35,877 nucleotides of DNA, from the NCBI GenBank assembly GCA_026989435.1, contig JALSJI010000001.1:1-35877 (forward strand), given 5' to 3'. Shown here in pieces: positions 1-35,877 of the stretch; within the stretch, counting starts at the first letter, position 1; each line of letters opens with the position of its first letter. Both the position numbers and the translations under genes were made by a program. Origin of the DNA: Sulfurovum sp. Its GTDB lineage: Bacteria > Campylobacterota > Campylobacteria > Campylobacterales > Sulfurovaceae. Under the pieces are notes generated by a model. It searched no databases. It worked only from the letters and a program-made list of their open reading frames with translations, and was not told where the DNA came from.

Positions 1-213
1 GGAGCATTAAGAGGAGCCGGAGACACCAAACGCACGCTCAAAATAAGCCTTGTTTCACTCTGGTTTGTACGTATCATCCCAGCATTTGTACTCTCATGGT
101 ACTTTGATAACATCATGGTAGTCTATTTTGCGATGATATCTGATACGCTCGTCAAGGCAGTTTGGTTGTGGAAGACTTTTGACAAAGGCGAGTGGATGAG
201 GGTGAAGGTATAA
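1..213 (+). CDS. MATE family efflux transporter, C-terminal fragment
   Basis: The first 213 bases are the last 70 codons of a gene that begins outside the window; the frame is open from base 1 to a TAA at 211-213. The fragment starts with GALRGAGDTKRTL, which matches the conserved loop of MATE (multidrug and toxic compound extrusion) transporters, where a Gly-rich GAGDT segment precedes a membrane helix. It is followed by two hydrophobic stretches and a charged tail ending WMRVKV. MATE pumps are inner-membrane proteins that export cationic drugs and metabolites using a Na+ or H+ gradient. The substrate cannot be told from this fragment. The next gene converges on it with only 10 bases between stop codons. 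Confidence 0.8.
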   Translation, partial: GALRGAGDTKRTLKISLVSLWFVRIIPAFVLSWYFDNIMVVYFAMISDTLVKAVWLWKTFDKGEWMRVKV

Positions 214-223
214 GACTATCTAC

Positions 224-946
224 TCACCCCTTCATAAACTTATCAACAATCCCCATCATATCTTCCATCGCTTCAGATGCTTTTTTTTGAATAAAGTGTT
301 CAAAATACTCATCTATGTAGGTTTTTGGGTCATACATGCTTACTGTCTTTTGTCGTTTGGGATCTATAATGATGGAGTGTTTAAAGGCTTTGGCTATGGG
401 GATGACGTCTATGACTGCACCGCTTGTGCCTATACAGATGAAGAGTGAACACTCTTTGACGGCTTGTTGTATGTGTACATACTCAGGGGCAGCTTCACCG
501 AACATGACTACGTTATGGCGTACACGTTTGTTGCCGCAATGTGGGCAGACCTCGTTGCCTGTTTGGGGTGCGTAGCCTATATCAAAGGTTTTCGTACAGG
601 CTTCACAGCGTAGGTCTGTGAGTGTACCGTGTAGGTGTATGACCTCTTTTGCCCCTGCTTTTTCTAGGAGGTTGTCTATATTTTGGGTTAGATGTATGAA
701 TCTGCCATAGTACTTTTTTTCAAGCTTGGCTAGTACTTTATGTGCATGGTTTGGTTCCTTGTCTTTCAGTGCTGTCCTTCGTTTATTGTAAAAATCGGTA
801 ACATAAGCTCTGTCTTCTATCCAGCCTTTTGTAGAACACACCTTCATAACATCGTAGCCTTCCCATAGTCCATCAGAGTCTCTAAAAGTACTTATGCCGC
901 TTTCTGCGGATAGTCCTGCACCGCTTAGTATCATTATTTTTTTCAT
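224..946 (-). CDS. cobB: NAD-dependent protein deacylase, Sir2 (sirtuin) family
   Basis: A complete 240-residue sirtuin, which removes acyl groups from protein lysines using NAD+. Visible motifs in order are the NAD-binding GAGLSAESGI and TFRD near the N terminus, TQNID, the catalytic His in HLHG, two zinc-binding pairs (CEAC and CPHC), and GTSGAVIDV for nucleotide binding. The segment FYNKRR contains the Tyr-x-x-Arg pair seen in E. coli CobB and mitochondrial SIRT5. In those proteins it binds the carboxylate of succinyl- or malonyl-lysine, so desuccinylase as well as deacetylase activity is plausible (inference). An AAGGAT ribosome site precedes the ATG. It lies 20 bases downstream of the SDR gene on the same strand and is probably co-transcribed with it. 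Confidence 0.9.
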   Translation of the reverse strand: MKKIMILSGAGLSAESGISTFRDSDGLWEGYDVMKVCSTKGWIEDRAYVTDFYNKRRTALKDKEPNHAHKVLAKLEKKYYGRFIHLTQNIDNLLEKAGAKEVIHLHGTLTDLRCEACTKTFDIGYAPQTGNEVCPHCGNKRVRHNVVMFGEAAPEYVHIQQAVKECSLFICIGTSGAVIDVIPIAKAFKHSIIIDPKRQKTVSMYDPKTYIDEYFEHFIQKKASEAMEDMMGIVDKFMKG

Positions 947-966
947 TTTGTATCCTTAGTTGGGGT

Positions 967-1662
967 TTAGCTCATAGTTCTTACATCTAAAAAGCTACCA
1001 CTCTCATAATTGAGAAGTTTTGGAAAAGTTTGTAAAAGATTTTTTGCAGCTTGGGAGGGTGTTTGTATGTAAGATTCTTTCAGTGTCTTAGCTGAGGTAA
1101 ACACTGTGTCATCTACTTCGTTTATGATATGCTCCACCATCGGTGTTTTTATGATGCCGGGAGCTAAGGAGGTGAAGTGAATTTCCGGTAACTCCTTAGC
1201 ATAGACTTTTAGTAACATGTTGAGGCTAGCCTTTGAAATCGAGTAGGCTCCCCACCCTTTATTCCCGTTAACGGATGCTCCGGAGCTTATACCTACTATT
1301 TGTTTGACCGTGGCATAGCAAGAGAGTAGATCTATAAGTTCTTTGTTTGCCCAGACATTGGTCTCCATTACGGCTTTAATATCACTCAGTTTTGTATTAT
1401 TTAATGTCTGTATCTTTCCTAAAATGCCGGCATTTAAAATGGCAATTTCAAAGTGACATCCCGTGATAAAGGGCTGAATAGATATTTTGATATTGGCTGT
1501 ATCTAATAGGTCATAAGAGAGGAAATGAAAATGAGTATTTTCTTGAAATATTGTCGGAGAGGTACGCCCTATCGCATAGACCTGAAAGCCTTTTTGCAAG
1601 TATAATTGTGCCATTGCTTTTCCAAGACCTGACCCTATGCCTGTAATCAATACACTCTTCAT
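967..1662 (-). CDS. Short-chain dehydrogenase/reductase (SDR) family oxidoreductase
   Basis: A Rossmann-fold NAD(P)-dependent oxidoreductase of about 231 residues. The N terminus has the cofactor motif TGIGSGLGKAMA (TGxxxGxG), followed by NAGILG (the NAG motif). The catalytic triad is a Ser in VGISSGAS and the Tyr and Lys of YSISK; PGIIKTPM follows, as is usual for classical SDRs. I chose the ATG at 1662 because AGAGAG lies just upstream. A TTG at 1692 would add ten residues but would start inside the divergent promoter region. The gene is divergent from the small gene at 1738 and precedes the sirtuin on its own strand. Substrate unknown; SDR specificity cannot be read from sequence at this level. 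Confidence 0.85.
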   Translation of the reverse strand: MKSVLITGIGSGLGKAMAQLYLQKGFQVYAIGRTSPTIFQENTHFHFLSYDLLDTANIKISIQPFITGCHFEIAILNAGILGKIQTLNNTKLSDIKAVMETNVWANKELIDLLSCYATVKQIVGISSGASVNGNKGWGAYSISKASLNMLLKVYAKELPEIHFTSLAPGIIKTPMVEHIINEVDDTVFTSAKTLKESYIQTPSQAAKNLLQTFPKLLNYESGSFLDVRTMS

Positions 1663-1673
1663 GTTTTGCTCTC

Positions 1674-1708
1674 TTTTGACATTTTTTGACAAGGTGTTAT
1701 GGTATAAT
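1674..1708 (+). promoter_or_regulatory. Promoter of the small gene at 1738, with a tandem TTTTGACA repeat
   Basis: TATAAT at 1703-1708 preceded by TGG makes an extended -10 (TGnTATAAT). Two copies of TTTTGACA lie at 1674-1681 and 1684-1691, exactly one helical turn (10 bp) apart. Neither is at the ideal 17-bp distance from the -10, so they may be a regulator site rather than -35 elements. AGGAGAGAG before the ATG at 1738 is the ribosome site. Confidence 0.55.
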
Positions 1709-1737
1709 TATAGCCAAAAAATTAGTAGGAGAGAGAT

Positions 1738-1986
1738 ATGAGTAGAGAGATTAAAGGGGTAAAAACAGTAGAGCAGAGGATAGATCGTATATATAAATTG
1801 GCAAAGGATCACTTTGGAGAAGTGCGTTTTGTAGGGATTAAAAAACATAAAAAAGAGGTATGGGTAGCCAAGGTACAATTTGATGAGTTTGGCTCTTTGA
1901 TAGCAGAAGGGAAAGACTCTATAGATGCACTTAAAAAACTTAGAAGCAGGTTAAATAAAATTATAGATCGCTATAATATGGTGTAG
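1738..1986 (+). CDS. Small hypothetical protein (82 aa)
   Basis: Not recognised. It is a charged, lysine-rich 82-residue soluble protein with no signal peptide or membrane segment. The pattern suggests an N-terminal helix (VEQRIDRIYKLAKDHF), a pair of beta strands (VRFVGIKK, EVWVAKVQFDEFG) and a C-terminal helix (DSIDALKKLRSRLNKII). The strand segment followed by 'EGKDSIDALKKL' loosely recalls the HicB-type fold (strand, then 'G.t.eeAl..l'), but this is too weak for a family call. A strong AGGAGAGAG ribosome site and an extended -10 promoter support real expression. It stands alone between a divergent SDR gene and shikimate kinase. Confidence 0.65.
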   Translation: MSREIKGVKTVEQRIDRIYKLAKDHFGEVRFVGIKKHKKEVWVAKVQFDEFGSLIAEGKDSIDALKKLRSRLNKIIDRYNMV

Positions 1987-2059
1987 TCATTGCGTAAAAT
2001 TAGGACTTAAGAATTTTTGGTTTTTATCTCTTTAACTTCATTTAGCGGGAATAGGTAGT

Positions 2060-2572
2060 TTGAAAAAAAATATTATTATTATAGGATTTATGGGTGTAGG
2101 AAAAGGCACAACCGCACGGGCATTTGCTAAAAAATACGGTGTGTATAATATCGACACGGATGATCTTATAGCCTCTAAAGAAAATAAAGAGGTCAAAAAA
2201 ATTTTTGAGAAAAAAGGTGAAGTGTATTTTAGAGAACAGGAGCAGATTACAGCAGACTGGATAGAGTCATTCGTAAAAGGGACGATTATCTCTTGCGGTG
2301 GTGGTTTTTATAAGGTAAATAACCTTAAAAAACTAGGTACGGTAGTATTGCTGGATGCTTCCTTTGAATGGATACATAATCGTCTTAAAACTGCTAAAAA
2401 TTCTAAAGAGAAGCTAGCTAAACGTCCTTTGTTTTCTGATGAGAAAAAGGCTAAGGCATTGTATAAAGAACGGAAAAAGTCGTATAAGGCTTTGGCCGAT
2501 GTGGTAGTGGATGTAGAGAGATTGACACTTGATGAGCAGATAGCTTTTATTGCTAAGAAGTGTAAAGTGTAG
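2060..2572 (+). CDS. aroK: Shikimate kinase
   Basis: A 170-residue P-loop kinase that phosphorylates shikimate to shikimate 3-phosphate with ATP, the fifth step of the chorismate pathway to aromatic amino acids. Visible features are the Walker A loop GFMGVGKGT (residues 9-17), the shikimate-binding Asp in NIDTDDLI, Arg in YFREQE, the SCGGGF glycine triplet and the lid-region KRPLF. Length is normal for AroK. The start is a TTG at 2060; GGGAATAGG lies just upstream and no in-frame ATG fits the family N terminus MKKNIIIIGFMG better. The gene stands alone rather than in an aro operon. Confidence 0.92.
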   Translation: MKKNIIIIGFMGVGKGTTARAFAKKYGVYNIDTDDLIASKENKEVKKIFEKKGEVYFREQEQITADWIESFVKGTIISCGGGFYKVNNLKKLGTVVLLDASFEWIHNRLKTAKNSKEKLAKRPLFSDEKKAKALYKERKKSYKALADVVVDVERLTLDEQIAFIAKKCKV

Positions 2573-2761
2573 GGGGTGATTGCTATCGCACCAATGGCTA
2601 GTACATTTTGTCTGCTTACCCTTTATATGAACTGTGGCGTTGCTCTCTTTCCTTTTTTTAGAAAAAAAACGAAACTAAAAAAGCGTTGCTCCTCTCGAAT
2701 CACTCCCTTTATAAAGGTGTTCGGGGCAACAAGGATACGCTTTGCATGATTGATGGGAACG
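2573..2761. other. Intergenic region with short direct repeats and a 51-codon open frame
   Basis: This gap between aroK and a converging small gene holds no recognised gene. Two short repeats are visible. GCGTTGCTC occurs at about 2638 and 2683. The 13-mer ACCCTTTATATGA occurs at 2618-2630 and again at 2788-2800, inside the neighbouring minus-strand gene. An open frame at 2594-2749 (51 codons, plus strand) would give a very basic peptide containing FFRKKTKLKKRCSSR. It has no clear ribosome site, so I do not call it coding. The region could be an intergenic repeat element or decayed sequence. Confidence 0.4.
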
Positions 2762-2983
2762 TTACGCTTGTTTCTCCCAATACTCCAACCCTTTATATGA
2801 CATACTTAATAATCCAAATATCATCATTGTACTCACTATGCAGTAGGGTGCTTGTTCTATAAACGGAGCAGGCGATTGTGGGATGGTGTAGATGATGGTT
2901 ATCCATAGTGTGACGGCAGTAAATCCGAGTATTCTTTTTATCCAAATGACAGATACGTTTTTTTGTTCTTTTTTCATAGGCAT
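2762..2983 (-). CDS. Small two-helix membrane protein, hypothetical (73 aa)
   Basis: Not recognised. A 73-residue protein with a basic N terminus (MPMKKEQKN), a membrane helix (about residues 16-35, ILGFTAVTLWITIIYTI), a short Pro-rich loop (PQSPAPFIEQAP) and a second helix (about 46-62, CIVSTMMIFGLLSM), ending in a charged tail. The first Met and the one two codons later (2977) are both possible starts; a TAA lies immediately upstream in frame. No good ribosome site is seen, which lowers confidence. The second helix and loop look like real protein rather than antisense noise. It is divergent from ispA and converges on aroK. Confidence 0.5.
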   Translation of the reverse strand: MPMKKEQKNVSVIWIKRILGFTAVTLWITIIYTIPQSPAPFIEQAPYCIVSTMMIFGLLSMSYKGLEYWEKQA

Positions 2984-3000
2984 ATTTTATCGAAATAAGG

Positions 3001-3006
3001 TATAAT
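3001..3006 (+). promoter_or_regulatory. -10 element, ispA promoter
   Basis: TATAAT at 3001-3006 lies 58 bases upstream of the ispA ATG. No convincing -35 is visible, which is common for sigma-70 promoters of Campylobacterota. The same segment forms the upstream region of the divergent small membrane gene. Confidence 0.5.
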
Positions 3007-3063
3007 TTTATCAATAAAAACCCTACTCCACGAGAGTGAAAACTTTAGTGAGATGAGTTCTGC

Positions 3064-3948
3064 ATGAGCAAAGCTTATGTAGAAGCAGAAAGTCAATTAA
3101 TGAAACGTTTCGAGACATATCTTTCTCAAAATTTACCGCAAGCACAAAGTTTTCATCCCGTGTATGAAAATGCCTTGTGTGACATGCTACTTGCAGGCGG
3201 AAAACGTTTTAGACCTATGTTGCTTCTTAGCATCGTTGATGCGTATGAGCCTATGCTTTATGATGGGGCGATGAGCGTTGCTATGGCGTTAGAGATGTTC
3301 CATACCTACTCTCTCATACACGATGACCTTCCCGCGATGGACGATGCCCCTTTGCGGCGTGGACACAAAACACTGCATATACGCTATGATGAGGTGACTG
3401 CTATACTGGTCGGAGATGCGCTCAATACCGATGCTTTTTTATATATTGCCAAAGCTCCTTTGCGTGAGGATATTAAGATAAAACTAATTACGCTATTGGC
3501 ACAAAATGGCGGAAGTCAGGGCATGGTGCTAGGACAAGCAATAGATTGCTATTTTGAGAACAAGTCTTTAAATTTGGAGCAAATCAAGATTCTTCATACC
3601 CATAAAACGGCCAAGCTTATCGCAGCCTCTTTACAAATGGGTGCGGTGATTGTAGGACTTGATTCTAAGGTGCAAAAAGCACTATATGATTTTGGTATAG
3701 ACCTTGGGTTGTTGTTTCAGATACAAGATGATATTATAGATGAGATGCAAACAAGCAAAGAGGCGGGAAAACCCACAGGCAACGATGGTAACAAAAACAG
3801 TTTTGTAAATCTTTTAGGTTTAGAAAAAGCGTTACAAGAGGCAGATATGCTTGCAAAAGATTTGCAAAGACGATTTGAGACTTTTGATGAGAAGCTTCGT
3901 ATAGCTTTGCAGCCTTTGATGACAACATATCTATATAGACATCATTAG
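3064..3948 (+). CDS. ispA: Polyprenyl synthetase, probable (2E,6E)-farnesyl diphosphate synthase
   Basis: A 294-residue trans-prenyltransferase that condenses isopentenyl diphosphate with allylic diphosphates, making C15 (possibly C20) precursors for quinone side chains, undecaprenyl carrier and heme O/A. The first Asp-rich motif DDLPAMDD is at residues 87-94, with Arg pairs in APLRRGH after it. The second Asp motif DDIID is at 222-226, preceded by GLLFQIQ. GGKRFRP near residue 45-51 binds the IPP diphosphate. Bacterial FPP synthases are about 290-300 residues, which fits. The farnesyl product would feed the heme O synthase CtaB encoded at 21801. The ispA-tkt order is also found in Campylobacter. 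Confidence 0.92.
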   Translation: MSKAYVEAESQLMKRFETYLSQNLPQAQSFHPVYENALCDMLLAGGKRFRPMLLLSIVDAYEPMLYDGAMSVAMALEMFHTYSLIHDDLPAMDDAPLRRGHKTLHIRYDEVTAILVGDALNTDAFLYIAKAPLREDIKIKLITLLAQNGGSQGMVLGQAIDCYFENKSLNLEQIKILHTHKTAKLIAASLQMGAVIVGLDSKVQKALYDFGIDLGLLFQIQDDIIDEMQTSKEAGKPTGNDGNKNSFVNLLGLEKALQEADMLAKDLQRRFETFDEKLRIALQPLMTTYLYRHH

Positions 3949-4032
3949 GCAAGAGGTCTTAAGAGAGAGGTTTTAAACGTACTCTGCCGAAGAGAACGCA
4001 TATAGGTAATTATACCAATGAAGGAATATTAA

Positions 4033-6027
4033 GTGACAGTAATGAGAGAAGAGAATGTTATGCGTAAAAAGATGGCGAATACCATCAGGTTTTTAGCAGC
4101 AGATATGGTGCAAAAAGCAAATTCGGGACACCCCGGTGCACCCATGGGGCTTGCAGATATTGCGGTGGTACTTTCTGAGAAGCTTAACCATAATCCGAAG
4201 AATCCAAAATGGCTTAATCGTGACCGTTTGATTTTTTCAGGAGGGCATGGTTCTGCCCTTATCTATGCACTGCTTCATCTATGGGGTTATGATGTAAGCT
4301 TAGAAGATTTAAAAGAGTTTAGACAGTTAGACTCTAAAACACCAGGACATCCAGAGTACGGACATACTGAAGGTATTGAGATAACCACAGGACCACTCGG
4401 ACAAGGAGTCGCCAACGCCGTTGGATTCGCTATGGCAGAAGCGTATACAAAAGAGCAGGTTAACTCGGAGACTTGTACGTTAATAGACCATAAAGTGTAT
4501 TGTTTTTGCGGAGATGGTGATTTGCAAGAGGGTATCAGCTATGAGGCGTGTGCCTTGGCAGGGCATTTAGGGCTGAGTGATTTGGTGCTCATTTATGACT
4601 CTAACCATATTACTATTGAAGGTGATACAAGCATCGCATGGAGCGAAGATGTTCCTAAGCGCTTTGAGGCTCAAGGTTGGGATGTCAAGAAGATAAACGG
4701 ACACTGCTATGATGAGATTGAAAAAGTATTGGATGAAGTGCAGACAGCTACAAAACCCACCGTTATTATAGCAAATACTATTATAGGAAAGGGAGCAGGA
4801 GAGTTAGAGGGGACACACCATACACATGGTGCACCTCTTGGCGAAGAGATTATTAGGGGTTCGAAAAAAAAGGAGGGTTTTGACCCCCAAGAGCATTTTA
4901 TAATACCCGAAGATGTTTTATTGCGTTTTAGATGTGCTATTGAGAGGGGTGAATTGGCAGAAAAAGAGTGGATACATAGGCAAAAAGAGGCTCCTTTGAT
5001 AGAGCAGAATATTGCTTTGGAGAGACTTTTAAATCCTGATTTTTCTCAGATTCAATGGCCCCGGATGGAACATGAGGTATTGATGGCAACAAGAGACTCT
5101 AATGGACGTATTTTAGATGCAATAGCGACTGCATTGTCTGGGTTTGTCGGGGGTTCTGCCGATTTAGGTTCTTCAAACAAGACAATTTTGCACAATACCG
5201 CAGCATTTCCAAAAGGTAAAAATATGCATTTTGGTATTCGTGAACATGCAATGGGGGCTATTAGTAATGCCATGGCACTTTACGGCACGCTTATCCCTTT
5301 TAATGCAACATTTTTTGTTTTTTCCGATTATCTAAAACCTGCAGTACGTATCGCTGCACTGAGTAAAATACAGAATTTCTTTATTTGGACACATGATAGT
5401 ATCGGTGTAGGGGAAGACGGACCGACGCATCAGCCCGTAGAGCAACTTAGTCAGTTTAGAGCTTTGCCAAACTTTTATGTATGGAGACCGGCAGATGCTA
5501 CGGAAAATGTAGAGGCGTGGAAAACAGCTCTTGGGATGAATACGGCACCACACGGGTTTGTCCTTTCTCGTCAAAAACTCAAAACACTTAAACCAAAACG
5601 AGATTTTGGAGAAGTAGGCAGGGGTGCTTATCTGCTTAAGGAGAGAAAAGGTGCCACACTTACGCTTATGGCAAGCGGAAGTGAAGTGATACCTTGTCTA
5701 AAAGCTGCTTGTTATCTTGTGGCTCTAGGTATTAAGGCAAATGTGGTCTCTGTACCATGTTTGGACCTGTTTCATGAGCAAGATGCAACATACAAGGCTA
5801 GAGTGGTAAATCCGGATACAAAAGTACTGGCAGTAGAGGCAGCTCATGCAACAGAGTATTACCGTTATGCTGATGCGGTGTTGGGTATGGAGAGTTTTGG
5901 TGTATCTGCTCCGGGAAATTTACTTTTTGAGCAATTTGGTTTTACGCAAGAGGAGATTATGAAGCGCGCTTGTACTTTAATGGGTGTGGAGTATCAAGAG
6001 GCGGAGCATGGTGAGTGCAAGTTTTAA
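4033..6027 (+). CDS. tkt: Transketolase
   Basis: A thiamine-diphosphate enzyme of 664 residues that moves two-carbon ketol units between sugar phosphates in the non-oxidative pentose phosphate and Calvin-type pathways. The N-terminal domain has NSGHPGAPMGLAD and the ThDP-binding motif starting CGDGDLQEG (near residue 160) and ending with YDSNHITIEG. The pyrimidine domain contains the catalytic Glu404 in GIREHAMG. The C-terminal domain is complete, with GSEV and the LFEQFGFT segment. A GTG at 4033 follows AAGGAATA at good spacing; ATGs at 4042 and 4060 are alternatives, and the family N terminus usually starts near MRKKMANTIRFL (4060). The terminator region is replaced directly by the tRNA-Pro promoter. 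Confidence 0.95.
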   Translation: MTVMREENVMRKKMANTIRFLAADMVQKANSGHPGAPMGLADIAVVLSEKLNHNPKNPKWLNRDRLIFSGGHGSALIYALLHLWGYDVSLEDLKEFRQLDSKTPGHPEYGHTEGIEITTGPLGQGVANAVGFAMAEAYTKEQVNSETCTLIDHKVYCFCGDGDLQEGISYEACALAGHLGLSDLVLIYDSNHITIEGDTSIAWSEDVPKRFEAQGWDVKKINGHCYDEIEKVLDEVQTATKPTVIIANTIIGKGAGELEGTHHTHGAPLGEEIIRGSKKKEGFDPQEHFIIPEDVLLRFRCAIERGELAEKEWIHRQKEAPLIEQNIALERLLNPDFSQIQWPRMEHEVLMATRDSNGRILDAIATALSGFVGGSADLGSSNKTILHNTAAFPKGKNMHFGIREHAMGAISNAMALYGTLIPFNATFFVFSDYLKPAVRIAALSKIQNFFIWTHDSIGVGEDGPTHQPVEQLSQFRALPNFYVWRPADATENVEAWKTALGMNTAPHGFVLSRQKLKTLKPKRDFGEVGRGAYLLKERKGATLTLMASGSEVIPCLKAACYLVALGIKANVVSVPCLDLFHEQDATYKARVVNPDTKVLAVEAAHATEYYRYADAVLGMESFGVSAPGNLLFEQFGFTQEEIMKRACTLMGVEYQEAEHGECKF

Positions 6028-6039
6028 GCTTAGATTCTT

Positions 6040-6045
6040 TATAAT
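6040..6045 (+). promoter_or_regulatory. -10 element, tRNA-Pro promoter
   Basis: A perfect TATAAT lies 13 bases before the first base of the tRNA and 12 bases after the tkt stop codon. The -35 region must therefore lie inside the last codons of tkt; it is not a strong match by eye. Confidence 0.6.
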
Positions 6046-6058
6046 GCCAAGCCTGTAT

Positions 6059-6136
6059 CGGGGTGTGGCGCAGTCTGGCTAGCGTGCTATCTTGGGGTGA
6101 TAGAGGTCGCCGGTTCGAGTCCGGTCACTCCGACCA
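6059..6136 (+). tRNA. tRNA-Pro (anticodon GGG)
   Basis: A full cloverleaf can be folded. The acceptor strand CGGGGTG pairs with CACTCCG (one G-U pair), with discriminator A and an encoded CCA at 6134-6136. The anticodon stem CTATC/GATAG encloses the seven-base loop TTGGGGT, giving anticodon GGG, which reads proline codons CCC and CCU. The T arm has GGTTCGAGTCC. The length including CCA is 78 bases. One base separates the CCA end from the stop codon of the opposite-strand gene, so transcripts converge with almost no spacer. Confidence 0.96.
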
Positions 6137-6137
6137 T

Positions 6138-6836
6138 CTATTCAGGCGGACAGACAAAATACCGCATATTGATATCTTGTAAGGGTGTAGACCATCCAAC
6201 ATAGTATGTTTTTTCTCCATTTTTTACCGTGAGTATATTCTCATTAAAATAGTGTTTCATTACTGTAGTTACATGACTGTTTTCACCGTTTACTTCCACA
6301 ATCCAAATAAAATCTAATTTTTTAAGTTGGTGGACCTCCTTGCGTTTACGTATGATGCAACGCAGTATATCTTCGATTTCACAGAGAGGAGACTCTTTTG
6401 TAAATGTAGAGATCTCAATGACGGCTTCCAAGCCTTCAACACTTTGTATCTTTTTCCAATAGTCACCTTTAAATTTGTTAAAAAACTTTGGGTGTGGCAT
6501 CTCTTTGGTTTTAGAGAGCATGAATCCTACCGTTTGGATATAGTTTGGAGCGTGACGTATGATATGCTCTAGGTCATCTTTTGTATACTCTTCGTAGCTA
6601 AATCCTTCTTCATTCAGAAGGTAGTTTAATCGAAAGTAGTCTAGAGTCTCTTTCTCTTTGATCCGTTTTGCTTCGTGGACAATGGCAACAGGGTACTCTT
6701 TAACACAGCCATAATTCGTTCGATTAAAAAAAAGATGCAAGCTCTGTTTAACATCGATAAGTACGGTATGAGAGGCGAGAAGTGACTCGATCTCTTTAAT
6801 ATATTCGGGTACAATTTGTTCTTTTGAAGTTTCCAT
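6138..6836 (-). CDS. Hypothetical protein (232 aa), in operon with YajR-like transporter
   Basis: Not recognised. It is a soluble, mixed-charge 232-residue protein without signal peptide or membrane helix. It begins with a predicted amphipathic helix (IVPEYIKEIESLLASH). The middle has LLNEEGFSYEEYTKDDLEHII, and the C terminus looks beta-rich with many aromatic residues (LDFIWIVEVNG, EKTYYVGWSTPLQ, MRYFVCPPE). Its ATG overlaps the stop of the upstream MFS gene by one base (TAATG), so translation is probably coupled and the function may be linked to that transporter. The gene ends one base from the tRNA-Pro on the other strand. Confidence 0.75.
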   Translation of the reverse strand: METSKEQIVPEYIKEIESLLASHTVLIDVKQSLHLFFNRTNYGCVKEYPVAIVHEAKRIKEKETLDYFRLNYLLNEEGFSYEEYTKDDLEHIIRHAPNYIQTVGFMLSKTKEMPHPKFFNKFKGDYWKKIQSVEGLEAVIEISTFTKESPLCEIEDILRCIIRKRKEVHQLKKLDFIWIVEVNGENSHVTTVMKHYFNENILTVKNGEKTYYVGWSTPLQDINMRYFVCPPE

Positions 6837-8167
6837 TAGCTCAGCATCCCCCTTATTTCGTCTTCATCTATCAAGTCTTTGTCGTATTTGACCACAGCAA
6901 TATTTTCTGTTTCGTTTACATAGCTCTCTACAACAGCATCGTGTTGGGTGAGTGCGGCTACTTTGTCGCGATCAAAGATATCTAGCGGCAAGTAGACGTT
7001 TCCTCTATTATTTGGGCTTGGCATGGTAGCTACCCAGATAAACCAAAGCACGGAGATAATTGCTACGACTATTGCCAGTGTGCTACGATCGTAGTGCTGC
7101 ATCAGCCAACCTGCAAATAATCCCCCAAAGAAGATACCTGTGTAGGCAAAGGTATTTGCCACACCAAGGGCTGCACCTTTTTGGTGTACTTTGGCAAATT
7201 TGGCTACAAAACTTTGTAAGAGCGGTTCAAACATATTAAAGCCTATAAAGAAGAGTACAACACCGACTATAAAGACCCAGGCTTCAGAGGCAAACCCCAT
7301 GGCTAAGAAGCCTAAGAAAATGACTCCTACGGAGATCATAAATATCTCTTTGCCTTTGCCGTATTTTTCACCAAAGATAGCTGCAGGTGCCATGGCAATA
7401 AAGCCAAATATCATTGCAGGAAAATAGACTTTCCACAGTTCTGATTTTTGCCAACCAAAGCCATCTTCCTGGAGTGATTGCGTCATCACAAGAGGGATAA
7501 TAAAAAATGCCATAGTCATAATACTTGAGTGAAATAAAAAAGTCAGATACATACGTACAAGTGCTTTATCTTGAAAGACATCGGTTATTTTGGCTTCATC
7601 TTCTGCATAGCTATGAACAATCTTCGGAGGTTTGGGTACAGCAGTAAAGAGAATACCTATAGCTATGATTGAGAGTATGGCAGTAAGCCAAAAAAGTTTG
7701 TCTATACCCCAATGTCCGCCTATTAATGGCGCTATAATCATTGCTGCAGCGAAACTCAAAGCGATTGTCCCGCCGAGTATTGCCATGGCATGTGCACGCT
7801 CCTCTTCTTTGACGAGGTCAGCTACCATTGCAGAGACAACGGACCCAATGGCACCTGCTCCTTGCAAGAATCGTCCAAGAAGGAGAAGATAGATATGATC
7901 TGCGATTGCTGCAATAATAGAGCCGACGATGAAAATAATTAAGCCTATTAAAATCGTTATTTTTCTGCCGATTTTATCGCTAAGCACGCCAAAGGGAACC
8001 TGAAAGAGTGCCTGTGTAAGTGCATACCCTCCTACAACAACCCCTGCTAAAAAGGGTGTAGCGCCCTCCATACCTATGGCATAGATGGAGAGTACAGGCA
8101 GTACTATAAAGAGCCCAAAAAACCGTAAAGCGACAATCAATGAGAGCGGCATAATTTGTTTAATCAT
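6836..8167 (-). CDS. MFS transporter, YajR-like with C-terminal YAM domain
   Basis: A 443-residue major facilitator protein with about twelve membrane helices. The opening RFFGLFIVLPVLSIYAIG and the loop 2-3 motif A (GVLSDKIGRK, about residue 60) closely follow E. coli YajR, as do LGRFLQGAGAIGS and FFIGFNMFEPLLQSF. After the last helix there is a soluble tail of about 60 residues (NVYLPLDI ... VESYVNETENIAVVKYDKDLIDEDEI). It fits the ferredoxin-like YAM domain found in YajR. These are inner-membrane proton-coupled exporters of unknown natural substrate. It is the first gene of a two-gene operon, and GAGGTTTTACC before its ATG is the ribosome site. Confidence 0.85.
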   Translation of the reverse strand: MIKQIMPLSLIVALRFFGLFIVLPVLSIYAIGMEGATPFLAGVVVGGYALTQALFQVPFGVLSDKIGRKITILIGLIIFIVGSIIAAIADHIYLLLLGRFLQGAGAIGSVVSAMVADLVKEEERAHAMAILGGTIALSFAAAMIIAPLIGGHWGIDKLFWLTAILSIIAIGILFTAVPKPPKIVHSYAEDEAKITDVFQDKALVRMYLTFLFHSSIMTMAFFIIPLVMTQSLQEDGFGWQKSELWKVYFPAMIFGFIAMAPAAIFGEKYGKGKEIFMISVGVIFLGFLAMGFASEAWVFIVGVVLFFIGFNMFEPLLQSFVAKFAKVHQKGAALGVANTFAYTGIFFGGLFAGWLMQHYDRSTLAIVVAIISVLWFIWVATMPSPNNRGNVYLPLDIFDRDKVAALTQHDAVVESYVNETENIAVVKYDKDLIDEDEIRGMLS

Positions 8168-8198
8168 GGTAAAACCTCGATTTAGATAAAATTTGTCT

Positions 8199-8205
8199 TA
8201 TTATA
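8199..8205. promoter_or_regulatory. Overlapping divergent -10 elements (YajR-like gene and rdgB)
   Basis: On the minus strand TATAAT occupies 8200-8205; on the plus strand TATTAT occupies 8199-8204. The two promoters in the 59-bp divergent gap would thus overlap and compete. AACCTC at 8173-8178 and GAGGTT at 8213-8218 are the two ribosome sites, facing outward. Confidence 0.5.
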
Positions 8206-8226
8206 TCACTATGAGGTTAAGCATCC

Positions 8227-8820
8227 ATGAAACTCGTTTTAGCGACAGGAAACAAGGGGAAATTACGTGAATTCAGACAGATGTGTGAAGATGAAGTGTT
8301 GCCTTTTTCAGAGTTATTGGGTGAGTTTGACATTGTAGAAGATGGTGACACTTTTGCTGCCAACGCCCTTATAAAAGCACGGACGATTTATGAAAAGTTA
8401 GGAGAAGGGTACATTATTATAGCAGATGACTCGGGTATTTCCTTACCTGTATTAGGCGGAGAACCCGGCATTTACTCTGCACGTTACGCGGGAGTTGATG
8501 CCACAGATAAAGAGAATCTTTATAAACTCATAGAAGAAGTAAAGAAAAAAGGTCTTACTTCTACTCCTGCGTATTACACAGCAGCCATAGCCATAGTCTC
8601 TAAGTATGAGGAGTATGTGGTACATGGCTGGATGCATGGAGATGTACTAGTGGAACCTAGGGGAGTAAAAGGCTTTGGCTATGACCCTGTGTTTGTACCT
8701 AAGGGGTATGATCTGACACTTGGTGAGTTGGATGAGGATATCAAACGGGAGATTTCGCATAGAGCAAAGGCGTTGAGTTTGGCAAAGCCAATTATTGAGA
8801 TGCTAAAGAGGAAACGATGA
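8227..8820 (+). CDS. rdgB: XTP/dITP diphosphatase (RdgB/HAM1 family)
   Basis: A 197-residue house-cleaning nucleotide pyrophosphatase that hydrolyses dITP, XTP and related deaminated purine nucleotides to monophosphates, preventing their entry into DNA. Family motifs are all present: the N-terminal [12 protein letters not shown] (substrate phosphate binding), the metal-binding [15 protein letters not shown], the SARYAG segment, the base-recognition FGYDPVFVP, and SHRAKAL near the end. GAGG precedes the ATG. It overlaps the next gene by four bases (ATGA), so the two are translationally coupled. Confidence 0.95.
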
Positions 8821-10679
8821 GTAAAGAGGATTTTATGAAAGATCTGCAACGCATCTATGATGCCTTGCAGGAAAGACAGGCAGAGTTAAATAGTTATTAT
8901 GATCTATTGGATGAGAAAAAGGGGCATACAAAAGCACAAAAAGAGTTGGATTTTTTTCTTACTTTGCTTCATATACCTAGAGATAAAGAGGGCTATACGG
9001 CAGGGTTGATGCGACTTGTTAATCTCAAAGAGGATGCTTTGGAGCAGGTTATGAAAAAGCTTGGTTTTGACGAGAGAAACATACGGCGGAAAAAAGAGAT
9101 AGCGTACGGTTTTGTCAATGATTTTCATACACGGCGTCATGAGGCATTGTTGCAGTGGATAGAGTCCGAGCAGCTACTTACTCCTTTTTATCGTGCATTG
9201 ATGTACGGGGTACACTATGTAGGACAGTATATCTCGCTTTGGCAGAGTGATTGGATGCGTCATATCGTCTATACCGTCAACCCGGAACTCTCTAAGATGT
9301 TTAACGGGGATGATGTAAAGGTGCTCTCTTTTTTAAAAGAGCATCGTCTATTAGATAAGGATAGAGAAGGTAATATAGGGGATAGATGCTATTCCGTACT
9401 TCAAAAGGGAGAGGAGGAGTATATATCGGTAGCCTATGCAAAGGCTTTTCCCCAACAAGTAGTTTTCGTGACTGCAACATTAGAACAGCTTATTAAACGT
9501 TTGGAGATAGAAGCAGATGAGGTATTTAATCAAAAAGAGGAGTGGGTAGCGTATTTGGTAGCGCTCAAAGAGGCATTTGAACACACGAACGTAGATGAAC
9601 TTATAGAAAAATGGGCAGAAGTAGACCGTAAATGGATGGCAGTCAAAACCCCGTTACAGCTAGGGCATCCATTAGAGTATTATGAAGATCATTATAGAAA
9701 AGCAGTGGCATTGGAGTGGGATTTGCGCATCGTAAACCCCAATTTGCAAGAGAGTTCACCCACTAGAGAGAATATAAAATATTTTGTATCAAAAATGGCT
9801 AGTGAATTGACCAAAGAGACTTCTCTTGGCGGTTTGGGAGTAGAGGTAGAGCAGATTATGGCCAAAAACCTTACCCAAGTAGATGAAACACAACTCTATA
9901 TCGGACAGCCCGTACTCTACTACGGAGCAGAGTTTAACGGACTTTTTTCAGCACAAGTGGTGCCAAATGATGAAGAAGTTTCATCTGCGTTTGGAAAAAA
10001 AATCTTTGCTTATCCGGACTTTGTAAGGGAGGCAAAAAAGTCTAAGCCTATCATGAAACTAAGTGTTGAGACGATGGGAGAAGGTTTTATTCAATCTCAA
10101 CGCGAACTCATAGAGACCAATCCCGCACTTTGGCAGGAGATATATGATATCTCTACAATCGGACATGAATACGGACACATTTTATGGCTAGATAGTGATA
10201 CGGAAAGCAAGATGAACGGTACTGGACAGTTTAAAAACATAGAGGAGTTTAAAGCCACATCTGGTGGGCTTATGGCATTTTTCTATAATGAACGAGATGA
10301 GCTTAAAGATTATGTGGTAGATGACCTCGTCTCGCGTGCAGTAGGGCTTATGGCTTGGCGTGAAGTGGGTGAGGTCTTGCCTTACTACTGTGAAGGGCTT
10401 ATCCATTTAGAGATGCTTTTTGGCTCAGGAATGATCACCTATGATGGGCAGATAAAGATAGACTACTCTAAGTATGATGCAATGAAAGAATCGTATATAG
10501 TTGCCTATAAAGATTTGGCAAGTAACTACCTTAAAAAAGTAGATGCCGGTACGTATTTGGGAGAGTATACCGTGAAACATGATGGGGTTTATCTGCCTAA
10601 AAACGAGGATGTTAGATCGTTTGTGGAGTATTATTATGCACGTTATAAAGAGATAGGACAGCAGACGGTTGTTTTGTAG
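8817..10679 (+). CDS. ciaB: CiaB-family protein, putative zinc metallopeptidase
   Basis: A 620-residue protein that I match by overall length and sequence character to the 'invasion protein CiaB' family, which is named for Campylobacter jejuni CiaB but is widespread in free-living Campylobacterota. The N-terminal half is helical and charged. The C-terminal half has HEYGH at residues 450-454, a classical HEXXH zinc site. After 21 residues comes EEFKATSGG (Glu476/477), placed as the third ligand would be in gluzincins such as dipeptidyl peptidase III (HELLGH ... EECRA). No signal peptide is visible, so a cytoplasmic location is likely. It is coupled to rdgB by an ATGA overlap. Family name from memory; peptidase activity is inferred. 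Confidence 0.75.
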
Positions 10680-10714
10680 ACTTGCTTCTCAATATCTTCT
10701 AACCTCTTTTTAGA

Positions 10715-10720
10715 TATAAT
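10715..10720 (+). promoter_or_regulatory. -10 element before the aminotransferase-hisZ-purA operon
   Basis: TATAAT at 10715-10720 lies 45 bases before the chosen start codon of the aminotransferase. No clear -35. It would drive the overlapping genes through purA. Confidence 0.5.
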
Positions 10721-10765
10721 CCCCTTAATTACGCCGTCGTCATGATGGCGATTGCGAGGATTTTT

Positions 10766-11880
10766 ATGCTTCTTTTTACTCCAGGCCCTACACCCGTACC
10801 GGAGTCAGTACGTTTGGCGATGGCTGCACCGACGCTTCACCACAGAACACCGGAATTTGAAACTATTTTCAAAGAGACTAGAGAACTGCTCTTTAAGCTT
10901 TTTCATACCGATGAGATTATTATGATAGCCTCATCGGGTACGGGTGCAATGGAAGCAGCCGTGAGGAACCTTTGCCATGACACATTACTCTCTATTAACT
11001 CCGGGAAGTTTGGGGAGCGTTTTGGCAAGATTGCCAAAGCTTCAGGCTTAAATAATGTAGAGATTAAACATGAGTGGAATGTACCGGCTACGGTAGAAGA
11101 AGTGGTAGAAGTTGTAAAAGCCAACCCTTTAGTGGATGCAGTGGCGATACAGATCTCTGAGTCTTCGGGCGGATTACGCCATCCGGTAGAAGAGATAGCT
11201 GTAGCAGTCAAAGCGATCAATCCTAGTATTATGATTATTGCAGACGGGATTACAGCCGTAGGTGTCGAACCTATAGATACGAGGAACATAGATTGTCTTA
11301 TAGCAGGGAGTCAAAAAGCCTTGATGTTGCCGCCGGGTTTGGCTATACTTGGGCTTAGCAATGCAGCACTAGAAAAAATGGGCGAAGGGAAAGGGTATTA
11401 TTTAAATCTTGCAAGTGAGCATAAAAAGCAAGTTCGGAATACTACGGCTTATACGGCGGCTACGACTCTTATCATAGGGCTTGGCACCGTGCTTAAAGAG
11501 ATAGAACAAAAGGGTGGAGTTAAAGAACTTTATGCAGACACTGCACGTAGAGCCGAAGCAACAGGTAGAGCCCTAGAAGCGTTAGGATTACATATTTACC
11601 CAAATAGACCGGCACCCTCTATGACGACTATAGACGATGTAGATGCCAAGGAGATACGGAACTTACTCAAAAGTGATTTCGGCGTCAACGTAGCAGGGGG
11701 ACAAGATCATTTGAAAGGCAAAATATTTCGTATTAATCAGATGGGTTTTATAGAACCTTATGAGATGGTAGCCGTAGTGAATGCGGTAGAGCTAGCACTC
11801 GATAGGTTGGGGAGAAGAGCGTTTGACGGGACTGCATCACGCGTGTTTTATGAGATTTATTATGCATTGGGGTGTAAATA

Positions 11881-11881
<1 letters not shown>
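10766..11881 (+). CDS. Class V aminotransferase (alanine/serine-glyoxylate or pyruvate aminotransferase family)
   Basis: A 371-residue PLP-dependent enzyme of fold type I. The N terminus FTPGPTPVPESV and HHRTPEF are typical of the alanine-glyoxylate/serine-pyruvate aminotransferase branch. SGTGAMEAAVRNL binds the cofactor phosphate, ADGITAVG holds the Asp that contacts the pyridine nitrogen, and GSQKALMLPPG holds the Schiff-base lysine (Lys184 from this start). I chose the ATG at 10766 because GCGAGGA sits five bases upstream; an ATG at 10742 would add eight residues and lacks a site. The exact amino donor is not determinable. Its stop overlaps hisZ by one base. Confidence 0.85.
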
Positions 11882-13985
<2,104 letters not shown>

Positions 13986-14047
13986 GACCATTTGCAAAAA
14001 GCCATAAAAGGTGATGTTTCGTTGAGTTTGCTTTCATCAACAGGCTC

Positions 14048-14063
14048 AAGCGACTTGTCGCTT
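14048..14063 (+). terminator. Short hairpin between purA and the DUF507 gene
   Basis: AAGCGA-CTTG-TCGCTT forms a stable hairpin with a tetraloop, followed by TTAGG rather than a long T run. It may weaken read-through from purA or protect the mRNA end. An AAGGAG ribosome site follows 15 bases later. Confidence 0.4.
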
Positions 14064-14090
14064 TTAGGATACATTATAAGGAGTTATAGC

Positions 14091-14642
14091 ATGAGACTAA
14101 AGCCAAAACAGACAGAATATGTAGCAGCAAAAATCGGGATAGATTTAGCCAACGCGCCTTTTATTACTTTGCCAAAGGGGAAAGATGCAGTTGTTGCTGC
14201 TGCCAAAAAGATTATTGACGAAAATCTTGCTAAAGAGCATGCACTTGACGAGAAGGTAAAAAAGATATTGGAAGAGAATTATGATGAGATAGAGTTTCAG
14301 CATGCCGACGAGAGACAGCTTTTTTTTATGATTAAGAAAAAGATGGCAGAGGAGTATGGTGTGATAATGGATTATGACGATCGCTACAATGATTTAGCGC
14401 ACCTTATTCTTGATGAGTTGTATGAAAACTATCTTGCAGAATATGATGTCAATGAAAATCAAGTCAAAAATGTGATATTTAAATCTTTTAAAGCCTTTGC
14501 AGATGCCTATGACGAGATTGATGATATCGTGTATGAGAAGATTAAACATATGAAAAAAGAGATTATTCCGGGAAGTCAGGATTACGAATTGCTTTATGAA
14601 AGGCTTTATCAAGAAGAGCTCTCTAGAAGAGGGATGCTTTAA
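14091..14642 (+). CDS. DUF507 family protein
   Basis: A 183-residue soluble, acidic and helical protein that I recognise as DUF507, a family known from Campylobacterota and Aquificota and of unknown function. It starts MRLKPKQTEYVAAKIGIDL, which is the conserved family N terminus, and ends with YELLYERLYQEELSRRGML. Long charged helices dominate (AVVAAAKKIIDENLAKEHAL, EKVKKILEENYDEIEF). I chose the ATG at 14091 because AAGGAG lies seven bases upstream; the frame stays open upstream to 13992 but that stretch is non-coding in character. It precedes carA, as in Campylobacter, which suggests a conserved but unexplained link with carbamoyl phosphate synthesis. Confidence 0.85.
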   Translation: MRLKPKQTEYVAAKIGIDLANAPFITLPKGKDAVVAAAKKIIDENLAKEHALDEKVKKILEENYDEIEFQHADERQLFFMIKKKMAEEYGVIMDYDDRYNDLAHLILDELYENYLAEYDVNENQVKNVIFKSFKAFADAYDEIDDIVYEKIKHMKKEIIPGSQDYELLYERLYQEELSRRGML

Positions 14643-14678
14643 GTGAATGAGGAATAAATAACAGGGGGCAAAGAGTTT

Positions 14679-15794
14679 ATGAAAGTATCTTTATATTTTG
14701 AAAACGGCTTTATACTTGAAGCCAAAGGCTTTGGTGCAGAAGGGACCTCTGTAGGCGAAGTGGTGTTTAATACCTCTCTTACAGGTTATCAGGAGATAGT
14801 GACCGATCCCTCCTATGCCGGGCAGTTTGTGACATTTACGATGCCCGAGATAGGTAATGTAGGGTGTAATGCTCAAGATATGGAGAGCAAGGCTGCATAC
14901 TGTAAAGGTATTCTTGTGCGCAGTTACCAAGATAGGCCCTCTAACTTTAGGTGCGAAGAGAGACTCTCGGCACTTTTAGAAAAAAATGGAGTGCTGGGAA
15001 TATCCGATGTAGATACACGTTTTATTACGAAAATGTTAAGAGAAGAGGGTGCGATGATGATGGTAGCTTCTACTCAGATACATGATAGAAATAAGCTTAA
15101 AAAAATATTAGAGACATCTCCGCGTATAGAAGAGATCAATTATATTAAACAGGTGAGTACAAAAGAGAGCTATAGACATACAGAAGCACGATATGATATA
15201 AAAACGTTTACGTATGCATCACCAAAGACAGATAAAAAAATACTTGCACTTGATTTTGGAATTAAGAGAAATATTCTTAATGAACTGACACATGCCGGGA
15301 TGGAGGTGACAGTAGTACCTAACGATATGCCGGTCGAAGAGATTATTGCCAAGATCGAGAGTAAAGAGGCAGATGGAGTTTTTTTATCTAACGGTCCTGG
15401 AGATCCTTTGATTTTAAAAGAGGAACAGGAGAAGATAAAGAGACTAATTGCACATAAAGTACCGTTATTTGGAATTTGTCTCGGTCACCAACTTCTTTCT
15501 ATCGCACATGGGTATGATACCTATAAGCTTCAGTTTGGACATCACGGAGGAAATCATCCCGTGATAAATAGTATCACAAGCAGAGTAGAGATTACTGCAC
15601 AAAATCATAATTATAATGTTCCGGAGAGCATTACCGAAGTTGCTATGGTAACACATCGGAATTTGTTTGATAATACGATTGAGGGGCTTAAATATAACGA
15701 TTCTCCAACAATCTCGGTACAGCATCATCCGGAGGCAAGTCCCGGACCGCATGAGTCGGCATATATCTTTAGATCATTTAAAGCAATGTTATAA
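14679..15794 (+). CDS. carA: Carbamoyl-phosphate synthase small subunit (glutamine amidotransferase)
   Basis: The 371-residue glutaminase subunit that releases ammonia from glutamine for the large subunit CarB, feeding arginine and pyrimidine synthesis. The N-terminal domain shows the CarA signature FNTSLTGYQEIVTDPSY. The class I amidotransferase domain has SNGPGDP (oxyanion region), the nucleophile Cys267 in FGICLGHQLLS, GGNHPV, and the His350/Glu352 pair in HHPEASPGPH. All catalytic residues are intact. The spacing of 36 bases to DUF507 suggests one transcript. carB is not in the window. Confidence 0.96.
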   Translation: MKVSLYFENGFILEAKGFGAEGTSVGEVVFNTSLTGYQEIVTDPSYAGQFVTFTMPEIGNVGCNAQDMESKAAYCKGILVRSYQDRPSNFRCEERLSALLEKNGVLGISDVDTRFITKMLREEGAMMMVASTQIHDRNKLKKILETSPRIEEINYIKQVSTKESYRHTEARYDIKTFTYASPKTDKKILALDFGIKRNILNELTHAGMEVTVVPNDMPVEEIIAKIESKEADGVFLSNGPGDPLILKEEQEKIKRLIAHKVPLFGICLGHQLLSIAHGYDTYKLQFGHHGGNHPVINSITSRVEITAQNHNYNVPESITEVAMVTHRNLFDNTIEGLKYNDSPTISVQHHPEASPGPHESAYIFRSFKAML

Positions 15795-15821
15795 AATTAG
15801 AAATTTAGAAAGGCATATTTC

Positions 15822-16862
15822 ATGAATATAGCTATACTCTTTGGAGGTTCAAGTTTTGAGCATGAGATTAGCATTGTCTCGGCGATTACTATGAAAAAGG
15901 TACTTAAAAATACGGTATTGACTTATATCTTTGTCAGTGCCGATAGAAAATTTTATTTGATAGATTCTGAAAAGATAAATTCAAAACTCTTCTCATCAGG
16001 TGCATATAGAAAATCGAAGGAGCTTACACTCAAGCAGGGGGCTTTTGTTATAGACGGTATGTTTGGTTCAAAAACTGTGGAGATTGATGTTGCATTAAAT
16101 CTTATCCATGGCCGTGACGGTGAGGATGGAAAAATCTCTTCGATGATGGAGTTTTTTTCCATCCCTTTTATCTCTCCTCGTACGGAAGCCTCGATACTCT
16201 CTTATAACAAGCTTTATACTAAATTTTTGGCAGAGAGTTTAGGGGTAAAGAGTGTAGCCTATGAGTATCTCTCTAAAAGCGATGAGAGGAAAGTTACAAT
16301 GGATTATCCAATAATTATCAAGCCCGTACGTTTAGGTTCAAGTATTGGCGTGAGTATCGTAAGAGGACCTTCGGAGCTTGAGTATGCTTTAGATGTTGCT
16401 TTTGAATTTGATAGTGATGTGATTATTGAGCCTTTTGTAGAAGGGGTTAAAGAGTATAATCTGGCAGGATGTTTTACTTCCGAGTGGGAGTTTTCCATTA
16501 TAGAAGAACCGCAAAAAGAGATATTTTTGGATTTTGAAAAAAAGTATATGGATTTCTCCCGTGATTCAAAAGTACTTGCTGCTGATATAGAGAGTAGTTT
16601 AGAGCGAAAAATACAAGAGAGTTTTAAAAAGATATATGATCCGCTTTTTTTAGGCAGTATTATTCGTTGCGACTTTTTTGTTATAGAGGATGAGGTCTAT
16701 CTTAATGAGATTAACCCCATACCCGGGTCTATGGCAAATTATCTCTTTGATGATTTTGAAGGTATGCTAAAAAGAGTTGCCAAAAGCCTTCCGAAAGAGC
16801 AGAAAATTACCGTAAACTATCAATATATACATTCTATTCAAAATGCAAAAGGCAAAGCTTAA
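15822..16862 (+). CDS. ddl: D-alanine--D-alanine ligase
   Basis: A 346-residue ATP-grasp enzyme making D-Ala-D-Ala for peptidoglycan precursors. The N terminus has FGGSSFEHEISIVSA, followed by NLIHGRDGEDGKIS, which corresponds to the HGxxGEDG signature with one extra-charged variation. The ATP-grasp core has PIIIKPVRLGSSIGVS, and the metal-binding C-terminal motif is NEINPIPGSM. Length agrees with the Ddl family of this phylum. An AGAAAGG site lies before the ATG. It follows carA by 27 bases. The next 240 bases are a regulatory gap, so this gene likely ends its operon. Confidence 0.92.
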   Translation: MNIAILFGGSSFEHEISIVSAITMKKVLKNTVLTYIFVSADRKFYLIDSEKINSKLFSSGAYRKSKELTLKQGAFVIDGMFGSKTVEIDVALNLIHGRDGEDGKISSMMEFFSIPFISPRTEASILSYNKLYTKFLAESLGVKSVAYEYLSKSDERKVTMDYPIIIKPVRLGSSIGVSIVRGPSELEYALDVAFEFDSDVIIEPFVEGVKEYNLAGCFTSEWEFSIIEEPQKEIFLDFEKKYMDFSRDSKVLAADIESSLERKIQESFKKIYDPLFLGSIIRCDFFVIEDEVYLNEINPIPGSMANYLFDDFEGMLKRVAKSLPKEQKITVNYQYIHSIQNAKGKA

Positions 16863-16899
16863 ATTCTTGTAAGCATTTTGCCGACAACTTTTTACTACT

Positions 16900-16914
16900 A
16901 GGTAACTTTTACCT
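16900..16914 (+). terminator. Small hairpin downstream of ddl
   Basis: AGGTAA-CTT-TTACCT forms a six-pair stem 38 bases after the ddl stop. It lacks a following T run, so termination is uncertain. Confidence 0.3.
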
Positions 16915-17024
16915 CAATCTTATAATCCAAATTAATACTTAAGAATCATAAAAAACAATATCATAAGTTAATCTGTATATTTTGTTACAAATAAATTAAA
17001 AATTATGTATAACGTATGGGCTAT

Positions 17025-17030
17025 TATAAT
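17025..17030 (+). promoter_or_regulatory. -10 element of the aa3-type oxidase operon
   Basis: TATAAT at 17025-17030 lies 73 bases before the SCO1 gene. A second TATAAT is at 16921-16926, so two start sites are possible. AATTTT-ACCT-AAAATT at 17041-17056 is a short inverted repeat near the expected transcription start and could be an operator or a leader hairpin. The 240-base gap is otherwise very AT-rich with no gene. Confidence 0.5.
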
Positions 17031-17102
17031 CATTTAAGTTAATTTTACCTAAAATTTAAAGAGTATTTTTAGTAAACATAAAATTACATTTAGGGAGCGT
17101 GG

Positions 17103-17885
17103 ATGAGAAGGTTTTTGGTGCTTGTTTTGATGTTTGTATCAATTCACGCAAATCAATTAGGTTTAAGTGAAAAACTGGGGGAGACGGTTCCTCTTGATTT
17201 GACATTTATTAATGAAAAGGGTGAACGTGTCACCCTAAAGGAACTCATGGACGGAAAACCAACTATGGTTTCGCTGAATTATTTTAAATGTACTGGTATC
17301 TGTACGCCGCAACTTAACGATATGGCAAAAATGCTTAGTCGTTTGGATTTGGCAGAGAATCAGGATTATAAAGTAATTACTATAAGCTTTGCAGAAGATG
17401 AGGGGCATGAACTTGCCGCTGCCAAGAAAAAAACAATGCTACACGCCATTCAGAGAGAGTTTGTCCAGGATGCGTGGCACTTTGTGATAGGAGAGAACAA
17501 CTCTTCGGGTATTTTTGCAGATAAAGTCGGGTTTGAATATCAAAAGACTGTCTCTCCCGCAGGCGTAGTAGATTATGTGCATCCTGCTACATTAATTATG
17601 CTCTCTCCTCAAGGAAAGATAACACGTTACCTTAATGGTATTGAGCAGCTTCCTTTTGATGTGAAGATGGCACTTTTAGAAGCGGGTGAAGGCAAGGTAG
17701 GTCCTACAATCGCAAAAAGTCTATTGTACTGTTTTGCCTATGACCCGAAAGCCAAAACATATATATTCAAATGGGAAAAAATCGCAGGCGCGGTCATGAC
17801 ATTTATTATGATAGCTTTTTTTATCTATCTTGTAAAAACAAGTAGGAGAGAGGAAGATAAATCACAACATAAAGGAGACAACTAA
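17103..17885 (+). CDS. SCO1/SenC family copper chaperone for CuA assembly
   Basis: A 260-residue membrane-bound thioredoxin-fold protein that delivers copper to the CuA centre of oxidase subunit II. It has an N-terminal signal peptide (RFLVLVLMFVSIHA), the copper-binding CTGIC (Cys63 and Cys67, CxxxC) and the third ligand His160 in VDYVHPATL. A C-terminal membrane helix lies at about residues 226-244, followed by a charged tail, so the thioredoxin domain faces the periplasm. Classical SCO proteins are anchored at the N terminus; the extra C-terminal anchor resembles the variant often placed in front of caa3-type operons. It directly precedes subunit I (1-base overlap TAATG), supporting a role in this oxidase. 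Confidence 0.9.
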   Translation: MRRFLVLVLMFVSIHANQLGLSEKLGETVPLDLTFINEKGERVTLKELMDGKPTMVSLNYFKCTGICTPQLNDMAKMLSRLDLAENQDYKVITISFAEDEGHELAAAKKKTMLHAIQREFVQDAWHFVIGENNSSGIFADKVGFEYQKTVSPAGVVDYVHPATLIMLSPQGKITRYLNGIEQLPFDVKMALLEAGEGKVGPTIAKSLLYCFAYDPKAKTYIFKWEKIAGAVMTFIMIAFFIYLVKTSRREEDKSQHKGDN

Positions 17886-19540
17886 TGAGTAAATCTTATT
17901 TCGACGAAACACACACGGCCATAGGCCATCCAAAAAGTACATTCATGCAGTGGATGCTGACGATTGACCATAAAAGAATCGGTCTGATGTATGCAGCTGT
18001 TATGTTTGCTTTCTTTTTTGTAGCAGTGGCTACGGCATTTTTAATGCGTTTAGAGCTTTTTGCTCCCGGGGGGCAATTTATTGATGGGGATACCTTTAAC
18101 CAAGCATTTACTTTGCATGGCGTAATTATGATTTTCCTCTTTATTGTTCCGGGTATTCCGGCGGTACTCGGTAATATAGTGATGCCGCTTATGATTGGGG
18201 CAAAAGATGTCTCTTTCCCAAGGCTCAACTGGTTTACCTTTTGGCTTTATATTTTAGGGTGTATTATAGCACTCGCATCACTCTTTACCGATGCAGGTTT
18301 TGCAGATACGGGTTGGACCTTTTATGCGCCTTACTCTATTACAACGGATACAAATGTTGTTTTTACGCTTGTTGCAGCATTTGTTTTAGGTATGGCGTCT
18401 ATTCTTACAGGGCTTAACTTTTTAGTAACCATACATAGACTTAGGGCTCCTGGAATGACGTTTTGGAAGATGCCTCTTTTTGTATGGGGTATCTATGCAA
18501 CAGCATGGATTCAGCTTCTTGCTACACCGGTTGTAGGTATTACATTGATCCTTGCAATTATGGAGAAATATTTTGGTATTGGTATCTTTGACCCTGCTAA
18601 AGGAGGAGACCCTGTACTGTTTGAACATCTTTTTTGGATCTATTCTCACCCGGCGGTATATCTGATGATTTTACCTGCCTTTGGCGTGATGTCTGAAATT
18701 ATTCCGACATTCTCAAGAAGAGAAGTATTTGGTTATAGAGCCATCGCATTATCTTCCGCATCGATTGCGGGTATTGGATATTTGGTATGGGGTCATCATC
18801 TCTATACTTCGGGAATGGCAGATATTGCTAAGACAATATTTTCATTTTTGACCTTCTTTGTTGCCATTCCTACGGGGATCAAATTTTATGATTGGATTGC
18901 TACGATGTATAAAGGAAAGATTATCCTTTCTACACCTATGTTGTGGGCACTAGGAACCATTATCACCTTTACCATCGGCGGACTTACGGGAGTTACGATT
19001 GCAATGATTGGTGTGGATATACATTTGCAAGATACCTATTATACAGTGGCACACTTTCATTATGCAATGTTAGGCGGGGTTGTGTTTTTGTTCTTTGCAG
19101 GTTTGCACTACTGGTTCCCGCTTGTTACAGGAAAAATGTATAATGAGACACATGCAAAAAGAGCATTTTATCTACAGTTTGTAGGGTTTAACCTTCTTTG
19201 GTTCCCGATGTTTATTGCAGGATATTACGGTATGCCAAGACGTTATTTTGACTATCTTCCGGAGTTTCAAATCTACCATCAAGTCTCATTTGTAGGCGCG
19301 GTATTGTTTATTGCGGGACTTATTTATATGTTTATAGTCTTTTTTAAAGGGTGGAAGTCAGGGAATCCGTCTGGTCCAAACCCTTGGAATGCGACTACAC
19401 TAGAGTGGCATATGCCATCATCACCGCCACCGTTAGAGAACCACTCTAAAGTACCGTATGTTGATTTTAACCCTTATGAGTATCACCATGGCGAACCTGT
19501 AGTGAAATTTGATTATGCAACGATGAAAAGGATAGATTGA
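17885..19540 (+). CDS. ctaD: Cytochrome c oxidase subunit I, aa3-family type A2
   Basis: The 551-residue catalytic subunit of a heme-copper oxidase that reduces O2 to water and pumps protons. It has about twelve membrane helices. Heme and copper ligands are visible: His78 (low-spin heme), His255 and Tyr259 in YSHPAVY (CuB and the cross-linked Tyr), His304-His305 (CuB), and His390/His392 in VAHFHYA (high-spin and low-spin hemes). Lys333 in IPTGIK marks the K proton channel. The usual HPEV glutamate is absent and replaced by the Tyr-Ser pair of YSHPA, which defines the A2 subclass. Campylobacterota usually rely on cbb3 only, so this is notable. Confidence 0.95.
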   Translation: MSKSYFDETHTAIGHPKSTFMQWMLTIDHKRIGLMYAAVMFAFFFVAVATAFLMRLELFAPGGQFIDGDTFNQAFTLHGVIMIFLFIVPGIPAVLGNIVMPLMIGAKDVSFPRLNWFTFWLYILGCIIALASLFTDAGFADTGWTFYAPYSITTDTNVVFTLVAAFVLGMASILTGLNFLVTIHRLRAPGMTFWKMPLFVWGIYATAWIQLLATPVVGITLILAIMEKYFGIGIFDPAKGGDPVLFEHLFWIYSHPAVYLMILPAFGVMSEIIPTFSRREVFGYRAIALSSASIAGIGYLVWGHHLYTSGMADIAKTIFSFLTFFVAIPTGIKFYDWIATMYKGKIILSTPMLWALGTIITFTIGGLTGVTIAMIGVDIHLQDTYYTVAHFHYAMLGGVVFLFFAGLHYWFPLVTGKMYNETHAKRAFYLQFVGFNLLWFPMFIAGYYGMPRRYFDYLPEFQIYHQVSFVGAVLFIAGLIYMFIVFFKGWKSGNPSGPNPWNATTLEWHMPSSPPPLENHSKVPYVDFNPYEYHHGEPVVKFDYATMKRID

Positions 19541-20229
19541 TGTCACATGAATATGTACCGGAAATCGCGGTTGACCGCGAGGGAAATGAATATAAAGTTC
19601 AGGGATGGCAAGATGATTTTTATGGCGGAAAACTGGGCTTTTGGCTCTTTATGTTTACAGAGGTATTAATGTTTGGTGCCATGTTTATGGCTCTTGCATA
19701 CTATAATCATCTGCATCCGCAAGAGTTTATAGAAGCTTCGGCTTCACTTAATAGGCTCTTAGGCGGTATCAATACGGTGATTCTTTTGGTGTCTGCGCTT
19801 ACTATGGGACTTTCTTTGCTTAAGATGAGAGCAGGGGATGTAAAAGGTTCCAAATTGATGATTTGGGCAACAATTGTTCTAGCTTTGGCCTTTTTAGGCA
19901 TTAAAGCTGTGGAGTGGACGGCAGAGTATAATCACGGCATTTTTTTGATGCATGGCGAGATGTTGCCTGAATCAGGTATGTCATTTGGCAAGAAACTCTT
20001 CTTCGGTATGTACTTTACAATGACAGGGATTCATGGTTTTCATATCATTATAGGGATTGGGATTATGCTTTGGTTGCTTAAACGCATCAATGCAGGAAAA
20101 GTAAGACCCGATCACCATATACTACATTGGAATATAGCGCTATATTGGGATATTGTACATCTTATTTGGGTATTTGTATTTCCCTATTATTATATGATTG
20201 GAGCAGGAGGAGCGACAGGTGGACACTAA
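19540..20229 (+). CDS. ctaE: Cytochrome c oxidase subunit III
   Basis: A 229-residue membrane protein of the heme-copper oxidase subunit III family. It has about five to seven helices, with GGKLGFWLFMFTEVLMFGAMF (beginning only: GGKLGFWLF), FFGMYFTMTGIHGFHI and a final helix HLIWVFVFPYYYMIG, all typical. Subunit III supports stable proton uptake through the D channel. The ATG at 19540 shares its A with the TGA of subunit I (TGATG), so I prefer it to the TTG one codon earlier. The 3' end overlaps the start of subunit IV by 11 bases. Confidence 0.93.
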   Translation: MSHEYVPEIAVDREGNEYKVQGWQDDFYGGKLGFWLFMFTEVLMFGAMFMALAYYNHLHPQEFIEASASLNRLLGGINTVILLVSALTMGLSLLKMRAGDVKGSKLMIWATIVLALAFLGIKAVEWTAEYNHGIFLMHGEMLPESGMSFGKKLFFGMYFTMTGIHGFHIIIGIGIMLWLLKRINAGKVRPDHHILHWNIALYWDIVHLIWVFVFPYYYMIGAGGATGGH

Positions 20230-20578
20230 TATTGTTGATTATAAGAAAGAGAGATTGGTTTATTACAAGGTGCTTGTAGGCTTACTACTGCTGACAGCCG
20301 TAACATTTATACAGCCTCATTTGTTTATGGAAGAGTCTACTTTTATGGCACAGATGCTTATAGCTCTTATTAAAGCGTGGCTTATTATTATGTACTATAT
20401 GCATCTTAAGGGGGATACTCTTATTGGCACAATGGGAATATTTTCTTTAATTATTGTTGCTACATTTTTTATTATAGTTATTGGCTTTGATGTTGCTAAT
20501 TTTCAGTTTGGCGATGAGAGCTATATTACAGGTCCAACAAGTGCAGGTGTCGAAAGTGCAGCACCTACGCATCATTAA
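20219..20578 (+). CDS. ctaF: Cytochrome c oxidase subunit IV (small membrane subunit)
   Basis: A small subunit of about 119 residues with three membrane helices. The middle helix has LIKAWLIIMYYMHLKG, the hallmark of prokaryotic cytochrome oxidase subunit IV (variants of 'K...(F/Y)MHL'). I set the start at the GTG at 20219 because AGGAGGAG lies six bases upstream, inside the end of ctaE; a TTG at 20198 is the alternative. The C-terminal tail ends in a His-His pair after an Ala/Thr-rich stretch. It probably stabilises subunits I and III. Confidence 0.85.
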   Translation: MDTNIVDYKKERLVYYKVLVGLLLLTAVTFIQPHLFMEESTFMAQMLIALIKAWLIIMYYMHLKGDTLIGTMGIFSLIIVATFFIIVIGFDVANFQFGDESYITGPTSAGVESAAPTHH

Positions 20579-20589
20579 GGAGTAAAAGT

Positions 20590-21804
20590 ATGGATGTAAA
20601 CAATACCCTGCAGGGATTTAATACGATGGCAGCGACCTTTGCTGCGGATGTTGATCAGGCGTTTTGGATAAACTTTTGGATTTCGGTGGTCTTGGGACTT
20701 TCTGTTATTATTCCTATGTTCTATTTTGCATGGAAGTATAGAGCAAGTAATGTCAAAAATGAAGATATTAAAAATATTACGCACAATACCCCACTGGAGA
20801 TTGCATGGACATTAATTCCTACGGCACTCCTTATGGTTCTTTTTTATTACGGGTACTCCTCTATGAAGACGCTTAGAACAATGCCTGCGGAGAGTGAAAG
20901 TATCGTGGTAAAGGTTGAGGGCAGTAAGTGGAAATGGAGATATGAATATCCTCCAAATAAAAATGGATTCGTGCATAAGCTCGGTGGGGCATATACCAAG
21001 CCTATACTGGATGAGAATGGAAAGATGATTAAAAAAGGGACAATGGGGAAATCGGCACTATACGTACCGGTTGATACGAATATCATCTTACATATGACAG
21101 CACCGGTCGATGATGTGATTCATGCATTTTTTGTACCTGCATTTCGTATGAAAGAGGATGTCGTTCCCGGACGTTTGACCAAACAGTGGTTTAGAGCTGA
21201 TAAAGTAGGAGAATATGAAGTAGAATGTGCCGAGTATTGCGGTACGGATCATGCATATATGTACTCGAGAATCGTGGTACTTCCAAAAGAGAAATATGAA
21301 GAGTGGTTTCAGGGTACGGCCGATACACCCGAAGGTGATTATGCTAACTCCGGAGATGCATTGTTGCAACAACATGGATGTAAAAGTTGTCATGCCGTGA
21401 CTGAAGATAAGATGCTTATAGGACCTACGCTTAAGACCAGAAGACTAACCAAAGAACAAGTATTAGAGGTGATTCATAACGGTCAAGATAAACTTGGGTA
21501 CCCTATGGGAGCAATGCCGGCAGGCTTGGCTACGGGAAAAGATGCTGAAGAGATTGCTGCGTTTGTAGCTGGCGGCATGAAAGGTGAGAAACCTGCATCG
21601 TTTGCTGCTTGTAGTTCATGCCACGGTGAAGACGGTAAGGGTATGGGCGGTGTGTCACCGAGTCTTGTGCATTATGATACAAATCTTTTGCGTAACGTGT
21701 TCAAACATGGCAAAAAGGGAATGATTGGTACTATGCCTGCTTATCCGTATATTACAGACGAAGAGGTTGAAGCTATCGCTACATATCTAGATAGTCTCAA
21801 ATGA
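20590..21804 (+). CDS. ctaC: Cytochrome c oxidase subunit II with CuA domain and two C-terminal cytochrome c domains
   Basis: A 404-residue electron-entry subunit. Two membrane helices (about 27-46 and 70-90) anchor a periplasmic cupredoxin domain with CuA ligands His178, Cys213, Cys217, His221 and Met224 (CAEYCGTDHAYM). Two heme c sites follow: CKSCH (264-268) and CSSCH (341-345), with possible Met ligands in YPMGAMP and TMPAY. Ordinary caa3 enzymes carry one heme c domain here. This tail aligns without gaps to the C-terminal module of CcoP at 26464, with 61 of 99 residues identical by hand count, so it appears to be a cbb3-type diheme unit joined to a CuA subunit. Its position after subunit IV, rather than first in the operon, is also unusual. 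Confidence 0.93.
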   Translation: MDVNNTLQGFNTMAATFAADVDQAFWINFWISVVLGLSVIIPMFYFAWKYRASNVKNEDIKNITHNTPLEIAWTLIPTALLMVLFYYGYSSMKTLRTMPAESESIVVKVEGSKWKWRYEYPPNKNGFVHKLGGAYTKPILDENGKMIKKGTMGKSALYVPVDTNIILHMTAPVDDVIHAFFVPAFRMKEDVVPGRLTKQWFRADKVGEYEVECAEYCGTDHAYMYSRIVVLPKEKYEEWFQGTADTPEGDYANSGDALLQQHGCKSCHAVTEDKMLIGPTLKTRRLTKEQVLEVIHNGQDKLGYPMGAMPAGLATGKDAEEIAAFVAGGMKGEKPASFAACSSCHGEDGKGMGGVSPSLVHYDTNLLRNVFKHGKKGMIGTMPAYPYITDEEVEAIATYLDSLK

Positions 21805-22664
21805 TAAAAGATTTTTTTGTACTTACAAAGTTCGTTCTCTCTTTTGCGGTGAGTCTCTCTGCACTCTTTGCTTATATTATGGCAAAGGGTGAGATAGGAG
21901 GAGAGATGCTGTTTGCTACTTTTTCCGTACTGCTTGTAGCGATGGGCGTTTCAGCTTTAAATCAGGTGCAAGAGTATAAATCGGATGCCAAAATGGAGAG
22001 AACAAAAGATCGTCCTATTGCCTCAGGCAGGATGAGCCCGAGAACAGGTCTTATAATCGGTATAGTGCTTATAGTGGCTGCTATGGCACTTATCTACTCG
22101 CTACTGGGACTTACAGGTGTAAATATTTTCATGTTTGCTTTTATATGGTATAATGCGATGTATACACCGCTAAAGAAGCGTTCAGCACTGGCTGTTGTGC
22201 CAGGTGCTATTTTGGGTGCCATTCCTCCTGCTATCGGGTGGCTTACTGCAGGTCATAGTCTGATGGAGTTAGAGTTTATAGCTTTGGCTCTTTATTTTTT
22301 TATATGGCAGGTACCCCATTTTTGGTTGCTGGTGATGCTTTTTCACGGAGACTATAAAGACGGTGGTTATCCTACGGCAATGAAGCTTTTTGGTCAGGGG
22401 AGTTTGCAGAGACTCACCTTTGTTTGGATTGTCTTTACCATACAAGCAGGTATTTTTTTGGTATGGGTTTTTGAGCCTTATACGATAACAAAGTTCTTAT
22501 CGTTTATTATTGCACTGTTAGTATTTGTCTCTTCCTTGGTATTACTTAAGAAGAGTTTTGAATTGACACATGCACGTGCACTCTTTTGGAAAATAAATGC
22601 AGCTTTTTTAAGTGTTATTGTTTTACTGAGTATTGATGAATATATGAAACATCATATTTCATAA
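21801..22664 (+). CDS. ctaB: Protoheme IX farnesyltransferase (heme O synthase)
   Basis: A 287-residue UbiA-family membrane prenyltransferase that attaches farnesyl to heme B, giving heme O for the oxidase encoded just upstream. About eight to nine helices are visible. The first metal-diphosphate motif is NQVQEYKSDAKMERTKDRP (residues 54-72): N-x3-E-x3-D, with Glu58 where most CyoE/CtaB proteins have Asp. GAIPPAIGW and FIWQVPHFW are the other CtaB signatures, and the second Asp-poor region YTPLKKRS is family-like. The ATG lies within the ctaC stop (ATGA), so the two are coupled. No heme A synthase (CtaA) is in the window, so the enzyme may use heme O unless ctaA is elsewhere. Confidence 0.92.
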   Translation: MIKDFFVLTKFVLSFAVSLSALFAYIMAKGEIGGEMLFATFSVLLVAMGVSALNQVQEYKSDAKMERTKDRPIASGRMSPRTGLIIGIVLIVAAMALIYSLLGLTGVNIFMFAFIWYNAMYTPLKKRSALAVVPGAILGAIPPAIGWLTAGHSLMELEFIALALYFFIWQVPHFWLLVMLFHGDYKDGGYPTAMKLFGQGSLQRLTFVWIVFTIQAGIFLVWVFEPYTITKFLSFIIALLVFVSSLVLLKKSFELTHARALFWKINAAFLSVIVLLSIDEYMKHHIS

Positions 22665-22694
22665 ATACTCCAAGTGCTTTTTGATTGAGTATTT
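22663..22694 (+). terminator. Inverted repeat after ctaB
   Basis: AAATACTC (22663-22670) pairs with GAGTATTT (22687-22694) across a 16-base loop that contains a CTTTTTG tract. It overlaps the ctaB stop and may end or attenuate the oxidase transcript before the next two genes. Confidence 0.4.
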
Positions 22695-22722
22695 TAAACG
22701 ATTTTACATTTGAAGGATTTTT

Positions 22723-23241
22723 ATGCAGGAAAAAGATTATACGCTTGAGACAATACTCAATGCCGTATTTAAAATTTCAAATCATAGAGTAAAAAAGAGA
22801 TTTATTTTTGACCAATCAGGACTTGGAGGGATTGGGGTAAAATGGATTATTGCATTTTTTATATCTTTGCCGATACTACTCTATATCGGCTTGTTTAACG
22901 AGACGGTTTTTTCTATGCTGGGTATTGTACAGGCGATTATTTTTTATATTGTTTTTCTTTCTATGGTTATCATTCTCATTGTCACTATCATCTTTATTAA
23001 TAACAACAAAGTGATAAGGCAGACAAGCCCCTCATGGCAGAAAATTTTTCCTGATGTAGATTTTAAGCTTGTGTTGGCATCAGGAGCTAGCCCTTATAAA
23101 GACTTTTTTCAATATTACAGCGAAGCTATAGAGAAAGGATTTAAGGGGGATGCACTGCAAGAGCACTTGAAGAAGGCTTTTAAAAAGATGCAAGAGGAGA
23201 ATGCCGACTTGTTATCTTCGATAGATAAAGATAGGCAGTAA
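22723..23241 (+). CDS. Hypothetical membrane protein with two helices (172 aa)
   Basis: Not recognised. A soluble N-terminal stretch of about 37 residues (ending FDQSGLGGIGVK) is followed by two membrane helices (about 38-57 and 66-93) and a C-terminal cytoplasmic region of some 75 residues. That region contains helix-forming segments (QYYSEAIEKGFKGDALQEHL, KKAFKKMQEENADLL). GAAGGA precedes the ATG. It is followed after one base by a Sel1-repeat gene and lies 58 bases downstream of the heme O synthase, so it could belong to the oxidase operon and serve in assembly, but nothing in the sequence proves this. Confidence 0.75.
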   Translation: MQEKDYTLETILNAVFKISNHRVKKRFIFDQSGLGGIGVKWIIAFFISLPILLYIGLFNETVFSMLGIVQAIIFYIVFLSMVIILIVTIIFINNNKVIRQTSPSWQKIFPDVDFKLVLASGASPYKDFFQYYSEAIEKGFKGDALQEHLKKAFKKMQEENADLLSSIDKDRQ

Positions 23242-23242
23242 G

Positions 23243-23845
23243 ATGTCAGTTTTTAGAGCTTTACAGCTTTTACCATTTTTATGGGCTTTTTTACAGGCAA
23301 GCGAGAGTTTGTGTTTGCAAAAGGATGCCAAAGCATGCTATACATATGCTCTGCCTCTGGTTAGCGGAGAAAATGCCAAGGTACAGGATCTAAGAGAAAA
23401 GGGATTGGCTTTTATGCGTAAGTCCTGCCTGCTTGGGTATATGAAAGCCTGTGATGTCATAGGAGAGAATTACTATAAAGACAAAAGCTATAGGGCAGCC
23501 TTACCATACCTCGAACAGTCATGCGCAAGGAGTGTTGTATTTGCCTGCGAAGCGGCAGGTGTGATTTATCGAGATGGACGTGATGTAAGACAGAGCGATC
23601 ATAAAGCAAGAGAATATTTTGAAAAGGCATGTAAGCTCGGCAGCGGGGATGCCTGTTATAATATTGCGATGATGTACAGAGGTGGATTCGGTGTTGAAAA
23701 ATCTCGAAGCAATGAAAAAAAATATTATCAGTTGTCATGTGAAAAAGGGTTGAGAGCAGGATGTGAGAAATTTACAGAATTGGATAATGAGGATAGGGGT
23801 ATCGATACGGGCATAATTGCTAGGATAAAAGCTTGGTTTCAATAG
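23243..23845 (+). CDS. Sel1-like repeat, cysteine-rich (Hcp-type) secreted protein
   Basis: A 200-residue protein with an N-terminal signal-like segment (residues 1-18, hydrophobic) and Sel1/TPR-like helix pairs. Five cysteine pairs all follow the C-x7-C pattern (CLQKDAKAC, CLLGYMKAC, CARSVVFAC, CKLGSGDAC, CEKGLRAGC). This disulfide-per-repeat design is that of Helicobacter cysteine-rich proteins (Hcp family), exported to the periplasm or outside. The repeat YEKACKLG.GDACYNIAMMYRGGFGV-like segment near residues 125-155 is the best preserved. Hcp proteins bind other proteins or peptidoglycan fragments; the exact role here is unknown. It is separated from the previous gene by one base and ends before the cco promoter region. 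Confidence 0.8.
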   Translation: MSVFRALQLLPFLWAFLQASESLCLQKDAKACYTYALPLVSGENAKVQDLREKGLAFMRKSCLLGYMKACDVIGENYYKDKSYRAALPYLEQSCARSVVFACEAAGVIYRDGRDVRQSDHKAREYFEKACKLGSGDACYNIAMMYRGGFGVEKSRSNEKKYYQLSCEKGLRAGCEKFTELDNEDRGIDTGIIARIKAWFQ

Positions 23846-23881
23846 GTTTTATTCAGTAAAAAGGAGTAAAAATATCCTCAT

Positions 23882-23902
23882 TTTATCAAATATATTGATA
23901 AA
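23882..23902. promoter_or_regulatory. 21-bp palindrome upstream of ccoN
   Basis: TTTATCAA-ATATA-TTGATAAA is a perfect 8-bp inverted repeat about 120 bp before the ccoN -10. It holds the halves ATCAA and TTGAT in the opposite order to an FNR/CRP box (TTGAT-N4-ATCAA). It could be a regulator site for oxygen control, or the weak terminator of the preceding gene. Confidence 0.45.
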
Positions 23903-23989
23903 CTACTCTAGATTTATGGCTGTTTTTATCGCTTTTATATTTCGTTATATAGCCCAATATATTACAAATATCTACAAATTGTATAAAAC

Positions 23990-24011
23990 TTGAATTCGAT
24001 TAAGTATTCAA
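23990..24011. promoter_or_regulatory. Inverted repeat overlapping the ccoN -35 region
   Basis: TTGAAT (23990-23995) and ATTCAA (24006-24011) are separated by 10 bases. The right half overlaps the position expected for the -35 of the promoter at 24026, as a repressor site would. Confidence 0.35.
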
Positions 24012-24025
24012 ACTTTAAAATATCT

Positions 24026-24031
24026 TATAAT
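24026..24031 (+). promoter_or_regulatory. -10 element of the ccoNOQP operon
   Basis: TATAAT at 24026-24031, 52 bases before the ccoN start codon. The -35 is poor, which would suit an activator-dependent promoter. The remaining part of the 238-base gap is AT-rich and carries no gene. Confidence 0.55.
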
Positions 24032-24083
24032 GGTTATTCAGCGTTGTAATTTATCAACCGTAATTTTATATAAGGGGGTATGT

Positions 24084-25550
24084 ATGCAATCAAATGCAGC
24101 ATTGGAATATGACTATTCCTTAGCAAAAAAGTTTACTTTTTTAACTATTTTGTTTGGATTTTTAGGTATGCTCGTGGGTACGATTATTGCCGCACAATTA
24201 GCATTTCCTGAATTGAATTATCTTTTAGGTGAGTATGGTACGTTTTCTAGGTTAAGACCTATTCATACCAATACGGTTATTTTTGGTTTTACGGTATCAG
24301 GAATATTTGCTACTTGGTATTATTTTGGGCAAAGGGTACTAAAAGTATCCATGGCAGAATCAAAGTTTTTGATGGTAGTAGGTAATATCCAGTTTTGGCT
24401 CTACCTTATAGGAGCACTTGCTGCCACGGTTTCTTTATTACTTGGTTATACGACAGCAAAAGAGTATGCACAGTATGAGTGGCCCTTTGATATCGTTGTG
24501 GTACTCATTTGGGTACTTTGGGGTGTAAATATGATGGGTCTTATAGGGATTAGACGGGAAAAAGCCCTTTATATCTCCGTATGGTATTACCTTGCTTGCT
24601 TCTTGGGGATTGCTATGCTTTACCTCTTTAACAACATGGAAATTCCTACCTATTTTACATCCGGCGGTTTAGGTAATCCTTTACACTCTGTCTCTATATA
24701 TGCAGGAACAAATGATGCCCTCGTACAATGGTGGTATGGACACAATGCGGTTGCATTTGGATTTACAGTACCTATTGTTGGTATGATTTACTACTTCCTT
24801 CCAAAAGAGTCCGGACAAGCTATCTACTCATATAAGCTTTCTTTACTTTCTTTTTGGGGATTGATGTTTGTCTATCTTTGGGCAGGTTCACACCATCTTT
24901 TATGGTCAACGGTTCCTGACTGGATGCAAACGATGGGTTCGGCTTTTTCGGTAGTGCTTATTTTGCCTTCATGGGGATCTGCTATTAATATGCTTCTTAC
25001 GATGAAGGGTGAGTGGAATCAATTAACAGAGAATCCGCTTATTAAATTTATGGTACTTGCATCTACGTTTTATATGCTTTCAACTATTGAGGGACCTATT
25101 CAAGCGATACGTTCGGTGAATGCTATTGCGCACTTTACGGATTGGATTCCGGGACACGTACATGATGGTGTATTAGGTTGGGTGGCCTTTATGATTATGG
25201 CATCTATTTTCCATATGGCACCGCGTATGTTTAAAAAAGAGCTTTACTCCAAAAAGCTTATGGAGTGGCAGTTTTGGATTCAAACAACGGCTGTTGTTTT
25301 ATACTTTACTTCTATGTGGATTGCCGGTATTACCCAGGGAATGATGTGGAGAGCAGTAGATGAGTATGGGAATTTGATGTACTCCTTTATTGATACGGTA
25401 ATTGTACTACATCCCTATTATGTAATTAGAACACTTGCGGGTGTATTATATTTAACAGGGTTTGTTATGTTTGCTTACAATATATATAAAACTATGGTTT
25501 CAGGTAGAGAACTATCTGAAGAACCACAGTTTAGAACGCCTATGGCCTAA
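24084..25550 (+). CDS. ccoN: Cytochrome c oxidase cbb3-type subunit I
   Basis: The 488-residue catalytic subunit of the high-affinity cbb3 oxidase, with about twelve helices. His61 in RLRPIHTNTVIFGF binds the low-spin heme b. WWYGHNAVAFGF carries the CuB His, GSHHLLW the CuB His pair, and GHVHDGVLGW the two C-terminal heme ligands. I chose the ATG at 24084 because AAGGGGG lies five bases before it and the product then begins MQSNAALEYDYS as in the family; an ATG at 24030 would start within the promoter. It is the first gene of a seven-gene operon. Confidence 0.96.
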   Translation: MQSNAALEYDYSLAKKFTFLTILFGFLGMLVGTIIAAQLAFPELNYLLGEYGTFSRLRPIHTNTVIFGFTVSGIFATWYYFGQRVLKVSMAESKFLMVVGNIQFWLYLIGALAATVSLLLGYTTAKEYAQYEWPFDIVVVLIWVLWGVNMMGLIGIRREKALYISVWYYLACFLGIAMLYLFNNMEIPTYFTSGGLGNPLHSVSIYAGTNDALVQWWYGHNAVAFGFTVPIVGMIYYFLPKESGQAIYSYKLSLLSFWGLMFVYLWAGSHHLLWSTVPDWMQTMGSAFSVVLILPSWGSAINMLLTMKGEWNQLTENPLIKFMVLASTFYMLSTIEGPIQAIRSVNAIAHFTDWIPGHVHDGVLGWVAFMIMASIFHMAPRMFKKELYSKKLMEWQFWIQTTAVVLYFTSMWIAGITQGMMWRAVDEYGNLMYSFIDTVIVLHPYYVIRTLAGVLYLTGFVMFAYNIYKTMVSGRELSEEPQFRTPMA

Positions 25551-25563
25551 GGGGGTACGTATT

Positions 25564-26229
25564 ATGTTTCATTGGTTAGAAAATAATCCATTTTTTATGG
25601 CAGCAGGGATATCTATAGTTATCTCTTTTGCGGGACTGATAGAAATTGTGCCAAACTTTGCACAATCAGCGAAACCTTTGGTAGATATGAAGCCACGTAC
25701 TGTACTTGAATTGGCAGGTAAAAATGTCTATATGAAAGATAACTGTCTTTCATGTCATTCACAAATGATTCGTCCGTTTAAGTCTGAGACGGATCGCTAC
25801 GGAAAATATTCACTCTCCGGAGAGTATGCGTATGATAGACCTTTTCTTTGGGGGAGCAAGAGAACAGGTCCTGATCTACACCGTGTAGGAAACTACCGTA
25901 CTACAGACTGGCATGAAGCACATATGTTGAACCCTCCTAAGATTGTACCGGGTTCTATTATGCCAGCGTATGAACATCAGTTTGAAAACGAAGCAGATTT
26001 GGAAACTGCCTATGCAGAGGCAGTAACGGTAAGAAATGTTTTTCATACGCCGTATGGTCCTGAAATTAAAAAAGGACGTGCGGCATGGGAGGCACATAAG
26101 CCAAAAGTACTTGAAGATGCTAAGAAAATTGCAGCTGATATGAAAGACGAGAGAGTAAAAAAAGCTATTGCAGAGGGAAAAGTACCTGAGATTGTAGCCC
26201 TTATTGCGTATCTTAACAGTTTAAAATAA
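25564..26229 (+). CDS. ccoO: Cytochrome c oxidase cbb3-type subunit II (monoheme)
   Basis: A 221-residue membrane-anchored cytochrome c. One N-terminal helix (about 8-29) is followed by the heme c site CLSCH (61-65) and a likely Met ligand in GSIMPAYEH. It takes electrons from CcoP and passes them to CcoN. RSQMIRPF-like residues after the heme site (SQMIRPFKSETDRYG) are strongly conserved in CcoO. The ATG at 25564 is 13 bases after the ccoN stop and is preceded by GGGGG at the end of ccoN; longer frames upstream overlap ccoN and are not needed. Confidence 0.96.
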   Translation: MFHWLENNPFFMAAGISIVISFAGLIEIVPNFAQSAKPLVDMKPRTVLELAGKNVYMKDNCLSCHSQMIRPFKSETDRYGKYSLSGEYAYDRPFLWGSKRTGPDLHRVGNYRTTDWHEAHMLNPPKIVPGSIMPAYEHQFENEADLETAYAEAVTVRNVFHTPYGPEIKKGRAAWEAHKPKVLEDAKKIAADMKDERVKKAIAEGKVPEIVALIAYLNSLK

Positions 26230-26239
26230 GAGAGTTAAT

Positions 26240-26467
26240 ATGGATATGGATCTTAGAAACTTACAAGGTTACGCAAGTTTCTTTATGACTATTTTTTTGG
26301 TAATTATGCTATATGGATATATTTTTCATCTCTATAGGGCCGAGAAAAAAGGTGAGCGGGATTACGAAAAATATGGGAAGATTGCACTTGATGATGAGAT
26401 TGACTCTACCCCTGTAGAAGATAAACCTGCAGGGAAAAGACACATTAAGCAGGAGGAAAAGAAATGA
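26240..26467 (+). CDS. ccoQ: Cytochrome c oxidase cbb3-type subunit IV (CcoQ)
   Basis: A 75-residue protein with one membrane helix (about 12-32, YASFFMTIFLVIMLYGYIFH) and a charged tail with HLYRAEKKGERDYEKYG, the usual CcoQ/FixQ pattern. CcoQ stabilises the association of CcoP with CcoNO. Its stop overlaps the ccoP ATG by four bases. Confidence 0.88.
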   Translation: MDMDLRNLQGYASFFMTIFLVIMLYGYIFHLYRAEKKGERDYEKYGKIALDDEIDSTPVEDKPAGKRHIKQEEKK

Positions 26468-27354
26468 ATGGATTAATGATAAAAGCATTAGTATTTGCGG
26501 CAATATTGATGCTTGCTACAATTTATGTGGTAACGAAGTTAAATATTGATATTGCAGGTGACTCGATAAATGCGATAACAATGGCCGGAGCGTTGGCAGT
26601 TGCCGTACTTACGGGTGCAGTTTCTGCAAAATATATCAATCAAATGAAAACAGACAGTGTCAGCGGTAAACTTGTAGATGAAAATTGGGATGGTATCGGT
26701 GAGTATAAAAACGAATTACCGTCAGGTTGGGCGTATACGTTTTTAGCTGTGTTTATGTGGTCTATGTGGTATGGTTTCTTTGGTTACCCTATTAATGCAT
26801 ATAGTCAGATTGGCGAATATAACGAAGAGGTACTTGCATACAATGCAAAATTTGAAGAAAAGCATAAAAATGCAGACGAAGCAACGCTTAAAGAGATGGG
26901 AGAATCTATTTTTTTGGTGCAGTGTTCCCAATGTCATGGAGCAACGGGTGACGGACTTTCAGGCCGTGCACAAGATTTTTCCGCACGTATGAGTAAAGAA
27001 CAAATTTTGGATGTCATTAAAAACGGTTCAAATCAATTAGGGTACCCAATGGGTGCGATGCCTCCGGGAATGGCTAGCGGTAAAGACGCTGAAGAGATTA
27101 CAGCATATATTGCCGGGGGACTTAAAGGTGAAGCACCTGCAGCATACGCAGCATGTACATCATGCCATGGAGCAGATAGTAAAGGAAATAACGGCATGGC
27201 ACCAAATTTGTTAGCCTATGATGCAACGTTAATGAAGCATGTGTTAGAGCATGGTAAAAAGGGTATTATCGGTAAAATGCCTTCATTTAAAACACTGATT
27301 ACCCCGGTACAAGAAAAAGCTTTGACTACTTATATTCAGTCATTGTCACAATAA
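26464..27354 (+). CDS. ccoP: Cytochrome c oxidase cbb3-type subunit III (diheme)
   Basis: A 296-residue diheme cytochrome c and the entry point for electrons into the cbb3 oxidase. Two N-terminal helices (about 5-23 and 36-55) are followed by a third hydrophobic segment near 88-108 (WAYTFLAVFMWSMWYGFFG), which is normal for Campylobacterota CcoP. Heme sites are CSQCH (154-158) and CTSCH (231-235), with Met ligands likely in YPMGAMP and KMPSF. AGGAGG precedes the ATG. The C-terminal 120 residues are closely similar to the tail of ctaC, as described there. Confidence 0.96.
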   Translation: MNGLMIKALVFAAILMLATIYVVTKLNIDIAGDSINAITMAGALAVAVLTGAVSAKYINQMKTDSVSGKLVDENWDGIGEYKNELPSGWAYTFLAVFMWSMWYGFFGYPINAYSQIGEYNEEVLAYNAKFEEKHKNADEATLKEMGESIFLVQCSQCHGATGDGLSGRAQDFSARMSKEQILDVIKNGSNQLGYPMGAMPPGMASGKDAEEITAYIAGGLKGEAPAAYAACTSCHGADSKGNNGMAPNLLAYDATLMKHVLEHGKKGIIGKMPSFKTLITPVQEKALTTYIQSLSQ

Positions 27355-27364
27355 GGAGTATAGT

Positions 27365-27601
27365 ATGGCAGAAAATACAAAAAGATCCGTTTTTGGATTT
27401 CATGGTATCTTTGGTGTATTGATTTCAATTTTTGGACTTATATTCATCTGGGCAGTTTTGATGTCTCAGGCAATTGTGGTGCAACAAAAATCGGCACATA
27501 ATCCCTATGACCATGCACCTGTACGTGATATACATAATGTTAAAATGATTTCAGTAGAGAATAAAAAGTTTTCGATTACGGAAAGGACAAAAAATGATTA
27601 A
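27365..27601 (+). CDS. DUF4006 family protein
   Basis: A 78-residue protein with a single membrane helix (about 15-36, GVLISIFGLIFIWAVLMSQA) and a short soluble tail. I recognise it as DUF4006, a small family found next to ccoP in Campylobacterota. Presumably it takes part in assembly or stability of the cbb3 oxidase, but no function is established. AAGGAG lies before the ATG. It overlaps the next small gene by eight bases. Confidence 0.8.
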   Translation: MAENTKRSVFGFHGIFGVLISIFGLIFIWAVLMSQAIVVQQKSAHNPYDHAPVRDIHNVKMISVENKKFSITERTKND

Positions 27602-27701
27602 ATATATGGATAAAGTGTTATTTGCATGTATGGCATTTGCTGCGATAGCAGCGATATTTTTATCATTGAATGGTGATAAATATCTATTGTATGTAAATTA
27701 A
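27594..27701 (+). CDS. 35-residue single-helix membrane peptide in the cco operon
   Basis: An ATG at 27594 lies inside the last codons of the DUF4006 gene and is preceded by AAAGGACA at a good distance. The frame runs 36 codons to a TAA at 27699-27701, one base before the next ATG. The peptide starts MIKYMDKVLFACMAFAAI and has one membrane helix (about residues 7-24, Ala/Phe/Ile-rich) with a short polar end (LNGDKYLLYVN). Its exact fit between two genes with an 8-base overlap upstream and 1-base gap downstream, plus its ribosome site, support real translation. It could be a further small subunit or assembly factor of the cbb3 complex. Confidence 0.7.
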   Translation: MIKYMDKVLFACMAFAAIAAIFLSLNGDKYLLYVN

Positions 27702-27702
27702 T

Positions 27703-28887
27703 ATGAACCAAGCAACATTCAAAACGAGACTTCATTATGGAGTCTTTGTTGTGTGTGCTTTCATACTCTACCCCTCTTTTCTTCCTGCTACAGCCGTTCT
27801 TAAAAATGATCTTTTAAAGCTTGAAGCAGTAGCACTTATAGAAGAGATAGGCAAAGAACTTCAAGAGAAAACAGGGGTATATGCTTATGTGATAGCAACC
27901 AATGAACATTTCCCACCACGGTTTAATCTGGTTTCTTATAGTAAAAAATATGAAAATAGTATGCATAAGCCTTATGTGGTATATATTTTTGCACCTTATG
28001 CAGCAATTACTGAAAAATCAGAGGCGAGAGGAAGGGTAGGAATTATTCCTTCTTCGAAAGAGCTAAAAGCTATGTATCATTATGAAGATGTGAGAGATGC
28101 AGGCATTAATATCGTAGCTATCAAGGACTCTAATACGGATGAAGATAAGTTTAATATCGGTGTTTTACAAGCCTACTCGGTACTTTCAGATCATATTGCA
28201 GAAAGCAAAGGTGTAACTTTGACCAAGACAATTCCCGATGAAATGGGTACGATGGTAAGGGTACTGAGAGTTATTATTTACAGCGGTACGGCGGTACTGT
28301 TTTGGATATTTGTGATAAGACCCTATTGGAGAAAAAAAGAGATGGAAAATAACAAAAAAACATACTGGCCGCATATGATTGTAGGGTTTCTGGTTTTGGC
28401 GCTTACGCTGAGTTATTGGACCGTAAAATCAGCATCTTCATTACCCGTACAAGAGGTTAATGACTATATGATGAAATACCAACAAGCAGATATTTATATC
28501 AATGATATATTAGAAAAAAAATCAGCTTTTGATGCCTTATATACAATTGAAGCTAAAGGTATTCAAACAATGGCAATGTCGGACAATATACACTCTAAGT
28601 TACCCCAACCTGAAGTAGTCAAACTTTTGCAAGGAAAGAATAGGTTTCGTTATCGTGTACAGACAAAAGAAGGTAAGACAGTTGAGGATGCACATGTGAG
28701 TTTTTTGCTTACAAGACCTCATACAAGGGTGGATGATGTGATGATAGAGAATGTGCCGTTTCATGACGGTGCTTATACAGTGAATATAGATATTCAAAAA
28801 GAGGGGCGATATACGCTGCAATTAAGGGTTGAAATTGATGAGAATACTATAGGATATTTGAAACTTCCCGCATATCTAAAACCGTAA
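27703..28887 (+). CDS. TPM-like/FixH fusion protein
   Basis: A 394-residue protein that appears to join two units. Residues 1-30 are a signal/membrane segment. Residues about 35-180 resemble a TPM domain (LIEEIGKELQEKTGVYAYVI, then VGIIPSSKEL and a helix). A membrane helix lies at about 187-205. From residue 218 the sequence is FixH-like: TYWPHMIVGFLV helix, VNDYMMKYQQADIYIND (the FixH 'DYY..g..in' segment), and a beta-rich C terminus (LLTRPHTRVDDV, FHDGAYTVNIDI). FixH is needed for cbb3 copper loading or assembly. Met214 (ATG at 28342) follows GGAG by 10 bases, so a separate FixH could start inside. The TPM call is by resemblance only. Confidence 0.7.
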   Translation: MNQATFKTRLHYGVFVVCAFILYPSFLPATAVLKNDLLKLEAVALIEEIGKELQEKTGVYAYVIATNEHFPPRFNLVSYSKKYENSMHKPYVVYIFAPYAAITEKSEARGRVGIIPSSKELKAMYHYEDVRDAGINIVAIKDSNTDEDKFNIGVLQAYSVLSDHIAESKGVTLTKTIPDEMGTMVRVLRVIIYSGTAVLFWIFVIRPYWRKKEMENNKKTYWPHMIVGFLVLALTLSYWTVKSASSLPVQEVNDYMMKYQQADIYINDILEKKSAFDALYTIEAKGIQTMAMSDNIHSKLPQPEVVKLLQGKNRFRYRVQTKEGKTVEDAHVSFLLTRPHTRVDDVMIENVPFHDGAYTVNIDIQKEGRYTLQLRVEIDENTIGYLKLPAYLKP

Positions 28888-28951
28888 GGATTATTTTCTA
28901 TATCTTCTTTATAAATCCTATACGGGAAAGTCACACTAGAGACGATTATGT

Positions 28952-28957
28952 TATAAT
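28952..28957 (+). promoter_or_regulatory. -10 element immediately before addB (probable leaderless start)
   Basis: TATAAT ends only six bases before the addB ATG at 28964, so a transcript starting at the normal distance would begin at or next to the start codon. No ribosome site is visible. Just upstream, the end of the FixH gene and the following bases can form a bulged hairpin (CCGT/AGGATT with AATCCT/ACGG), a likely end of the cco transcript. Confidence 0.55.
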
Positions 28958-28963
28958 GACTTT

Positions 28964-31321
28964 ATGAATCAACTGCATATTTACCCTACGTCTAGAGCAT
29001 TGAGAACAGTGAGTAAAGTATATAAAGCCCAAGAGGGATTGTTGCCTACGCTTATGCGAATGGACGAGTTTGAACACAGGGCTATACTCTTAGAGGATAA
29101 AATAGAGATAGACCCTTTGCAACGTATATTGCTGTTGCGTCAGGCGGCAAGGTTTGATGTCTTTAATGATTTGAAATTAGATTTATCTTTGGTACGATTT
29201 TTCACTAAAAGCGATGCTCTGTTTAAGTTTTTTGAAGAGTTGGCGGGTGAAGGTGTAGACTTTAATACCTTGGTTGAAGCAGACGCATATGCAGAGTTTG
29301 GTATGCACATTGAGATATTGGAGAGATTATTTTTAAATTACTATACCTTGCTTGAAGCAAAAGGGTTAATTGACAAAGCATTTATTCCCAACGGCTATAG
29401 GCTTAATGAGGGGTTTTTACGTAGCTATGAAAAGATAGAGATACATTTAGAAGGGTATTTGAGCCATTTTGAACTAGGACTTTTAGAAAAGATTGCCCAA
29501 AAAGTGCCGCTTTCGCTTTACTATACGACAAGCAAGTTCAACAGAAAAATGCAGGAGCGTTTTGAAACTTTGGGTATCAAGCTGGCTAACAATAAGCATA
29601 TTCATTTTTCCTTATCGACTCAAAAAATACTCCATAGTATAGACAATGACGAGACAATAGATGCTACAGTGTATGCCGTAGAAGAGAGAGTAGAGCAGAT
29701 AGCCGTTGCCTTTAAAAAGATAGAACAGATGGTTCGTTCCGGCATAAGCCCTGAAGAGATTGTACTGGTTTTGCCCGATGAGAGCTTTAAAGAGCAATTT
29801 ATGCTTTTTGACACACATAATAACCTAAACTTCGCGATGGGATATGACTATAGCAAGGGTCGTATTTATCAATCTTTAGAAGCACTCTACAGGTATTTTC
29901 AAAGCAGGGACAAGGAGAGTCGACAGCTACTTGAACGTTATGGTTTTAAGATAGAAGAGATAGATGTATTGATTCACGGTAAAGAGATAAGGAGTGAAGT
30001 GTTTTTTTCTATCATTGTAGAGTTAGGTTTACATGAAAGTCTGCTTATAAAGGGGGAGAAAGAAGAGAAGTATCATGAGCGTGTGTATGAAAAGTATCTA
30101 CAATTTATCAAAGTATTCGAAGATGAAAAGATGCGCTTTGACGAATGGCTCTTTTTATGGCTAAAATCGTTAAGTAAAATCACGATAGATGATGTGCGTG
30201 GCGGTTTAGTCACCGTGATGGGAGTATTGGAGACTAGAGGGGTTAGCTTTGAGGGTGTGATCATTGTAGATTTTAACGAAGGCGTAGTACCAGCTACATC
30301 GAGTAAAGACCAGTTCCTCAACTCACAAGTAAGAGCCTTTGCCAACCTCCCTACTAAACACGACAGAGAAGCCTTGCAAAAGCAGTACTACAAACGCCTA
30401 CTAGAGCAAGCAAAAAATGCAGTCATCCTCTACAGGACCTCGGACAACAAACTACCCTCAAAGTTCCTCTATGAGCTAGGCTTGGGTGAAGCCAAATCGG
30501 TACAAGCAGACTTTGACCTGCTTTATAGCGAGAAGAGTCAGATACAAGTACAGAGTGATCCTGTGATAGAAAATTTTGATGCCTCTAGCATCACATGGTC
30601 AGCCTCACGCCTCAAGACCTATTTAGAGTGTAAACGCAAGTACTACTACCGCTACTTAAAAAAGCTAAAAGCAAAAGAAGACGATGAGATCAATGAGGGG
30701 GCATTTATGCATACACTCTTAGATCATCTGCATAGAGAACACGATAGCTATAGCAATAAAGATGAGATGCAAAAAAACATAGATATGTTGCTAGATAAAC
30801 TACTCCCTTTTGATGATGCCTCTATCCACTATAAAAAACTTCTATGGAGAGCCAAATTAAAAGGTTATATAGACGCACAGATAGACCACTTTAATGCCCG
30901 GTGGAAGGTAGTAGAGAGAGAAAAAGAGTTCTTAGGAGAGATAGGCGGACTCACATTCAAAGGACGCATAGACCGTATAGATCAAAATGCCCCCCATACA
31001 CTAGTACTAGACTACAAAAGCGGCAGCACCAAAGAAGCCCAAAAAACCAAAAACCTAGAAACCCTAAATGACCTACAAATGAGCATCTACCACTACTTAC
31101 TAAGCCCAAAGTACCCCAACATCACTTTGGCATTTGTGAAGCTATTTGAGGGTGGGGAGATAGAAGAGATAACCGCACTTGAAGAGAAAAATGAAAGGTT
31201 AGCAGACGTTATCATTGAACTTAAACAAACCAAGAGCTTTGTAGCTGAGAAGTGTGAGGACTTGCAGCGGTGCAAGTGGTGTGAGTTTACGCTTTTATGC
31301 GGGAGAGGGGAGTATATATAA
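28964..31321 (+). CDS. addB: AddB-like PD-(D/E)XK nuclease subunit
   Basis: A 785-residue partner of AddA in double-strand break processing (AddAB, the RecBCD counterpart of Campylobacterota). The N-terminal UvrD-like region lacks an intact Walker A, as in AddB proteins. The C-terminal RecB nuclease domain begins near residue 543 (WSASRLKTYLECKRKYYYR). It includes FKGRIDRID and LVLDYKSGS (Asp and DxK catalytic residues). The iron-sulfur cysteines are the one in LECKR and three at the end (Cys770, Cys773, Cys779). The ATG lies six bases after a TATAAT, so translation may be leaderless. Codon choice shifts in the last third. Confidence 0.88.
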   Translation: MNQLHIYPTSRALRTVSKVYKAQEGLLPTLMRMDEFEHRAILLEDKIEIDPLQRILLLRQAARFDVFNDLKLDLSLVRFFTKSDALFKFFEELAGEGVDFNTLVEADAYAEFGMHIEILERLFLNYYTLLEAKGLIDKAFIPNGYRLNEGFLRSYEKIEIHLEGYLSHFELGLLEKIAQKVPLSLYYTTSKFNRKMQERFETLGIKLANNKHIHFSLSTQKILHSIDNDETIDATVYAVEERVEQIAVAFKKIEQMVRSGISPEEIVLVLPDESFKEQFMLFDTHNNLNFAMGYDYSKGRIYQSLEALYRYFQSRDKESRQLLERYGFKIEEIDVLIHGKEIRSEVFFSIIVELGLHESLLIKGEKEEKYHERVYEKYLQFIKVFEDEKMRFDEWLFLWLKSLSKITIDDVRGGLVTVMGVLETRGVSFEGVIIVDFNEGVVPATSSKDQFLNSQVRAFANLPTKHDREALQKQYYKRLLEQAKNAVILYRTSDNKLPSKFLYELGLGEAKSVQADFDLLYSEKSQIQVQSDPVIENFDASSITWSASRLKTYLECKRKYYYRYLKKLKAKEDDEINEGAFMHTLLDHLHREHDSYSNKDEMQKNIDMLLDKLLPFDDASIHYKKLLWRAKLKGYIDAQIDHFNARWKVVEREKEFLGEIGGLTFKGRIDRIDQNAPHTLVLDYKSGSTKEAQKTKNLETLNDLQMSIYHYLLSPKYPNITLAFVKLFEGGEIEEITALEEKNERLADVIIELKQTKSFVAEKCEDLQRCKWCEFTLLCGRGEYI

Positions 31322-31362
31322 AAAGTATCGTTTTGTAGCTATATTATAGGTAAAATGATTTT

Positions 31363-31461
31363 ATGAAAAAGACAATAAACTATACAGATGGCGAGAGAAT
31401 TAAAATCATAGAAGATTTTTTACCAATACCTGAAGAGATTGTGTTGGAAGATGATGCGTAA
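31363..31461 (+). pseudogene. Truncated antitoxin relic (CopG/BrnA-like N terminus)
   Basis: A 32-codon frame starts MKKTINYTDGERIKIIEDFL and continues PIPEEIVLEDD before a TAA. This is the usual N terminus of CopG/BrnA-type antitoxins (the 'vkDFLPsPEeLv' segment), which normally run about 80-90 residues with a ribbon-helix-helix DNA-binding part. The rest is missing and no homologous continuation is seen in other frames up to 31560, so I read it as the stub of a second toxin-antitoxin locus. TAAAAT at 31351-31356 is six bases before the ATG, the same geometry as at addB. The family call is from memory of the pattern. Confidence 0.5.
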
Positions 31462-31559
31462 TTGTACTTATATGTATGTAGAGAAGCAGTTGTATTAGCG
31501 GACTAATTATGGACGGTAAAACATTTGATGATTAAAGCGATGTCTGTGGATTAGTATAC

Positions 31560-31598
31560 TTGACGATATCTTGTCAACTATGCTACAATGGATACAAT
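31560..31598 (+). promoter_or_regulatory. Promoter and operator of the YefM/YoeB module
   Basis: TTGACG (31560-31565) and TACAAT (31584-31589, preceded by TGC for an extended -10) are 18 bp apart. A second pair, TTGTCA (31571-31576) and TACAAT (31593-31598), has a 16-bp spacer. TTGAC-N8-GTCAA (31560-31577) is an inverted repeat covering the -35 region, as expected of an operator autoregulated by the antitoxin. AAGGAG (31604-31609) is the ribosome site of the antitoxin. Confidence 0.6.
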
Positions 31599-31615
31599 AC
31601 TATAAGGAGTACCCT

Positions 31616-31867
31616 GTGAAAGCTATCGTTTATTCAAATGCTAGAAACAATTTAAGAGGTCTTATCAATAAAGTCTGTGATGATTTTGATGAGTATATGA
31701 TAAGTACCAAAGATAATAAAACAGCGGTACTCATCTCTTATGATGAGTATGCTTCTATGAAGGAGACTTTGTATCTCATGTCATCCAAAACCAATAAAGA
31801 GAGACTCGATGAAGCAGTAGAGCAGATAGAAAATGCAAACTTTACTACCAAAGAGATAGATGTATGA
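31616..31867 (+). CDS. Type II antitoxin, Phd/YefM family
   Basis: An 83-residue antitoxin that binds the YoeB toxin and represses its own promoter. The N-terminal DNA-binding part begins MKAIVYSNARNNLRGLINKV (the 'ysear..l..li..v' pattern of YefM), then TAVLISYDEYASMKETLYL, a conserved family stretch, and an acidic C-terminal tail that wraps the toxin. I set the start at the GTG at 31616, six bases after AAGGAG; a longer frame upstream overlaps the promoter. Its stop overlaps the toxin ATG by four bases. Confidence 0.88.
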   Translation: MKAIVYSNARNNLRGLINKVCDDFDEYMISTKDNKTAVLISYDEYASMKETLYLMSSKTNKERLDEAVEQIENANFTTKEIDV

Positions 31868-32127
31868 TACTTGGCTTTGCCGATAGGGGTTGGGAAGATT
31901 ATCAGTATTGGGTACAACATGATAAAAAAATACTCAAAAGAATCAATTTGCTTTTAGCAGATATCAAAAGAAACCCTCACGATAAAAACGGCATTGGCAA
32001 ACCTGAAAGACTGAAAGAAAATTATAGTGGGTATCTGTCACGACGCATTACAGCAGATCATAGGCTTGTCTATAAGGTGTTGAATGATTTGATTATTGTG
32101 CCACAGTGTCGGTTTCATTATGAGTAA
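31864..32127 (+). CDS. yoeB: Type II toxin, YoeB/Txe family mRNA endonuclease
   Basis: An 87-residue ribosome-dependent RNase of the RelE superfamily that cuts mRNA in the A site. The sequence closely follows E. coli YoeB: WEDYQYWVQHDKKILKRIN, GKPERLKENYSGYLSRRI and ADHRLVYKV. The catalytic residues appear intact as Glu48, Arg67, His85 and Tyr86 (CRFHY at the end). It is thus likely an active toxin, balanced by the antitoxin before it. Its stop at 32125-32127 lies inside the addA coding region, overlapping it by eight bases. Confidence 0.93.
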   Translation: MILGFADRGWEDYQYWVQHDKKILKRINLLLADIKRNPHDKNGIGKPERLKENYSGYLSRRITADHRLVYKVLNDLIIVPQCRFHYE

Positions 32128-34861
32128 CAATCCAAACTTCAAACCCCACCTAGCCTATTCAGCCTCAGCAGGAAGTGGTAAGACTTTTGCTCTCTCTGTG
32201 CGTTATATTTCATTACTTTTTATGGGTGAATCACCCTCAAGCATACTAGCCGCTACCTTTACCAACAAAGCAGCAGCAGAGATGCGGCAGCGTGTGGTGG
32301 ATTCTTTGCGTAGTTTGGGGGCTAATGAGGCGTTTTTGGGTGCTGTGCTAGTAGAGACAGGGTTAACGCGTGAAGCGTTGTTTGCTAAACAGCCAGAGGT
32401 GTTGGCTAAGTTTTTGTCTCATAGTTCTTACATCGTGACACTTGATAGCTTTTTTTCTAGCATTTTGCGTTCTGCGTCACTAGAGATAGGGCTGGAGCCT
32501 GACTTTGTGACCAAGACAGAGGGGGAAGATGAGTTAGAGAAGCACTTTTTAGATGAGGTACAGGCAAATGGGCTGCTCTCAAACCTCGTGAAGCTCGCTA
32601 TAGACATAGAAGACAAACGTTTTGGGAAGATATTTGATCTGATGCAGAACTTTTATAAGGTGGATCCTTTACTGCCAGAGCAGAAAGAGTCTAGTCTGCT
32701 CTTAGCTAAGCAAGAAAAGGCGTGTGAAGTGTTGAGACTTAAGATAATCAAAGCACTCACAGATTCCAGTGCAGCGGCACGGTGCATGAAGCAGTTTGAG
32801 ACCAAAAGTATCAAAGAATTGTTTGCTAAAAAGTTATTTGAGAAAAAGACTTTAGGTGAACACTCTTGGTTTAAAAAAGTAGCCAATGATGAGTTAGAGG
32901 GATTGTATGCCTTTCTCAAAATAGAGCTAGCCAAGTGGGCAGAGGCTAGAGAAGCCATAGTCTTACATAACCTCTTTACTATCTACGACTACTACAAAAA
33001 CGCCAACATCACCAATGCCAAAAGCTCAGGGGTGTTGGATTTTGATGATTTAACCTACTTTACCTACAGGCTTTTGTATGAGAGTATCAGCAAGGAGTTT
33101 TTGTACTTCAAGATAGACTCGAAGTTTAAACATATACTGCTCGATGAGTTTCAAGACACCTCTACCTTGCAGTTTCTACTCCTTAAACCTCTGATTGATG
33201 AAATATTTGCAGGGCAGGGACAGAGTGAGTTTAAGAGCTTTTTTTATGTAGGCGATACCAAGCAGTCGCTGTACCGTTTTCGTGGAGGGGTAGAAGAGCT
33301 GTTTGACAAAGTAGCAGAGCATTATGGGGTAGAGATACTCCCTATGGATACCAACTACCGAAGCGCTAAACATGTGGTAGAGCAAGTTAATAAGTGGTTT
33401 GAACCCACTATGCAAGGGTATGTAGCGCAAAAGAGCCGTGAGGGTGCATCTGAGGGGTATGTAGAGGTACTGGAGTCTGAAGAGGTGATAGACGAAGCCG
33501 TGAAACAAGCCAAGAAGCTTTTAGAGCTAGGGGTAAATGTAGATGATATAGCCTTTTTGGTCTCTACCAACAAAGATGGACAGACCCTGCAAGAAGCGTG
33601 TCAGAAAGAGGAGATAGAGGTACTCTTAAAGACCTCTTCTTCACTCAAAAATATGCCAAAAATAGCTGCCCTTGTCGCCATGACAGAGTACCTCTTCTTC
33701 GGAGAGAAGATAGACGCAGAGGCAATGTTACTTTATGTAGGTAAGTCACTAGATGAGGTAGATCTCTCATGGTTTTCTGCATTTATGTCACCGTTACAAG
33801 TGGTAGATAGGCTTGTGCGCGAGTTTGGGTATTTTGATGAAGACTTAAATGTGCTGAAGCTTTTAGAGTTTGCTTCTAGTTATAAGGACATTCCTACTTT
33901 TGTAGAGGAGTTTAAAACATCCGACATCGCAGTAGCCTCTAACACGGTGCATGGTGCCAAGATTATGACCATACACGGTTCAAAAGGGCTAGAGTTTGAG
34001 TATGTGATACTGTTAGATAGACTTACACGTAAAAACTCTGATAAGTCGGCACTGCTCTATCACTACGATAAGAGCCTATATATAGACAAGATATTCTATC
34101 GTACCAAGCATAGAGAAAATTTTGATGCCGAATATGCACAGATAGTACAAGAGCGTAAAGTTTCTTCTGAAAAAGATAGTATGAATGTACTCTATGTGGC
34201 ACTCACCAGAGCTGTAGAGGGGATGATAGTCATACGAAAGCCTAAAAACTCTATCTTTGATGCACTTTCAATGACGCCAATGAAATTGGGAGCATTGAGA
34301 ATGAAGAATGAGGAGTTAGGAATTAGCAATGATGGTGGGCAGACGGAGTCTGCTATTGTCATCACAAACTACGGTACACAAGAAACGCCTGAAAAGTCTG
34401 AAGAAGATGAAAAAGACTATGAGGCGATACTCTTTGGCACGGCTTTGCATTATACATTGGAAATGTTAGGAGCTTTTGATGACGCACATCTTGCTATTGC
34501 TATGATAGCGCTGCAAAACAGATATGGACAGCAGTTAAACGATATACAAATGAAGGAGATAGAAAAGCGTGTAAAAAGTCTCATAGACAATGCAAAATTT
34601 CAAGCATTGCTAGAAGGTGCAAGTATCCGCAAAGAGCAATCACTCTCTTATGAGGGAGAACTCAAGCAGATAGACTTGCTTTTGGAGTATGAGGATTCTA
34701 ATCTTGTGATAGATTACAAAAGTTCTAAAAAATATAGTTTAAAACATCAAAGTCAAGTGGGGTATTACAAAAAAGCGATTGGGGATATTACTGGAAAATA
34801 TACGCAGGGGATGATTATTTATTTATTGAATGAGGGAATTGAGCTTTTAAACTTAAAATAA
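32120..34861 (+). CDS. addA: AddA-like UvrD/RecB helicase-nuclease
   Basis: A 913-residue helicase-nuclease that works with AddB to resect double-strand breaks. Superfamily 1 motifs are in order: Walker A SASAGSGKT (14-22), DEFQDTS (motif II), GDTKQSLYRFRG (III), TNYRS (IV), TIHGSKGLEF (V) and LYVALTRA (VI). The C-terminal nuclease has QIDLLLEYEDSNLVIDYKSS. I set the start at the ATG at 32120 because it overlaps the toxin stop; a TTG at 32096 would extend the product by eight residues. Residues about 727-737 (RMKNEELGISN) look like an inserted repeat, discussed as a finding. Confidence 0.9.
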   Translation: MSNNPNFKPHLAYSASAGSGKTFALSVRYISLLFMGESPSSILAATFTNKAAAEMRQRVVDSLRSLGANEAFLGAVLVETGLTREALFAKQPEVLAKFLSHSSYIVTLDSFFSSILRSASLEIGLEPDFVTKTEGEDELEKHFLDEVQANGLLSNLVKLAIDIEDKRFGKIFDLMQNFYKVDPLLPEQKESSLLLAKQEKACEVLRLKIIKALTDSSAAARCMKQFETKSIKELFAKKLFEKKTLGEHSWFKKVANDELEGLYAFLKIELAKWAEAREAIVLHNLFTIYDYYKNANITNAKSSGVLDFDDLTYFTYRLLYESISKEFLYFKIDSKFKHILLDEFQDTSTLQFLLLKPLIDEIFAGQGQSEFKSFFYVGDTKQSLYRFRGGVEELFDKVAEHYGVEILPMDTNYRSAKHVVEQVNKWFEPTMQGYVAQKSREGASEGYVEVLESEEVIDEAVKQAKKLLELGVNVDDIAFLVSTNKDGQTLQEACQKEEIEVLLKTSSSLKNMPKIAALVAMTEYLFFGEKIDAEAMLLYVGKSLDEVDLSWFSAFMSPLQVVDRLVREFGYFDEDLNVLKLLEFASSYKDIPTFVEEFKTSDIAVASNTVHGAKIMTIHGSKGLEFEYVILLDRLTRKNSDKSALLYHYDKSLYIDKIFYRTKHRENFDAEYAQIVQERKVSSEKDSMNVLYVALTRAVEGMIVIRKPKNSIFDALSMTPMKLGALRMKNEELGISNDGGQTESAIVITNYGTQETPEKSEEDEKDYEAILFGTALHYTLEMLGAFDDAHLAIAMIALQNRYGQQLNDIQMKEIEKRVKSLIDNAKFQALLEGASIRKEQSLSYEGELKQIDLLLEYEDSNLVIDYKSSKKYSLKHQSQVGYYKKAIGDITGKYTQGMIIYLLNEGIELLNLK

Positions 34862-34944
34862 ACTTAATTTAAAAAAATATTAAGATTATGTGGGTACTAT
34901 TCGTCTACAAAAAGAGTTTAGGCTCTCATATAACAAGGATTATC

Positions 34945-35370
34945 ATGAAAATGACAAAGGTACTTAAACCTGCCGAAGTTACACGCAACTGGCATTTGAT
35001 CGATGCAGAAGGTAAAACTTTTGGTCGTATTTTAACAGATGCAGCTATACTTCTTAGAGGTAAACACAAACCATCCTATACGCCAAATATAGATTGTGGT
35101 GACTATGTAGTGATTATCAATGCATCAAAAGCAAAGTTTTCCGGTACAAAATTGGAAGAGAAAGAGTATTTTACGCACTCTGGATACTTTGGTTCTACTA
35201 AAAGTAAAAAACTTGGCGACATGCTCGAAAACCATACAGAAAAACTTTATATACGTGCTATGAGAGGTATGCTTCCAAAGACAAAACTCGGTAAACAGAT
35301 GATTAAAAAAATGAAAGTATATGCGGGTGCCGAACATCCACATACTGCACAACTCAATAAGGGAGCGTAA
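34945..35370 (+). CDS. rplM: 50S ribosomal protein L13
   Basis: A 141-residue large-subunit protein, one of the early assembly proteins binding 23S rRNA. Typical segments are [49 protein letters not shown], and the C-terminal [20 protein letters not shown] with [14 protein letters not shown] lies before the ATG at 34945; this start gives the family N terminus, whereas a longer frame from 34888 lacks a site. A TACTAT at 34895-34900 may be its -10. It is followed by rpsI after two bases, the standard L13-S9 operon. Confidence 0.97.
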
Positions 35371-35372
35371 GC

Positions 35373-35762
35373 ATGGCAACTATTTATGCAACAGGAAAAA
35401 GAAAAACGGCTATTGCAAAAGTTTGGATGACTCCAGGTAACGGTGAAATGCTCATTAACGGACAGACTCTTGATCAGTGGCTTGGCGGACACGAAACACT
35501 AAAAATGAAAGTAAGACTTCCATTGGATCTCACCAAACAGCTTGATAGTATGAATATTAAGGCAACTACACTTGGCGGAGGATACGCAGCACAGGCAGAT
35601 GCAGTGAAGTATGGTATCTCTAAAGCGCTTGTAGCGTATGAAGCATCATTTAGAGCTATTTTAAAACCGGAGGGTCTTCTTACACGTGACTCAAGAGTGG
35701 TTGAGCGAAAGAAACCGGGGAAGAGAAAGGCGAGAAGATCAAGACAGTTTTCAAAACGTTAA
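35373..35762 (+). CDS. rpsI: 30S ribosomal protein S9
   Basis: A 129-residue small-subunit protein whose basic C-terminal tail reaches the decoding centre and contacts P-site tRNA. Visible are [14 protein letters not shown] at the start, [19 protein letters not shown] in the middle (beginning GGGYAAQAD), and [20 protein letters not shown] with the conserved terminal SRQFSKR. Length is normal. It shares a transcript with rplM and is followed by a terminator hairpin. Confidence 0.97.
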
Positions 35763-35773
35763 CGTTTCTTCAG

Positions 35774-35800
35774 AAAAAGATAGGTTTTACCTCTCTTTTT
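35774..35800 (+). terminator. Rho-independent terminator after rpsI
   Basis: AAAAAGATAGGT (35774-35785) pairs with ACCTCTCTTTTT (35789-35800) with one mismatch and a TTT loop. The descending arm ends in a T5 run, 38 bases after the rpsI stop. The symmetrical A and T runs allow it to work in both directions. Confidence 0.65.
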
Positions 35801-35827
35801 GCAAAGTCTTTTTCAAGGCTTTTACCT

Positions 35828-35852
35828 TTTGCAAGAGAAACTCTCTTGCAAA
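35828..35852. repeat. Perfect 11-bp inverted repeat
   Basis: TTTGCAAGAGA and TCTCTTGCAAA flank an AAC loop with no mismatch. No T run follows on either strand. It may be a second hairpin protecting the ribosomal-protein mRNA, or an operator for the gene beyond the window edge. Confidence 0.6.
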
Positions 35853-35877
35853 CTACTTTCCCTTTACTCTTTTTAAA

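Follow-up and report, generated by a model that had tools for sequence, protein, structure and literature searches.

A CuA oxidase subunit of Sulfurovum with a C-terminal tail that appears to derive from the CcoP subunit of cbb3 oxidases

A- and C-type heme-copper oxidases are usually seen as separate families whose electron-entry parts are unrelated. In a draft genome of Sulfurovum sp. (1.6 Mb, 87% complete) an oxidase of each type is encoded, and the CuA subunit of the first ends in a diheme tail resembling that of CcoP, the diheme subunit of the second. This raises the question of where the tail came from, how it was joined to the CuA subunit and what it might do there. The window analysed here is contig 1 of that genome, a stretch of 35,877 nucleotides whose best relatives are Sulfurovum. 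It appears to record an electron-entry part that has crossed between oxidase types, with the junction inside a cytochrome domain, and that has been retained in several genera.

Two neighbouring oxidases and a shared block

Two oxidase operons lie close together in the window, the one for an A2-type CuA oxidase shortly upstream of the one for a cbb3 oxidase, with all of the genes concerned on the forward strand. The first operon, sco-ctaD-coxC-coxD-coxB-ctaB, lies at 17103-22664. It begins with a gene for an SCO1/SenC copper chaperone (sco, 17103-17885; Pfam SCO1-SenC, E 3.9e-9), which is followed by the genes for subunit I (ctaD, 17885-19540; NCBIfam CtaD_CoxA, E 5.9e-192, slightly under the curated cut-off), subunit III (coxC, 19537-20229; Pfam COX3, E 1.3e-11), subunit IV (coxD, 20198-20578; Pfam COX4_pro, E 1.5e-8) and the CuA subunit II (coxB, 20590-21804), and by a ctaB-like gene for a UbiA family prenyltransferase, a probable heme O synthase (21801-22664; Pfam UbiA, E 1.6e-37). 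In subunit I the motif YSHPAVY replaces GHPEVY (LFWIYSHPAVYLMIL), which identifies an A2-type heme-copper oxidase. CoxB, a protein of 404 amino acids with a mosaic tail and two CxxCH motifs, matches the CoxB equivalog profile over its cut-off, as expected of a CuA-bearing subunit II, and in Pfam it has COX2 and COX2_TM over cut-off together with two Cytochrome_CBB3 stretches. The ccoNOQP operon follows at 24084-27354 and consists of ccoN for subunit I (24084-25550; NCBIfam ccoN, E 2.7e-202), ccoO for the monoheme subunit (25516-26229; Pfam FixO, E 2.9e-79), ccoQ (26240-26467; Pfam FixQ, E 1.1e-17) and ccoP (26464-27354), whose diheme product has a FixP_N domain and two Cytochrome_CBB3 stretches and would be a relative of the donor of the CoxB tail.

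A four-subunit caa3 (A2) operon, for which horizontal transfer was proposed, is described for Sulfurimonas pluma and Sulfurovum sp. AR in the passages of PMC10066037 considered here. It comes from the same phylum and genera and has the same four-subunit A2-type organisation as the operon in the window, but those passages deal with the caa3 operon alone and mention neither a diheme nor a CcoP-like tail.

The resemblance between tail and CcoP is strong. Residues 287-385 of CoxB (21448-21744) align without gaps to the segment of CcoP encoded at 26992-27288 and 61 of 99 residues are identical, exactly the count given in the original prediction; the motifs that it listed as common to both proteins (GYPMGAMP, GKDAEEI, CxSCHG and HGKKG) are all present in each. 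The best of 2000 shuffles reached 18 identities, and BLASTP between the two proteins returns E = 8e-54. TIGR00782 matches CoxB with an E value of 3e-11, under that profile's cut-off, and the FixP_N domain that Pfam finds in CcoP is absent from CoxB.

A junction inside the first heme domain

It had been proposed that a whole CcoP diheme unit was added onto the CuA subunit. The presence of a CcoP module stands for the block from 21448 to GTMPAY but not for 21352-21435, the region round the first CxxCH, which is like that of monoheme caa3 subunits; instead of an addition, the sequence points to a splice within an existing caa3 heme domain. The body of CoxB (20590-21309) comprises a membrane hairpin and the CuA domain, recognised by Pfam and by alignment of the ligands H178, C213, E215, C217, H221 and M224, all of which are invariant across 32 aligned CoxBs. 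Residues 255-282 (GDALLQQHGCKSCHAVTEDKMLIGPTLK; 21352-21435) then make up the first, caa3-derived part of the heme-1 domain, with its CxxCH in the form CKSCH (residues 264-268, 21379-21393). These 28 residues resemble same-genus monoheme CoxBs (GQSLYEDNGCAGCHSIDTDAILVGPSLK) and not CcoP. In 32 hybrids the monoheme CoxB profile outscores that of CcoP on this segment by a mean of 44 bits and a minimum of 31, the difference being 40 bits in the window's CoxB. Where Bacteroidota CoxBs match into the heme domain the similarity mostly ends at residues 280-284. The monoheme caa3 subunit II of PDB 2yev is likewise similar over the CuA domain and the first CxxCH segment, its best match covering residues 154-281, but the match stops at the junction, and this protein has one cytochrome domain and no CcoP-like part.

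The block at 21448-21744, assigned to CcoP by the identity given above, by CxxCH-to-Met spacing and by trees, comprises the second part of the heme-1 domain, including the predicted ligand Met309 (21514-21516), and the heme-2 domain as far as GTMPAY, including CSSCH (residues 341-345, 21610-21624) and the predicted ligand Met382 (21733-21735). The distance from CxxCH to Met is 44-45 in the hybrids, mostly 45-46 in CcoP and 49 in monoheme CoxB. The final 19 or so residues after GTMPAY, which form the C-terminal helix (21745-21801), show no clear preference for either parent in the profile comparison (difference 2.9 bits, range -11.9 to 21.7). Judged by its sequence, CoxB is an ordinary A2-type CuA subunit to about 21435 and CcoP-like from about 21448. 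Heme domain 1 is a hybrid of a caa3-type CxxCH helix and a CcoP-type Met loop, and heme domain 2 is, by the same comparisons, that of CcoP. CoxB and the CcoP/FixP family thus have in common the second part of the heme-1 domain and the heme-2 domain; they differ in that CoxB is without the FixP_N membrane domain, has its heme-1 CxxCH segment from caa3 and is joined to CuA. The AlphaFold model of CoxB has a mean pLDDT of 63.7, with values below 50 at residues 263-285 and low values across the hybrid domain.

Diheme CuA subunits as such are known. One is reported for Desulfovibrio vulgaris (PMC3899249 and its reference 74), and subunit II of the ccaa3 oxidase of Shewanella oneidensis, an A1 enzyme, is diheme with domains that are 61% alike, for which duplication was proposed (PMC3899249). 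These proteins share with the one in the window a CuA subunit with two C-terminal c hemes, predicted in our case, but theirs are two mutually similar domains (PMC3899249), whereas the CoxB of the window has a CcoP-derived tail with a hybrid first domain. It could be argued that the tail arose in the way proposed for Desulfovibrio and Shewanella, through tandem duplication of the caa3 cytochrome domain. The Shewanella figure offers a precedent (PMC3899249), and tails of the same kind are found at this very locus in three Sulfurovum genomes (L015, L136 and L137), where the two heme domains of CoxB are 76-86% identical to each other. In the window, however, the two domains of CoxB share 16 of 59 residues, far from the 61 of 99 between tail and CcoP, and such an origin is scarcely credible here. 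The literature searched, which left most subscription journals outside, gave no description of a CcoP-CoxB hybrid, and within it a CcoP-derived tail on a CuA subunit appears to be undescribed, although diheme CuA subunits are known.

Origin and spread of the tail

The hybrid tail is present in at least 32 CoxBs of Sulfurovum, Sulfurimonas and Sulfuricurvum. Hybrid CoxBs, 66-78% identical over their length, occur in records of these three genera and also in one draft with the label Arcobacter and one with the label Helicobacteraceae. A search of plasmid records for the tail found nothing at E 1e-6. Among 37 members of the genus that were searched, the hybrid tail turned up in six, the monoheme tail in five and the tandem duplication in three; within Sulfurovum these three types occupy the same locus. 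In most loci with enough flanking sequence ccoP lies about 4-6 kb downstream of the hybrid coxB, and the cox and cco operons remain neighbours across Sulfurovum and Sulfurimonas.

In every tree the hybrid tails form a single clade (100, 100/98 and 100/100) that is joined to Campylobacterota CcoP. This bears directly on the possibility of a recent duplication within this genome, in which the 3' part of ccoP would have been copied onto coxB 5 kb away. coxB and ccoP do lie close together on one strand, and the shared block retains 202 of 297 identical nucleotides (68%). Third codon positions, however, are only 47% identical, so the copy is old; the tail is common to the 32 sampled CoxBs as one clade; and among 91 CcoPs scored by alignment to the tail, that of the window comes only 15th. 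The fusion is thus an old one, and we regard a recent copy made in this genome as extremely improbable. Ongoing gene conversion between coxB and ccoP was also considered and rejected, since in the trees tails are not found beside the CcoP of the same genome. The CcoP resident in Sulfurimonas genomes is of that genus's own kind and just 31-41% identical to the hybrid tail, and was therefore not the donor there.

The best reading of the trees is that the donor was a Campylobacterota CcoP, with a branch placement that is not firm. Whether rooted with an outgroup of four alphaproteobacterial FixP or built with full-length CcoP columns added, the best trees place the tail within Campylobacterota CcoP. 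They agree with the suggestion that it came from the CcoP family; they do not set it at a distance from CcoP beside caa3-type or free diheme cytochromes, which would have spoken against this origin. The position of the tail shifts between analyses. If the outgroup is left out, the tail falls outside a clade made up of the Sulfurovaceae CcoPs, and when the Sulfurovaceae-side CcoPs were held together without it the arrangement was equally good. A quick tree had put the tail beside five Sulfurovum CcoPs at 98, a placement not upheld by careful trees. Nearer CcoP outgroups were sought in Bacteroidota and Planctomycetota; strong matches there were mostly to the N-terminal and first-heme part and hence were left out.

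It has also to be considered that the source of the tail might have been not a Sulfurovaceae-like ccoP but a CcoP-like diheme cytochrome that occurs free, or a CcoP lineage that split off before all those sampled in Campylobacterota. Free diheme cytochromes of a CcoP-like family, apparently membrane-anchored, do exist (L118, L119 and L130), and AU tests do not reject a tail outside Campylobacterota CcoP: when all sampled members of the latter are constrained to group to the exclusion of the tail, the cost is 2.0 and 6.1 log units (AU p 0.45 and 0.37), the root in these tests being the distant FixP. Against this, the free cytochromes group with Arcobacteraceae-side CcoP and are 37-40% identical to the tail, below most Sulfurovum CcoPs, and the best trees hold the tail among Campylobacterota CcoP. 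Such a source seems rather unlikely to us.

The CuA bodies that carry the hybrid tail have a different history, as they are not one clade: forcing them together in the CuA tree comes at a cost of 97 log units (AU p 0.00014). In that tree the hybrids L078 and L141 fall into a clade whose other members are monoheme CoxBs (100/100). On either side of the tail block the DNA of L141 is mostly 85-95% identical to that of monoheme L140; within the block, about 580 bases at about 1220-1800 of the compared stretch and ending at the coxB stop, identity to L140 falls to about 50-80%, against 74-88% to the hybrid L050. This pattern indicates that in L141 the tail block alone was replaced, by homologous recombination. 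L058 carries the same CoxB as L078 and has a similar, less sharp pattern of replacement. Monoheme tails occur widely in different phyla, so we take the hybrid to be the derived form, the direction in each case being inferred. The whole operon was probably transferred into Sulfurimonas, Sulfuricurvum and others.

Taken jointly, these observations are best explained by a single origin of the hybrid from a monoheme CoxB and a Campylobacterota ccoP, with later spread of the tail, and we hold this explanation with good confidence. An ancestral monoheme caa3-type CoxB would have recombined once with a Campylobacterota ccoP, the crossover falling downstream of the CxxCH helix and ahead of the Met loop of the first cytochrome c domain. 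The event would have swapped out the rest of the heme-1 domain and brought in the second heme domain of CcoP. Within Sulfurovum the tail would then have spread as the 3' part of coxB was replaced through homologous recombination.

Heme content and electron entry

In the window's genome, at 87% completeness, heme A synthase (CtaA, PF02628) gave no match over cut-off; nor did it in any relative that was tested, near-complete hybrid-bearing genomes included. It was over cut-off in 7 of 14 control genomes. A UbiA family prenyltransferase gene directly follows coxB. On this gene content, drawn partly from incomplete drafts, the CuA oxidase probably holds heme O rather than heme A. The name caa3 is doubtful here because no heme A synthase was found, and its apparent absence gives reason to check the 'caa3' labels published for these bacteria.

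By analogy with known oxidases, electrons would pass from a donor cytochrome to the outer CcoP-type heme, then to the hybrid inner heme, to CuA and to the hemes of subunit I, and the CcoP-derived outer heme may take them from a periplasmic or membrane cytochrome c. In CcoP itself the outer domain is where electrons enter, so the CuA oxidase may share the donors of the cbb3 oxidase, and donor sharing between the two, as suggested in the original prediction, is plausible. More tentatively, and at slightly less than an even chance, the tail could be an exchangeable electron-entry module: through homologous recombination, Sulfurovum coxB alleles would change from one to another of the three tails (monoheme, duplicated, CcoP-type), altering which cytochromes serve as donors to the A-type oxidase and giving it access to the donor of the neighbouring cbb3.

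A tail of the same origin might have a different use, docking the CuA oxidase in a supercomplex, with either the bc1 complex or the nearby cbb3 as partner, instead of serving the sharing of soluble donors. That the cox and cco operons stay neighbours in both Sulfurovum and Sulfurimonas is in keeping with this, as is the action of covalent heme tails within supercomplexes elsewhere, for example in Bacillus caa3 (PMC9145763). Yet monoheme and duplicated tails at the same locus imply that this arrangement can do without the CcoP tail, and docking is a possible but rather unlikely use. The three kinds of tail that related genomes carry on an almost identical core enzyme constitute a natural experiment on how covalent heme tails determine the choice of donor and the flow of electrons as oxygen levels vary.

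CoxB proteins with two caa3-type heme domains

At the locus that coxB occupies in the window, three sequences from the same genus encode a CoxB with two caa3 heme domains (L015:527-1702, L136:5415-6671 and L137:1129-2304), and within each of these proteins the two domains are 76-86% identical to one another. These tails represent a separate path to a diheme tail, inside the genus to which the window belongs. The 471-aa CoxB of another compared sequence (L124:191-1603) also has two caa3-type heme domains, 46% identical to each other and separated by a long linker, and its CuA body is divergent.

Genes of the cox-cco region

Heme A synthase (PF02628) was not found in the genome of the window or in the relatives tested, despite the CuA A-type oxidase (window 17103-22664). 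Between ctaB and a Sel1-repeat gene, within the cox-cco region, lies a 172-aa ORF (window 22723-23241) with likely membrane helices and without a Pfam match.

CcoP and CcoP-like proteins

Three free diheme cytochromes of 215-236 aa, apparently membrane-anchored (L118:209-916, L119:379-1023 and L130:504-1148), were placed with Arcobacteraceae-side CcoP. Two probable membrane proteins of about 370 aa (L123:19-1125 and L127:186-1322) contain only a CcoP-like block, consisting of the GHGYPMGEMP region and one CxxCH; here too, a portion of the CcoP module has apparently been reused. A 637-aa protein (L122:277-2187) joins a CcoP-like diheme C-terminal part to a long, apparently unrelated N-terminal part. 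One ccoP frame extends to 514 aa (L097:853-2394), perhaps through fusion with the next gene or as a frame artefact.
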